From the NCBI GenBank assembly GCA_028285525.1, contig JANQOZ010000125.1, forward strand, positions 34,773 to 98,772: a stretch of 64,000 nucleotides of DNA, in the 5' to 3' direction. A model generated the notes under the pieces. The model was given only the letters and a program-made list of their open reading frames with translations. It was not told the origin of the DNA and searched no databases. Source of the stretch: Lysobacterales bacterium (lineage in GTDB: Bacteria > Pseudomonadota > Gammaproteobacteria > Xanthomonadales > SZUA-38). A program made the position numbers and the translations under genes. This document shows positions 1 through 64,000 of the stretch, piece after piece (the first letter of the stretch is position 1; every line of letters starts with the position of its first letter).

Positions 1-927
1 ACGCCCAGCCCGAACCAGGAGCAGCTGCTGAACGTGGAGCTCACGAGCTTTGCTGACGCGGCGGCTGAAGCGAACCCGGATACGCTGGTCACCAGCACCG
101 GCTACGAGCTCAAGCTGATCCGCCCAAGCGGCGTGTATCGCCTGGGCAGCCCGCGGCGGGAGCAGGGTCGGCGCTCCAACGAGTTTATCCGCCAGGTGCA
201 GCTGGAAAAGCCGTTTTATCTCGGCACGCGGGAAGTGACCAACCTGCAGTTCAAGGCGTTCAGCGCGAGCCACGACTCCGGCATTGCCAGCACCAACAGC
301 CTGAGCCTGAAGGATCAGCCGGTGGTGCGGATCAGCTGGGATCAGGCGGCACGCTTCTGCAACTGGCTCAGCGCCAAAGAAGGTCTACCCGCGGCCTACC
401 AGGAGCGTAACGGCGTCATGGTCCCGGTCACCCCGATGACCATCGGTTACCGGCTGCCCAGCGAGGCGGAGTGGGCCTATGCCGCCCGCTACGGCGGCGG
501 GTCTCAGTCGGCCCGGAAGTACCCGTGGGGTGAGCAGATGCCGCCGCCGGGCGCCGCCGGCAACTTTGCCGGCACGGAGTCCAGCGGTGAGGTAGAGCGA
601 GGGCTGTCGAACTATGCTGACGAATACCCCGTCAGTGCCCCGGTGGGGACCTACGGCAGCAGCGCGCTTGGGCTCTACGACCTGGGCGGCAACGTGCACG
701 AGTGGATTCACGACTATTACCTGATCAGCAGCAGCGGCCTCGGCAAAACGCCGCTCGACCCACTGGGCGCTGCCGAGGGCAGCAACCACGTGATCCGCGG
801 CTCGAGCTGGCGCAGCGGCAGCATCACGGAGCTGCGCCTGGCCTGGCGCGATCAGGGCTCCGGCGGCAAAGACGACATCGGCTTCCGGGTGGCGCGCTAC
901 ATCGACCAGGGCGGAGGAACGCCATGA
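1..927 (+). CDS. SUMF1/FGE-sulfatase-fold protein, 5' end outside window
   Basis: The reading frame is open from base 1, so the GTG at 34 in the ORF track is probably internal and the true start lies upstream. The visible part carries the SUMF1 fold: EVTNLQFKAF near the beginning, YRLPSEAEWAYAAR in the middle, and LGGNVHEW plus IRGSSW and DIGFRVARY near the end. In true formylglycine-generating enzymes the segment after RGGS holds two catalytic cysteines; here it reads RGSSWRSGSITELRLAWR with none, so sulfatase-activating chemistry is unlikely and a binding or structural role is more probable (inference). The stop overlaps the next start (ATGA), placing it at the head of the visible part of the VWA/TolQ-like operon. 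The N-terminus, and so any signal peptide or fused domain, cannot be seen. Confidence 0.85.
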   Translation, partial: TPSPNQEQLLNVELTSFADAAAEANPDTLVTSTGYELKLIRPSGVYRLGSPRREQGRRSNEFIRQVQLEKPFYLGTREVTNLQFKAFSASHDSGIASTNSLSLKDQPVVRISWDQAARFCNWLSAKEGLPAAYQERNGVMVPVTPMTIGYRLPSEAEWAYAARYGGGSQSARKYPWGEQMPPPGAAGNFAGTESSGEVERGLSNYADEYPVSAPVGTYGSSALGLYDLGGNVHEWIHDYYLISSSGLGKTPLDPLGAAEGSNHVIRGSSWRSGSITELRLAWRDQGSGGKDDIGFRVARYIDQGGGTP

Positions 928-1247
928 ACCAGAACACATTGAAGCTACTTCTCGCTTTGCTGCTCAGCCTTGGCCTTTTTGGGCCTGCGGCCGGTCAGGC
1001 TGACGATTCCGCCGACGGGTCGGAGACGGCTGAAGAGGCCACCGATCCGGCCGCCGAATTTGACCCGGCCATTTGCGATGAGCCGCCGGCGGAGGGGGAA
1101 ACCCTGCCGTCCGAATGCGCGGAGCTGGCGGGCGAAGGACCCCAAGATCAGGTCGACGCGGGGGAGATGCGCGCCACGATGCGCCGCTTTGTGCCCAGCG
1201 AACAAATCTCGGAAGACAGCTCAGTCGCGTTTCCCAACGACATCTGA
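924..1247 (+). CDS. small exported protein of the VWA/TolQ-like operon, unknown function
   Basis: This is a 107-residue protein starting at an ATG that overlaps the stop of the SUMF1-fold gene (ATGA). Residues about 1-25 form a clear signal peptide: NQNTLK, a leucine-rich core, and a likely cleavage after PAAGQA. The mature part is very acidic, rich in E, D, A and P, has two cysteines (DPAICDEPP and PSECAEL), and ends in a less acidic stretch with RRFVPSEQ. I recognise no domain. Secretion and tight coupling suggest a periplasmic partner of the envelope complex encoded downstream (inference). The ORF track lists a longer in-frame ORF from 702, but that would run through the SUMF1 coding region and bypass the signal peptide. 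Confidence 0.75.
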   Translation: MNQNTLKLLLALLLSLGLFGPAAGQADDSADGSETAEEATDPAAEFDPAICDEPPAEGETLPSECAELAGEGPQDQVDAGEMRATMRRFVPSEQISEDSSVAFPNDI

Positions 1248-1308
1248 GCCGGCTTCGAGCCACGGTAAGTATTGATACCCAAGCGGTTTTTATAGGAATA
1301 AGATCAAC

Positions 1309-2136
1309 ATGGACGGTTCTGTCAGGACACCCACAACGATGAAAAAAGGTTTCCCGGTTGAGTTTGTGTTTCAGCTTTTTGCGCTGCTCGTCTCGGTGCT
1401 GATTGTGCACACCGTGTACGTCACGGTGGTACGGCCGGCAGCCGCAGAGGTGATGCAGGCGCAGGCGCAGGCGATTGCAGAAGACCCCAACTACGTGCCG
1501 GAGCGATCCGTCTACGTCCTGATCCGAGACTTCGAGCAGGAGGCCTGTTTTGTGCTGCTGTTCTGGGCGCTCGCGATCATGGCCTTTAAAGCCTATCGGG
1601 GTATGCGCGAGCGGCGGCTGCTGGAGCAGGTGCTCATGCCGGTCGGGGAGGGGATCAGTATCCTGCCCGAAGACACCCGCGAGTACTCTCGCCCGCTGCA
1701 GGCTTTGCCCGATCAGGAGCGCCGCTTTCTGCTGCCCAAGGTGCTGCTGACGGCGCTGCACCGCTTTCGCTCCACCCGCGACATCCAGAGCGTCGCCACC
1801 ACGGTGCGCGAGCTCTGTGAGCAGGAGGCCGAGCGCCTGGAGTCGGAGCTTTCCATGGTGCGCTACATCGCCTGGGCGATCCCCTCCATCGGGTTTATCG
1901 GCACCGTCCGAGGTATCGGTGAAGCGCTGGCGCAGGCTCATAAGGCGGTGGAGGGTGACATCACCGGCGTAACCGATTCGCTGGGTGTGGCCTTTAACTC
2001 AACGTTTATCGCGCTGGTCCTGAGCATCTTTCTGATGTTTCTCATGCACCAGCTCCAGCTGATGCAGGAGCGGCTGTCGCTCGACGCGCAGGACTACGCC
2101 GAAGAAAACCTCATCGGTAAGCTGCGTGAGTCCTAA
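1309..2136 (+). CDS. MotA/TolQ/ExbB family proton-channel protein
   Basis: The protein has 275 residues with four predicted membrane segments near residues 17-42, 78-95, 185-203 and 226-248. The third segment carries IPSIGFIGTVRGIGEA, the signature of ExbB/TolQ (PYIGLFGTVWGI in the characterised proteins), and Thr199 matches their pore threonine. A second conserved-type threonine lies in FNSTFIALVLSIF (Thr232). The long segment between membrane spans 2 and 3 should be cytoplasmic. An AGGA lies about 10 bases before the ATG at 1309; an ATG at 1339 (MKKGF) is the alternative. Family members form pentamers that use the proton gradient to drive a dimeric partner carrying a membrane Asp. No exbD, tolR or motB lies nearby, but the two VWA proteins downstream have that kind of anchor, so they are the likely partners (inference). 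Confidence 0.9.
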   Translation: MDGSVRTPTTMKKGFPVEFVFQLFALLVSVLIVHTVYVTVVRPAAAEVMQAQAQAIAEDPNYVPERSVYVLIRDFEQEACFVLLFWALAIMAFKAYRGMRERRLLEQVLMPVGEGISILPEDTREYSRPLQALPDQERRFLLPKVLLTALHRFRSTRDIQSVATTVRELCEQEAERLESELSMVRYIAWAIPSIGFIGTVRGIGEALAQAHKAVEGDITGVTDSLGVAFNSTFIALVLSIFLMFLMHQLQLMQERLSLDAQDYAEENLIGKLRES

Positions 2137-2178
2137 GCCCGCCAACATGTTTGCCTTAAACCTGGAGGCGCGCTGCCC

Positions 2179-3561
2179 ATGATCGGCGTTGTTGAACTCA
2201 ACGACGCCGGCGTGCTGGTGGCGTCCGGCGGCAGCGAGCTGCTGGAGAGCCCGGGCTACCTGGCGTTCGAAGGCAAGAACATGCACGTCGGCGCCGCCGC
2301 CGCGCAGCGGGTGAAGCTCATACCAACGCAGACGCAGTACGCCTTCTGGGAGTACTTCGCGAGCGACACGCTGCCGACCGGCCAGCTGCCCCAGACGGGC
2401 CTGAAACACGCCGACCTGGCCTACCGTCATCTTGAGCGTCTGTGGAGCATCGTCGGCAAAGACCTTAAGCAGCTCGTGCTGTGCGTACCCGCCGACTGGG
2501 GCCGCGCGGAGCTGGGCCTGCTGCTCGGTATCTGCCAGACCCTCAAGATTCCTGTGCGTGCACTGGTGAACGTGGCGCTGGCCGCCAGCGCGGCGCCGCA
2601 GCCGGGCCGCACGCTGATGCACCTGGATCTCCACCTGCACCGGCTGGTGCTGAGCACGCTGGATCAAGGTCCCTGGCTGTCGCAGGCGGCGGTTGAGAGC
2701 ACCCGGGAGGTCGGCCTGCTGCGGCTGCTGGACGGCTGGGCGTTTGCCGCCGCCGGCGCGTTTGTCCAGGCCACCCGCTTTGACCCGCTGCATCAGGCGC
2801 AAACCGAGCAGCAGCTGTTCGATCGGCTGCCGGCCTGGCTGGCGGCGGCCAGCGGCAGTCGGCAGCTGTCGCTGAGCGTGGAGCACAACGGCAACACGGT
2901 TGAGGCTCGCGCGCCATCGCAGATTTTTCGCGACGCCGCTGAGCCGCTGTATCGCCGCATGGCGGAGTTTGTTGGATCGCACGTGGCCGGCGGTGACCCC
3001 GTATCGCTGGTGATCAGTCCGCGGCTTGCGGCCCTGCCGGGAGTCAGCGAGGAGCTGGCTGCGCTGCCGGACGTCGAGCTGATCCCGGGTGGGCGCCTCG
3101 ACTTTGCCGGCGTGCTGAACCGGCTTTACCTGCCGCGCGACGCCGGCCAGGGCGGCGCGGTCAACGTCACCCGGATCCCTTGGTTCAAGTCAGAAGAGCA
3201 GGCCAATCACCAGGCACCGGGCACAGCCCGCGCCTCGGCGCCCACTCACCTGCTACACGAGCACACCGCCTATCGGCTGGCCTCCGGGCAGCCGTTTGTG
3301 GTCGGTGCGGGCGTCCAGCAGAACGACGGGCTGAAGCTTGTGGGCGGCGGCGTGGGTGAGCGTCACTTCCGACTGCGTCAGGAGGGAGGCGGCTGGCTTC
3401 TCGAGGACCTGTCCGGCGGTGCAACCCGCATCAACGGCGAGGCGCTCGAGGGCCGCAGAGCGGTTGCCGCTGGCGACCGTATCCAGCTTGGAAACCCGGC
3501 GCAGGAGCTGATCCTGATCGCCGAGGCCGCAGCCGTGAGGTCTCCCAGTGCCGCGTCGTAA
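2179..3561 (+). CDS. Hsp70/actin-like (ASKHA) fold protein with C-terminal FHA-like domain
   Basis: The protein has 460 residues and no signal peptide or membrane segment, so it is probably cytoplasmic. The N-terminal two thirds resemble a divergent Hsp70-type nucleotide-binding fold: IGVVELNDAGVLVA sits where the first phosphate loop would be, and VLCVPADWGRAELGLLLG followed by NVALAASAA resembles the VPAYF and NEPTAAALAY stretch of DnaK. The second phosphate loop is degraded: MHLDLHLHRLVLST has no GGG, so ATPase activity is doubtful. Residues about 365-447 look like an FHA phosphopeptide-binding domain (VVGAGV, ERHFRL, TRINGE, AGDRIQL), although the usual GR is absent. The next gene starts inside its 3' end. 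A cytoplasmic assembly or regulatory adaptor for the membrane complex is my inference; the fold calls rest on motifs only. Confidence 0.65.
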   Translation: MIGVVELNDAGVLVASGGSELLESPGYLAFEGKNMHVGAAAAQRVKLIPTQTQYAFWEYFASDTLPTGQLPQTGLKHADLAYRHLERLWSIVGKDLKQLVLCVPADWGRAELGLLLGICQTLKIPVRALVNVALAASAAPQPGRTLMHLDLHLHRLVLSTLDQGPWLSQAAVESTREVGLLRLLDGWAFAAAGAFVQATRFDPLHQAQTEQQLFDRLPAWLAAASGSRQLSLSVEHNGNTVEARAPSQIFRDAAEPLYRRMAEFVGSHVAGGDPVSLVISPRLAALPGVSEELAALPDVELIPGGRLDFAGVLNRLYLPRDAGQGGAVNVTRIPWFKSEEQANHQAPGTARASAPTHLLHEHTAYRLASGQPFVVGAGVQQNDGLKLVGGGVGERHFRLRQEGGGWLLEDLSGGATRINGEALEGRRAVAAGDRIQLGNPAQELILIAEAAAVRSPSAAS

Positions 3562-4639
3562 GCGCGAATTCAACGCGTTCAACCTGTCGTTCCTGGACAT
3601 CATGTCCTGCGGGTTCGGCGCGGTGATCCTGTTTTTTGTGATCATCAACCACGCCCAGGACGAGCGGAACGACGACCTGACGGCGGACCTCTCCGGCGAG
3701 GTCAACCTGGTGGAGACTGAGCTTAAGCTCGAGAAGCTCAATCTGGCCAAGCTGCAGAACGCGCTGACCGAAGTCGAGGAGGAGATCGTGACGGCCCAGG
3801 GGGCGTCCGATCGCCTGCTCTCTGAGGTGGACGACACGGAGAAGGAGCTGTCGGAGCAGGACGCGGAGACCGCCGCCAAGCGCGAGCACATGAATCAGCT
3901 CATCACCGATCTGAAGGCGCTGGAAAAAGAGCGTGAGCGGCTGCAGCAGCTCGAAACCGAAGGCGGCGAGAGCGTGCGGACCTACGTCGGTGAGGGCGAC
4001 CGCCAGTACCTGACCGGCCTGCGCGTTGGCGGGCGGCGCATCGCCATATTTGTCGATGCCTCGGCCTCAATGCTGGACGAGACGATTGTGAACGTAATCC
4101 GGCGGCGCAACCTGCCGGACGAGCAAAAGCTGCGGGCGGACAAGTGGCAGCGCGTCGTGCGCACCGTGGACTGGATCACAACCCAGGTGCCTGAAAATGC
4201 CCAGTTTCAGGTCTACACCTTCAACACCAAGGCCACCCCGGCGCTGGAAGGCACCGACGGCCAGTGGCTGGACGTGGAGAAAGGTCGCCGCCTGGACGAG
4301 GCGGTGGACAAGGTTCGCAACATCATTCCGACCGGCGGCACGCGCCTCCATTCGGTGACGGAAACCATCAACAGAATGAACCCGCTGCCGGACAACGTGT
4401 TTCTGCTGGTGGACGGTCTGCCGACCCAGGGCTTGAACCCGGCGACCAAGCGGGGGACCGTGACGTCGCGTGAACGCGAGCGGTTTTTCTACGACGCCAC
4501 CGCCGACCTGCCCATCGGGGTGCCGGTGAACACGATCCTGTTTCCCATGGAGGGTGACCCGAAGGCCGCGAGCGGCTTCTGGCGCCTGGCAATACTCAGC
4601 GGCGGTTCGTTTATCACGCCGGCGAAGGACTGGCCGTGA
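3548..4639 (+). CDS. membrane-anchored VWA protein with ExbD/TolR-like N-terminal helix (first of pair)
   Basis: This 363-residue protein starts at a GTG inside the end of the preceding gene (14-base overlap). It begins with a basic stretch (PRRKREF) and one membrane helix, SFLDIMSCGFGAVILFF, with Asp17 at its cytoplasmic end. A long charged coiled-coil-like segment follows (about 40-140), then a von Willebrand A domain from about 160: a MIDAS motif in FVDASASM (Asp170, Ser172, Ser174), a likely MIDAS Thr in PTGGTRLHS, and Asp289 in LLVDGLPTQG. With positive-inside topology the VWA domain is periplasmic. ExbD, TolR and MotB carry their proton-carrying Asp in an equivalent place (for example PFIDVMLVLL), so this is a candidate partner of the TolQ-like channel, with a VWA head in place of the usual periplasmic domain. 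Confidence 0.85.
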   Translation: MPRRKREFNAFNLSFLDIMSCGFGAVILFFVIINHAQDERNDDLTADLSGEVNLVETELKLEKLNLAKLQNALTEVEEEIVTAQGASDRLLSEVDDTEKELSEQDAETAAKREHMNQLITDLKALEKERERLQQLETEGGESVRTYVGEGDRQYLTGLRVGGRRIAIFVDASASMLDETIVNVIRRRNLPDEQKLRADKWQRVVRTVDWITTQVPENAQFQVYTFNTKATPALEGTDGQWLDVEKGRRLDEAVDKVRNIIPTGGTRLHSVTETINRMNPLPDNVFLLVDGLPTQGLNPATKRGTVTSRERERFFYDATADLPIGVPVNTILFPMEGDPKAASGFWRLAILSGGSFITPAKDWP

Positions 4640-5634
4640 GCCGGCGTAAGCGCCCAGTTGAGCAGGTCAGCCTGTCGTTTCTCGACTGCATCTGCTGTGG
4701 CTTCGGCGCCATCATTCTGCTGCTGGTGATCGTAAAGACCGCTGAGCCGATGATCATCGAGGAAACCCGGGAGGACCTGAGCGGCCTGCTGGCCGACCTG
4801 CAGGAGCAGCTTGTGGAGATCCGCGGCGAGACCACGGTGCTCAACCGCGACCTACAGACCAAAGAAGAGCAGCTGTCGGAGGTGGAAGACAGCATCGCCC
4901 GGCTGCGCATGCTGCTGTCGACGCTGAAATCCGAGTTTGATTCATCATCCGACCAGAGTGACGCCATCACGGCCATCGAAAACCAGCTCAGCCGCGCCCG
5001 CCAGCAGCTCAACGACATGCAGCGCCGGCTGAACTATTCCCGGGCGCTTGAGGACACCACCGTGGGCGGCATCCCGGTGGACAGCGAATACGTGATCTTC
5101 GTGATCGATACCTCCGGCAGTATGCGCAACTTCGGCTGGGACCTGCTGCTGGACAAGATCATCGAAACGCTCGACGTGTACCCGGAAGTGAAGGGCATCC
5201 AGGTGTTGAACGACATGGGTGAATACATGTTCTCCCGCTACGCCGAGCGCTGGATCCCCGACTCGCCCGGACGCCGCAAGGCCATCATCGACCGGATGAA
5301 GACCTGGAGCGCGTTTTCCAACTCCAGCCCCGTCGAAGGCATCACCAAAGCCATTGCCCGCTTCTACAAGCCGGGCCAGAAGATCAGCATCTACGTCTTT
5401 GGCGACGACTTCTCGGGCCGCTCCATCGCCCGCGTGATCGAAACCATCGACAAGATCAACCGCGAGGACGCGGAGGGCAACCGTCTGGTGCGCATCCACA
5501 CGGTCGGCTTCCCGGTCTGGTTTACCGCGCCCCGCTCGCAGCAGGCCTCGGTTGAGCGCTTCGCCACGCTGATGCGGCTGCTGGCGGAAAAAAATGGCGG
5601 AACCTTTGTCGGATTGAATTCTCACCGACCGTAG
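4636..5634 (+). CDS. membrane-anchored VWA protein with ExbD/TolR-like N-terminal helix (second of pair)
   Basis: The protein has 332 residues; its GTG start overlaps the previous stop (GTGA). Its N-terminus is a near copy of its neighbour's: SRRKRP, then SFLDCICCGFGAIILLLVI with Asp17 again at the start of the helix. A coiled-coil-like segment spans about 42-135, followed by a VWA domain from about 150 with a full MIDAS first motif, VIDTSGSM (Asp158, Ser160, Ser162), and an acidic FGDDFSG later in the domain. Outside the anchor and the VWA fold the two proteins differ, so they look like an old duplication that became two distinct subunits. A hetero-pair of VWA subunits in one TolQ-like pentamer is a reasonable model (inference). 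The gene closes the operon. Confidence 0.85.
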   Translation: MSRRKRPVEQVSLSFLDCICCGFGAIILLLVIVKTAEPMIIEETREDLSGLLADLQEQLVEIRGETTVLNRDLQTKEEQLSEVEDSIARLRMLLSTLKSEFDSSSDQSDAITAIENQLSRARQQLNDMQRRLNYSRALEDTTVGGIPVDSEYVIFVIDTSGSMRNFGWDLLLDKIIETLDVYPEVKGIQVLNDMGEYMFSRYAERWIPDSPGRRKAIIDRMKTWSAFSNSSPVEGITKAIARFYKPGQKISIYVFGDDFSGRSIARVIETIDKINREDAEGNRLVRIHTVGFPVWFTAPRSQQASVERFATLMRLLAEKNGGTFVGLNSHRP

Positions 5635-5688
5635 TCCACGATACCGCCCTTTCTCACCGCGTTTTTATTCCAAACGGAGACTCACATC

Positions 5689-5967
5689 ATGAGCCGAGCA
5701 TCTGCGCGCCACATTCTGGTGGCCACCGAAGCTGACTGTCTGAACCTGAAAAGTGAAATCGAAGGCGGCGCTGACTTTGCCGATATCGCCCGCCAACACT
5801 CTAGCTGCCCGTCGGGCCAGCAGGGCGGCAATCTGGGCGAGTTCGGCCCCGGCCAGATGGTGCCGGAGTTTGACCAGGTGGTGTTCAGCGCGCCGGTTGG
5901 CGAGCTGCAGGGTCCGGTGAAGACCCAGTTTGGCTACCACCTGCTGGAAGTGACCGAGCGCTCTTAA
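5689..5967 (+). CDS. ppiC: parvulin-type peptidyl-prolyl isomerase PpiC
   Basis: This is a 92-residue stand-alone parvulin, the same size as E. coli PpiC, with no signal peptide. The family motifs are in order: ASARHILV at the start, GADFADIARQHSSCPSG, GGNLGEFGPGQMVPEFD and TQFGYHLLEV at the end. It catalyses cis-trans isomerisation of peptidyl-prolyl bonds in the cytoplasm. A GGAG lies about 9 bases before the ATG. It follows the VWA operon on the same strand after 54 bases; that gap and its housekeeping nature argue against its belonging to that operon. A GC-rich hairpin follows its stop. Confidence 0.93.
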   Translation: MSRASARHILVATEADCLNLKSEIEGGADFADIARQHSSCPSGQQGGNLGEFGPGQMVPEFDQVVFSAPVGELQGPVKTQFGYHLLEVTERS

Positions 5968-5981
5968 GGCTTCGGGTTTGA

Positions 5982-6003
5982 GGGCGGGCTTACTCGCCCG
6001 CCC
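5982..6003. terminator. GC-rich hairpin between convergent ppiC and GST genes
   Basis: A perfect inverted repeat GGGCGGGC / GCCCGCCC with a six-base loop lies between the stops of two convergent genes. There is no clear T-tract on either side, so intrinsic termination is plausible but not certain; it could serve both directions. Confidence 0.5.
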
Positions 6004-6010
6004 AACTCGT

Positions 6011-6640
6011 CTAAAGCGAGGCTGACGGCCTCGCCCCGATTTCGCTGTACCAGCGCTTCAGGTTCGCCTGGTCATCACCGGGCGTCATCTTGATTCGGCC
6101 GGCGAACTCCACCAAGCAGAATCCGGTGATGTCAGCGTAGGTAAAGTTATCGCCGGCAAGGTACGGCGTTTCCCCCAGCCGCTCGTTTAACGTCGCCATG
6201 AACGCCTCTGCCCGCAGGCGGCCGCGTTCCACCAGCTCGGGGATCTGCGCAAACGGCTGCGGCCCGGTGACGGACCGGTCAGCAAAAAACTTCGAGAAGT
6301 TGCGAAACGATTCAGCAACGGCGCTGTAACCTTCCAGCGTGCACCGATCGTTCCAGTTGGTCACCAGCGCCTTTTCTTTGGCGGTGGTGCCCAGCATAGG
6401 CGGCTCAGGGCAGATCTCCTCGAGATAAACCGCAATGGCGTTGTTTTCGGTCAGCGCCGTACCGTCGTCCAGCTCCAGTACGGGAATGGTGCAGGCCGGG
6501 TTGATGGCCCGAAACGCCGGTTCAAACTGCGCTTTTTTTCCCAGGTCGACCTCAACGGTCTCAATCTCGAGCCCCTTTTCGGCGATCAGCATACGGGCCC
6601 GGCGCGGGCTGGGGGCGTGGGCAAAGTCGTAAAACTTCAT
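6011..6640 (-). CDS. glutathione S-transferase family protein
   Basis: A 209-residue protein with the two-domain GST layout. The N-terminal thioredoxin-like domain begins KFYDFAHAPSPRRARM and contains CTIPVLELDDG (the cis-Pro segment) and LTENNAIAVYLEE (glutathione-binding region). The C-terminal helical domain holds GDNFTYADITGFCLVEF, the usual N-capping Asp region. It probably conjugates or exchanges glutathione on small molecules in the cytoplasm; the substrate cannot be read from sequence. It is convergent with ppiC and runs alone. Its class is not assigned. Confidence 0.88.
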   Translation of the reverse strand: MKFYDFAHAPSPRRARMLIAEKGLEIETVEVDLGKKAQFEPAFRAINPACTIPVLELDDGTALTENNAIAVYLEEICPEPPMLGTTAKEKALVTNWNDRCTLEGYSAVAESFRNFSKFFADRSVTGPQPFAQIPELVERGRLRAEAFMATLNERLGETPYLAGDNFTYADITGFCLVEFAGRIKMTPGDDQANLKRWYSEIGARPSASL

Positions 6641-6713
6641 AGGGCAAAATCCTGTAAGTGTTGCTGGTTCGGTGAGTCGCGGGTCGGCCGCAATGATCCG
6701 GTGAATCGCCTCG

Positions 6714-7505
6714 CTACTGCTTCGGACTATAGTAGCGCGTGAGATAGGTGCAGAGGCCGTCCAGGCCGGGAAACAGCACCCGTTCGTTGATGTTGGACTG
6801 ATCGAGCTTGTCGCGCACCTCCCACTTCATCGCCGCGGGTATCACAATCTTGCGGCACACCGTCTCGGCGGGCGAAAACCACTGATCCATGGAAATGGTC
6901 GGGTCGGACATCACGGAAAACAGCCCCGACTGGTTGACGATCCGGGCATCCAGCGAGGGTGGTTCGATCCATACGACAAACGGATTGGCGCGCTGGGTGT
7001 CGAAGGCATCCAGCGTGTTGACCTCCTCGTGGAGCATGCGGGTGGTAAACACCCGGGCGCTCTCGCTGCGCAGGCGGCTCATGAGCTGTGATGACAGGTG
7101 CTGGTTGGTCGCCACAAAGTTCACGCACCAGATGGCGCCGTCCAGCTCAAATTTGTCGGTGTGGTCGGTGCAGAAATTCAGCGCCACGTAGGGTGAATAG
7201 GTCCAGTCCAGCAGCCGGGTGGGCAGGCCGTGGTGCTGCGCCAGCGCCAGCCAGTTCCAGATATAGGCTTCCTCGTTCATTTCCAGGTGCGCGTATTTCT
7301 GGAAGCTGCGCAGGATGTGGGGCTCGAGGCGCGCGTAGTCGCCGCCCAGGCGCATCAGGGTGGTCTCCAGCCCGTAGCTCGCATCCGAGATGCCGCGATA
7401 GGCAAAATTGGAGCGGTAGCGACCGATCTGCGGGTGGGGCGGCTCGTCGAACAGCACCTGGTTGAGATGCGCCCAGTTTTCTACCCGGATTTCTTCGATC
7501 GCCAC
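6714..7505 (-). CDS. FRG-domain protein
   Basis: The FRG signature is clear: FAYRGISDASYGLETTLMR followed by LALAQHHGLPTRLLDWTYSP and YVALNFC. The ORF track starts at 7598, but that runs into the leader of the divergent FAH gene. A GTG at 7505 (AIEEIRVENW) has AGGGA six bases upstream and is preferred, giving 263 residues. The domain is named after its F/Y-R-G motif; its biochemical function is not established, and FRG proteins occur both as single genes and in anti-phage or toxin-like loci. Here it is a single gene among metabolic genes with no partner in sight, so I assign no function. Confidence 0.82.
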   Translation of the reverse strand: MAIEEIRVENWAHLNQVLFDEPPHPQIGRYRSNFAYRGISDASYGLETTLMRLGGDYARLEPHILRSFQKYAHLEMNEEAYIWNWLALAQHHGLPTRLLDWTYSPYVALNFCTDHTDKFELDGAIWCVNFVATNQHLSSQLMSRLRSESARVFTTRMLHEEVNTLDAFDTQRANPFVVWIEPPSLDARIVNQSGLFSVMSDPTISMDQWFSPAETVCRKIVIPAAMKWEVRDKLDQSNINERVLFPGLDGLCTYLTRYYSPKQ

Positions 7506-7624
7506 GGAGCGTCCCTGCTGAGGAATTGGACGGTCGATTATAACGCCCGCGGCCCGCTGGTTGGCGGATCGCGCAGGCTCCGGGTAGAGTGCCGCCATCA
7601 GCCTCGACCGAGACTCTCATCAGC

Positions 7625-8344
7625 ATGAATACCACCACCGATTCGACCGCGTTTGTGATCGAACCACCGCCGCAGGCCTGGGTCCCGGTGGGACACGGAA
7701 ATGGGCGTTTCCCCGTGCGCCGCATCTACTGTGTCGGTCGAAACTACGCCGAGCATGCCCGCGAAATGGGCGGTGACGATCGCGATCCACCGTTCTTTTT
7801 TCAAAAGCCCGCTGACGCGATCCTGCACAGCGGTGGGGTGCTTCCGTATCCGCCCTTGACCGAGGAGCTGCATCACGAGGTGGAGCTGGTGCTGTCGCTC
7901 AAGGCCGGGGGCGGCGGCCTGTCTGCGGATGCCGCTGCGAATGCTGTGTTTGGACTGGCCGTCGGGATCGACTTCACCCGGCGCGATCTGCAGGCGGTGG
8001 CCAAGAAGGCCGGCAAACCCTGGGAGATCGGCAAAGCGTTTGACCACTCGGCGGCTATCGCGCCCCTGACGCCGCTGGGCGGCGAGCCGCTGCCCACCAG
8101 CGGCGAGATCTCGCTGTCGGTCAACGGGGAGGTCCGCCAGCAGGGCGACCTTCGCGACATGGTCTGGGGTTGCGTTGAGGTGATCCAGACGCTGTCGAAG
8201 CACTATCGCTTGGCGCCCGGCGACCTGATCTACACCGGCACTCCGGCGGGGGTTGGCCCGGTGGTCCGCGGCGATCGGGTCAGCGCAAACATTGCGGAGC
8301 TGTCGGAACTGTCCGTCACCATCGGCGAGCCGCTTTCGGACTGA
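7625..8344 (+). CDS. fumarylacetoacetate hydrolase family protein
   Basis: The ATG at 7625 (MNTTTDSTAF) gives 239 residues, the usual size of the short FAH family; the ORF-track start at 7589 would overlap the upstream region of the FRG gene. Motifs include YCVGRNYAEHAREMG, FFFQKPADAI, the metal-binding HHEVELVLSLK, FTRRDLQ, GKAFDHSA and the terminal GDLIYTGTPAGVGPV. These match fumarylpyruvate or acylpyruvate hydrolase-type enzymes that cleave C-C bonds in 1,3-diketo acids with a bound divalent metal. No gentisate or tyrosine degradation genes lie alongside, so the physiological substrate is open. Confidence 0.88.
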   Translation: MNTTTDSTAFVIEPPPQAWVPVGHGNGRFPVRRIYCVGRNYAEHAREMGGDDRDPPFFFQKPADAILHSGGVLPYPPLTEELHHEVELVLSLKAGGGGLSADAAANAVFGLAVGIDFTRRDLQAVAKKAGKPWEIGKAFDHSAAIAPLTPLGGEPLPTSGEISLSVNGEVRQQGDLRDMVWGCVEVIQTLSKHYRLAPGDLIYTGTPAGVGPVVRGDRVSANIAELSELSVTIGEPLSD

Positions 8345-8377
8345 GGCCGCCGGAAGTCTAAGGCTCCGCGCGGCCCA

Positions 8378-8821
8378 CTAAACCTGAAGCTTTTCTACCG
8401 CCGCCAGCATCGGGGCCGGGATGGCGGTGGGTCGGTGGCTGTCACGGTCGACGTACACGTGGACAAACTTGGCCAGCGCGGCGGTCTCGGGCGCACCCTC
8501 GGCAAACAGCCCCACCTGGTAAATGATGCTTGAGCGGCCGATCCGCTCAACCGCCAGCCCGCCGTCGATGTTCTGCGGATATACCAGCGGCGCAAAATAG
8601 TTGCACCGCGTTTCGACCACCAGACCGACTACTTCGCTGCGCTCGATGTCCAGAGCCCCCTCTTCGACGAGGTAGCCGTTCACGACGGTGTCGACAAGGT
8701 GGTAATACACCGCGTTGTTCACGTGTCGATAGATATCGTTGTCGCTCCAGCGGGTCTGAAGGGACTGGAAATGGACAAAAGCGCTGCGGGGTAACGGCGC
8801 TACGCGGGATTCGTTGGTCAT
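8378..8821 (-). CDS. acyl-CoA thioesterase, 4HBT hotdog family
   Basis: A 147-residue single hotdog-fold protein. The family motif is RWSDNDIYRHVNNAVYYHL, with the Asp and the HVNN block typical of the 4-hydroxybenzoyl-CoA thioesterase/YbgC group, followed by VETRCNYFAPLVYPQ. It likely hydrolyses acyl-CoA thioesters in the cytoplasm. The gene is convergent with the FAH gene, with 33 bases between stops, and divergent from the MDR oxidoreductase. The substrate is not predictable. Confidence 0.88.
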   Translation of the reverse strand: MTNESRVAPLPRSAFVHFQSLQTRWSDNDIYRHVNNAVYYHLVDTVVNGYLVEEGALDIERSEVVGLVVETRCNYFAPLVYPQNIDGGLAVERIGRSSIIYQVGLFAEGAPETAALAKFVHVYVDRDSHRPTAIPAPMLAAVEKLQV

Positions 8822-8900
8822 GGTGGGGTGCCTGAAAAAAGGGGCGCATTATGGCGCACCGTTGTTGCCGCATAAAGCGAGCCCCGTTGGCGGGATTGGG

Positions 8901-8906
8901 TACAAT
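8901..8906 (+). promoter_or_regulatory. possible -10 element for the MDR oxidoreductase gene
   Basis: TACAAT lies 35 bases ahead of the GTG at 8942, in the 120-base gap between divergent genes. No -35 hexamer at proper spacing is evident, so this is a weak call. Confidence 0.3.
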
Positions 8907-8941
8907 CCTGGCTCGAGGAGAAGCAAACAAGGGAGCCAGGG

Positions 8942-10006
8942 GTGGTCAATCGACAATGGCTGTGCGCCAGCTACGTTCCGCCGGACGAATTTCCCACGCA
9001 AAAACACTTCGAGCTGGTGGAAGCACCGATGCCGTCCCCGCAGGAGGGTGAGGTGCTGCTGCGGACGCTGCTGCTCGGTACCAGCCCCGCGCAGCGGATG
9101 TACGTCACCAAAGAAAGCGAATTCCATATCAAGGTGGCGCCCGGTGAGGTCATGAGCGGTCGCGGGGTCGCCGAGGTCATCGAGAGCTGCCACCCGCAGT
9201 ACCAGGTGGGCGACATCATGGAAGGCACGCTGGGCTGGCAGGAGTACGTGGCGATGTCACCCGACCCGCAGGTCAAAGATGGTTCGCACGTCACGCCCGT
9301 TAAAAGGGTGGAAAATCCGGTACGGCCCCTGACCACCGTGCTTGGGCTGTTTGGCCAGCGGGCCTTCAGCGCTTACGTGGGCATGGTCGAAATCGGTGAC
9401 ACCCAGCCCGGAGACCAGGTGCTGGTGTCCTCCGCGGCGGGCGGTGTGGGCGCCATCGCCTGCCAGCTCGCCCGGGCCCGCGGCGCCAGCCGGGTGGTCG
9501 GCATCGCCGGCGGCGAGGAGAAGTGCCGCTGGCTGGTCGATCAGGGGTTATGCGACGCGGCGATCGACTATCGGCAGGAGAAACTCGAAGCGCAGATCGG
9601 CGAGGCGCTGCCGGACGGCCTGAACGTGTATCTCGATAACGTGGGCGGCGACACGCTCGACGCAGCGCTTCAGCACCTGGCGGTGGGCGCCCGGGTCGCG
9701 ATCTGCGGTCACATTTCAACGGAATACCTGCGCCCCCGGCCGCCCGGGCCCACCCACTACTACAACCTGCTGTACCGCCGCTCACGGATGGAAGGGTTCT
9801 TCGTATTCGACTACCTGTCCCGCTGGGGGGAGTTCGAAGCGCAGCTTCGCCAGTGGTACGCCGACGGCCTGCTCAAGCTGACCGACCACGTGCTGGAGGG
9901 TATCGAACGAACGCCTGACGCGCTGACAAGCCTGTTTACCGGCGCCAACGTCGGCAACTGTGTGGTCCGGGTGGCGCCGGATCCGGAATCCGTACCGGCG
10001 CTGTAG
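8942..10006 (+). CDS. NADP-dependent MDR-family oxidoreductase
   Basis: A 354-residue zinc-free medium-chain reductase. The N-terminal GroES-like part has LRTLLLGTSPAQRMYV; the Rossmann part has VLVSSAAGGVGAIACQLA, then GGEEKCRWLVDQG and VYLDNVGGDTLDAAL, typical of the leukotriene B4 dehydrogenase/CurA group that reduces enones with NADPH. The GTG start is preceded by GGGAGCCAGG. A second member of the same family lies at the other end of the window (62139-63158); the two share the GGEEKCRWL and DNVGG blocks but are clearly diverged. The substrate is unknown. Confidence 0.88.
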   Translation: MVNRQWLCASYVPPDEFPTQKHFELVEAPMPSPQEGEVLLRTLLLGTSPAQRMYVTKESEFHIKVAPGEVMSGRGVAEVIESCHPQYQVGDIMEGTLGWQEYVAMSPDPQVKDGSHVTPVKRVENPVRPLTTVLGLFGQRAFSAYVGMVEIGDTQPGDQVLVSSAAGGVGAIACQLARARGASRVVGIAGGEEKCRWLVDQGLCDAAIDYRQEKLEAQIGEALPDGLNVYLDNVGGDTLDAALQHLAVGARVAICGHISTEYLRPRPPGPTHYYNLLYRRSRMEGFFVFDYLSRWGEFEAQLRQWYADGLLKLTDHVLEGIERTPDALTSLFTGANVGNCVVRVAPDPESVPAL

Positions 10007-10037
10007 CGTGAGGTTCCACGTCCGGGACAATCGATAG

Positions 10038-10784
10038 GTGATGGCGGGTCGATGGGCCTGGCTGTTGCTGCTGACTCTGCTTGGGGCAGGTGGTGTTCAC
10101 GCCCAAGACGCCTTTGAGAACGACAGCTCGCCTGCGCTGGCCCGAGAAATTGCAAACCTGCAGCAGCGCACGTTTGAACTGACCGGCGACGACGACTGGA
10201 TGTACTTTCCCGGCAACGAAGACTCGATCATCATCGAGTACGAGTTCAGGGTGCTGTCGACCGCTGCGACGGTGCCGACTGATTTTCAGGCCGTCGTGGA
10301 GGTCTACCCCTCCAGCCGACTTGCCGACGATCAGGTGGCGCCTGAAATCACCATCGGTACCTGCCAGCCCGGCGGACCTCGAGAGCCGGTCGGCAATCTT
10401 TCGGTGGGGAGAAACCTGGTCTTGATCCGTGTTCGAAACTGCGTGCCAGTATCGGCATCTCGCGCATACGAAGTGACGTTCGCGGTGGATCAGATGTTTT
10501 CGTTTACCGGTGGAGTTCGTATCGAAGGGACCGTATCAGAGCCTGGCTCGGGAGGCGTCGGGGTGTTCCTGCTGACCGACACCAATAACGCCATCGTGGC
10601 CAATCCGACTGACGGGAGCTATCGGGTGTTTATCCCCGCTAACGTCGCCAACCGGATCAGCGTGGTGTCGACGGAATTCACCGCAGCGCCCGTGCTACTG
10701 GACCCATTTCCCGAATTCCAGATTGAAACCGTCAACATCACCGTGACGCGAACCGTCGAGATTTTCGCCGACGGCTTCGAGTAG
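10038..10784 (+). CDS. secreted protein ending in IFADGFE, unknown function
   Basis: The protein has 248 residues from GTG 10038, or one fewer from ATG 10041. A signal peptide covers about 1-22 (WAWLLLLTLLGAGGVHAQ). The mature part is beta-rich with no domain I can name: GDDDWMYFPG resembles the start of bacterial pre-peptidase-type beta-sandwiches, and IEGTVSEPGSGGVGVFLL resembles a carboxypeptidase-regulatory-like repeat. The last residues are VEIFADGFE, a tail I associate with many exported proteins of Lysobacterales and related groups; what it does is not known to me. The gene is convergent with parC. Confidence 0.75.
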   Translation: MMAGRWAWLLLLTLLGAGGVHAQDAFENDSSPALAREIANLQQRTFELTGDDDWMYFPGNEDSIIIEYEFRVLSTAATVPTDFQAVVEVYPSSRLADDQVAPEITIGTCQPGGPREPVGNLSVGRNLVLIRVRNCVPVSASRAYEVTFAVDQMFSFTGGVRIEGTVSEPGSGGVGVFLLTDTNNAIVANPTDGSYRVFIPANVANRISVVSTEFTAAPVLLDPFPEFQIETVNITVTRTVEIFADGFE

Positions 10785-10848
10785 GGACCACTGACTCCAG
10801 GGCCTTGTGGGCACGCGCTGAAAGTCAACGAACTAACGTGACAGGACA

Positions 10849-13101
10849 CTAAGCCTCCACGACCAGCGAGTCGACCTTCTGGAATCCGCGGGGTAGCTTG
10901 CGACCCCGCTTGGCCCGCTCGCCGGTGTAGTGTTCAAGGTCTTTCGGCTTGAGCCTCAGGTGCCGACCGCCGGAGTGAGCCAGCACGTCAGCGCCCTCCG
11001 GTGCGCACACCACCGCCACGACACGCTCATCACCGGCCTTTAGAAGTTTTGGCGGTATATTAATGATTTTATTGCCTTTACCGCGCGCCATTTCCGGTAG
11101 GTCAGCCAGGCTAAATGCCAGCAGGTAACCCCCGGAGGTGACCGCCACCACCCGGTCAGTCGCGGGTTCACTCACCATCGATGGAGTGAGCACGGCCGCG
11201 CCGGCGGGCACCGTCAGCGAGGCTTTGCCGGCCTTGGCGCGGGTGTAGAGGTTTTCCAGACTGGTGAAGAAGCCATAGCCGAAGCTCGAAGCGAGGAGCA
11301 CCTTGTCCTCGGGCCGGCCCGCGATCGCGGCGCAGAACTGGGCGCCGGCGGCGGGGCTGAAGCGTGAGGTCAGCGGTTCACCCTGGCTGCGGGCGGACGG
11401 CAGGGTGTGGGCCGCGAGCGAGTAGCTGCGGCCTTTGCTGTCCAGAAAGACCGCCTGCTGATTGCTACGGCCGCGCGCGCTGGCGAGGTACCCGTCGCCG
11501 GACTTGAAATTGAGCGTTGAGGCGTCGATCTCGTGGCCCTTGGCGGCCCGCGCCCAGCCGCCCTGGGACAGCACAACGGTCACCGGCTCGGTGGGCATCA
11601 GGTCGGTTTCGCTCATGGCCTCGGCAGGCTCCCGGGCGACGATCTGACAGCGTCGCTCGTCGCCATGGGTTTTGACGTCTGAGGCAATCTCGTCGGCGAT
11701 GAGCTTCTTCAGTTTGCGGGGTGAGTTCAGGATCCCCTCAAGCGTTTTGCGCTCGTCCTCCAGCTCCGCCTGCTCACCCTGAATCTTCATCTCTTCCAGC
11801 CTAGCCAGGTGGCGCAGCTTGAGATCGAGGATCGCTTCGGACTGCCGCTCTGACAGGTTGAAGGTCTTCATCAGCACCGGTCCGGGTTCGTCTTCCTCCC
11901 GGACGATCCGGATCACCTCGTCGATGTTCAGGTAGGCGACCAGCAAACCTTCGAGGATGTGCAGCCGGTCCAGCACCTTGTCCAGCCGCCACTGCAGCCT
12001 GCGACGCACGGTCTCAGTTCGGAAGGCCAGCCACTCGTTCAGGATTTGCGCCAGGTTCTTGACCTGCGGGCGGCCGTTCGTGCCGATCAGGTTCAGATTT
12101 ACCCTGACGTTGCGTTCCAGGTCGGTGGTCGCAAACAGGTGGCTCATGAGTCCATAGACGTCCACGCGGTTGGACCGCGGGATCAGCACCAGCCGGGTGG
12201 GGTTCTCGTGGTCACCCTCGTCCCGGAAGTCGTCCAGCATTGGGAGCTTCTTGGCGCGGATCTGCGCGGCGATCTGCTCCTGAATCTTGTTCGGCGAAAC
12301 CTGGTGGGGCAGGGCGGTGATCACAATGTTGCCATCCTCGCGTTTCCACACGGCGCGCAGCTTGATCGAGCCGTGGCCGGTCTCATACATCGCGCGGATG
12401 TCCTCCGGCGGCGTGATAATTTCCGCGCCGGTGGGAAAGTCGGGCCCTTTGATGTGTTCACACAGCTCGGCGACCGGCGTGCGGCTGTTGGCCAGCAGCC
12501 GGATGCAGGCGGAGGCCACCTCTTTCATGTTGTGCGGCGGTACGTCCGTCGCCATACCGACGGCAATGCCGGAGGCACCGTTGAGCAGCACGTTGGGCAG
12601 CCGGGCCGGCAGCAGGGTCGGTTCAGTCTGGGTGCCGTCGTAGTTGGGCTGCCAGTCCACCGTGCCCTGGCCCAGCTCGCTGAGCAGCACCTTGGCGTAG
12701 GCCGACAGGCGCGATTCGGTGTAGCGCATCGCGGCAAACGACTTGGGATCGTCCACCGAACCGAAGTTGCCCTGGCCGTCCACCAGCGGATAGCGGTAGG
12801 AAAACGGCTGAGCCATCAGGACCATGGCCTCGTAGCACGCGCTGTCTCCGTGCGGGTGGAACTTGCCGATCACGTCGCCCACGGTGCGGGCGGATTTTTT
12901 GTGCTTGGAGCTGGCGGACAGGCCGAGCTCCGACATGGCGTAGACGATGCGCCGCTGCACCGGCTTGAGGCCGTCAGCGATGCTCGGCAGCGCCCGGTCG
13001 AGCACCACGTACATTGAATAGTCGAGGTACGCCTTCTCGGCGTACTCCCGCAGCGACAGCTGTTCAAAGCCGCCGGGTGGCGCTTCAATCGTTTGCGTCA
13101 T
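10849..13101 (-). CDS. parC: DNA topoisomerase IV subunit A
   Basis: The protein has 750 residues and carries the breakage-reunion domain of type IIA topoisomerases: [18 protein letters not shown], the DNA-binding [11 protein letters not shown] and the catalytic tyrosine in [10 protein letters not shown] (about Tyr127). Two C-terminal beta-pinwheel-like repeats are visible ([11 protein letters not shown] and [13 protein letters not shown]). With ParE it forms the A2B2 enzyme that decatenates daughter chromosomes. The quinolone-determining residues equivalent to E. coli Ser80 and Glu84 are Ser87 and Glu91, the susceptible forms. It lies 27 bases downstream of parE on the same strand, so the two are probably cotranscribed. 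Confidence 0.97.
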
Positions 13102-13128
13102 GGTTCTTACCTTTAGCGGACCGCCGAA

Positions 13129-15009
13129 TCAGACTTCGGCGAGGTCACCTTTCTTTTCGAGCCACGCCTTGCGATCGCCGGCGCGCTTCTTGGCCAGCAG
13201 CATGTCCATCAGCGGCCGGGTCTTATCGCCGGGCGTGACGGTGAGCTGCACCAGCCGGCGGGTGTCCGGCTCGATCGCGCTCTCCTTAAGCTGCGCCGGG
13301 CTCATCTCCCCGAGGCCCTTGAAGCGGGTCACGGAGATTTTGACGTTGCGCTTCTCGCGCTGGAGCTTTTCCGTCAGGTGGTCTCGCTCGGCCTCGTCGA
13401 GCGCGTAGTACTTTTCTTTGCCGACATCGATGCGAAACAGCGGCGGCATGGCAACAAACACGTGGCCCTCCCGGACCAGCGGCTCGAAGTGGCGCAGAAA
13501 CAACGCGCAGAGCAGGGTGGCGATGTGCAGGCCGTCGCTATCGGCGTCCGCCAGCACGATGACCTTGCCGTAGCGCAGGCCGTCCAGGTCTTCGGTGCCC
13601 GGGTCGACGCCGATCGCGACCGACAGGTCATGCACTTCCTGGGAGCCCAGCACCGAGCCGGACTCCACCTCCCAGGTGTTCAGGATTTTGCCGCGCAGCG
13701 GCAGGATCGCCTGGAACTCGCGGTTGCGGGCCTGCTTGGCTGAGCCGCCGGCGGAGTCACCCTCCACCAGAAACAGTTCGGTGCGCGACGTTTCCTGCGA
13801 CGTGCAGTCCGCCAGCTTGCCCGGCAGCGCCGGGCCGGCGGTGATCTTCTTGCGCACCACCTTCTTGGCCGCCTTGAGGCGCTTCTGCGCGTTGGCGATC
13901 GCGAGCTGGGCAATCGCCTCGCCGTCGGCCACGTTGTTGTGCAGCCAGAGGCTGAAAGCGTCTTTGATGATGCCGGTGACCAGCCCCGCGGCCTCGCGCG
14001 TGGACAGCCGCTCTTTGGTCTGGCCCGAGAACTGCGGGTCCTCCAGCTTAATCGACAGGATGTAGCTGATGCGCTCCCAGGCGTCCTCCGGCGCCAGCTT
14101 GATGCCCCGGGGCAGGAGGTTGTGGATGTCGCAGAACTCGCGCAGCGCCTCGGTCAAACCGGTGCGCAGCCCGTTGACGTGGGTGCCTCCCTGCCCGGTA
14201 GGGATCAGGTTGACGTAGCTTTCCTGCACCAGCTCACCTTCCGGAACCCAGCACAGCGCCCACTCAACCGCCTCCGTCTCGGTGTCCTTGGCGCCGACAA
14301 TGGCCTGCTCGGGCAGCGTGGCGAAACCCTCGAGCTCGCCGCTCAGGTAGTCAAAGAGGCCGTCCTCGTAATACCACTCGTCTTTGTCGCCGGTTTTTTC
14401 GTCCTTCAGCCGGACGGTCAGTCCAGGGCAGAGCACCGCCTTGGCGCGCAGCACGTGGCGCAGCTTGGTGAGCGAGATACGTGCGCTATCGAAATAGCTG
14501 GCGTCCGGCCAGAAGCGCACGCGCGTGCCGGTATTGCGCTGGCCGACGGTGCCCACCTCTTTGAGGTCGCTGGTTTTTTCGCCGTTCGCAAAGGCGATGT
14601 GGTGTTCGGTGGCATCGCGCTTGATCCACACGTCCAGCTTCGACGACAGGGCGTTCACCACCGACACGCCGACGCCGTGCAGACCGCCTGAAAACTGGTA
14701 GTTTTTGTTCGAGAACTTGCCGCCGGCGTGGAGCTTGGTCAGGATCACCTCAACCCCCGGAATGCCTTCCTCCGGGTGCAGGTCCACCGGCATGCCGCGC
14801 CCGTCGTCCGACACCTCTACCGAACCGTCTTTGTAGACCGTTACGTCTACCAGCTTGGCGTGCCCGGCCACCGCCTCGTCGACGCTGTTGTCGATGACCT
14901 CCTGCGCCAGATGGTTGGGCCGAGTGGTGTCGGTGTACATGCCGGGGCGGCGCTGTACCGGCTCCAGTCCGGACAGGATCTCAATATCTTCAGCGGTGTA
15001 GCGACTCAT
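13129..15009 (-). CDS. parE: DNA topoisomerase IV subunit B
   Basis: The protein has 626 residues, as expected for ParE rather than the longer GyrB. The GHKL ATPase domain shows EVIDNSVDEAVAGHA, VSDDGRGMPVD and the lid GGLHGVGVSVVNAL. The TOPRIM domain has LFLVEGDSAGGSAKQARNR, LPLRGKILN and the metal-binding VLADADSDGLHIATLL. It supplies ATP-driven strand passage for ParC. The start codon lies next to a 396-base gap shared with pyrG on the other strand. Confidence 0.97.
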   Translation of the reverse strand: MSRYTAEDIEILSGLEPVQRRPGMYTDTTRPNHLAQEVIDNSVDEAVAGHAKLVDVTVYKDGSVEVSDDGRGMPVDLHPEEGIPGVEVILTKLHAGGKFSNKNYQFSGGLHGVGVSVVNALSSKLDVWIKRDATEHHIAFANGEKTSDLKEVGTVGQRNTGTRVRFWPDASYFDSARISLTKLRHVLRAKAVLCPGLTVRLKDEKTGDKDEWYYEDGLFDYLSGELEGFATLPEQAIVGAKDTETEAVEWALCWVPEGELVQESYVNLIPTGQGGTHVNGLRTGLTEALREFCDIHNLLPRGIKLAPEDAWERISYILSIKLEDPQFSGQTKERLSTREAAGLVTGIIKDAFSLWLHNNVADGEAIAQLAIANAQKRLKAAKKVVRKKITAGPALPGKLADCTSQETSRTELFLVEGDSAGGSAKQARNREFQAILPLRGKILNTWEVESGSVLGSQEVHDLSVAIGVDPGTEDLDGLRYGKVIVLADADSDGLHIATLLCALFLRHFEPLVREGHVFVAMPPLFRIDVGKEKYYALDEAERDHLTEKLQREKRNVKISVTRFKGLGEMSPAQLKESAIEPDTRRLVQLTVTPGDKTRPLMDMLLAKKRAGDRKAWLEKKGDLAEV

Positions 15010-15285
15010 GGAAAAGCGGCCGAAAACGGCGTCAGGTGGTTAGTCGAACGATATTGGCGCTTTTCCAGGGGCAATGCAACAATCGTGCAAAAAACACAAG
15101 ATGTAGCAAAAAACCCTGGAAAAAACGCTAGATCTGGGGGTGGCGCAAGATGTCTTGAGACCCGCTGACGGGCCGCCGACGGGGTCGAGGCGGGAAACGG
15201 CCGCCCGGACGGCGCCGGAGCGTGCCCGCCATCCCGTCCCAGGCCAAACCTGCCCCGCATCACCCGCGTGATTGCGAAAGAGCCA
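15010..15285. other. parE-pyrG divergent intergenic region
   Basis: The gap between the parE and pyrG starts is about 396 bases. The parE-proximal half is AT-richer, with runs such as GCAAAAAACACAAG, and probably holds the parE promoter, but I could not settle on one pair of hexamers. The middle is GC-rich with no RNA gene or convincing ORF; the 85-codon minus-strand ORF of the track has no family features. The pyrG promoter is listed separately. Confidence 0.5.
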
Positions 15286-15314
15286 TTGGGGCGCCGCCGG
15301 GAATCGGCTACAAT
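15286..15314 (+). promoter_or_regulatory. sigma70-type promoter for pyrG
   Basis: TTGGGG, a 17-base spacer and TACAAT lie about 92 bases upstream of the pyrG start. The -10 is a good match and the -35 keeps TTG. It would drive pyrG-kdsA-eno, which are tightly packed. Confidence 0.6.
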
Positions 15315-15390
15315 ACCCGCCCGTTATGTCTAACGGAATTCGTCTCTCTCATCCCCGCCTGTGGCGTCCCTGCGCGCATCGGGTCAATAA

Positions 15391-19203
<3,813 letters not shown>

Positions 19204-19234
19204 TCGGGCAGACGCGGCGGAGCCCAATGCGCCG

Positions 19235-19263
19235 TTGACCTTTGTCCCGGCACCGGTGACAAT
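19235..19263 (+). promoter_or_regulatory. sigma70-type promoter for ftsB-truD
   Basis: TTGACC, a 17-base spacer and GACAAT lie in the eno-ftsB gap. The -35 is near consensus and the -10 differs at its first bases. It would start a transcript about 20 bases ahead of ftsB. Confidence 0.5.
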
Positions 19264-19290
19264 GCGCAAATCACGTGATTAAGTGGCGCT

Positions 19291-19578
19291 ATGCGACTGA
19301 TCAACCTCATGTTTATTGCGATTCTCCTGCTGCTCCAGCAGCAGCTGTGGTTCGCGCAGGGCGGGCTGCGGGACAGCTGGCGCCTGCAGCGGGCCGTGGA
19401 GGCGCAGCAGGCCGAGAACCAGCAGCTGTTGGATCGCAACCGTTCCCTGCGCGCGCAGGTCCAGGACCTGAAGTCCGGCTCGGAGGCGGTTGAGGAGCTG
19501 GCGCGAAGCGAGCTGGGGCTGCTCGGCCCCGACGAGTCGTTCTACCAGATCGTCGAGCTCAGCCGAGGTTCCCGCTGA
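19291..19578 (+). CDS. ftsB: cell division protein FtsB
   Basis: A 95-residue bitopic protein: a short N-terminal cytoplasmic tail, one membrane helix (about 4-21, LINLMFIAILLLLQQQ), then a leucine-zipper-like coiled coil rich in Q, L and R (AENQQLLDRNRSLRAQVQDL) and the family end EELARSELGLLGPDESFY. FtsB bridges FtsL and FtsQ at the division septum. Its position after eno is the conserved gammaproteobacterial one. Its TGA stop overlaps the proposed CTG start of truD. Confidence 0.93.
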   Translation: MRLINLMFIAILLLLQQQLWFAQGGLRDSWRLQRAVEAQQAENQQLLDRNRSLRAQVQDLKSGSEAVEELARSELGLLGPDESFYQIVELSRGSR

Positions 19579-20654
19579 CCGACACCAACGCCGCAAGGCC
19601 GGCCTCACCGCTGCCCGACTGGCCAACCGCCAACCCGCCCCCGACCGCCACCGGCACCCTCAAGGCCCAGCCCGAAGATTTTGTCGTCGACGAGTTGCTC
19701 GATGTCGAGCTGACGGGCGCGGGGGAGTTTCTCTGGCTAAGGGTCACCAAACGCGGAGTCAACACGGCGGACGTCGCCCGGGTGCTGGCTAAACAGGCCG
19801 GGCTCCCGGTCCGCGCCGTCAGCTATTCGGGCCTCAAGGATCGCCAGGCGGTTGCCACCCAGTGGTTCAGCCTGCACCTGCCGGGTATGCCCGATCCGGA
19901 CCTGCCGGACGCGCTGAGTCCTGGGGTCGAGATTCTTCAGCGCGTGCGCCATCAGAAAAAACTGCGCAGCGGCACGCACCGCGCCAACCGCTTCGAGATT
20001 TGCTTGAGGGACTGCCGCCTCGAGCTGGACGACATGGATCGACGCTGTGAGGAGGTGAAGCGCCATGGCGTGCCCAACTACTTCGGGGCGCAGCGCTTCG
20101 GCCGCAACGGCGACAACCTTCGGCAGGTGCATAACTGGTACGCGGAGCCCGCGGGCGGCCGACGCGGCGGCAGTCGGCGCCGCCGCGGGCGTCATCTGGA
20201 GGGTATTCTTCATTCCACCGCCCGGGCGTTTTTGTTTAACGAAGTGCTGGCCGAGCGTGTGGCGGACGGCACCTGGCGAAGCGGTCGGGACGGCGATATC
20301 TGGATGCTGGCGGGAACGCGGTCGGTGTTTGGGCCTGAGCCGCTGAGCGACGAGCTGAGCGAACGCTGCCGGCTGGGTGACGTTGCGCCGACCGGTCCGC
20401 TGTACGGCAAGGCGGGTGGCGAGCTTTGGCCGGCGTGGGAGCAGGCACTGCTGGGGCAGCATCCCGTACTCACCAGCGGCCTGGACGCAGCCGGCGCCCG
20501 GCCGGCGCGTCGGCGTCTGAGCCTGCGCCCCGCGGATTTTGCCTGGGAGAGCAGTGGCGATGAGCTGAAGCTGTCGTTTGAGCTGCCGCGGGGCGAGTTT
20601 GCCACCGCGGTGCTCCGAGAGCTGATCGACGTGGCGGGTCAGCCCGTCAGGTAA
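19575..20654 (+). CDS. truD: tRNA pseudouridine(13) synthase TruD, apparent CTG start
   Basis: The ORF track begins at an internal ATG (19695), but family homology starts earlier: TGTLKAQPEDFVVDELLDVE corresponds to the LLKANPEDFVV block near the E. coli N-terminus. Reading upstream in frame to the stop at 19491 gives no ATG, GTG or TTG. A CTG at 19575 overlaps the ftsB stop (CTGA) and has GAGG six bases ahead, so I place the start there: 359 residues, close to the family norm. The catalytic Asp is in SYSGLKDRQAVATQW (about Asp89), and HRANRFEICLRD and VPNYFGAQRFGRNGDNL follow. It modifies U13 of tRNA-Glu. Its 3' end overlaps the convergent VTT-like gene by 16 bases. Confidence 0.9.
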   Translation: MTDTNAARPASPLPDWPTANPPPTATGTLKAQPEDFVVDELLDVELTGAGEFLWLRVTKRGVNTADVARVLAKQAGLPVRAVSYSGLKDRQAVATQWFSLHLPGMPDPDLPDALSPGVEILQRVRHQKKLRSGTHRANRFEICLRDCRLELDDMDRRCEEVKRHGVPNYFGAQRFGRNGDNLRQVHNWYAEPAGGRRGGSRRRRGRHLEGILHSTARAFLFNEVLAERVADGTWRSGRDGDIWMLAGTRSVFGPEPLSDELSERCRLGDVAPTGPLYGKAGGELWPAWEQALLGQHPVLTSGLDAAGARPARRRLSLRPADFAWESSGDELKLSFELPRGEFATAVLRELIDVAGQPVR

Positions 20655-21388
20655 ACGAGCCAAGCACGAAGATCGATCGTGCCGGTGGCCGCCAGCAGCG
20701 GCACCACGCACGTGGCCAGCGCGATCGTGAGGGCAAAGCCTGGCCAGCCGAGCCGGCCCGACAGCCCGGCCAGCAGCGCGATCCCGCCACCGCCTCCCAG
20801 CAGGAAATTCCCCGGTACGTTGAGCAACAGCCCCAGCAGCACGTAGTCCGCCGGGCCGCCGCGGCGCGCGAGCCAGCCGGCGGCCCGCTGCGTCAGCCGG
20901 TGGCGTGCGAGGGTCGCATCCCGCTGGTCGTCGAAGTGAAGCGCCTGTTCCCGCCAGCGGTGCAGGACGGGGAGCTGAAGGCAGTGACTGCGCAGATACA
21001 CGCCGGCGCCAAACGCCAGGTTCAGGCCGACCAGCGTTGCCAGGTAGGCCACCAGCGCGCCGAGCTTGCCGAACACCAGCATCATCAGAATTCCCAGCTC
21101 GATTCCCGGCATAAATGGCAGCGCCAGCAGCAGCGCGTAGCTCACGCCGCTCGTGATCAGCAGCGCCGGCGTCTGCCGGGCGTCGGTCAGCAGCTGAACC
21201 AGATCCATCTCCAGATCCCAGAGCAGCACGGCTGCGGCCGCGGCGAGCAGCAGGACCAGCACCAACGCAGTGATGCTTCGCCGGCGCGCGCGCAGCGCGG
21301 CGGCATCCGGGACCGTTTGCCGCGGCGGAGTGCTGGCGTGAGCCGGGCCGGTGTCCGGCGTGTTTGCTGGCTGAGCGGGTTCGTTCAT
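20639..21388 (-). CDS. VTT/TVP38-like membrane protein
   Basis: A 249-residue polytopic protein. After a Pro/Ala-rich cytoplasmic N-terminus (about 1-38) come several membrane segments: ITALVLVLLLAAAAAVLLW, SYALLLALPFMPGIELGILM, LGALVAYLATLVGLNLAFGA, and glycine-rich LLGLLLNVPGNFLLGGGGGI with a final pair near the C-terminus. The GIELG region and the re-entrant-like NVPGNFLLGGG resemble the SNARE-associated/DedA-related (VTT) superfamily, whose members include lipid flippases. Assignment to a subfamily is not possible by eye. It lies downstream of smrA on the same strand and overlaps truD tail to tail. Confidence 0.65.
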   Translation of the reverse strand: MNEPAQPANTPDTGPAHASTPPRQTVPDAAALRARRRSITALVLVLLLAAAAAVLLWDLEMDLVQLLTDARQTPALLITSGVSYALLLALPFMPGIELGILMMLVFGKLGALVAYLATLVGLNLAFGAGVYLRSHCLQLPVLHRWREQALHFDDQRDATLARHRLTQRAAGWLARRGGPADYVLLGLLLNVPGNFLLGGGGGIALLAGLSGRLGWPGFALTIALATCVVPLLAATGTIDLRAWLVYLTG

Positions 21389-21479
21389 CTGCTGGCCTGC
21401 GTGGAGAGCACTACCCTACAGATGCAAGGCTAGCTTGGCCCGTGCCAGGGGTTGCCGGCGCCACCAGCGTTGCGGCGGG

Positions 21480-22061
21480 TCAGCCGGCGCTCAGCAGCAC
21501 GTAAACCGCACCGGTCCCGCCGTCGTTGGGGCGGGCGGAGGTGAAGGCGAGCACGGCTTTGCGGCGTCGCAGCAGGCTGTTGGTCAAGCCCTTCAGCACC
21601 GGCCCACGCGACTTTGAGCGCAGGCCTTTGCCGTGGATGATCTTGACGCAGGTGATGCCGCGCTGCTGGCAGTAGTCGATGAAGTCCAACACGCTCACCC
21701 GCGCGGCTTCGATGTTCATCTGGTGCAGGTCGAGCTCGGCGCCAACGCTGTACTGGCCGCGGCGCAGCTTCTTCAGCAGCCTGGGTGAGAGCCCGTCGCG
21801 GACAAAATTGAGCTCCTCGCCAGACTCGACTTCGGCCCAGTCGATCTCCCCGCGCTTCAGCTCGTCCATCACCCGGCGTTCGTCGGCGCGGCTGTGCCGG
21901 TTGGACGGTGGGGGCGGCGGTTTGCGCCGCCGTTCGCGGGTGCTCTTGAGGGGCCTTACGTCGGCCATCTCCTGGCGAAACAGGTCGAGATCGTCCGCCT
22001 GCTCCGGGTGCGAATCGTCCTTGGGCGGCTTGGTCGAATCGCTGGGCGGGGGCGGGCTCAT
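21480..22061 (-). CDS. smrA: Smr-domain protein, SmrA-like
   Basis: A 193-residue protein. The N-terminus has [15 protein letters not shown], the linker [22 protein letters not shown], and the Smr domain has [34 protein letters not shown] and the terminal [12 protein letters not shown]. These blocks match E. coli SmrA (MEDVQPLK, KLRSGKYS, IIHGKG, HHGGSGACYVAL) better than SmrB, and unlike SmrA the LDLH motif is intact here. Smr domains are endonucleases: MutS2-type, and SmrB cuts mRNA at collided ribosomes. Whether this one nicks DNA or cuts RNA is open. It is divergent from surE. Confidence 0.82.
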
Positions 22062-22142
22062 GACGGGTGGAACGGTGACTCATTCAGGCGGCTGCGGGGC
22101 AATTCCAGTATATTACCCGCTTCTTTTTTGAGAAGCGCACGG

Positions 22143-22964
22143 ATGCATATTCTGATCAGCAATGACGATGGACTCGACGCGCCGGGCATCGAAATGCTTG
22201 AGCGCGAAATCAGCCGCGTCGCGCGGGTCACCGTCGTGGCGCCCGACCGCGATCACAGCGGCGCATCGAACTCGCTGACGCTGAGCCAGCCGATCCGGAT
22301 CCTGCACCACGCCGACCACCGGTACCGGGTTGCGGGTACGCCCACCGACTGTGTGCATCTCGCGCTGACCGGACTGCTGGACCCGGAACCGGACATGGTG
22401 GTTTCGGGGATCAACGCCGGCGCCAACCTGGGTGACGACGTCATCTACTCCGGCACCGTCGCCGCGGCCATGGAGGGACGCTACTGTGGCCTTCCGGCCG
22501 TGGCCGTGTCGCTCGCCTTTGAGGAACGGCCGCACCACTATGAGACGGCCGGCCTGGCCGCCGTGCAGATTGTCCAGCGTTTGGTGAGCGATCCGCTGCC
22601 GGCGGACACGATCCTCAACGTCAACGTGCCGGACATTCCCTGGGATCAGGTTGCCGGCTTTGAGGTGACCCGCCTCGGCCATCGACATCGCGCAGAGCCG
22701 TTCGTCAAGCAGCAGGACCCGCGCGGGCGACCGGTCTACTGGATCGGCGCCGCCGGGCCGGCGCTGGACGCAGGTCCCGGTACCGACTTCCACGCGATCA
22801 GCCGCGGCTGCGTGTCGGTCACCCCGATCCACGTGGATCTCACGCGCTACACGGCGCTCGAAACCGTGGGCAGCTGGGTCAGCGGGCTCGATCAGGCGCT
22901 GACCCGACCCGCCGAGGCTGCCGGCGCAGAGCCCGCGGCCGCCACCGACTCGCCGCACCGTTGA
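22143..22964 (+). CDS. surE: 5'-nucleotidase SurE
   Basis: The true start is the ATG at 22143 ([15 protein letters not shown]); the longer ORF in the track runs back across the divergent smrA start. It gives 273 residues. The metal site is in SNDDG, with [18 protein letters not shown] and [11 protein letters not shown] further on, all hallmarks of the family. It dephosphorylates nucleoside monophosphates and exopolyphosphate. A TATATT lies about 30 bases upstream but no matching -35 was found. Its stop overlaps the pcm start (TTGA). The surE-pcm-yqaA-nlpD-rpoS order is the classic stress-survival cluster. Confidence 0.95.
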
Positions 22965-23635
22965 ACAGCCCGGGTACCCAGTCCGTCGCCGGAATCGGCA
23001 TGACGTCGGCGCGCACGCGCCAGCGGCTGATCGAGCGACTGCGCCAGGGCGGGGTCAGCGACCAGCGCGTGCTGGACGCCGTGGCGGCCGTACCTCGCCA
23101 TCAGTTTGTCGACGAGGCCATGGCCAGCCGGGCTTACGAGGACACGGCGCTGCCGATCGGGCGCGGCCAAACCATTTCCCAGCCGCTGGTGGTGGCGACC
23201 ATGACGCAGGCGCTGCTGGCCGACGGTCCGCTGGAGACCGTGCTGGAGATCGGCACTGGCTCGGGCTACCAGGCGGCCGTGCTGGCGCAGCTCGTGCCGC
23301 AGGTCTTCACCGTCGAGCGGATCGACGAGCTGTCGCGCCAGGCCCGGCGGCGTTTTCGAAATCTGAAGATCCGCAACATCCGGGCCAAGCAGGCGGACGG
23401 CGGCGAGGGCTGGGCCCAGAATGCGCCGTATGACGGCGTGATGGTGACGGCCGCCGCGGATCACGTGCCGCAGGCGCTGTTCGATCAGGTGGCGCCCGGC
23501 GGCGTGCTGGTAGCGCCGGTGGGGCCGGTGGGCGGCGTTCAGCGACTGCTCAAATTTTCCCGCCGGGCCGCGGGTTTTCGTCAGCGGGATCTCGGGGCGG
23601 TGGTGTTTGTACCCTTGCTTAGCGGACTCGACTGA
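22961..23635 (+). CDS. pcm: protein-L-isoaspartate O-methyltransferase
   Basis: A SAM-dependent methyltransferase that starts repair of isoaspartyl residues in aged proteins. Motifs: DALPIG-like [15 protein letters not shown], the SAM-binding [34 protein letters not shown] and [16 protein letters not shown] at 22961 overlaps the surE stop (TTGA) and gives 224 residues; an ATG at 23000 ([10 protein letters not shown]) matches where the E. coli protein begins and is a fair alternative giving 211. The coupling to surE favours the TTG. Confidence 0.94.
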
Positions 23636-23637
23636 CT

Positions 23638-24216
23638 ATGGGTTTGTTTGCGCCGCTTTACGACACGACGTTGCGCTGGTCGCAGCACCGCCTGGCGCCC
23701 CGCTATCTGGCGGGCCTGAGCTTTGCAGAGTCCACCTTTTTCCCGGTGCCGCCAGACGTGATGCTGATCCCCATGGTGCTCGGCAAGCCTGCGCGTTGGC
23801 TACAGCTCGCGGGCCTGTGCACGGTCATGTCGGTCCTCGGCGGCCTGTTCGGCTACCTGATCGGGGTCTTTGCTTTCGAGCTGATCGAGCCGCTGCTGCA
23901 TCGCTTCGGCTACTGGGAGACCTTCGAGAAAGCGCAGGCCGGCTTTAAGGAGTACGGTTTCTGGGTGGTGCTGCTGGCGGGCTTTTCGCCCATACCGTAC
24001 AAGATCTTTACCATCGCCAGCGGCACGGTGGGCATGGCGCTGCTGCCCTTTGCGATCGGCTCGCTGATCGGCCGCGGCGGCCGGTTTTTCCTGGTGGCCG
24101 GGCTGATCCGGCTGGGCGGCGTCAAGGCGGCGGACAAGATCCGGCAGTATGTTGAGGTCTTGGGCTGGCTGCTGGTGGTGCTGGTCGTGGCGGCGGTACT
24201 GTGGCTGCGTCACTGA
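23638..24216 (+). CDS. YqaA family (VTT/DedA-related) membrane protein
   Basis: A 192-residue membrane protein with about four to five hydrophobic segments. The family pattern is visible in SFAESTFFPVPPDVMLIPMVL near the start, LFGYLIGVFAFE, and the second half-motif GFSPIPYKIFTIASGTVGM followed by LIGRGGRFFLVAGLI. This group is related to DedA and sits between pcm and nlpD in several gammaproteobacteria. The role is unproven; transport or lipid scrambling is suggested for relatives. It starts two bases after pcm and overlaps nlpD by 16 bases. Confidence 0.85.
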   Translation: MGLFAPLYDTTLRWSQHRLAPRYLAGLSFAESTFFPVPPDVMLIPMVLGKPARWLQLAGLCTVMSVLGGLFGYLIGVFAFELIEPLLHRFGYWETFEKAQAGFKEYGFWVVLLAGFSPIPYKIFTIASGTVGMALLPFAIGSLIGRGGRFFLVAGLIRLGGVKAADKIRQYVEVLGWLLVVLVVAAVLWLRH

Positions 24217-25106
24217 AGCGCGGGCGGCCAGGGTGGCTGACCCTCTTCGCGGTCTCACTTCTGGTATCGCTCCTGGCGGCCTGCAGCTACCGGGCTGCGC
24301 CGCCGGAGAAACGCCGCCCTGCACCCCGCTACGAGCCGGCAGCGCCGGGCTCGACCCGGATTCAGCGCCCGTCGTATTACACGGTGAAGCGCGGAGATAC
24401 CCTGTACGCCATCGCCTGGCGCTATGGCCTGGACTACCGGGATCTCGCGCGGTGGAACCGCGTTCAGGCGCCGTTTGTGATCCATCCGCAGCAGCCGCTG
24501 CGTCTTTATCCGCCGCGAGTTGTTGCGACGAGGGCCCAGACCTCGGCCCAGACATCATCTACTACGGCCGTTGCGCCGCCCCAGCGAAGGCCGCAGGCGT
24601 CTGCTTCCACTCAGCCGACCGCTCCGGCGCGGACAACTTCGAGCAGCACCCCGGCGGCCCGGCCGCCGGCCGAACCTCAGGCCGAACCGAGGGCCACGGC
24701 AGCGTCCAGGCCCAAGCCGGCTGCCGCCAGCGGGCCCGTTTCCTGGCGCTGGCCGCTGGAGGGCAAGGTGCTGGCCGAGTTTTCCAACGCGGCGCCCAAC
24801 CTGCAGGGCCTCGACATTGCGGCGGCTCCCGGCACCGTGGTCCGCGCGGCGGCGGCCGGCGAGGTGGTTTACAGCGGCAACGGACTCGTGGGGTACGGGG
24901 AGCTGATTATTATCAAGCACAGCGATCGCTACCTCAGCGCTTACGCACACAACCGCCAGCGTTTCGTGAAGGAGGGGCAGGGGGTTGGTGCCGGAGAAAA
25001 AATCGCTGAAGTCGGCGGAAACGGCAGCCAAAGATCGCGACTTCACTTCCAAATTCGAGAAAACGGAAAGCCGGTCGACCCCCGGAAACACCTCCCGCGC
25101 CGGTAA
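24201..25106 (+). CDS. nlpD: NlpD-type LysM/LytM lipoprotein, amidase activator
   Basis: A 301-residue protein from a GTG inside the end of the previous gene. It has a lipoprotein signal (SLLVSLLAACS, lipobox cysteine about 28), a LysM domain (YYTVKRGDTLYAIAWRYGLD), a long Pro/Ala/Thr linker and a C-terminal LytM domain. The LytM metal ligands are degenerate: NLQGLDI stands where active enzymes have H-x-G-x-D, as in E. coli NlpD. Such proteins do not cut peptidoglycan but activate the amidase AmiC at the septum. Its place directly ahead of rpoS matches E. coli, where an rpoS promoter lies inside nlpD. Confidence 0.93.
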   Translation: MAASLKRGRPGWLTLFAVSLLVSLLAACSYRAAPPEKRRPAPRYEPAAPGSTRIQRPSYYTVKRGDTLYAIAWRYGLDYRDLARWNRVQAPFVIHPQQPLRLYPPRVVATRAQTSAQTSSTTAVAPPQRRPQASASTQPTAPARTTSSSTPAARPPAEPQAEPRATAASRPKPAAASGPVSWRWPLEGKVLAEFSNAAPNLQGLDIAAAPGTVVRAAAAGEVVYSGNGLVGYGELIIIKHSDRYLSAYAHNRQRFVKEGQGVGAGEKIAEVGGNGSQRSRLHFQIRENGKPVDPRKHLPRR

Positions 25107-25212
25107 ACATCAAGACCGGTGCACGGTTTTTTAACAAAGATTTGAGGTGTTTCGGCTAGCATGGCGTTTCAAGGATGGAACGACGCCTGGGATCAGGCAG
25201 GGATAAGGGAAT

Positions 25213-26112
25213 ATGCATGCACTGAAAGCGCAGGAGCGCTCGTCAGCGCCGGACGCTATGGTATCCGGTGTTGGTGCAGCCAGCGCAGACTCAACCACTG
25301 TTTACCTCTCCGCCATCGGCGCAGCACCGCTGCTGACCGCTGAGGAGGAAGTTCATTTCACCAGAGCCTGGCGCGAGGGCGACCCCGCTGGACGCCAGCG
25401 GATGATCGAATCCAACCTGCGTCTGGTGGTCAACATCGCGCGCCGCTACGCCAATCGCGGCCTTCCGCTGCTCGACCTTATAGAAGAGGGCAACCTCGGC
25501 TTGATTCGAGCCGTCGAGAAGTTTGATCCCGAGCGGGGATTCCGGTTCTCCACCTACGCCACCTGGTGGATTCGCCAGGCGGTGGAGCGAGCCATCATGA
25601 ACCAGGCCCGGACCGTTCGGCTGCCGATTCACGTGGTTCGGGACGTGTCGGCCTACCTTCGGGCAGCTCGGGAACTGGCGCAGCGGCTCGATCGCGCACC
25701 CACCCGGGAGGAGATTGCGGCGCAGCTCGACGTGACGCTCGAAGAGGTGGACCGGCTGGCCTGCCTAAATGAACGGTCCACCTCGATCGATGGCCCCATG
25801 GGGGCAGACGGCGATCGCCAGCTGCTCGACGCGCTGGCCGACGACAACAATCCCGATCCCTGCGAAATTGTGGCGGATGATCGTCTGGGCGGGCAGGTCG
25901 ACGAGTGGCTCGGGCGCCTGCCGGATCGGGAGCGCGAAGTGCTCGAACGACGCTTCGGTCTGCACGGCTACACCAGCCAGACTCTGTCGGACGTCGGCCG
26001 GGAGATGGGGGTGACCCGGGAACGAGTGCGGCAGATCCAGATTCAGGCGCTGCGACGCCTGCGCCAGATCTCCAGCGCTTGTGGGGTCGAGGAAACCCCT
26101 CTGTTCGATTAG
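25213..26112 (+). CDS. rpoS: RNA polymerase sigma factor RpoS
   Basis: A 299-residue group 2 sigma-70 factor. Region 1.2 is [21 protein letters not shown]; region 2 holds [36 protein letters not shown] and [18 protein letters not shown]; region 4.2 is [18 protein letters not shown]. The short region 1 and the position after nlpD identify RpoS rather than RpoD. It directs general stress and stationary-phase transcription. The ATG at 25213 is preceded by AAGGGAAT. The 106-base gap to nlpD is AT-rich near GGTTTTTTAACAAAG, but no clear promoter was assigned. Confidence 0.96.
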
Positions 26113-26124
26113 GGCCTGTGGTCG

Positions 26125-26146
26125 CCGGCGACGATCACGTCGCCGG
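26125..26146. terminator. hairpin at the convergent rpoS / Mth938-like ends
   Basis: CCGGCGAC and GTCGCCGG are a perfect inverted repeat around a six-base loop, 12 bases past the rpoS stop and overlapping the 3' end of the opposing gene. It lacks a T-tract, so it may be a weak or Rho-assisted end site. Confidence 0.45.
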
Positions 26147-26509
26147 AAAGATCAGCGCGAGCAGCACCGCGCGGCCCTCGTCCAGCAGGATGTTGAACGT
26201 GCGGCAGGCGGCGGCGTTGTGCATTGACTCCAGCCCGACGTGCGCGGCCATGATCGAGGCCGCGAAGGTCGCCGGTGGAAAGGTCAGCGTGGCGCCCGTG
26301 CCGACAATCACCAGCTCGGGCTGCCAGTCCAGCATCAGGCGGGCCTGATCCCGGTCGAGCTGAGCCGGGTCGGTGACCGACCAATCGTCATTGAGCTGCT
26401 GGCCAGAGACCAGCAGGCTCTTCGTGTAGTGCTGCTGCCCGATTGTCACCCCATCGTCGCTCTGGCTGCGGATGGCGTTGGCGGGTGCGTTGTGAAGCGT
26501 CAGATCCAT
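26135..26509 (-). CDS. Mth938-like (DUF498) domain protein
   Basis: The ORF track starts at a TTG (26563) inside yhbY; the ATG at 26509 overlaps the yhbY stop (TGATG) and gives 124 residues, the usual size. Family features: ITIGxxxY-like VTIGQQHYTKSLLVS, ELVIVGTGATLTFPP and the end AACRTFNILLDEGRAVLLALI. The human relative NDUFAF3 is a complex I assembly factor; the function of bacterial members is not established. Translational coupling to yhbY is likely. Confidence 0.85.
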   Translation of the reverse strand: MDLTLHNAPANAIRSQSDDGVTIGQQHYTKSLLVSGQQLNDDWSVTDPAQLDRDQARLMLDWQPELVIVGTGATLTFPPATFAASIMAAHVGLESMHNAAACRTFNILLDEGRAVLLALIFPAT

Positions 26510-26805
26510 CAGCGCGGCAGGGCCAGCTGGGGTTTTTCCGGGTGCGGCCGGTAGAGGCAGCAAACCTGGCCGATCTGCTGGACCACCGCGGCCCCGGTCG
26601 AGTCGCGCACGCTGTCGATCCAGCCGTTGCGCTGCTCGCGGTCGCCGCGCAGCTTCAGCTTGACCAGCTCATGAGTGTTCAGGGCCAACTCCAGCTCGGC
26701 CATCACGCCCTCCGTCAAACCGTTGTTGCCGACCGTGACAACCGGCTTGAGGCCGTGCGCCAGGCCGCGCAGAAAGCGGGTCTGGCTGCGGGTCAAATTG
26801 TTCAC
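26509..26805 (-). CDS. yhbY: YhbY family CRM-domain RNA-binding protein
   Basis: The ORF in the track begins at 26877, overlapping the rlmE coding region. A GTG at 26805 (MNNLTRSQTRFLRG) gives 98 residues and matches the E. coli YhbY start and length. The CRM domain is clear: LRGLAHGLKPVVTVGNNGLTEGV, HELVKLKL, and the end VCCLYRPHPEKPQLALPR. YhbY associates with pre-50S ribosomes. It is divergent from rlmE, with which it is paired in many proteobacteria, across a 58-base gap. Confidence 0.92.
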   Translation of the reverse strand: MNNLTRSQTRFLRGLAHGLKPVVTVGNNGLTEGVMAELELALNTHELVKLKLRGDREQRNGWIDSVRDSTGAAVVQQIGQVCCLYRPHPEKPQLALPR

Positions 26806-26863
26806 AATGTTCTCATCTGGTGTGGGATAGTGTTCACCCCAGTATCGCTTAAGTCGGTAACCG

Positions 26864-27481
26864 TTGGCGAGATCCAAAAGCAGTAAGAAGTGGCTGGCCG
26901 AGCATTTCGACGACCCCTACGTTCAGCGTGCTCAGCGCGAGGGCCTGCGATCGCGGGCCGCCTTCAAACTTCAGGAATTGCAGGAGCGCTACCAGCTCGT
27001 TAAGCCGGGCATGACGGTGGTCGACCTTGGCGCTGCCCCTGGCGGATGGCTGCAGCTGGTGATTCGCTGGCTAAGGGGAGACGGCGTCGCGGTGGGGCTG
27101 GACGTGCTGCCGATCGAACCGATGGAAGGGGCGCTGCTGATTCAGGGCGACTTTACCGAGGACGAGCCGCTGGCGGCCCTGACGGACGCGCTGGACGGCC
27201 AGCCGGTGGATCTTGTGTTATCCGACATGGCGCCCAATATCTCGGGTATGCGTGCGGTCGACCAGCCACGCGCCATGTATCTGGTTGAGCTGGCGCAGGA
27301 CTTCGCCCGCCAGCACCTTCGCAAGGGCGGCACGCTGCTCATGAAGGTGTTTCAGGGCGAAGGTTTTGATGAATTGGTGAGACAGCTGCGGGTGGATTTT
27401 TCCACCGTCAGCGTGGTCAAACCCAAGGCCTCCCGACCGCGCAGTCGCGAGGTGTACGTTCTGGCACGTGGCGCCCGCTAG
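26864..27481 (+). CDS. rlmE: 23S rRNA (uridine-2'-O-)-methyltransferase RlmE
   Basis: A 205-residue protein from a TTG start, supported by the family N-terminus MARSKSSKKWLAEHFDDPYV. The SAM site is VVDLGAAPGGW; the catalytic K-D-K set is in AFKLQELQ, VLSDMAPNISG and LLMKVFQGEGFDE, and the end SRPRSREVYVLARG is typical. It methylates U2552 of 23S rRNA and is a heat-shock gene next to ftsH in E. coli; the same pairing is kept here. Confidence 0.96.
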   Translation: MARSKSSKKWLAEHFDDPYVQRAQREGLRSRAAFKLQELQERYQLVKPGMTVVDLGAAPGGWLQLVIRWLRGDGVAVGLDVLPIEPMEGALLIQGDFTEDEPLAALTDALDGQPVDLVLSDMAPNISGMRAVDQPRAMYLVELAQDFARQHLRKGGTLLMKVFQGEGFDELVRQLRVDFSTVSVVKPKASRPRSREVYVLARGAR

Positions 27482-27518
27482 GAGGCGGTGCTATCGTGCC
27501 AGTCAAGAGAAGCTGACA

Positions 27519-27555
27519 CTTGCCGATTTCGTAAGGCAAGGGTGGACGCAAAGCC
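27519..27555 (+). promoter_or_regulatory. structured leader segment ahead of ftsH
   Basis: The 107-base rlmE-ftsH gap contains a CTTGCC / GGCAAG hairpin, four bases later GGACGCAAAGCC, and further on GAGGTAG at the ribosome-binding site. The second block equals the 3' core of the GEMM-I cyclic-di-GMP riboswitch, but the 5' core (GGCAAA before the P2 helix) is not in place. I therefore report structure only, not a riboswitch. Confidence 0.25.
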
Positions 27556-27588
27556 AGCCGGCGGCGTGTCCTTTCAAGAGGTAGAGCA

Positions 27589-29523
<1,935 letters not shown>

Positions 29524-29532
29524 GAAACACAA

Positions 29533-29563
29533 GGGCCCGAACCTCGTTCGGGCCCGCTGCTTT
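29533..29563 (+). terminator. intrinsic terminator after ftsH
   Basis: GGGCCCGAAC, a CTC loop and GTTCGGGCCC form a perfect 10-bp stem 10 bases after the ftsH stop, followed by a modest T/C stretch (GCTGCTTTCC). It separates ftsH from folP, though partial read-through is likely because folP starts at once. Confidence 0.7.
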
Positions 29564-29571
29564 CCGCCGGC

Positions 29572-30510
29572 ATGGTTCGATCGGCCGGTGCCATTTTCGC
29601 AAGACTTCCTGTCATCGTGACTCAAGTTAAGGACACCATTTCGGTCGGCCCGCTGCAGCTGCCAAAGCCAGCGCTGATGGGCGTGCTGAACGTTACTCCC
29701 GATTCCTTCTCTGACGGCGGCCGCTTCGACACGCTGGATCGCGCGGTTGCTGCCGCCGAAAACATGGCGGCGCAGGGCGCAGATCTGATCGACGTCGGCG
29801 GCGAGTCCACCCGGCCGGGCGCTGAGCCGGTCGACACCGATGAGGAGCTCGAGCGGGTGGTGCCGGTGGTTGAAGCGCTAAGGGCGCGGCTGGCATTGCC
29901 GGTTTCCGTCGACACCTCCAATCCAACGGTGATGCGCGAGGCGCTGGCGGCGGGCGCCCAGCTCGTGAACGACGTGCGGGCTCTGTCGCGTCCCGGCGCA
30001 CTTGAGGCGGTGGCCGAGACCGACGCCGCCGTGTGCCTGATGCACATGCGCGGCACGCCGCTGACCATGCAGGCAAATCCGGACTATGCTGAGGTAGTGG
30101 ACGAGGTCGCAGCGTTTCTTGCTCAGGCGGTGCAGCGCTGCGAGGCGGCGGGCATTGATCGAAGCCGGATCATGGTCGATCCCGGGTTTGGCTTCGGCAA
30201 AACGCTGCAACACAATTTAACCCTGCTCGCGCGCCTGCCTGAGCTAGAGTCGTTGGGCTGTCCGGTGCTGGTGGGCCTGTCCCGCAAGTCGATGTTCGGG
30301 CAGTTGCTGGACCGGGCCGTTGATGAACGGCTCGCCGGGACCCTGGCCGCAGGGCAGCTGGCATTGGATGCCGGCGCCCACGTGCTGAGGGTTCATGACG
30401 TCGCCGAGCACCACGACATGCGGCAGGTCTGGCGCAGCGTGCGTCGGCTGCAAATTCAATCAACCAAAAAGGGTCGGCCAGGGATCGCCGACCAGGGGGA
30501 ACCAGGATGA
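29572..30510 (+). CDS. folP: dihydropteroate synthase
   Basis: The protein has 312 residues from ATG 29572; a GTG at 29617 ([11 protein letters not shown]) gives 297, closer to the family length, and neither has a good ribosome-binding site. Signatures: [87 protein letters not shown] and [11 protein letters not shown]. It joins p-aminobenzoate to hydroxymethyl-dihydropterin, the sulfonamide target. The stop overlaps the glmM start (ATGA). Confidence 0.96.
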
Positions 30511-31844
30511 GCCGAAAATATTTTGGTACCGACGGAATCCGGGGCCGGGTCGGCGACGAGGTCATCAACGCCCAGTTTGCACTCAGGCTCGGGCATGCCG
30601 TGGGCAGCGTGCTGCGGCGCCGTGGTGTGCCGCTCGTGGTGATCGGGAAAGATACCCGCATCTCCGGCTATATGTTCGAAGCGTCGCTTGAGGCGGGTCT
30701 CGCAGCGGCAGGCGCCGATATTCGCCTGCTCGGACCCATGCCCACGCCGGCGGTGGCGTTCATCACGCGCACGCTGCGCGCGGGCGCCGGCATCGTGATC
30801 AGCGCTTCGCACAACCCGCACTACGACAACGGCTTCAAGTTCTTCAGCGGCGCCGGCGAGAAGCTCCCGGATGAGGTGGAGGCGGAGATTGAGCTGGAGC
30901 TGGAAAAGCCCTTCAGTACGGTCGACTCCGGCAGCCTCGGGCGTGCTCAGCGCGTGGAAGACGCGGCCGGGCGCTACGTCGAGTTCTGTAAGCGCACGAT
31001 TCCGTACACCAGCTCGCTCGCCGGCATCAAGATGGTGCTGGACTGCGCCAACGGCGCGACCTACGACGTGGGTCCGGCCGTGTTCACCGAGCTGGGCGCG
31101 GAGGTGATTGCCATCGGCAACGAGCCCGACGGGCTCAACATCAACGAAAAGGCGGGTTCTCTGCACCCCGAGCTGCTGCAGCAGGCGGTGGTTGAACATC
31201 AGGCGGACCTCGGCATCGCTTTTGACGGAGACGGTGATCGCGTCCAGATGGTCGACGGCTCCGGGGAGCTGATCGACGGCGATCAGCTGCTCTACATCAT
31301 CGCCCGGCATCGCGAGGACGCGGGCCGTCTCGGGGGCGGTATCGTAGGAACGCTGATGACCAATTTTGGTCTGGAAACCTGCTTTCGCGAGCGGGGCATC
31401 AACTTTGTGCGGGCCGACGTCGGCGACCGCTTTGTGCACCAGCAGCTGCTCAAGCGCGGCTGGCTGGTGGGCGGCGAGGCCTCGGGCCACATTCTGTGCC
31501 TTGACAAAACCACTACCGGCGATGCCATCATCAGCGCGCTGGAGGTACTCGAGATCCTGTGCTCCAGCGGGCAAACCCTGGCTGAGGCAGCGCACGGCTT
31601 TGAAAAATTTCCGCAGATCATGATCAACGTTCCGGTGAAGGGCAAGGTCGCGATGGACAGCTCCGCCACGGTGCTTGACGCCGTCAGGGATGTGGAGGCG
31701 AGCCTCGGCAACGACGGTCGCGTGATCCTGCGGCCTTCTGGCACCGAGCCCGTGGTCCGGGTCACCGTCGAGGGTCGGCGCGGTGGCCAGGTCAACGAGC
31801 TTGCGCAGCAGCTGGCGCAGGTCGTACAGGAGGAATTCAGCTAG
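30507..31844 (+). CDS. glmM: phosphoglucosamine mutase
   Basis: A 445-residue alpha-D-phosphohexomutase. It begins [13 protein letters not shown]; the phosphoserine loop is [19 protein letters not shown] (Ser101), the metal loop [13 protein letters not shown], the sugar-specificity loop GGEASGHIL and the phosphate-binding end [14 protein letters not shown]. It converts glucosamine 6-phosphate to glucosamine 1-phosphate for UDP-GlcNAc. ftsH-folP-glmM is the standard gammaproteobacterial order. Its TAG stop shares a base with the next start (TAGTG). Confidence 0.97.
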
Positions 31845-32785
31845 TGCCGGAAACCCAGAAGGTCCCAACACTGGACCTTTCGACCTTCGAGGTTGACCCT
31901 CAAGGGTTTGTTAAGGCGCTGGGCGAGGCTTACCAGCGCTATGGCTTTTGCGGCATCCGCAATCACGGCATCAGCGATGCGGTGACATCCGCCGCCTACC
32001 GCGTGTTCCAGGAATTTTTTGCGCTGCCGACAGCGGTGAAGCAGGCCTACGCGGCCGGCGAGGGCGGGGCCCGTGGCTATACGGGCGTCGGCATCGAAAC
32101 CGCCAAAGACGCGCAGCATCCGGACCTCAAAGAATTCTGGCACGTGGGCCGGGAGCTGCCGCCCGATCATCCGCAGCGCGACCGCATGCCGCCCAACCAG
32201 TGGCCGACCGAGGTTGCGGAGTTCCGTCAGCACGCCTACGCGCTTTACGAGGCGCTCGACGATCTGGGACGTCGCGTGCTGCGGGCCATGGCGCTCTACC
32301 TGGGTCAGGACGAGCACTATTTCGACTCCCGGGTGAACGAGGGAAACAGCATCCTTCGACCGATTCACTACCCGCCGATCGAAGAAGAGACGCCGTCAGT
32401 GCGGGCCGGGCAGCACGAAGACATCAACCTCATTACGCTGCTGATCGGCTCGGAGCAGCCGGGTCTGGAGATCCTGAGCCGGAGCGGGGAGTGGGTGCCG
32501 GTGACGACGGTGCCGGGCGCGATCATGTGCAACATCGGCGACATGATGCAGCGGCTGACCAACCACGTGTTTCCGTCGACCACCCACCGAGTGGTTAACC
32601 CGCCGGGCGAGGAAGCGTTGAAGCCTCGCTACTCGATTCCCTTTTTCCTGCATCCGAACGCGGACTTCATGATCGAGACGCTGCCAGCGTGCATCAGCGA
32701 AGACCGGCCAAACCGCTACCCCGAGGCCCTGTCGTCCCACGACTATCTTGAGCAGCGGCTCGTCGAAATCGGGCTGAAAGGCTGA
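31844..32785 (+). CDS. isopenicillin N synthase family 2OG-Fe(II) oxygenase
   Basis: A 313-residue protein starting at a GTG that shares one base with the glmM stop. The N-terminal part has YGFCGIRNHGIS, typical of DIOX_N domains; the double-stranded beta-helix carries the iron ligands H-x-D in GQHEDINLITLL and the distal His in FPSTTHRVVNPP, with the co-substrate motif RYSIPFF. Members hydroxylate or oxidise small molecules or cyclise peptides; this one has no biosynthetic cluster around it, so true isopenicillin N synthesis is unlikely. The tight junction with glmM implies cotranscription, for reasons I cannot infer. Confidence 0.9.
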   Translation: MPETQKVPTLDLSTFEVDPQGFVKALGEAYQRYGFCGIRNHGISDAVTSAAYRVFQEFFALPTAVKQAYAAGEGGARGYTGVGIETAKDAQHPDLKEFWHVGRELPPDHPQRDRMPPNQWPTEVAEFRQHAYALYEALDDLGRRVLRAMALYLGQDEHYFDSRVNEGNSILRPIHYPPIEEETPSVRAGQHEDINLITLLIGSEQPGLEILSRSGEWVPVTTVPGAIMCNIGDMMQRLTNHVFPSTTHRVVNPPGEEALKPRYSIPFFLHPNADFMIETLPACISEDRPNRYPEALSSHDYLEQRLVEIGLKG

Positions 32786-32787
32786 CG

Positions 32788-33567
32788 GTGGCGCCCGTCG
32801 CTCCAGCGTCGACTTTGCCGGGACGGATTGCGCTCGGTGTGCTGGTGCTGCTGGCGCTGGCGACGGGACCCAACACCGCAAACGGTGAGACCACGCCGGC
32901 CGGCGTCACGCTGCTGACCCAGCTGGCCGACCGGGGTGACGCTGACGCCCAGTATGGGCTCGGCACCTGGTACATGGAGAACCACGCGTCGCAGTCGGAG
33001 CTGGAGCAGGCCCGGGACTGGCTGCTGCAGGCCGCGCGTCAGCAGCATGTCCACGCCATGTTCCGCCTCGGCGTCATGCTCAACCGGTTCGACAGCCTGC
33101 GCGACGAAGGTCAGTCGATGAGCTGGGTCCGCGGCGCGGCCGAAGCCGGGCTGGCGGACGCTCAGGCCCTGTTCGGGATGTATCTGTTCCAGGGGCTGGA
33201 CGGCAGCACGCCCGACTGCGACGCCGCGGTCGGGTGGCTGGAGAAGGCCGACGCGGTGGGACACGAAACGGCTCAGAGCAACCTCGTCTGGGTGCTGGCG
33301 ACCTGCCCTGTGGAGAATCAGCGAGACGGGTCGAGGGCGCTGAGGCTGGCTTTTGATCAGGTGTACCGCCAGGGCATGAAAACCGCTAACCAGATGGACA
33401 ACCTCGCCGCCGCCTACGCAGCGGCCGGTGATTTTCTGAGTGCGGAGGTCGCGCAGCGCGAGGCGCTGGCCATAGAGCAGGACCCGGAAGTCCGGGCGAT
33501 CTTCCAGGAGCACCTCGACAGCTACCTGAAACGTGAGGCCTGGGTGGAACAGCCCACGCCCCGCTAA
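32788..33567 (+). CDS. exported Sel1-repeat protein
   Basis: A 259-residue protein whose GTG start lies two bases after the oxygenase stop. An N-terminal hydrophobic segment (RIALGVLVLLALATGPNTANG) suggests a signal peptide. The mature part has Sel1/TPR-like helical repeats: GDADAQYGLGTWYME, HVHAMFRLGVMLN, GLADAQALFGMYLFQG and ETAQSNLVWVLATC. Such solenoids mediate protein contacts in the periplasm or at the membrane. Likely the last gene of the folP-glmM transcript. Confidence 0.82.
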   Translation: MAPVAPASTLPGRIALGVLVLLALATGPNTANGETTPAGVTLLTQLADRGDADAQYGLGTWYMENHASQSELEQARDWLLQAARQQHVHAMFRLGVMLNRFDSLRDEGQSMSWVRGAAEAGLADAQALFGMYLFQGLDGSTPDCDAAVGWLEKADAVGHETAQSNLVWVLATCPVENQRDGSRALRLAFDQVYRQGMKTANQMDNLAAAYAAAGDFLSAEVAQREALAIEQDPEVRAIFQEHLDSYLKREAWVEQPTPR

Positions 33568-33645
33568 CTGCCCCCGAAATCCCCAGTTTCCGGCTGAACC
33601 AACCTTCAGCCTTCGCCTTCTCCGCCCTGAACCAGACCTCATTCA

Positions 33646-33666
33646 CCGTGGCTCGACGGGCCACGG
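33646..33666 (+). terminator. possible hairpin terminator after the Sel1-repeat gene
   Basis: CCGTGGC and GCCACGG pair around a seven-base loop, followed by only TTTGGG. It lies about 80 bases past the stop. Weak evidence. Confidence 0.35.
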
Positions 33667-33690
33667 TTTGGGTCGCTGAACTACGACGAC

Positions 33691-33718
33691 TTGCGTACTT
33701 GGTCTGTCGCCCTACAAT
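33691..33718 (+). promoter_or_regulatory. sigma70-type promoter for the FG-GAP gene
   Basis: TTGCGT, a 16-base spacer and TACAAT lie 29 bases ahead of the ATG at 33748. The element sits in an AT-richer stretch after a hairpin, consistent with a separate transcription unit. Confidence 0.55.
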
Positions 33719-33747
33719 AAAAGTGCTGTTTTTCATCGAGTGCCACG

Positions 33748-36270
33748 ATGTTGAAGAAGAATAAGATCCTGAGCCTCTCGGCTCTCTTGGGGGTATGGTT
33801 TTGCGCTGGGGTTTTGGCGCAATCGTCCGCGGTGAACCTGACCAAGGCTGTATCGGACAGCAACGGCGCGGCCGTTGACGGCGCTTCGGCGGGCGACCTG
33901 CTCGGCTGGGCCGTGAGCGGCGATGGCGACTACAACGGCGACGGCATCAACGATCTGGCGATCGCGGCGCAGGGCTTCGACGTCGCCGGCTCCAACGGCA
34001 CGGCCAACAACGCGGGCGCCGTCTATGTGGTGTTCGGCAGCAGTCAGGGCTTCAACAACATCGATCTGGCGGGTCTGACCGAGGCGGGTGGCGGCGACGG
34101 TAGTCAGGGATTTGTTTTGTACGGCTCGCAGACCAACGAGAGCATCGGCAATGCTCTGGCGAACGCTGGAGACGTCAATGGCGATGGTATCGATGATCTG
34201 CTGGTCGGCTCGACGACGCTGCCCAACGTCCTTAACGGCGGCGGCGCCTACCTTGTGTTTGGCAGAAGCGCCTCAGACCCCATGCCGGCTGAGTATTTCC
34301 TTGCGGACCTTCGCACGTCTGACAACGTCAATAGCGGTTTTGGGGTGGTGCTTGAGGGAAGCCAGGCTGGCGGTCGGGCTGGCGCGGCTCTCATCGGCAG
34401 CATTGACGTCAACGTCGACGGTTTGCCGGACATGGTGATTGGTTGCCTGTACTTTGGCGCTGGTCGGACACCCCGACCGGGGATCATCAACGTGCTCTAT
34501 GGTCGCTCCGCCGACCAACCGTGGCCGGCGGTGCTGAGGCTCATCGATTTGCGGGACAACCTCGGCATTGGTGATGAAGGCTTTCAAATTATCGGCGACG
34601 TGGCCGAAAGCGCGCTGGGCAGCCGCCTGGCCGCCACCGGCGATTTCACCGGGGATGGCTTTGACGATTTTGTGATGGGTTCACCCAGCGCCAGCGCTTC
34701 ACAAGGGATTGGCAATAGCGCTGGCTTTCTGATTCCGGGCAGAGTCTCGGGGCCGGGTGAAGGCTATGACACCGGGCTCAATTTGTCCCTCGGAGATGAG
34801 CGAGTGCTGGTCCACCGCCTGCTCGGCGATCTGGCCGAGGACCAGGCGGGTGAAGCGGTGGCCGGGGTTGGTGACGTCAACGGGGACGGCCGACCGGATC
34901 TGGCGGTGAGTGCGCCCCTGGCTGATCACAACGGCGAGGACAGCGGCAGCGTCTATGTATTCTTCGGCCGGTCGGCGAGCCGGCCGCTGCCGCAGAGCTA
35001 TTCGCTGGCCGGGCTGCTGCCGGAGAACGGCGGTGACGGCAGCGACGGGTTTGTACTGGTCGGGGCGTCGGGGCAGGAACTCGGTGACGCCATCGCCGGC
35101 GCCGGCGACTTTAACGGCGACGGCCTGGACGATTTCCTGGTCGGCGCCAAGGCGGACGGCCAGGGCGCCCAGGAGGCGGGCGCCGTCTACGTGGTGTACG
35201 GCCGCGCCGCCGGCTTTCCGGCCCGCGTGGAGATCGCGGGACTCAGCGCCAGCGGTCAGGGACAGAAGCTCCTGGGTGAAGCGGCGGACGACAGCGTCGG
35301 TGATCGGCTAGCCGTCGGGCGCGATCTCGACAGGGACGGCAATCCGGAGATCCTGGTTGGCGCACGTCAGGTGGACGTGGCGGGAGCCAACGACGGGCGC
35401 ATCTACGCCATCAACGGTGAGGGCGGCTCGCTGGCGGGCCTCGTCGGAGCGGACAGCCGCGCGTGGTACGACCCGCAGCGCGCCGGCGAAGGAATCATGG
35501 TGGAGGTCGGCACCCTGAACGGTGGTCCGACGCTGTTTGTGACCTGGTACACCCACGTCGCCGGAGAACAGCTGTGGCTCGCCGCCGGGCCGGTCAGCCT
35601 GGACCCGAACCAGTCGGAAATCACCATGGACCTGCTGAGCACGTCGGGCGGCAGCTTCGGCGTGGACTTCGACGCTGACGCGGTGTCGTTCGACGTCTGG
35701 GGCAGCGTGACGGTCAGCCGGGTTGCGTGCGATCAGCTGCTGTGGCGCTACGAAGGGCCGTCGGAGATCGGCGTTGGCCAGCGCCAGTTTCTGCCGCTGC
35801 TGAGCGATCTGCTGCAGCAGCCGGGCTGCACCGATAACTCGGATGCCAAAGGCGCAGCGGGGCCTGGCCTGGGCGCGGGCAGCGCCGGGGCCTGGTGGGA
35901 TCCGGCCCGCGCCGGGGAGGGGGTGGTGGTTGACCTGGAGACCCGGGGCGCCCAGCCCACGCTGTTTTTCAGCTGGTTCACCTACCACGACGGCGCGCAG
36001 CGCTGGCTGGTGGGCAGCGCACCGTTCGACCCGGTAAGCGGCACCGTCGAGACGCTGGCGCTGGTGGAGCCAGCCGGGGCCCAGTTTGGGTCAGCCTTCA
36101 ACCCGCAGGACGTGGTCAACAGGCCCTGGGGGCAGGCGACGTTGAGCTTCTCGGCCTGCGAGGGGCTGGCCGTACAGTACGAAGGCGCGTTCGAGGACGG
36201 ATCGAATCGGTCTGGAAACCTGTCCCTGGAGCGCTTCACGGGCCGACCTTTTGGCCTGAGCTGCCCCTGA
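33748..36270 (+). CDS. secreted seven-bladed FG-GAP propeller protein with two C-terminal WYDP-type repeats
   Basis: An 840-residue exported protein (signal peptide about 1-25, ending GVLAQSS). I count seven FG-GAP/calcium-loop units: DYNGDGINDLAIAA, GDVNGDGIDDLLVGS, DVNVDGLPDMVIGC, GDFTGDGFDDFVMGS, GDVNGDGRPDLAVSA, GDFNGDGLDDFLVGA and DLDRDGNPEILVGA, exactly enough for an integrin-alpha-like propeller. After it come two related modules of roughly 125 residues starting AWYDPQRAGEGIMVEV and AWWDPARAGEGVVVDL, each with a PTLF-x-x-W(Y/F)T block and a conserved late cysteine before Y-E-G. I do not recognise that module by name. A surface adhesion or binding role is likely but unproven. Confidence 0.87.
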   Translation: MLKKNKILSLSALLGVWFCAGVLAQSSAVNLTKAVSDSNGAAVDGASAGDLLGWAVSGDGDYNGDGINDLAIAAQGFDVAGSNGTANNAGAVYVVFGSSQGFNNIDLAGLTEAGGGDGSQGFVLYGSQTNESIGNALANAGDVNGDGIDDLLVGSTTLPNVLNGGGAYLVFGRSASDPMPAEYFLADLRTSDNVNSGFGVVLEGSQAGGRAGAALIGSIDVNVDGLPDMVIGCLYFGAGRTPRPGIINVLYGRSADQPWPAVLRLIDLRDNLGIGDEGFQIIGDVAESALGSRLAATGDFTGDGFDDFVMGSPSASASQGIGNSAGFLIPGRVSGPGEGYDTGLNLSLGDERVLVHRLLGDLAEDQAGEAVAGVGDVNGDGRPDLAVSAPLADHNGEDSGSVYVFFGRSASRPLPQSYSLAGLLPENGGDGSDGFVLVGASGQELGDAIAGAGDFNGDGLDDFLVGAKADGQGAQEAGAVYVVYGRAAGFPARVEIAGLSASGQGQKLLGEAADDSVGDRLAVGRDLDRDGNPEILVGARQVDVAGANDGRIYAINGEGGSLAGLVGADSRAWYDPQRAGEGIMVEVGTLNGGPTLFVTWYTHVAGEQLWLAAGPVSLDPNQSEITMDLLSTSGGSFGVDFDADAVSFDVWGSVTVSRVACDQLLWRYEGPSEIGVGQRQFLPLLSDLLQQPGCTDNSDAKGAAGPGLGAGSAGAWWDPARAGEGVVVDLETRGAQPTLFFSWFTYHDGAQRWLVGSAPFDPVSGTVETLALVEPAGAQFGSAFNPQDVVNRPWGQATLSFSACEGLAVQYEGAFEDGSNRSGNLSLERFTGRPFGLSCP

Positions 36271-36305
36271 CCATCGGCTGCTAGGCGCCTTTTCAGGCGG
36301 CAGCC

Positions 36306-36325
36306 GCGGAGGCTTGCGCCTCCGC
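36306..36325. terminator. hairpin between the FG-GAP gene and tpiA
   Basis: GCGGAGGC, a TTGC loop and GCCTCCGC form a perfect 8-bp stem 35 bases past the FG-GAP stop. No T-tract follows. A possible tpiA promoter (TTGCGC, 16 bases, TTATCC) overlaps it. Confidence 0.4.
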
Positions 36326-36371
36326 AACGCCACCGTTATCCTTGCGCGTCAATTTTCGGGGAGCAACGCCT

Positions 36372-37130
36372 ATGCGCCGCGTGATGGTCGCCGGCAACTG
36401 GAAAATGCACGGAAGCTTTGCGGGCAACCGCCAGCTGGTCGAGGAGATCAGCGCCGGCCTGTCGGCAGACGCGGCGGTCGACGTCGCGGTTTTTGTGCCT
36501 GCGCCTTACCTTGCCGCCACCGTCGAGCTCACCGCGAATTCCGCGATTGCGGTCGGCGCGCAGGACGTAAGCGTGCACGAGCAGGGCGCTTTCACGGGCG
36601 AGACCAGCGGCGCGATGATCACCGACTGCGGTGCCACCATGACGCTGGTCGGCCACTCGGAGCGGCGGACACTCCACGGCGAGAGCAGTGAAGCGGTTGC
36701 GCGCAAGGCTGAGGCGGCCCTGGGTTGTGGGCTGACGCCGGTCGTATGTATCGGCGAGACGCTGGAGCAGCGCGAGGCGGGTACCACCGAGGCGGTGGTG
36801 GCTGAGCAGATCGACGCTGTGATTGACCAGCTCGGGATCGCCGGTCTGGCCCGCTGTGTGCTGGCCTACGAGCCCGTCTGGGCGATCGGCACGGGCGTCA
36901 CCGCCAGTCCGCAGCAGGCACAGGACGTACATGCGTTTATCCGGTCCAAAATTGCCGCGGTGGATGCTACAATAGGCGGTCAACTTCGAATTCTTTACGG
37001 CGGCAGCGTGAAGGGCAGCAATGCCAGCGAGCTGTTTGCCATGGCGGACATCGATGGCGGCCTCATTGGCGGCGCATCGTTGTCGGCCGAAAATTTCCTG
37101 CCGATCTGCCGCGCCGGGGAACAAGCCTGA
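36372..37130 (+). CDS. tpiA: triosephosphate isomerase
   Basis: The start is ATG 36372 (MRRVMVAGNWKMHG) with GGGGAG upstream, not the track's 36342; this gives 252 residues. The active site is complete: Asn and Lys in GNWKMHG, His in LVGHSERR, the catalytic Glu in YEPVWAIGTG, and the phosphate-binding YGGSVKGSNA and GGLIGGASL. It interconverts dihydroxyacetone phosphate and glyceraldehyde 3-phosphate. It lies just upstream of secG, as in many proteobacteria. Confidence 0.97.
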   Translation: MRRVMVAGNWKMHGSFAGNRQLVEEISAGLSADAAVDVAVFVPAPYLAATVELTANSAIAVGAQDVSVHEQGAFTGETSGAMITDCGATMTLVGHSERRTLHGESSEAVARKAEAALGCGLTPVVCIGETLEQREAGTTEAVVAEQIDAVIDQLGIAGLARCVLAYEPVWAIGTGVTASPQQAQDVHAFIRSKIAAVDATIGGQLRILYGGSVKGSNASELFAMADIDGGLIGGASLSAENFLPICRAGEQA

Positions 37131-37171
37131 GGCGCGCAGGTCTGAGTGCAGGAATCTGAACGGATAGTTAC

Positions 37172-37645
37172 ATGGACGCCATATTCAGCATTATTCAGGT
37201 GTTAATCGCTATCGCGATGATCGCCATCATCCTGATCCAGCGGGGGCCTGGCGCCGCCGCGGGTTCGGGCTTCGGCGCCGGTGCCTCGGGCACGGTGTTT
37301 GGGGCTCGCGGTTCAGGGTCATTTCTCACCCGCACCACCGGCCTGCTGGCGATTGCGTTTTTTGCCGTCAGCATGACCATGGCGGTGCTCGCCAGCCGCG
37401 TGGCCAGCAATTCCGCGGGCCCGGATCTGGGCGTCATGGGTGAGATCGAGCAAAGCACGCCGGAGGTTCCTGCCCTCGACGTGCCGACGCTGGACGTGCC
37501 GGAGATCAGCACGCCGGCGCAGTCCGACGACGTGCCGGTAGTTCCGGCGCCGGAAGCCGCGGGCGACGAGGGCGCCAGCGGCGAGGCGGCTGAGGCCGCC
37601 CAGCCTGAGGGACAGGCAGCGGGGGAGGAAACCCCGGAGCCCTGA
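37172..37645 (+). CDS. secG: preprotein translocase subunit SecG
   Basis: A 157-residue protein. Two membrane helices (about 4-22 and 54-73) flank the conserved cytoplasmic loop IQRGPGAAAGSGFGAGASGTVFG, followed by GSFLTRTTGLLAI. It is the small subunit of SecYEG. The C-terminal 75 or so residues form a long acidic, Pro/Ala/Glu-rich extension (VPALDVPTLDVPEI), longer than in E. coli; such tails occur in other gammaproteobacteria. It precedes tRNA-Leu, which is probably on the same transcript. Confidence 0.93.
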   Translation: MDAIFSIIQVLIAIAMIAIILIQRGPGAAAGSGFGAGASGTVFGARGSGSFLTRTTGLLAIAFFAVSMTMAVLASRVASNSAGPDLGVMGEIEQSTPEVPALDVPTLDVPEISTPAQSDDVPVVPAPEAAGDEGASGEAAEAAQPEGQAAGEETPEP

Positions 37646-37660
37646 GCCCGGAAGATCAAA

Positions 37661-37745
37661 GCCGAAGTGGTGGAATTGGTAGACACGCTGTCTTGAGGGG
37701 GCAGTGGCGCAAGCCGTGCCGGTTCGAGTCCGGCCTTCGGCACCA
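37661..37745 (+). tRNA. tRNA-Leu(GAG)
   Basis: An 85-base gene with CCA encoded. The acceptor stem GCCGAAG pairs with CTTCGGC; discriminator A. The anticodon stem CTGTC/GGCAG holds the loop TTGAGGG, giving anticodon GAG (reads CUC and CUU). A long variable arm typical of class II tRNAs and the T-arm GCCGG-TTCGAGT-CCGGC follow. A tRNA-Leu(GAG) between secG and nuoA is a conserved feature of many gammaproteobacteria. Confidence 0.97.
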
Positions 37746-37791
37746 TTTGAAAAGTCGAACATTTAACGACGAAATTGCGAGCGTAAAGATG

Positions 37792-37819
37792 TTGGTTCGC
37801 AGGGTCGATACGGTAAAAT
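37792..37819 (+). promoter_or_regulatory. sigma70-type promoter at the head of the nuo operon
   Basis: TTGGTT, a 16-base spacer and TAAAAT. The -10 ends six bases before the A of the nuoA ATG, so a start at the usual distance would fall on the start codon itself. Upstream transcripts from secG/tRNA-Leu could also feed nuo. Confidence 0.5.
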
Positions 37820-37825
37820 TAGCCC

Positions 37826-38182
37826 ATGCTTGCTAATTACCTGCCCATACTGCTGTTTCTGATCGTGGCCCTCGCATTTGGCGGTGTTCTGGTCCTTGCG
37901 GGCGGCATTATCGGCCCGAATCGTCCCTCTGCGGAAAAGCTCGCTCCCTACGAGTGCGGTTTCGAGGCCTTCGAAGACGCGCGGATGAAGTTCGACGTCC
38001 GCTATTACCTCGTCGCCATCCTGTTCATCATCTTTGATCTGGAGATCGCCTTCCTCTTTCCCTGGGCGGTGGTCCTCGATCGAATCGGATTATTCGGCCT
38101 GATTTCCATGACGCTGTTTCTGTTGATCCTGGTGATCGGCTTTGTCTACGAATGGAAAAAGGGCGCGCTGGACTGGGAATGA
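37826..38182 (+). CDS. nuoA: NADH-quinone oxidoreductase subunit A
   Basis: A 118-residue protein with three membrane helices: [42 protein letters not shown] and [18 protein letters not shown]. The loop with [20 protein letters not shown] and the FIIFDLE acidic helix are the family landmarks, and the end GALDWE is typical. It is a membrane-arm subunit at the quinone-channel entrance. It has no Shine-Dalgarno sequence; the candidate promoter sits directly ahead of its ATG. Confidence 0.96.
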
Positions 38183-38228
38183 TGGCTGACGCTGCCCCCC
38201 TGCTGCTGTCACACAGGATCGTTTGCTG

Positions 38229-38789
38229 ATGAAAATGTTGATGTCCTCGCGCAACGCCACCGACCCGGGCAACGAGTACGGGCTCGGTATCGTTGACGAC
38301 ATTCTGCGCCCCGAAGACGACAACCCGGTCATGGATCGCGGTTTTGCCGTGACCTCGGTCGACGCGCTGATGAACTGGGCGCGCACCGGCTCGATGTGGC
38401 CGGTCACCTTTGGCCTGGCCTGCTGCGCGGTGGAGATGATGCACGCCGGCGCCTCGCGCTACGACCTCGACCGCTTTGGCGTGATTTTCCGACCCAGCCC
38501 GCGCCAGTCGGATGTGATGATCGTTGCGGGCACGCTGGTGAACAAAATGGCCCCGGCGCTGCGCAAGGTTTATGACCAGATGGCCGACCCCAAGTGGGTG
38601 ATCTCCATGGGGTCGTGCGCCAACGGCGGGGGCTACTACCACTACTCTTATTCGGTGGTGCGCGGCTGCGACCGCATCGTCCCGGTCGACATCTACGTAC
38701 CCGGCTGTCCGCCGACGCCGGAGGCGCTGATGTACGGCATCCTGCAGCTCCAGTCCAAGGTGCGGAAAACCAGCACCATCGCCCGCTGA
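38229..38789 (+). CDS. nuoB: NADH-quinone oxidoreductase subunit B
   Basis: I start at ATG 38229, ten bases after AGGA; the track's TTG at 38223 and ATG 38235 are alternatives. About 186 residues. The N2 [4Fe-4S] ligands are visible: the tandem cysteines in [11 protein letters not shown], the third in [12 protein letters not shown] and the fourth in [11 protein letters not shown]. It passes electrons to ubiquinone together with NuoD. Confidence 0.97.
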
Positions 38790-38809
38790 AACCTACGGCC
38801 AGAGTCTAG

Positions 38810-39523
38810 ATGCTAGAAAAATCTGCAATGCTGCCCGATCGCCTGCGCGACACGCTCGGCGACCTGGCGTTGGACATTTTTGAGGCGCCGACCGGCGTCA
38901 CCGCTGAGGTGGCTGCCTCGAGCTGGGTCGAATGCTGCCGCCTGGCCCGCGACGAGCTGGGCTTTGAGCAGCTGGTCGACCTCTGCGGGGTCGACTACCT
39001 GAGCTACGGGGAAGACGAGTGGGACACCGACGACGCCACGTCGGAAACGTTCTCCCGCGGCATCGAAGGCGACGGCGGCCCGGGCCGCTTCGACTGGGCC
39101 GGTCGTCCGACCAACGTCAGCGGCCAGCGTTTTGCGGTGGTGGCTCACCTGCTGTCCATCAGCAACAACGAGCGGCTTCGGCTGCGATGCAAGGTGCCTG
39201 ATGACGAGGTCCCCGCGGTCGCTTCGCTGGTGGACACCTGGCCGTCCGCCAACTGGTTTGAGCGCGAGGCGTTCGACATGTTCGGCATCATCTTCGAGGG
39301 TCATCCGGATCTGCGGCGCCTGCTCACCGACTACGGCTTTATCGGACACCCGTTCCGCAAAGATTTTCCGCTCATCGGCAACGTTGAGGTGCGCTACGAC
39401 CCGGAAAAGGGTCGGGTGATCTATCAGCCGGTAAGCATCGAGCCGCGCGTGCTGGTGCCGAAGGTAATCCGCTCGGATTCGCGCTACGGCCAGCAGAGCG
39501 CCAAAGGGGGCTCCCGTGGCTGA
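38810..39523 (+). CDS. nuoC: NADH-quinone oxidoreductase subunit C
   Basis: A 237-residue stand-alone NuoC, not fused to NuoD as in E. coli. Landmarks: [21 protein letters not shown], the signature [22 protein letters not shown] and [10 protein letters not shown]. It has an insert of acidic and glycine residues around 67-95 ([12 protein letters not shown]) absent from short homologues, a feature I have seen in other gammaproteobacterial NuoC. It overlaps the nuoD start by eight bases. Confidence 0.96.
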
Positions 39524-40769
39524 GATTCGCAACTACACGATGAACTTCGGCCCGCAGCACCCGTCAGCGCACGGCGTGCTCCGGCTGATCCTGGAGATGG
39601 ACGGCGAGGTGGTCCAGCGGGCCGACCCGCACATCGGGCTGCTGCACCGCGGCACCGAGAAGCTTGCCGAGAGCAAACCGTATAACCAGTCCATCGGCTA
39701 CATGGATCGGCTCGACTACGTCTCGATGATGTGCAACGAGCATGCATACGTGCGTGCTATCGAGAGCCTGCTGGGGGTTGAGGCGCCGCGGCGGGCGCAA
39801 TACATCCGCACGCTGTTCGATGAGGTGACCCGGATCCTCAATCATCTGATGTGGATCGGCACCCACGGCCTGGACCTCGGCGCGATGGCGTTGTTCCTCT
39901 ATGCCTTCCGCGAGCGTGAACAGCTGCTCGACTGCTACGAGGCCGTGTCCGGCGCCCGGATGCACGCCACGTACTACCGGCCCGGCGGCGTTTACCGCGA
40001 TCTGCCGGAGCAGATGCCGCAGTACACCGAAACGCCCTGGACCAAGGGCGACGATCTCAAGCGCGTCAACGAGTGGCGCGAGGGCAGCATGCTCGACTAC
40101 TTCGACGCCTTCTCGCAGGACTTCTACGACCGGGTCGACGAGTACGAAACGCTGCTGACCGACAATCGTATCTGGAAGCAGCGCACGGTGAACATCGCTG
40201 AGGTCAGCGCTGAGCGGGCCATCGAGCTCGGCTTCTCCGGTCCGATGCTGCGGGGCTCGGGCGTTGCCTGGGATCTGCGCAAGAAGCAGCCTTACGCCGC
40301 GTACGACGAGGTGGAGTTCGATATCCCCGTCGGCACCAACGGCGACTGCTACGACCGGTATCTGGTGCGGATGGAGGAGATGCGGCAGTCCAACCGGATC
40401 ATTCAGCAGTGTGTTAAGTGGCTGCGCGAAAATCCCGGTCCCGTGATGATAGACAATCAGAAGATCATTGCGCCCACCCGGGAAGAGATGAAAGACGACA
40501 TGGAGTCGCTGATTCATCACTTTAAGCTGTTCACCGAAGGCTACTGCGTGCCCGAGGGGGAGAGCTACGCGGCGGTAGAAGCGCCCAAGGGTGAATTCGC
40601 GGCCTACATCATTTCCGACGGGTCGAACAAACCTTTCCGTCTGCACCTGCGGGCGCCGGGGTTTGTGCACCTGGCGGCGATGGACGAGATGGTGCGCGGC
40701 CACATGTTGTCCGACGTGGTGGCCGTCATCGGGACCCAGGATATTGTTTTCGGAGAAATCGACCGATGA
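39516..40769 (+). CDS. nuoD: NADH-quinone oxidoreductase subunit D
   Basis: A 417-residue 49-kDa-type subunit. GTG start inside the end of nuoC. It begins [19 protein letters not shown], with the quinone-binding histidine, and has [22 protein letters not shown]-like [14 protein letters not shown], and the end DIVFGEIDR. With NuoB it forms the quinone site. The stop overlaps nuoE (ATGA). Confidence 0.97.
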
Positions 40770-41248
40770 CGACGCTGACTGCAGATACTCAGAGCAAAAT
40801 CGATCACTGGGTCGCAAAATTCCCGCCTGACCGGAAGCGTTCGGCGGTGATCCAGGCGCTGACGGCGGCGCAGGACCAGAACGGCGGCTGGCTCAGCAAA
40901 GAGCTGATCACGGACGTGGCGGCCTATCTGGATATTCCTGCCGCGTGGGCCTACGAAGTGGCGTCTTTCTACTCGCTGTTTCACCTGGAGCCCTGCGGAC
41001 GCAACAAGGTGGCGCTGTGCACCAACATCTCCTGCTGGCTGCGGGGCGCTAACGATCTCGCCAGCTACATGGAGAAAAAGCTGGGCATCGAGATGGGTGA
41101 GACAACCGAAGACGGGCGGATCACGCTGGTGCAGGAAGAGGAGTGCCTGGCGGGCTGCGTCGGTGCACCCATGATGATCGTGAACGGTCATTATCACGAG
41201 AATCTCGACGAAAAGAAGGTCGACGAAATACTGGACGGTCTGTCCTGA
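40766..41248 (+). CDS. nuoE: NADH-quinone oxidoreductase subunit E
   Basis: A 160-residue 24-kDa-type subunit with a thioredoxin-like fold. The [2Fe-2S] N1a ligands are in [13 protein letters not shown] and [13 protein letters not shown]. The N-terminal helical part has [19 protein letters not shown]. It sits next to NuoF in the NADH dehydrogenase module. Confidence 0.96.
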
Positions 41249-41275
41249 TGGCGGGCCGCACTGCTGGAGCTATAC

Positions 41276-42577
41276 ATGTCTGAATCGGGTCTGGTTTCAC
41301 TGACAACGGTCGACCGGGAAGAGCCCTGGTCGCTGGAAACCTATCGTTCGCTGGGCGGCTACGAGGCGCTGGAAAAAATTCTGGCTGACAAGACACCCCA
41401 GGAAGAGATCATCGAAACCATCAAGGCGTCCGCGCTGCGCGGTCGCGGCGGCGCCGGCTTTCCCACGGGTCTGAAGTGGTCGTTTATGCCCCGCAACGCG
41501 CCCGGCCAGAAATACGTGCTCTGCAACTCGGACGAGTCCGAGCCGGGCACCTGCCACGACCGCGATATTCTCCGCTTCAATCCGCACTCGGTGGTGGAGG
41601 GCATGATCATCGGCGGCTACGCCATGGGCTGCACCGTTGGCTACAACTACCTGCGAGGTGAGTTCCACCACGAGCCATTTGAGCGTTTTGACGCTGCCGT
41701 GGCGGAGGCTTACGAGGCGGGCTATCTCGGCAAGAACATCAAGGGCAGCGGCATCGATTTTGATCTTTACGCCGCGCTCGGCGCCGGCGCCTACATCTGC
41801 GGTGAAGAAACCGCGCTGATGGAGTCGCTCGAGGGCAAGAAAGGCCAGCCGCGCTTCAAGCCGCCGTTCCCCGCGAACTTCGGTCTATACGGCAAGCCGA
41901 GCACCATCAACAACACCGAAACCTTTGCGTCCGTGCCCGCCATCATGCGCAACGGCGCCGACTGGTTTCTCAACATCGGTATTCCCAACAACGGCGGGCC
42001 CAAGTGCTTTTCGGTGTCCGGTCACGTCAATCGACCCGGCAACTACGAGATTCCGCTCGGCACGCCCTTTAAGGACATGCTGGAAACGGCGGGCGGCATG
42101 CTGAACGGCAGCGAGCTGAAGGCGGTGATTCCGGGCGGTTCGTCGATGCCGGTGCTGCCGGCGGAGACCATGATGGAGATCACCATGGACTTTGACAGCC
42201 TGCAGAAAGCGGGGTCCGGCCTGGGTTCCGGCGCGGTCATCGTGATGAACGATGCCACCTGCATGGTCAAAGCCTGTCAGCGCATCTCGCGGTTCTACTA
42301 CAAAGAGTCCTGCGGCCAGTGCACCCCGTGCCGCGAAGGCACCGGCTGGATGTACCGGGTGTTAAGCCGCATCGTCGACGGCAAAGGCCGCAGCGAGGAT
42401 GTCGAGCTGCTGAAGTCCGCCGCCGGCCAGATTGAGGGCCACACGATCTGCGCGTTTGGCGAAGCCGCCGCCTGGCCCGTGCAGGGCTTCCTGCGCCACT
42501 TCTGGCATGAGTTTGAGTACTACGTGGAGCACGGCCGCTCGATGGTCGACGGCGGCGCTACCGGAGTGGCGGCATGA
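41276..42577 (+). CDS. nuoF: NADH-quinone oxidoreductase subunit F
   Basis: A 433-residue 51-kDa-type subunit. The NADH/FMN site is [16 protein letters not shown] and the following [37 protein letters not shown] is the FMN loop; the [4Fe-4S] N3 ligands lie in [16 protein letters not shown] with a later Cys in [13 protein letters not shown]. It takes hydride from NADH. The stop overlaps nuoG (ATGA). Confidence 0.97.
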
Positions 42578-44940
42578 GCGAGACCCCTGTAACCACTGAC
42601 ACCGTCACGATCGAGATCGACGGCGTCGAAATGGAGGCGCCGAAGGGCTCGATGATCATCGAGGCCGCCGACAAGGCCGGGATCACCATTCCGCGCTTCT
42701 GCTACCACGAGAAGCTGTCGATTGCGGCGAACTGCCGCATGTGCCTGGTGGACGTGGAGAAGGCGCCCAAGCCGCTGCCTGCCTGCGCCACGCCGGTGAT
42801 GGACGGGATGAAGGTGTACACCCAGTCCAAGCGCGCGCAGTCGGCCCAGCAGAACGTGATGGAGTTTCTGCTGATCAACCATCCACTCGACTGCCCGATC
42901 TGTGATCAGGGCGGTGAGTGTGAACTGCAGGATGTGTCGATGGGCTTCGGGCGCTCGGCGTCGCGCTTTACCGAGCGCAAGCGGGTCGTCAAAGACGAGA
43001 ACCTCGGTTCGCTGATCAGCACCGAGATGACGCGCTGCATCCACTGCACGCGCTGCGTTCGTTTCCTGGACGAAATCTCGGGGACGAACGAGCTGGGCGG
43101 CATCGGCCGCGGCGACCGCACGTTCATAAGCACCTTTATCGAACGTTCCATCGACTCGGAGCTGTCGGGCAACATCATCGACCTGTGTCCGGTCGGCGCC
43201 CTGACCAACAAACCGTTTCGCTTCACCGCCCGCTCCTGGGAGCTGCGCGCGAAGCCGGCCATCGCAAACTTCGACTGTGTCGGCTCAAACCTGCACTACC
43301 ACACGCGGCGCGGAAAAATTCTGCGCAGCGTGCCGCGCGACAACGAGGCGGTTAACGAAAGCTGGCTGTCCGACCGCGACCGCTGGGGCTTTCACGGCCT
43401 GGAGGGAGACGACCGCGTCACGGCGCCGCTGCTCCGCCGGGATGGCGAGTGGCACGAAGTAAGCTGGCGCGAGGCGCTCGACTTTGCCGCTGACAAGCTC
43501 AAGGCCTCTGGCAACAGCGGTTTTCTGCTGTCGCCCAACGCCAGCAACGAAGAGCTGTATCTGGCGCAGAAGCTGGCCCGTGGTCTTGGCAGCCACAACG
43601 TCGATCACCGGCTGCGCGAGCGCGATCTGTCCGACCAGGCGTCGCTCGGCACGGCGCCCGGACTTGGCCAAAGCCTGGCAGAGCTGGCCACCAACGACGC
43701 GGTGTTTCTCGTAGGCGCCAACGTGCGGCACGAGCAGCCGCTCATCGGGCATCGGGTTCGCCAGGCATGGCGGTCCGGCGCGAAGATTTACAGCCTCTCA
43801 TCGCGCGACTATGCGAACCACTTTGAGCTGAGCGAGACGCTGCTGGTGCCGCCGGCAGAGCTGGTCGCAACGCTGGCCGGAGTGGCCGCGGCGCTGAACG
43901 TCAAAGCAGACGGTGCGCTGGCAGAACTGGTGGGTGGAGCACAGACAAGCGATTCCGCCAAGCGTGTTGCTGAGGGCCTGAGGGCTGCGGAAAGCGCCAC
44001 CGTCCTGCTGGGACACGTGGCGTTGACCAGCGATCGGGCGGCCACGCTGCGCGCGCTGTGCCACGCGATCTGCGAGGCCGCCGGCGCAACATACGCTGAG
44101 CCGCCCCTGGGCGCCAACGGTATCGGGGCCTGGCAGCTTGGCGCTGTGCCGCACCGCCTCGCCGGCGGTGCTGACGCACCCGCGGGCGGCATGAACGCCC
44201 GCGAGATGCTGGCGTCGGAACTCGACCTGGCGCTGGTGTACGACCTGGAGCCGATGCTGGATACGGCTGAAGGCACGCAGGCCACCGAGCGGCTCACCCG
44301 AATTCCGACGGTGATTCACATCGGCCCGTTCCTGACGCCTGAAGTTCAGCAGTACGCGGACGTGATCCTGCCGCTGGCACCGCTGCCGGAGTGTGAGGGC
44401 AGCCTGACCAATCTCGCCGGGCTCGTGCAGGGCAGCGCGGCGGCGCAGAAGCCGCCGGGCGAAGCGCGCCCTGGCTGGAAAATCCTGAAGGCGCTGGCGG
44501 ATACCGCTGAGGTTGCCGGCTTTGACTACGTCGACTTTGTCACCGTCCACGAGGCGGTCCTGGGTGAGCTGAAAAACCTCGAAGCCCGGGACTACCAGCA
44601 GCCGGTTGAGCTGGGGTCAGCGTCGGCGGGTGAGGGGCTCAGCGTCCTGCTGGAAACGCCGATCTACGCCGGCAGCAGCGTGGTGCGCCGAAGTCAGCCG
44701 CTGCAGGAGACGGCTCACGGTGAACACGGTTACATAAGCGTGCACTCGGAAACGATGGCCGCAGCTGGACTGGCAGTAGGGGAGATCGCCGTCAACGCTG
44801 GCGAGGACCCCATCCACGTGCTGCTCAGAGCGGACGACGCGCTGGCGCCCGGCACCGTGAGGGTGACCGCCGGCACCGCCGCAGCAAGCGGGCTGGTTGC
44901 AGAGACCTTCCTTAAACTGGTGGCTGAAGCTGATGAATGA
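42574..44940 (+). CDS. nuoG: NADH-quinone oxidoreductase subunit G
   Basis: A 788-residue 75-kDa-type subunit. N-terminal ferredoxin-like domain with [20 protein letters not shown] for [2Fe-2S] N1b, then [18 protein letters not shown] and [12 protein letters not shown] for the [4Fe-4S] clusters N4 and N5. The rest is the molybdopterin-oxidoreductase-like domain ([17 protein letters not shown]), here without cofactor. It relays electrons from NuoE/F to NuoI. Its last eight bases overlap the nuoH start. Confidence 0.97.
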
Positions 44941-45934
44941 TTCGCTGATCTATCTGGCCTGGACGGTGACCAAGATTCTGGCCATCGTCATTCCGGTCAC
45001 GATCTCGGTGGCGATGTTCGTCTACGCCGAGCGCAAGGTGATCGGCTTCATGCACTCGCGCATGGGGCCGAACCGCGTGGGTCCGCTCGGTCTGTTCCAG
45101 ACCTTTGCCGACGTGTTCAAGCTGATCATGAAGGAGGTGATCCTGCCCACGTCAGCAAACCGCTTTCTGTTTATCCTGGCGCCGCTGATCACGCTGGCGC
45201 CGGCGCTTGCCGCCTGGGCCGTAATCCCGTTCAGCGCCAAGATGGTGCTGACCAACATCAACGCCGGCCTGCTTTACGTGCTGGCGATGACGTCCCTCGG
45301 GGTATACGGCATCATCATCGCCGGCTGGGCGTCCAACTCAAAGTACGCCTTTCTCGGCGCCATGCGGTCTGCGGCTCAAATTGTGTCCTACGAGATTGCG
45401 ATGGGCTTTGCGCTGGTTGGGGTCCTGATCGCCGCCGGCAGTCTCAACCTCGTGGAGATTGTTGAGGCCCAGCAGGGCGGGGTCTGGAACTGGTTCTTCC
45501 TGCCGCTGCTGCCGCTGTTTGTCATCTACTTCATTTCCGGCGTGGCCGAGACCAACCGCGCGCCGTTTGACGTGGCGGAGGGTGAGTCGGAGATTGTCGC
45601 CGGATTCCATGTCGAGTACTCCGGCGCGCCGTTTGCGGTGTTCTTCCTGGCCGAATACGCGAACATGATTCTGATCGCGGCGCTGTCGACCACGCTGTTT
45701 GCGGGCGGCTGGCTGTCGCCGTTTCCGGCGCTGATCCCGGACCACTCGCTGTGGTTTTTCCTGAAGACCTTTTTCTTCTGTTTCCTCTATCTGTGGTTTC
45801 GTTCGACCTTTCCCCGCTATCGCTATGACCAGATCATGCGGCTGGGCTGGAAGGTCTTCATTCCGATCACCATCGTGTGGATCCTCGTGGTCGCGCTGAT
45901 GGTGGTTCAACAGTGGCTGTGGTGGGCACCATGA
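44933..45934 (+). CDS. nuoH: NADH-quinone oxidoreductase subunit H
   Basis: ATG 44933 ([10 protein letters not shown]) overlaps the nuoG end; the track's 44897 is inside nuoG. It gives 333 residues with about eight membrane helices. Landmarks: [52 protein letters not shown], and the acidic loop [20 protein letters not shown] lining the quinone tunnel. It links the redox arm to the proton pumps. Confidence 0.97.
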
Positions 45935-46419
45935 ACAGCGTTGCTAACTATTTTCGGTCTCTGGCGCTGCTCGAACTGTTGAAGGGCATGGCCCTGACGC
46001 TGCGCTACATGTTTGCGCCCAAGGTGACCATTCGCTACCCGGAAGAAAAGACGCCGAAGTCCAACCGCTTTCGCGGGCTGCACGCGCTGCGGCGCTATCC
46101 CAACGGCGAGGAGCGCTGCATCGCCTGCAAGCTGTGTGAGGCGGTCTGCCCGGCGCTGGCGATCACGATCGACTCAGAGCAGCGCGACGACGGGTCGCGG
46201 CGTACGACCCGCTACGACATCGACCTGTTCAAGTGCATCTACTGCGGTTTCTGCGAGGAGTCGTGTCCGGTGGACTCGATCGTCGAAACCCATATCCATG
46301 AATTTCATTTCGAAAACCGCGGGGAGAACGTGGTGAGCAAACAACAACTATTAGCCATCGGGGACCGCTTTGAGCAAGACCTGGCCGCGGCCCGCCGCCA
46401 GGACGCAGCGTACCGGTAA
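45931..46419 (+). CDS. nuoI: NADH-quinone oxidoreductase subunit I
   Basis: ATG 45931 overlaps the nuoH stop (ATGA); 162 residues. The two [4Fe-4S] clusters N6a and N6b are bound by [17 protein letters not shown] and [19 protein letters not shown]. An amphipathic N-terminal helix ([19 protein letters not shown]) docks it on the membrane arm. Confidence 0.97.
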
Positions 46420-47030
46420 TGCTCGAACAAATTGTTTTCTTTACGCTGGCGGCAGCCCTGGTTGCATCGGCGCTGGCGGTGATCAGCGCGCGCAATCCGG
46501 TGTACGCCGCGCTGTTTCTGGTGCTGTGCTTCTTCACCAGCGCGGCGATCTGGCTCCTCCTCGAGGTGGAGTTCCTGGCCATTGTGCTGATCTTAGTCTA
46601 CGTCGGCGCGGTGATGGTGCTCTTTCTGTTTGTGGTGATGATGCTGGATGTGAACGTCGCGCCCCTTAAGGAAGGTTTCGCCCGCTATCTGCCGGTGGGG
46701 CTGCTGGTGGCAGCCGCCATGCTGGCTGAGATGCTGCTGGTGCTCGGCGCGCAGCGCTTCGGGCTGGAGCGTTTTCCGGCGCCCGTACCCAATCCGCCCG
46801 ACTACAACAACACGCGCGAGCTGGGTGAGGTGCTGTACACCCAGTACGTGTACCCGTTTGAGATCGCGGCGGTCATCCTGCTGGTGGCGATTGTTGCGGC
46901 GATTGCGCTGACCCTGCGACGCCGGCCGCAGGTGAAGCACCAGACGCCCGCCAAGCAGGTTCAGGTCAAGCGCGAGGATCGGCTGAAAATTGTCTCCATG
47001 CCGGCGGAGAAGCGGGAGGTGGAGTCATGA
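46419..47030 (+). CDS. nuoJ: NADH-quinone oxidoreductase subunit J
   Basis: A 203-residue membrane subunit whose ATG shares a base with the nuoI stop (TAATG). Five hydrophobic segments; the family block is [21 protein letters not shown] and [19 protein letters not shown], the helix with a pi-bulge implicated in coupling. A basic C-terminal tail of about 35 residues follows the last helix. Confidence 0.95.
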
Positions 47031-47332
47031 TTGGCCTGAATCACTTTCTGGTGCTGGGCGCGGTGATGTTCTGCATCTCCGTGGCGGGGATTTTCCTCAA
47101 CCGGAAAAACGTGCTCATTCTGCTGATGGCCATCGAGCTGATGCTGCTGGCCGTCAATATGAACTTTGTTGCGTTCTCCCGGTTCCTGGGCAATACGGAC
47201 GGCCAGGTTTTTGTGTTCTTTATCCTCACCGTCGCGGCGGCGGAGGCGGCCATCGGGCTGGCGATCCTGGTGGTGCTGTTCCGCAACCGCGAGACCATCA
47301 ACGTGGAAGAACTGGATTCCCTGAAGGGCTGA
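47027..47332 (+). CDS. nuoK: NADH-quinone oxidoreductase subunit K
   Basis: A 101-residue protein with three membrane helices. It carries the two membrane glutamates of the proton path in [20 protein letters not shown] and [13 protein letters not shown]. The start overlaps nuoJ (ATGA). Confidence 0.96.
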
Positions 47333-47334
47333 CG

Positions 47335-49296
47335 ATGCAGAATCAATATCTTGCGATTGCCCTTGCGCCGCTCTTCGGCGCCATCGTGGCCGGGCTTTTC
47401 GGACGCCAGATCGGCCGCGCGGGCGCGCACTGGCTGACGATTGCCGCGGTGACTGTGTCCACGGTTCTGTCCCTGGACGTGATGCGCCGGTTCCTCTTCG
47501 AGGGGCTGGAGGTGCACAACGAGACGGTATACACCTGGCTGATCAGCGGCGGGGTGCGCTTCGAGGTCGGGTTCCTGGTGGACAAGCTGACCGCGCTGAT
47601 GATGTGCGTGGTGACGTTCGTGTCGCTGATGGTGCACATCTACACCATCGGCTACATGAAAGATGATCCGGGTTACCAGCGGTTCTTCGCCTACATCTCG
47701 CTGTTTACGTTCGCCATGCTCATGCTGGTTATGGCCAACAACTTCATGCAGCTCTTTTTCGGCTGGGAAGCGGTCGGCGTGGTGTCGTACCTGCTGATCG
47801 GTTTCTGGTACAAGAAGCCCACGGCGATTTTTGCCAACATGAAAGCGTTTCTGGTGAACCGGGTCGGCGACTTCGGCTTCCTGCTCGGCATCGCCGCGGT
47901 GCTCATGACCTTCAACAGCCTGGACTACGCCGAGGTGTTCGCCGCCGCGCCGGCGCTCAGCGGCGAGACCATCGAGCTGATCGACGGTAAACCCTGGAAC
48001 CTGATGACCGTCACCTGCATCCTGCTGTTTATCGGCGCGATGGGTAAGTCGGCGCAGGCGCCGCTCCACGTGTGGCTGCCCGACTCGATGGAAGGCCCGA
48101 CGCCGATCTCCGCGCTGATCCACGCCGCGACCATGGTGACGGCCGGGATCTTCATGGTGGCGCGCATGTCGCCACTGTTCGAGCTGACCGAAACCGCGCT
48201 GAGCGTGGTGCTGGTGATCGGCGCCCTGACCGCGTTTTTTATGGGGCTGATCGGCCTGGTGCAGAACGACATCAAGCGGGTGGTGGCCTACTCAACGCTG
48301 TCACAGCTCGGCTACATGACGGCGGCGCTCGGCGCGTCAGCCTACTCGGCCGCCGTGTTCCACCTGATGACCCATGCGTTCTTTAAGGCGCTGCTGTTCC
48401 TCGGCGCCGGCTCCGTGATCATCGCGCTGCATCACAAGCAGGACATGCAGGAGATGGGCGGGCTGCGCAAGTACATGCCGATCACCTACATCACCGGCGT
48501 GGTCGGCACGCTGGCGCTGATCGGGTTCCCGGGCTTCTCGGGCTTTTACTCGAAGGACGCCATCATCTCGGCGGTTGGACATATCGATCGCGCGGGCACC
48601 GGCCTTGCCGAGGTGCTGCTGATCGCCGGCGTTTTTGTCACCGCGCTCTACAGCTTCCGACTGCTGTATCTGACCTTCCACGGTACGCCGCGGATGGATG
48701 AGGAAACGCGGTCACACGTGCACGAGTCGCCCTGGGTGGTGACCCTGCCGCTGGTGCTGCTGGCGATCCCCTCCATCGGCATTGCCTGGTTCACCACCGA
48801 GCCGCTGCTGTTTGGCGATTTCTGGGGTGACGCCATCTACGTTGCGCCGGGCAACGATCCGCTGTCCCACCTGCGGGAGATCTGGCACGGCCCGGCCGCC
48901 TTTGCGCTGCATGGCTTTGTGACGCTTCCCGTCTGGCTTGCGCTGGGCGGCACCGCGCTGGCGACCTACGTGTATCTCTTTAACCCGGCGCTGGCCGCCA
49001 CGGCTTCGAAGGCCCTGGCACCGCTCCGTGTTGTGCTGGAGAAAAAATACGGCTTCGACGAGCTGTATCAGTTTCTGTTCGCCGGCGGCAGTCGCGGCAT
49101 GGGTAAGCTGTTCTGGCGCGGCGGTGATCAGACGGTGATCGACGGCCTGCTGGTGAACGGCAGCGCTCGAACGGTCGGCTGGCTGTCGGGGATCGTTCGC
49201 AAGATCCAGACGGGTCGGCTTTATGGCTACGCGTTTGCGATGATTATCGGGCTGATCGGCCTGCTGGGCCTGATGGTCTATCGGGGGCAGGCATGA
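47335..49296 (+). CDS. nuoL: NADH-quinone oxidoreductase subunit L
   Basis: The correct start is ATG 47335 (MQNQYLAIALAPLFG), two bases after the nuoK stop; the track ORF from 46990 runs through nuoK. 653 residues. Antiporter-like core: FFGWEAVGVVSYLLIGFWY with the key Glu, NRVGDFGFLLGI, GAMGKSAQAPLHVWLPDSME with the pump Lys, and IHAATMVTAGIFMVAR. The C-terminal part contains the lateral helix and final membrane anchor. It is the distal proton pump. Confidence 0.97.
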   Translation: MQNQYLAIALAPLFGAIVAGLFGRQIGRAGAHWLTIAAVTVSTVLSLDVMRRFLFEGLEVHNETVYTWLISGGVRFEVGFLVDKLTALMMCVVTFVSLMVHIYTIGYMKDDPGYQRFFAYISLFTFAMLMLVMANNFMQLFFGWEAVGVVSYLLIGFWYKKPTAIFANMKAFLVNRVGDFGFLLGIAAVLMTFNSLDYAEVFAAAPALSGETIELIDGKPWNLMTVTCILLFIGAMGKSAQAPLHVWLPDSMEGPTPISALIHAATMVTAGIFMVARMSPLFELTETALSVVLVIGALTAFFMGLIGLVQNDIKRVVAYSTLSQLGYMTAALGASAYSAAVFHLMTHAFFKALLFLGAGSVIIALHHKQDMQEMGGLRKYMPITYITGVVGTLALIGFPGFSGFYSKDAIISAVGHIDRAGTGLAEVLLIAGVFVTALYSFRLLYLTFHGTPRMDEETRSHVHESPWVVTLPLVLLAIPSIGIAWFTTEPLLFGDFWGDAIYVAPGNDPLSHLREIWHGPAAFALHGFVTLPVWLALGGTALATYVYLFNPALAATASKALAPLRVVLEKKYGFDELYQFLFAGGSRGMGKLFWRGGDQTVIDGLLVNGSARTVGWLSGIVRKIQTGRLYGYAFAMIIGLIGLLGLMVYRGQA

Positions 49297-50819
49297 ACAT
49301 CGAATGGCCGGTGCTGAGTGTCCTGATCTGGCTGCCGATTGCCGGCGGCGTGGCGGTGCTGCTCGTAGGTGAGCGTCGGGCTGAGCTGGCCCGCTGGGTG
49401 GGGCTTGCCGCGGCGCTAGCAACCTTCCTCGCGAGCCTCCCGCTGTTTGGTGCCTTTGACCGCGGCACGGCCGAGATGCAGTTCCAGGAGCTGGCACCCT
49501 GGATTCCTACGTTTGATCTGAACTACCACCTGGGCGTGGACGGTCTGTCGCTACCGCTGATCCTGCTGACGACCTTCATCTCGGTGCTGGTCATCATGGG
49601 CGCCTGGGGTGCAATCCAGCAGCGCGTGGCGCAATACCTGGCGGCTTTCCTGATCCTCGAAGGCCTGATGGTGGGCGTGTTCTGCGCCCTGGATGCGTTT
49701 CTGTTCTACGTCTTTTTTGAGGCCATGCTGATTCCGATGTTTCTCATCATCGGCGTCTGGGGTGGCCCGAACCGGGTTTACGCAACCATCAAGTTCTTCC
49801 TGTACACCTTCCTGGGGTCGGTGTTCATGCTGGTGGCGCTGATTTACCTGTACCTGAAAGCCGACTCGGCGGCGATCCTCGATCTGCATGCGCTGCCGCT
49901 CAGCCTGACGGAACAGATCTGGATCTTCGTGGCGTTCCTCCTGGCCTTCGCGGTAAAGATCCCGATGTTCCCGGTGCACACCTGGCTGCCCGATGCGCAC
50001 GTTGAGGCGCCCACGGGCGGTTCGGTAGTGCTGGCGGCGATCATGCTGAAGATCGGCGGCTATGGCTTCGTGCGCTTCTCGCTGCCGATCACGCCGGACG
50101 CCAGCCTGAGCCTGGACTGGCTGCTGATCACGCTGTCGCTGATCGCCGTGGTCTATGTTGGCCTGGTCGCTCTGGTCCAGCAGGACATGAAGAAGCTGAT
50201 CGCCTATTCGTCGATCTCCCACATGGGTTTTGTCACGCTCGGGATTTTCATCGCGTTTGCGATCCTGGCGCGAGGGGAGGGCACCAGCGGCGCGGTCCTG
50301 GGTGTTGAGGGCGCCATGGTGCAGATGCTATCGCACGGATTTGTGTCCGCGGCGCTGTTTTTCTGTGTCGGCGTCATGTACGACCGCATTCACTCGCGCG
50401 AGATCGCCGACTACGGTGGCGTGGTGAACACCATGCCCTGGTTTGCCACCTTCATGGTGCTGTTTGCCATGGCGAACTGCGGTCTGCCGGGCACCTCGGG
50501 GTTTGTCGGGGAGTTTATGGTCATCCTGGCCAGCTTCCAGGCCAACTTCTGGTACGCCGTGCTGGCGGCCCTGACGCTGATCCTGGGCGCCGCGTATTCG
50601 CTTTGGCTGGTCAAGCGCGTGATCTTCGGCGAGATCGGCAACAAGAAGGTCGAGCGGCTTGAAGATCTCAACTTCCGCGAGGGCGTGACGCTGGGTGCGT
50701 TGGCCGTGGCCGTGCTGGGTTTCGGCATCTGGCCGGAGCCGCTCGTGGAGCTGATGCACGTATCGGTGGACAACCTGTTGAGCCACGTCGCCCAGTCGAA
50801 GATTCAGGTGCAGCTGTGA
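49293..50819 (+). CDS. nuoM: NADH-quinone oxidoreductase subunit M
   Basis: A 508-residue antiporter-like subunit with about 14 membrane helices. Landmarks: LNYHLGVDGLSLPLILLTTF, YVFFEAMLIPMFLIIGVWGG (key Glu), AVKIPMFPVHTWLPDAHVEA (key Lys) and VQQDMKKLIAYSSISHMGFV. The start overlaps nuoL (ATGA). Confidence 0.97.
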   Translation: MNIEWPVLSVLIWLPIAGGVAVLLVGERRAELARWVGLAAALATFLASLPLFGAFDRGTAEMQFQELAPWIPTFDLNYHLGVDGLSLPLILLTTFISVLVIMGAWGAIQQRVAQYLAAFLILEGLMVGVFCALDAFLFYVFFEAMLIPMFLIIGVWGGPNRVYATIKFFLYTFLGSVFMLVALIYLYLKADSAAILDLHALPLSLTEQIWIFVAFLLAFAVKIPMFPVHTWLPDAHVEAPTGGSVVLAAIMLKIGGYGFVRFSLPITPDASLSLDWLLITLSLIAVVYVGLVALVQQDMKKLIAYSSISHMGFVTLGIFIAFAILARGEGTSGAVLGVEGAMVQMLSHGFVSAALFFCVGVMYDRIHSREIADYGGVVNTMPWFATFMVLFAMANCGLPGTSGFVGEFMVILASFQANFWYAVLAALTLILGAAYSLWLVKRVIFGEIGNKKVERLEDLNFREGVTLGALAVAVLGFGIWPEPLVELMHVSVDNLLSHVAQSKIQVQL

Positions 50820-50846
50820 CTGCACGAAACACATTGAGGAAGACCG

Positions 50847-52292
50847 GTGTTTGAAGCCAGTGAACTGATCCCTCTCCTGCCGGAGATGATCGTGCTGACG
50901 ATGGCCTGCGTGATCCTGATCGTGGATCTCTATATCAGCGATCAGCGCCGCGGCATTATCCAGATCCTGTCGCTGGCGACGCTGATCTTTGCGGCGCTCG
51001 CCACGCTTCGCGTGCACGACGGCGAGAGCATCATCGAGACACAGCGCCTGCTCAGCGGGACGTTTGTGCGCGACCAGATGGGCGACGTGCTCAAGCTGTT
51101 TGTCTATCTGGTGATGGGCATGGTGTTCGTCTACGCCAAGACGTACCTTCGCGATCGAAACCTGTACAAGGGCGAGTTTTTTGTCCTGTGTCTGTTCGGC
51201 ACGCTGGGGATGATGGTGATGATCTCCGCGGGCAGCATGCTGAGCCTTTACCTCGGGCTTGAGCTGCTCGCGCTGTCCACCTACGCGCTGGTGGCGATGG
51301 ACCGCAACAATCCCATGGCCAGCGAATCGGCTATGAAATATTTTGTGCTCGGCGCGCTCGCGTCGGGGATGCTGCTGTACGGCATGTCCATGATTTACGG
51401 CGCCACCGGCAGCCTGGACCTGCTGGCGATTCAGGCGTCGGTGGCTGACGCCGCTGACAGCGTCGTGCTGGCGTTCGGGCTCACCTTTATTGTGGTCGGG
51501 CTGGCGTTCAAGTTCGGCGCGGTGCCTTTTCACATGTGGGTGCCGGACGTCTACCAGGGCTCCCCGACGGCGGTGACGCTGTTTATCAGCTCAGCCCCGA
51601 AGCTGGCGGCGTTCGCGCTGGCCATTCGCCTCCTGAGCGACGGCCTGATCGGCCAGCTGCAGAACTGGCAGCTCATGCTGGTGCTGCTGTCGGTGGCGTC
51701 GCTGGCTATCGGCAACGTGGTGGCGATCGCGCAGACCAACATCAAGCGCATGCTCGCCTACTCGACCGTGTCACACGTCGGTTTCATTTTCCTGGGTATT
51801 CTCGCCGGCACCGAGGCCGGGTTTGAGGCCGCGATGTTCTATGCCATCGTGTATTCGATGATGTCGGTCGGGGCGTTTGCGGTGGTGATCGTGGTATCCC
51901 GGGCCGGCTTTGAAGCCGAGAACCTCGAGGACTACAAAGGGCTGGCCCAGCGCAGCCCGTGGCTGGCGCTGATGATGATGATGATCCTGGCCTCGCTGGC
52001 CGGCTTCCCGCCCTTTGTCGGGTTCTTCGCCAAGCTGCAGGTGGTCAAGGCCGCCGTTGAGGCGGACCTGGTCTGGCTGGCGGTCGTTTCGGTGGTGTTT
52101 GCCGTGATCGGCGCGTTCTACTACCTGCGGGTGATCAAGCTCATGTACATGGATGAGCCGGATACGCCGGAGCCGGTGACCACCGGCAGCGACGTGGGGG
52201 CGGTGCTGAGCGCCAACGGCCTCGTCCAGCTGGCGCTGGGCATTTTCCCGGGCCCCCTGATTGCCCTTTGCGCAGCGGCTTTTCAGGGCTAG
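50847..52292 (+). CDS. nuoN: NADH-quinone oxidoreductase subunit N
   Basis: A 481-residue antiporter-like subunit from a GTG with GAGGA upstream. Landmarks: YLGLELLALSTYALVAMDRN, KFGAVPFHMWVPDVYQGSPT and QTNIKRMLAYSTVSHVGF. It completes the set of fourteen nuo genes; there are no inserted genes in this operon. A 74-base gap with a strong promoter separates it from tRNA-fMet. Confidence 0.97.
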   Translation: MFEASELIPLLPEMIVLTMACVILIVDLYISDQRRGIIQILSLATLIFAALATLRVHDGESIIETQRLLSGTFVRDQMGDVLKLFVYLVMGMVFVYAKTYLRDRNLYKGEFFVLCLFGTLGMMVMISAGSMLSLYLGLELLALSTYALVAMDRNNPMASESAMKYFVLGALASGMLLYGMSMIYGATGSLDLLAIQASVADAADSVVLAFGLTFIVVGLAFKFGAVPFHMWVPDVYQGSPTAVTLFISSAPKLAAFALAIRLLSDGLIGQLQNWQLMLVLLSVASLAIGNVVAIAQTNIKRMLAYSTVSHVGFIFLGILAGTEAGFEAAMFYAIVYSMMSVGAFAVVIVVSRAGFEAENLEDYKGLAQRSPWLALMMMMILASLAGFPPFVGFFAKLQVVKAAVEADLVWLAVVSVVFAVIGAFYYLRVIKLMYMDEPDTPEPVTTGSDVGAVLSANGLVQLALGIFPGPLIALCAAAFQG

Positions 52293-52324
52293 CCAAGCTA
52301 CTAAGCGATTTTCACTCGCCGGTC

Positions 52325-52354
52325 TTGCAAGGCGAAAAGAAGTCCATATATAAT
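52325..52354 (+). promoter_or_regulatory. strong sigma70 promoter for tRNA-fMet
   Basis: TTGCAA, an 18-base spacer and a perfect TATAAT, followed by a GC-rich stretch (TCGCGTCCCAG) of the kind found at stringently controlled stable-RNA promoters. Transcription should begin within about ten bases of the tRNA 5' end. Confidence 0.8.
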
Positions 52355-52366
52355 TCGCGTCCCAGC

Positions 52367-52443
52367 TGCGGGGTGGAGCAGTCTGGCAGCTCGTCGGGCT
52401 CATAACCCGAAGGTCGCAGGTTCGAATCCTGCCCCCGCTACCA
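52367..52443 (+). tRNA. metY: initiator tRNA-fMet (CAT)
   Basis: A 77-base gene with CCA encoded. Initiator identity: three G-C pairs in the anticodon stem (TCGGG / CCCGA) around CTCATAA, and the A11:T24 pair in the D stem. The acceptor pairs G2-C3-G4-G5-G6-G7 with C66 to C71 and leaves position 1:72 as T:T. Bacterial initiators normally have C1:A72; the mismatch is kept but the bases differ. As with E. coli metY it lies ahead of the rimP-nusA-infB operon. The symbol is by position only. Confidence 0.95.
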
Positions 52444-52450
52444 AATCCCG

Positions 52451-52480
52451 AAAAGCCCGGTTCTGCCGGGCTTTTCTTTT
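52451..52480 (+). terminator. intrinsic terminator after tRNA-fMet
   Basis: AAAAGCCCGG, loop TTCTG, CCGGGCTTTT, then CTTTT. A 10-bp stem with a T-tract seven bases after the tRNA. Confidence 0.9.
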
Positions 52481-52590
52481 GGGCGATCGTTAAGTTCCTG
52501 GCTGTTAGTGCACCGAGATTGGCTTTGGGCGGCGCCCCGGGTGCGTTAGCATCGCCGTCGTGTCTTTTTGACGACCTGGATCGCAACCGC

Positions 52591-53001
52591 ATGACCCCGG
52601 CTGAAATCATCACGCTCTCCCTGGAAATCGGCAACCGGATTGACGTCCAGTGGGGCCTGTTTGTCACGGTCCACATGGCGCTTCTCGGTGCGCTGGCGTA
52701 CGTGGACAAGCGGCTGCACCCTGCGGAAAAACTCTTCGCGATTGTGGTTTACCTTGGTTTTGCGGCGATCAACTACGGACAGATGAGCACGCAGCTGCAG
52801 CTGCTTAACGCGGCGTATGCAGACGTAGCCCGGCTGGCGGGCGAGGCCGGCGCCAGCGAACTGGTGCAGCGGATCGCGACCGAACACCAGGGCGTTCGAC
52901 GCTACGCTGGACTGGTCCTGAAGGTGAGCCACATTGCGATGCTGCTGCTGGTGATCCTGTCGCTCGTATTTCATCCGATCACGGCGAAGCGCAAAAAGTA
53001 G
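52591..53001 (+). CDS. small three-helix membrane protein, unknown
   Basis: The ORF track starts at 52519, but the ATG at 52591 (MTPAEIITLSLEIG) is a more natural start, giving 136 residues. Three hydrophobic helices are visible: WGLFVTVHMALLGALAYV, KLFAIVVYLGFAAINYGQ and VSHIAMLLLVILSLVFH, with a helical linker between the second and third and a basic tail TAKRKK. I recognise no family. It lies alone between the fMet terminator and the rimP leader and carries no strong ribosome-binding site. Confidence 0.6.
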   Translation: MTPAEIITLSLEIGNRIDVQWGLFVTVHMALLGALAYVDKRLHPAEKLFAIVVYLGFAAINYGQMSTQLQLLNAAYADVARLAGEAGASELVQRIATEHQGVRRYAGLVLKVSHIAMLLLVILSLVFHPITAKRKK

Positions 53002-53030
53002 CGCCGCTCTTCAGGCCTCCCCGACAGCGC

Positions 53031-53059
53031 TTGCCGCTAAAGGGCGCAAAAGGTAAAAT
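53031..53059 (+). promoter_or_regulatory. sigma70-type promoter of the rimP-nusA-infB operon leader
   Basis: TTGCCG, a 17-base spacer and TAAAAT, giving a start near 53066 and a leader of about 180 bases ahead of rimP. Confidence 0.65.
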
Positions 53060-53171
53060 CCCGCTTCGCCAAGCGCGGGCTCCCTCCGGACTCGGACAGT
53101 AACGCTGCTGGCAAGCGGAACTTCAGGCGGTACTGGCAACGGTCAGCACGTCTTAGAGAACGGGTTTATGG

Positions 53172-53199
53172 AGGCCTCCCTTGCGAGGCCTTTTTATTT
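53172..53199 (+). terminator. first leader terminator of the rimP operon
   Basis: AGGCCTC, loop CCTTGC, GAGGCCT, running into TTTTTATTT. A 7-bp perfect stem with a T-tract. Confidence 0.8.
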
Positions 53200-53217
53200 C
53201 CCCAAGGATTGTGAGGG

Positions 53218-53241
53218 ATGGGCCGCTGGCCCATTTTTTTT
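53218..53241 (+). terminator. second leader terminator, abutting the rimP start
   Basis: ATGGGCC, loop GCT, GGCCCAT, then eight T residues. It ends four bases before the proposed TTG start of rimP, so read-through is needed for any rimP expression from the upstream promoter. Confidence 0.85.
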
Positions 53242-53245
53242 GGCT

Positions 53246-53701
53246 TTGTCGATCAAGACGGACATCGAAGAACTGCTGGCGCCCCTGGTGGAAGACCTGG
53301 GCTATGAGTGGGTAGGTCTCGAATATCACCCACACCCCAGTAACGGCGTGCTTCGGGTTTACATCGATCAGCCGGAAACGGGGATCGGGCTTGAGGACTG
53401 TGCGCTGGTGAGCCGCGAAATCAGCGGCCTGCTGGACGTGAATGACCCGATTAAGGGTCACTACAACCTGGAAGTGAGTTCGCCAGGCATGGACCGCCCG
53501 CTGTTTAGTGCCGACCAGTTTGCCCGGTTTTCGGGTGAGCAGGTCAAGGTCTCACTGCACGCGCCAGTCGCAGGCCGCCGGAAGCTTCGGGGCACGATTG
53601 GCGCCGTTGAGGGTCAAACGATCAGGCTTCAGGTTGACGACGAGACCGTAGAAATTGATCACGCGGACGTGGCTAAGGCGCGTCTCGTACCGGAGTTCTG
53701 A
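53246..53701 (+). CDS. rimP: ribosome maturation factor RimP
   Basis: The track's ATG at 53168 would put the start before both terminators and add residues with no counterpart in the family. TTG 53246 (MSIKTDIEELLAPLVEDLGYE) gives 151 residues, as in E. coli, though no clear ribosome-binding site precedes it; TTG 53240 is an alternative. Landmarks: LRVYIDQPETGIGLEDCALVSR, LDVNDPIKGHYNLEVSSPGM, DRPLF and the Sm-like C-terminal KLRGTIGAVEGQTI. It matures the 30S subunit. First gene of the nusA operon. Confidence 0.92.
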   Translation: MSIKTDIEELLAPLVEDLGYEWVGLEYHPHPSNGVLRVYIDQPETGIGLEDCALVSREISGLLDVNDPIKGHYNLEVSSPGMDRPLFSADQFARFSGEQVKVSLHAPVAGRRKLRGTIGAVEGQTIRLQVDDETVEIDHADVAKARLVPEF

Positions 53702-53745
53702 CGCGGAGCGCCAGAGCCGGACTACAGATTGTTGAGGGTGAAACG

Positions 53746-55239
53746 ATGAGCAAAGAAATCCTGATGGTGGTTGACGCTGTCGCCAACGAGAAGGGCGTTG
53801 AGAAAGACGTCATTTTTGGCGCCATCGAGGCCGCGCTGGCCTCGGCCGCCAAGAAAAAGCGGATGGACGACATCGAGTGTCGCGTCTCCATCGACCAGCA
53901 CACCGGTGAGTATGAAACTTTCCGGCGCTGGGAGGTGCTGGACGACGAGGAGCTGTTCGAGTCGGAAGACCGCCACATCATGCTCGAAGACGCCCGTAAG
54001 GATCATCCGGATATCGAGGTGGGTGAGTTCATCGAAGAGCCGATGGAGAACCCCGAGTTCGGCCGGATCGCGGCGCAGGCTGCCAAGCAGGTGATCGTGC
54101 AGCGCGTCCGCGAGGCGGAACGCGCGCAGGTGGTCGAGGCTTTTGCCGACAAGGCGGACACCCTGGTGAACGGCATCGTCAAACGCGTAGAGCGCGGCAA
54201 CATCTATCTGGACCTCGGCAGCAACGCTGAGGCATTCGTGCCGCGCGAGCGCACCGTGCCCCGCGAGTCGGTGCGGCCGGGTGATCGCCTGCGTGGCTAT
54301 CTCTACGAGGTGCGTTCCGAGCTGCGCGGCCCGCAGCTGTTTGTGACCCGGACTTCGCCCCAGTTCCTGATCGAGCTGTTCAAGCTCGAGGTGCCGGAGA
54401 TCGGCCAGGGCCTGATCGACGTCATCGCTGCGGCCCGGGATCCGGGCATGCGGGCCAAGATTGCCGTGCGCTCGAACGACCCGCGCACCGATCCCATCGG
54501 CGCCTGCGTCGGCATGCGGGGCTCGCGGGTCCAGGCCGTGTCCAACGAGCTGTCGGGCGAGCGTATCGACATCATCCTGTACGACGACAACCCGGCGCAG
54601 TTTGTGGTCAACGCCATGGCGCCGGCTGAGGTTGTCTCGATCATGGTCGACGAAGAGAGCCAGTCCATGGATATCGCGGTGGCCGAAGACAAGCTGTCCC
54701 AGGCGATCGGCCGGGGCGGGCAAAACGTACGGCTGGCCAGCGAGCTGACCGGCTGGCAGCTGAACGTGATGACCGAAGAAGCGGCCGAGGAGAAGTCGGA
54801 CGCCGAGGCTGGCGCGGCGCGTGCGCTGTTTGTCGAGAAGCTCGACGTCGACGAGGAGATCGCGAACATCCTGGTGCAGGAAGGCTTCAGCAGCGTCGAA
54901 GAAGTGGCGTACGTGCCCGCGAGCGAGCTGCTCGAGATTCAGGAATTTGATGAGGGTGTGGTCGAGGAGCTGCGGTCGCGTGCCCGTGACGCGCTGCTGA
55001 CCCAGCTGATTGCGGTCGAGGAGAAGCTTGACGACGTCAAGCCAGCCGACGACCTGCTGGCGCTGGACGGCGTTTCCGAGCGGTTGGCGTTCCAGCTGGC
55101 GGCCCGCGGCATCGTCACCCAGGAAGACCTGGCCGAGTGCGCGGTTGACGAAATACTGGAAATTGACGGTCTCGACGAAGAGTCGGCGGCCGCGGTGATC
55201 ATGGCGGCGCGTGCGCCCTGGTTCGCCGAGGAAGAGTAA
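53746..55239 (+). CDS. nusA: transcription termination/antitermination factor NusA
   Basis: A 497-residue protein. The N-terminal domain binds RNA polymerase ([17 protein letters not shown]); the S1 domain is around [16 protein letters not shown], the KH domains around [17 protein letters not shown] and [17 protein letters not shown]. Two acidic C-terminal repeats follow ([18 protein letters not shown] and [20 protein letters not shown]), which in E. coli contact lambda N and RpoA. It controls pausing and termination and in E. coli regulates this operon. Confidence 0.97.
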
Positions 55240-55250
55240 GCGGAGTAACT

Positions 55251-57812
55251 ATGTCTGATGTGACAGTAAGGCAGCTTGCCGAAGTGGTAGGCATCCCGAT
55301 CGACCGAATGATGGAACAGCTGAGCGAAGCCAGCCTGTCTATCAGCGATCCGGATTCGACCATTTCCAACGCTGACAAAATGCAGCTTCTCACCCATCTG
55401 CGCAAAAGCCACGGTAAGGCGGAGCGAGACTTCACCGCGCCCGACAAGGTGACGCTGAAGCGTCGCTCGGTCAGTGAGCTGAAGGTGCCGGCCGGTGCGG
55501 GACGTGCCAAGACGGTGAACGTCGAAGTTCGCAAAAAGCGGACGTACGTCAAGCGCAGCGTTATCGACGAGAAGGAAGCGGCCGACCCGATGCGCGAGGA
55601 GGCCCAGCGCAAGCTTGAGGAGGTTCAGGCTGAGCGCGCCGCCGCCAAGGAGCAAGAGACGGCGGCCGAGAAAGAGCGCGAGCGCGTTCGCAGCGAGCAG
55701 GAGGCCGAAAAGGCCCGCCTGGCCGAAGAGGCGCGCCTGAAGGAAGAGGCGCAGGAAGCCGAAAAGGCCGCCGAAGAGGCGCGCCTGGCGGCGGAAGCGG
55801 CCGCCCGCAAGAGCGAGGAGGAAGCACGCCAAAAGGCCCAGCAGGAACGGGCCCGCAAAGAAGCGGCGGAGCGGGAGTCCGAGCGCAAGAAGTCCAAGCG
55901 CAAAGAAAAGAAGGGCGACACGCGCTACGGTCGTTCCGAGCTGCACGTGGCCGCCGACAAGAGCGGCATGCGGCGGAGCAGCCGGCGCGGCGGCCGGCGC
56001 AAGACCACCGAGACGTCCGACCAGCATGGCTTTTCGCGGCCAACCGCTCCGGTCAAGCGTGAGGTGGATATCCCGGAGACCATCTCGGTGGGTGATCTGG
56101 CCCAGCGGATGGCGGTTAAGGCCACCGAAGTCATCAAAGAGATGATGAAGATGGGCATGATGGCGACCATCAACCAGACCCTGGATCAGGACACAGCGAT
56201 CCTGGTGGTCGAGGAGATGGGACACACCGCGCGCGCCGCCGAAGAGAAGGACATCGAGACGCAGCTGCGCGAAGAGTACGACGAGGCGTCGGAAGATTCC
56301 GAGGTTCGCCCACCGGTTGTGACCGTCATGGGTCACGTCGATCACGGCAAAACCTCGCTGCTGGACCATATCCGGCAGACGCGGGTGGCGGCCGGCGAGG
56401 CCGGGGGTATTACCCAGCATATCGGCGCCTACCACGTGACCACCGACAAGGGCGTCGTGAGTTTCCTGGATACCCCGGGCCACGCGGCGTTCACCGCCAT
56501 GCGGGCCCGAGGCGCCCAGTCCACCGACATCGTGATTCTGGTGGTTGCCGCTGACGACGGCGTCAAGCCGCAGACGATTGAGGCGATCCAGCACGCACGA
56601 GCGGCTGAGGTGCCGATCATCGTGGCGATCAACAAGATCGACAAGCCGGAAGCCGACCCCGAGCGGGCTCGCCAGGAGCTGTCCAACCATGAGGTGATCT
56701 CCGAGGAGTGGGGCGGTGAAGACCAGTTTGTGCACGTTTCGGCCATCACCGGCCAGGGCGTGGACGAGCTGCTGGAGGCGATCCTGCTGCAGGCTGAGCT
56801 TCTGGAACTGAAGGCCGATCCAACCCGGCGTGCTGCCGGCGTGGTGGTCGAATCCTCGCTGGACAAAGGCCGTGGCCCGGTGGCGACGGTGCTCGTTCAG
56901 AACGGAACGCTGCGCCAGGGCGACATGCTGCTGGCCGGCCAGGAGTTCGGTCGCGTCCGCGCGATGTTCAACGAGGCGGGCGACACCATCGAAGAGGCTG
57001 GACCGTCGATTCCCGCGCAGATCCTGGGTATGTCCGGAACGCCGATGGCCGGCGACGAGGTGCTCGTGGTCGACAACGAGCGGAAGGCGAAGGAAGCCTC
57101 CTCCCAGCGGCAGGCGCGGCTTCGCGATGCGCGGCTGGCGCAGCAGCAGGCGGCCAAGCTCGAAAGCGTGTTCTCCTCCATGGGTGAGGGTGAGGTCAAG
57201 CAGGTGAACCTGCTGATCAAGGCTGACGTGCAGGGCAGCGCGGAAGCGCTCCGCGACTCGCTGACCAAGCTGTCGAACGACGAGGTGACGGTCAACGTCA
57301 TCAGCAGCGGCGTCGGCGGCATCACCGAGTCTGACGCCGTGCTCGCTCAGGCGTCCAACGCCATTGTCATCGGCTTCAACGTTCGGGCTGACGCAACCGC
57401 GCGGCGCATCATCCGCGAGGCGGAGATCGATCTGCACTACTACAGCGTGATCTACGACGCGCTGGACGAGGTGAAGAAAGCGATCACCGGCGTGCTGGGC
57501 ACCGAGACCAAGGAGCAGATCGTCGGCCTGGCTGAGGTCAGGGACGTGTTCCGTTCGTCCAAGCTCGGGGCGATCGCCGGCTGCATTGTGCTGGAAGGCG
57601 TGGTGCGACGGGCCAACCCGATTCGCGTCCTGCGCGACAACGTGGTGATCTACGAAGGCGAGCTGGAGTCGCTGCGGCGCTTCAAAGACGACGTTCAGGA
57701 AGTGCAGTCCGGCACCGAATGCGGCATCGGCGTGAAGCAGTACAACGACGTGAAGCCGGGTGACCAGATCGAGTGCTTTGAGCGGGTGGAAGTTGCTCGC
57801 ACCCTCGACTGA
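55251..57812 (+). CDS. infB: translation initiation factor IF-2
   Basis: An 853-residue protein. It starts [20 protein letters not shown] (IF2_N domain), passes through a long charged E/A/K/R-rich segment (about 115-225), a second IF2_N-like domain ([19 protein letters not shown]), and the GTPase: [31 protein letters not shown]. The beta-barrel and C-terminal domains that bind fMet-tRNA follow ([18 protein letters not shown]). It places initiator tRNA on the 30S subunit. Confidence 0.97.
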
Positions 57813-57836
57813 TCCGGGCTTCGCGCTGGTCGGCTG

Positions 57837-58265
57837 ATGGATCGCGACTTCGGACGCCACGATCGCGTCGCCGCGCTGCTGCGGCGCGAGCTTGCGCAGC
57901 TGATTCAGCGGCAGGTCAAAGATCCTCGCGTCGGCGAGGTGACCGTCACCGACGTTGAGGTCACCGGCGATCTGTCGCTGGCGAAAGTGTATGTGGCGAG
58001 CGCTGATGAAACGACCCTGCCCGAATCGGTGGCGGGCCTGAAGCGCGCCGGGGGATATCTTCGGCGCGAGCTCGGTCAGCGGCTCACGCTGCGCATGGTG
58101 CCTGAGCTTCGATTCCTGGCGGACGATTCCGCGCAGCGGGGCGACCATATCGAGTCGCTGCTGAAATCGGTGTTGCCGGCTGACGTGCCGGAGGACGACA
58201 CACCAGACGCCGACGGAGAGGGGACCGGCGATGAGCCCGGTTCCGAGACTGACTCCCAGGCGTAA
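57837..58265 (+). CDS. rbfA: ribosome-binding factor A
   Basis: A 142-residue protein. KH-type fold landmarks: DRVAALLRRELAQLIQRQVKDPRVG, VTVTDVEVTGDLSLAKVYV, AGGYLRRELGQRLTLRMVPEL and RFLADDSAQRGDHIESLL. The acidic tail after residue about 115 is longer than the core fold needs. It helps late 30S maturation. Same operon order as E. coli. Confidence 0.96.
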   Translation: MDRDFGRHDRVAALLRRELAQLIQRQVKDPRVGEVTVTDVEVTGDLSLAKVYVASADETTLPESVAGLKRAGGYLRRELGQRLTLRMVPELRFLADDSAQRGDHIESLLKSVLPADVPEDDTPDADGEGTGDEPGSETDSQA

Positions 58266-58377
58266 GCCTCGCTCGAAGGTCGCCGGGATCCGGCGTTAAC
58301 TTATCGCCACCAACCACCGCGTGCCTGAGGCAGCTCACCACGGACCAAGGCGCGCACTCAAGTGATCGGGAGACCTC

Positions 58378-59361
58378 ATGGGACGCCGTCAGCGCGGTCA
58401 AATTGTCGACGGGATTCTGCTGCTCGATAAGCCCGCGGGGATCAGCTCCAACCGCGCGCTGCAACGGGCTCGCGGCATCCTGAACGCGCGCAAGGCGGGC
58501 CACACCGGGAGCCTCGATCCGTTTGCGACCGGCATGCTGCCGCTGTGTTTCGGGCAGGCCACGCGCTTCAGTCAATACCTGCTCGACGCCAGCAAGTGCT
58601 ATCGCGCCGTGGCGCAGCTCGGGCAGGCCACCGAAACCGGTGACCCCGAGGGAGAGGTGGTGGAGCGTCAGCCTGTCGGCGACTTCAGCGACGCTGAAAT
58701 GGCGGCTGCGGTGACGGGCCTGACCGGGGTGATCGATCAGCGCCCGCCCATGTACAGCGCGCTCAAGCACGAGGGCAAGCGGCTCTACGAGCTGGCCCGG
58801 GCCGGTATCGAGGTCCCGCGGCCGACCCGGCAGGTCACGATTCACCGGCTGATCGCGAACCGGCTGAATTCGGACCAGCTGGAGCTGGAGGTCCATTGCT
58901 CCAAAGGCACGTACATTCGGACCCTGGTTGAGGATCTGGCCGAAGCCCTGGGGACCGTAGCCTATTGCGCTGAGCTGCGCCGACTGTGGGTCGGGCCGTT
59001 TGCCGAGTTGCCCATAGTCACCTTGGAGGCGCTCGAGGCCCAGCCGCACACGGAACAGCTCCTGCCCGTGGACTTTCCGCTGCGCTGGATGCCGCGGGTA
59101 TCCCTGTCGCTTGAGGAGGCGACGGCGGTGCGTCACGGGCAGCCGCTGACGGGTAGCCGAACCATCGAGCCGGGCGACGGGGGCGCGGCCCTGGACGGCG
59201 GCGAAGCGGAGCGGCTGATCAGGCTATACGCCGGCGAGGCGTTCCTGGGCCTCGCCCGGCAAACGCCGGCCGGCCTTGCGCCGGCCAAGATCCTGGCGGC
59301 GCCGGAAGGAGCGGATTCGGAGCCCGGCGCGGCGGCGCCGGCTGGGGACCGTCGCCCGTGA
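58378..59361 (+). CDS. truB: tRNA pseudouridine(55) synthase TruB
   Basis: A 327-residue protein. The catalytic Asp is in GHTGSLDPFATGMLPLCFG (Asp47); GILLLDKPAGISSN opens the domain, DQRPPMYSALKHEGKRLYELAR and CSKGTYIRTLVEDL follow, and a PUA-like region ends the protein. It makes pseudouridine 55 in the tRNA T loop. A 112-base gap separates it from rbfA, with no terminator seen. Confidence 0.96.
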   Translation: MGRRQRGQIVDGILLLDKPAGISSNRALQRARGILNARKAGHTGSLDPFATGMLPLCFGQATRFSQYLLDASKCYRAVAQLGQATETGDPEGEVVERQPVGDFSDAEMAAAVTGLTGVIDQRPPMYSALKHEGKRLYELARAGIEVPRPTRQVTIHRLIANRLNSDQLELEVHCSKGTYIRTLVEDLAEALGTVAYCAELRRLWVGPFAELPIVTLEALEAQPHTEQLLPVDFPLRWMPRVSLSLEEATAVRHGQPLTGSRTIEPGDGGAALDGGEAERLIRLYAGEAFLGLARQTPAGLAPAKILAAPEGADSEPGAAAPAGDRRP

Positions 59362-59420
59362 GCCCCCGTACGAGCCCTTTTTGCCCGTTTGAGCGCGTGA
59401 AATTCAGGGTTTCGGCAGGC

Positions 59421-59449
59421 TTGTGAAGCGTTTGGGGCGACGGTACAAT
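59421..59449 (+). promoter_or_regulatory. sigma70-type promoter for rpsO-pnp
   Basis: TTGTGA, a 17-base spacer and TACAAT, about 100 bases ahead of rpsO. It gives the ribosomal protein gene its own start inside the larger operon, as in E. coli. Confidence 0.6.
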
Positions 59450-59483
59450 ACGCGGTCCGAAAATCAGGCAACACCTAATATTC

Positions 59484-59527
59484 GCGAGGCGTTGGCGAGC
59501 CAACAGGGGTTCGGGTGACGACCTCGC
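59484..59527 (+). promoter_or_regulatory. structured rpsO leader, possible S15 autoregulatory site
   Basis: GCGAGG (59484) can pair with CCTCGC (59522) to enclose a second hairpin GTTGG-CGAG-CCAAC (59491-59504). The structure lies 24 bases ahead of the rpsO start. S15 represses its own mRNA through leader structures that differ between bacterial groups, so this is a sensible candidate; binding is not shown. Confidence 0.4.
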
Positions 59528-59550
59528 ATGTTTTTGTGGAGAAAAGAATC

Positions 59551-59820
59551 GTGTCGCTGTCTGCTGAAAAAGTAAGTGAAGTTGTTAAGGAATACCAGCT
59601 GTCTCCAGGGGACACCGGGTCGCCGGAGGTGCAGGTAGCGCTGCTGTCCGCACGGATCAACGATCTTTCCGGCCACTTTGCCACCCATAAGAAGGATCAC
59701 CACTCACGCCGTGGTCTGCTGAAAATGGTCAACCAGCGGCGCCGCCTGCTGGCCTACGTCAAAGGTAAGGACGTGGATCGCTACAAGTCGCTTATCAAGC
59801 GCCTTGGCCTGCGCCGCTAA
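59551..59820 (+). CDS. rpsO: 30S ribosomal protein S15
   Basis: GTG 59551 ([15 protein letters not shown]) with GGAGA upstream gives 89 residues, the family length; the track's 59515 adds a non-family extension. Landmarks: [38 protein letters not shown] and the end [12 protein letters not shown]. It binds 16S rRNA early in 30S assembly. Confidence 0.97.
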
Positions 59821-59833
59821 CCTGCTCGACTTT

Positions 59834-59862
59834 CGAACCCGGATTTTCCGGGTTCGTCTTTA
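59834..59862 (+). terminator. intrinsic terminator between rpsO and pnp
   Basis: CGAACCCGGA, loop TTT, TCCGGGTTCG, then TCTTTAT. A 10-bp perfect stem. In E. coli a similar partial terminator and an RNase III site sit between these genes. Confidence 0.8.
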
Positions 59863-59912
59863 TATGCCTCCGGCACAACGGTGTGCCGACCTAGAAAATC
59901 AAGGATAAATTT

Positions 59913-62012
59913 GTGGCGAAGATCACTAAAACCTTCAATTACGGCGGCCGAAACGTCACGCTCGAAGCCGGCCAAGTTGCCCGCCAGGCTTCAGGCGCGG
60001 TGATGGTCAGCGTCGACGAAACCGTGGTGCTGGTCACCGCCGTGGGTCGCAAGGGCGACGCCGGCGACCGCGGGTTTTTCCCGCTCACCGTCAACTACCA
60101 GGAGCGTACCTACGCTGCCGGTAAGATCCCGGGCGGCTTCTTCAAGCGCGAAGGCCGGCCCACCGAAAAAGAGACGCTCGTTTCGCGTCTCATCGACCGA
60201 CCGATTCGCCCGCTGTTTCCCAAGGGCTTCATGAATGAGACCCAGGTCATTGCAACCGTGATGTCGCTGAATCCCGAAGTGGACTCAGACATCCCGGCAC
60301 TGATCGGTGCCTCGGCAGCACTGGCGCTGTCCGGCCTGCCGTTTGCCGGCCCGATCGCGGCTGCGCGCGTCGGCTACATCAACGATGGCTACGTCCTGAA
60401 TCCTGACCGCAGCGCGATGGCCGAGTCCAAGCTCGACCTGGTGGTCGCCGGCACGAAGAACGCCGTGCTCATGGTGGAGTCGGAGGCTGAGCTGCTGTCC
60501 GAAGAAATCATGCTGGGCGCCGTGACGTTTGGTCACGAGCAGATGCAGGCGGCGATCGACGCGATTAACGAGATGGTTGCGGAAGCGAACGTCGAAGCGT
60601 GGGACTGGCAGGCGCCGACCCGCGACGAGAGCATCGACGCAAAAGTTGCCGAGCTGGCTGCTGCCGACCTGACTTCGGCCTATCAGATCGCTGACAAGAT
60701 GGAGCGCTACGGCCAGGTTGACGCAATCCGCGACCGGGTGATGGAAACGCTGTGTCCTGAGGAAGGCGCTGAGCTCGACGCCAAAGAGGTCGGAGCCGCC
60801 TTTTCGGCGCTGGAGAAGTCCACCGTTCGCGAGCGGGTGCTCGCCGGCGAGCCGCGTATCGACGGTCGCGCGAAGGATACGGTTCGCCCCATCGACGTGG
60901 AGGTGGGCATCCTGCCCCGCGTGCACGGGTCAGCGCTGTTTCAGCGTGGCGAAACCCAGGCGATTGTCACCACAACGCTCGGCACCGGCCGCGACGCGCA
61001 GATCATCGACGCGATCGAAGGTGAGTACAAAGAGCCCTTCATGCTCCACTACAACTTCCCGCCGTACTGCGTCGGTGAAGCGGGCTTCATGGGTGGGCCC
61101 AAGCGCCGCGAAATCGGCCACGGCAAGCTGGCCAAGCGCGGAGTAGCCGCAGTGATGCCCGGCGAAGAGGCGTTCCCTTACGTTATCCGCGTCGTGTCTG
61201 AAATCACCGAGTCGAACGGCTCGAGCTCGATGGCGAGCGTGTGCGGCAGCTCCCTGGCGATGATGGATGCCGGTGTACCGCTGAAGGCGCCCGTAGCCGG
61301 TATTGCCATGGGCCTGGTCAAGGACGGCGATCGTTACGCCGTGCTCAGCGACATCCTGGGTGACGAAGACCACCTGGGCGACATGGACTTCAAAGTGGCG
61401 GGTACCGAAGACGGCATCACCGCGCTGCAGATGGACATCAAGATCGAAGGCATCACCGCCGAGATCATGCAGACCGCGCTGACCCAGGCCAAGCAGGGTC
61501 GCCTGTTTATCCTGGGCGAGATGGCCAAGGTCATCTCTGAGCCGCGCACCGAAATGTCTGAGTTCGCGCCGCGCCTGATCCACTTCAAGGTGCATCCGGA
61601 CAAGATCCGCGACGTGATCGGCAAGGGTGGCGTGACCATCCGCGCCATCACCGAAGAGACCGGCACCACCATCGATATTGCCGACGACGGTACGATCACC
61701 ATCGCCTCCGTCAACAAGGAAGCCGCCGACGAAGCGCGCAGCCGCATCGAGCAGATCACGGCTGACATCGAGCCGGGTCAGGTGTTCGACGGCAAGGTCG
61801 CCCGGATCATGGACTTCGGCGCATTTGTGACGATCGCTCCCGGCAAAGACGGCCTGGTGCACGTGTCGCAGATCTCGCACGAGCGCGTCGAGAAGGTCAG
61901 CGACAAGCTGTCTGAGGGCGACACCGTGAAGGTGAAGGTGCTGGAAGTGGACAAGCAGGGACGTATCCGCCTGTCCATGAAAGCGCTGCTGGAGGAGTCA
62001 GCGGAAGGCTGA
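59913..62012 (+). CDS. pnp: polyribonucleotide nucleotidyltransferase
   Basis: A 699-residue protein from a GTG preceded by AAGGA. Two RNase PH domains ([20 protein letters not shown] and [15 protein letters not shown]), then the KH domain [20 protein letters not shown] and the S1 domain [21 protein letters not shown]. It degrades RNA 3' to 5' with phosphate and is part of the degradosome in E. coli. Last gene of the operon. Confidence 0.98.
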
Positions 62013-62042
62013 CGCTCCCGCAATAGCTTCGGGGTTAGATTC

Positions 62043-62127
62043 GGGGTCAGGTTCAAGGGACAGAGTAGTTACTCTGTCCCTTGAACCTGACCCCAGCACT
62101 TCCTCTGTCCCTTGAACCTGACCCCAG
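62043..62127. repeat. perfect 25-bp inverted repeat plus a third direct copy (REP-like)
   Basis: Bases 62043-62067 and 62070-62094 are perfect reverse complements with only two bases between them. The right arm is then repeated directly at 62103-62127 (CTCTGTCCCTTGAACCTGAC and a few more bases), 31 bases further on. The unit GGGGTCAGGTTCAAGGGACA resembles dispersed REP elements associated with single-strand (Y1, TnpA-REP) transposases. It lies between convergent pnp and the MDR gene, so it may also act as a bidirectional terminator. Confidence 0.8.
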
Positions 62128-62138
62128 CCCTTAGCCCT

Positions 62139-63158
62139 TTAGGACACGTCGCCGACCTTCAGCAGCTGCTTGCCCTGGTTGGCGCCGGTAAAGATGCGCT
62201 GAAACGTCTCAGGCGCGTTCTCCAGCCCTTCCTGCAGGTCGATCTGGTATTTCAGGTCACCCGACTGAACCCAGCCAGCAAGCTCCCGCAGCGCCTCGCC
62301 ATAGCGTTTGGCGTAGTCAAGAATGATAAAACCCTGCATGCGGCCGCGCTGAACGATGAGGTTGGCGTAGTTCTTGAGCCCGTCCGCGCCGGTGGCGCTG
62401 TTGTAGCCGGAGATAGCGCCGCAGAGCACAACGCGCCCGCCGAGGGCCAGGCCGGCGAGGGCGGCGTCCAGCGTCGGTCCGCCGACGTTGTCGAAATACA
62501 GGTCGATGCCTTTGGGGAAATGCTGGCGGAGCGCTTTGCTCAGCTTCTCCGACTTGTAGTCGATGACGCCGTCCAGGCCGGCGACCTCCGTCAGCCAGCG
62601 GCACTTTTCCTCGCCACCGGTGATGCCAACGACGCGAGCTCCCTTGATGCGCGCAATCTGGGCCGCGACGGACCCGGTGGCGCCGGCGGCGCCAGAGACC
62701 AGCACCGCGTCCCCCGACTTCACCTCTCCCACGTCCAGCATGCCGAAGTAGCCGGTCAAACCGGTCATACCGAGGACGCTCATCGTGAGCTGCGGGTCGA
62801 TGCCCGGATGCAGCTTGCTTGGAGGAATGGGTCCACCGCCGTTGCTGATGGCATAGTCCTGCCAGCCAAAACCGCCGTTGACCAGCTCACCCACCGCAAA
62901 GTCCGGATGGTTCGATTTGACGACCTGGGCCACGGAAAAACAGCGCATTACCTCACCGATCTGAATCGCCGGCAGATAGCTGTCCTGCGCGTTCATCCAG
63001 ACCCGCATGGTGGGGTCGAACGACAGGTAGAGGTTGCGCACCAGAAACTCCCCTTCACCCGGCTCCGGGATCGGCGATTCCTGCCAGCTGAAGTTTTCCC
63101 GGGACACCATGTCCTTAGGGCGCGAAGTCATGATCCACTGGCGATTAACGTCGGTCAT
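62139..63158 (-). CDS. NADP-dependent oxidoreductase, CurA-like MDR family
   Basis: A 339-residue protein. GroES-like part with VRNLYLSFDPTMRVWM; Rossmann part with VLVSGAAGATGSVAAQIARI, GITGGEEKCRWLTEVAGLDG, LYFDNVGGPTLDAALAGL and the end FQRIFTGANQGKQLLKV. No zinc ligands. It matches the curcumin/enone reductase (CurA/YncB) group better than the paralogue at 8942. It reduces alpha,beta-unsaturated ketones with NADPH; the physiological substrate is unknown. Confidence 0.9.
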   Translation of the reverse strand: MTDVNRQWIMTSRPKDMVSRENFSWQESPIPEPGEGEFLVRNLYLSFDPTMRVWMNAQDSYLPAIQIGEVMRCFSVAQVVKSNHPDFAVGELVNGGFGWQDYAISNGGGPIPPSKLHPGIDPQLTMSVLGMTGLTGYFGMLDVGEVKSGDAVLVSGAAGATGSVAAQIARIKGARVVGITGGEEKCRWLTEVAGLDGVIDYKSEKLSKALRQHFPKGIDLYFDNVGGPTLDAALAGLALGGRVVLCGAISGYNSATGADGLKNYANLIVQRGRMQGFIILDYAKRYGEALRELAGWVQSGDLKYQIDLQEGLENAPETFQRIFTGANQGKQLLKVGDVS

Positions 63159-63191
63159 CCGGTTGCCTGCTTAAGTCCAAAACAGCCCGCA

Positions 63192-64000
63192 TCATAAACG
63201 GTTCGCCGGGATTTCCGTTACCGCGGGAATGCGGTTTACCGTCCAGCGTGTCGGCGCCCAGCGCCAGAACGCCTCGGGCGAGGTCAGCGCCCCCGCCGGA
63301 GGCTTTTCCTGGCCAAGAAACGACCAGGCCCGCGCCAGTGCCGGCATAGGCTGCTGTGGGTCGATCGGCCTCGCGCCGGTTTGTTTGCTGAGCTTGTTGC
63401 CCTGTTCGTTGAGGGCCACCGGGAGATGCAGGTAGCCGGGCTCCGGCAGCCCGAGCAGGCGCTGAAGAAACAGCTGGCGCGGCGTTGAGCCGATCAGGTC
63501 GCTGCCGCGCACCACCTCGGTGATCCCCTGAAAATGATCGTCCATGACCACAGCCAGCTGGTAGGCAGGCTGGCCGTCAGCCCGCCACAGGATAAAAGCG
63601 CCCACGTCCGTTTCGAGCTGCTGGCCGTAGGCACCCTGCACTCGATCCTGAAAAGCGTAGTGACCACTCACCCGAACCCGCCAGCTGCGCCGCTCGCGGC
63701 CGGGGGGCAGACCGCCGCTGCAGGTTTGCGGATACAGGTGACCGTGCCCGAGGTGACGACGGCTGCAGCCGCAGGGAAAGACGTGGCCGCTCGCCTTGAG
63801 CTGCTCCAGCGCCTGACGGTAAGCATCGGTTCTCGTGCTCTGAAAGAGCGTCGGCTCATCGGGCGACATGCCGAAGCGCCTCAGGTCCGCTTCGATCGCT
63901 TCGGCGGCGCCGGGTCGCTCGCGGGGCGGATCGATGTCCTCCATGCGCAGCAGCCAGCGACCCCGCTGCTGCCGCGCCTCGGCATAGCTGGCCAGGGCGG
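63192..64000 (-). CDS. gluQ: glutamyl-Q tRNA(Asp) synthetase, 5' end outside window
   Basis: The frame stays open upstream of the track's ATG (63944) to the window edge, with RWLLRMEDIDPPR reading through it, so the gene is cut at its 5' end. The RMEDIDPPRERPGAAEAIE block is the family hallmark; a zinc-binding set is visible in CGCSRRHLG and YPQTCSG; the KMSKS-like loop is GNKLSKQTGA, and PAYQLAVVMDDHFQGITEVVRG is shared with GluRS. It lacks the anticodon-binding domain. It attaches glutamate to queuosine 34 of tRNA-Asp. Confidence 0.94.
   Translation of the reverse strand, partial: ALASYAEARQQRGRWLLRMEDIDPPRERPGAAEAIEADLRRFGMSPDEPTLFQSTRTDAYRQALEQLKASGHVFPCGCSRRHLGHGHLYPQTCSGGLPPGRERRSWRVRVSGHYAFQDRVQGAYGQQLETDVGAFILWRADGQPAYQLAVVMDDHFQGITEVVRGSDLIGSTPRQLFLQRLLGLPEPGYLHLPVALNEQGNKLSKQTGARPIDPQQPMPALARAWSFLGQEKPPAGALTSPEAFWRWAPTRWTVNRIPAVTEIPANRL

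Follow-up and report, generated by a model that had tools for sequence, protein, structure and literature searches.

Tandem terminators ahead of rimP-nusA-infB in a Lysobacterales bacterium, a probable NusA-responsive attenuator of the rimP-leader type

In a Lysobacterales bacterium, the ribosome-assembly gene rimP opens the operon that also encodes the transcription factor NusA and the translation factor IF2 (rimP-nusA-infB). Directly in front of rimP we identified two intrinsic terminators in tandem, which very probably act as a transcription attenuator of the rimP-leader type with read-through into the operon, feedback by NusA being the most likely form of control. The element belongs to the rimP-leader attenuators, which are known and widespread, and does not represent a new type of system. 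The analysis covered a stretch of 64 kb (the window) from a genome of 6.2 Mb (G000), which was compared with a sister species of the same genus (G001), with a genome of the same family (G003) and with a survey of 107 rimP leaders from Gammaproteobacteria, in which starts were picked by a simple rule and terminators by a simple score.

All features of the locus lie on the forward strand. At its upstream end, an initiator-type tRNA-Met gene (CAU; 52367–52443) occupies the metY position and is identical in the sister species. A hairpin belonging to this gene, AAAAGCCCGGTTCTGCCGGGCTTTTCTTTT, is found at about 52451–52480 and is largely kept in G001. Between the tRNA gene and the leader lies, in this genus only, a small gene of 136 amino acids read from ATG 52591 (52591–53001), whose homologue in G003 sits at another locus; a Pfam search with the longer open reading frame (52519–52998) returned no match. 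The entire segment separating tRNA-Met from the rimP leader (52444–53030) is present in both species of the genus and absent from the equivalent place in G003, where the first terminator stands immediately 3′ of the tRNA gene. Downstream of the leader, Pfam domains identify rimP (53246–53701, TTG start; RimP_N and C-terminal domain) and nusA, the second gene of the operon (53746–55239; NusA_N, S1, KH and HHH). They are followed by reading frames that we take to be infB (55251–57812), rbfA, truB, rpsO and pnp, named by recognizing their sequences without a search.

The first terminator, t1 (53170–53195), pairs GGAGGCCUC with GAGGCCUUU in a hairpin of 9 bp (53170–53193, −14.1 kcal/mol) and ends in T5 at 53191–53195. 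It precedes the second terminator, t2 (53213–53241), by 17 nt. The t2 element carries the general rimP-leader hairpin GGGCC-GCU-GGCCC within the core AUGGGCC-GCU-GGCCCAU (53218–53234), followed by T8 at 53234–53241; counting pairs to the T run, its hairpin (53213–53239) comprises 12 bp (z = −2.95). When the intergenic sequence 53002–53245 was shuffled 5000 times with dinucleotides preserved, no shuffle contained two terminators this strong and 24 contained one. The two hairpins and T runs ahead of rimP are not due to chance, which bears out the preliminary description, including its statement that four bases separate the T8 of t2 from the rimP TTG (53246). Across the rest of the window, on either strand, one other site reaches a comparable score, a strong hairpin with T5 at 24066–24089 on the forward strand.

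A promoter-like site, TTGCCG-17-TAAAAT, is located at 53031–53059, with transcription expected to start near 53066. It matches the consensus at 9/12 positions and is weak on the motif alone (3 comparable sites were seen in 10 kb against 1.1 expected), yet the sister species conserves the two hexamers as well as the sequence that follows them. At the expected transcription start, a G+C-rich CCCGCTTCGCCAAGCGCGGG (53060–53079) is fully conserved in G001 and may serve as a ppGpp-sensitive discriminator. The coordinates of the start and of t1 and t2 make two short transcripts plausible, one of about 130 nt and one of about 175 nt. The 5′ part of the leader RNA (53066–53169) is partly conserved in G001, and no conserved fold was found in it, a comparison of two sequences, that of the window and that of the single other species of the genus. 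The earlier claim that the operon must depend on read-through or distant promoters was slightly too strong, as internal promoters further down the operon are possible; in E. coli, internal promoters are known for infB within the operon (PMC6511841).

The terminators themselves are conserved within the genus. Between G000 and G001, 33/33 bases are identical in t1 and 33/33 from t2 up to the start codon, compared with 87% identity in rimP and 78% DNA identity in the small gene upstream. The same arrangement recurs in many of the 107 gammaproteobacterial leaders, which frequently show one terminator, in many cases directly 3′ of tRNA-Met, then a G-rich hairpin of the form GGGCC...GGCCC (or GAGCC...GGCTC) with T5–T9, and then rimP. 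A covariance model of t2, built from 37 t2 hairpins, none of them from the window's family, scored highest, over the entire genome of 6.2 Mb, at 53209–53245 (34.8 bits, E 3.4e-4; the model holds only five pairs, so most of this score reflects sequence). The runner-up scored 28.8 bits; judged by eye, it looks like a standard 3′ terminator that follows a gene resembling fructose-bisphosphate aldolase, and it was rejected as a rimP-type leader. In one leader of the comparison, from genome G002, the loop of t2 is enlarged to several tens of bases between AATGGGC and GCCCATTTTTTTT, and the hairpin lies more than 70 nt upstream of the rimP start.

Since the RimP domains match in the frame of TTG 53246 and the corresponding position of G003 holds an ATG (T8-GGT-ATG), we consider this TTG to be the start of rimP. 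No Shine-Dalgarno site within reach of the start fits in G000, G001 and G003; a candidate GAGGG (53213–53217) that the hairpin would bring near the start was dropped, because it is absent in G003. In these three genomes the T run ends 3–4 nt before the start, compared with at least 11 nt in all other leaders of the set. A class-wide pattern search for a T run near ATG gave 19 matches in 17/369 genomes, five of them at rimP. Three of these five have the T run about 4–7 nt from the likely start, as read by eye, and belong to unrelated genomes, which suggests that the tight arrangement of T run and start arose more than once.

Taking these observations together with published work, the leader can be pictured as follows. 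RNA polymerase would initiate from the promoter near 53031, with possible read-in from the tRNA-Met unit. On meeting t1 and then t2, part of the polymerase would stop, releasing the two short RNAs, and the remainder would continue into rimP-nusA-infB. Partial termination at both sites is most likely in this organism, judging by published work on other bacteria, and so is its dependence on NusA: this protein, encoded by the second gene, would increase termination at the two hairpins, whereby excess NusA would lower expression of its own operon. In E. coli, t1 and t2 are described upstream of rimP, and the same source, citing Bylund et al. 2011, mentions NusA feedback on the rimP-nusA-infB operon (PMC6511841). 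In addition, an RNA-seq study of Streptococcus agalactiae observed premature termination at rimP (PMC4448216), and a list of attenuator-derived sRNAs associated with ProQ includes the rimP leader (PMC5391140). The double attenuator put forward in the preliminary description is thus supported by its conserved position and structure across Gammaproteobacteria and by the published work on rimP leaders and NusA feedback.

An alternative in which the RNA itself decides, through an antiterminator formed by the 5′ arms of t1 and t2, appears improbable. In G000, GGCCUCCCUUGC can indeed pair strongly with GUGAGGGA..GGCC (−19.1 kcal/mol), the arm pair of G000 itself (−15.4 kcal/mol) is the best among 53 t1 arms set against the t2 of the window, and Naville and Gautheret (PMC2965389) reported a potential antiterminator for the tandem gammaproteobacterial form. 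However, at the point where the 5′ arm of t2 has just emerged, the predicted probability of this pairing is 0.53 in G000 and 0 in G001, and in a permutation test over 53 leaders, t1-t2 pairs from the same leader had no advantage in stability over exchanged ones (p 0.44). Another candidate antiterminator, CCUCC of the 5′ leader with GGAGG of t1, was likewise predicted in G000 and has a probability of 0 in G001. As the predicted RNA-only antiterminator is not kept in the sister species, protein-dependent termination is the more likely reading. Similarly doubtful is the idea that the hairpins only end upstream transcripts, those of tRNA-Met and the small gene, with rimP expressed from promoters not recognized here. 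In relatives, t1 is often found directly 3′ of the tRNA gene, whose transcript it would terminate, and the promoter at 53031 scores just 9/12. Against this stand the separate hairpin of the tRNA-Met gene, the fact that t2 outscores every other terminator of the genome with a model from other genera, and the lack of any promoter-like site in a search between t2 and rimP, where four bases are left before the start codon.

Two further readings place the emphasis on translation. The frame of rimP is open from an ATG at 53168 through both hairpins in G000 and G001, and the TTG is served by no Shine-Dalgarno site; a ribosome starting at this ATG might open the hairpins, as in leader-peptide attenuation. 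We regard this as highly improbable, because in G003 the hairpin is shifted to another frame with respect to RimP (T8-GGT-ATG versus T8-GGCT-TTG), so that RNA rather than protein is what is conserved between the genera; a coding extension of RimP through the hairpins was rejected on the same ground. The single position at which G000 and G001 differ in this stretch changes an amino acid, compared with 13% of positions differing in rimP. Somewhat less remote, although still unlikely, is a t2 that mainly occludes the start codon, with termination as a secondary role. The T8 lies 3–4 nt from a start without Shine-Dalgarno site in three genomes of the family, and a spacing of 4–7 nt recurs in a few unrelated genomes, but in most relatives the t2-type hairpin stands 14–50 nt upstream of rimP, mostly with a ribosome-binding site in between, and therefore occlusion cannot be its conserved role. 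In the window's family, t2 covers the ribosome-binding region and may lower rimP translation in the read-through RNA. A hairpin with two roles in this family, NusA-responsive terminator and lid on the SD-less rimP start, is a speculative and rather unlikely extension of the attenuator; if true, transcription and translation of rimP would be governed by a single element.

The proposed comparison with Rfam gave a mixed result: RF01770 matches over its full length (53137–53239, model positions 1–102, E 0.14 over 1.5 kb), but with 25.9 bits the match remains below the gathering cut-off of 47 bits. None of 61 genomes of the order reaches this cut-off (0/61), and the model was discarded as a genome-wide detector, since chance matches elsewhere score equally. 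Rfam alone is therefore insufficient, and membership was established by position, the t2 model and conservation.

According to Naville and Gautheret (2010; PMC2965389), the rimP leader is the most frequent attenuator, has the stem GGGc...gCCC at a terminator-to-start distance of 4–130 nt, occurs in a tandem form in Gammaproteobacteria and has NusA as the best candidate regulator. The window agrees with the general form of this leader in its GGGc...gCCC hairpin and T run ahead of rimP-nusA-infB, and in having no conserved antiterminator. With 4 nt, its distance to the start is at the lower limit of the published values, and no ribosome-binding site lies between hairpin and start. With the tandem leader of RF01770 it shares two hairpins with T runs at similar spacing, the second terminator lying upstream of t2. 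It differs in t1, which reads GGAGGCCUC...GAGGCC and lacks the inverse motif CCCg...cGGG, and in the antiterminator pairing, which is not conserved in G001 or among the 53 leaders. The metY-rimP-nusA-infB locus of E. coli K-12 resembles the window in its initiator tRNA-Met, t1, t2 (GGGCUUUAGGCCC-U7) and TTG start of rimP. In E. coli, however, 17 nt with a G-rich ribosome-binding region lie between the T run and the start, compared with 4 nt in the window, and it is only in the window's genus that the tRNA is set apart from the leader by a small gene and a promoter-like site. Particular features are a t2 that adjoins the start codon, as also in G001 and G003, and, in this genus, a leader with its own conserved promoter-like sequence. 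Even so, t1 and t2 are unchanged within the genus. These results add a little-known lineage of the Lysobacterales/Xanthomonadales type to a form of control over the NusA/IF2 operon that is very widespread but has been little studied. The lineage offers a natural test case, with a leader that has been detached from the tRNA gene, carries a promoter-like site of its own and lies against the start codon.
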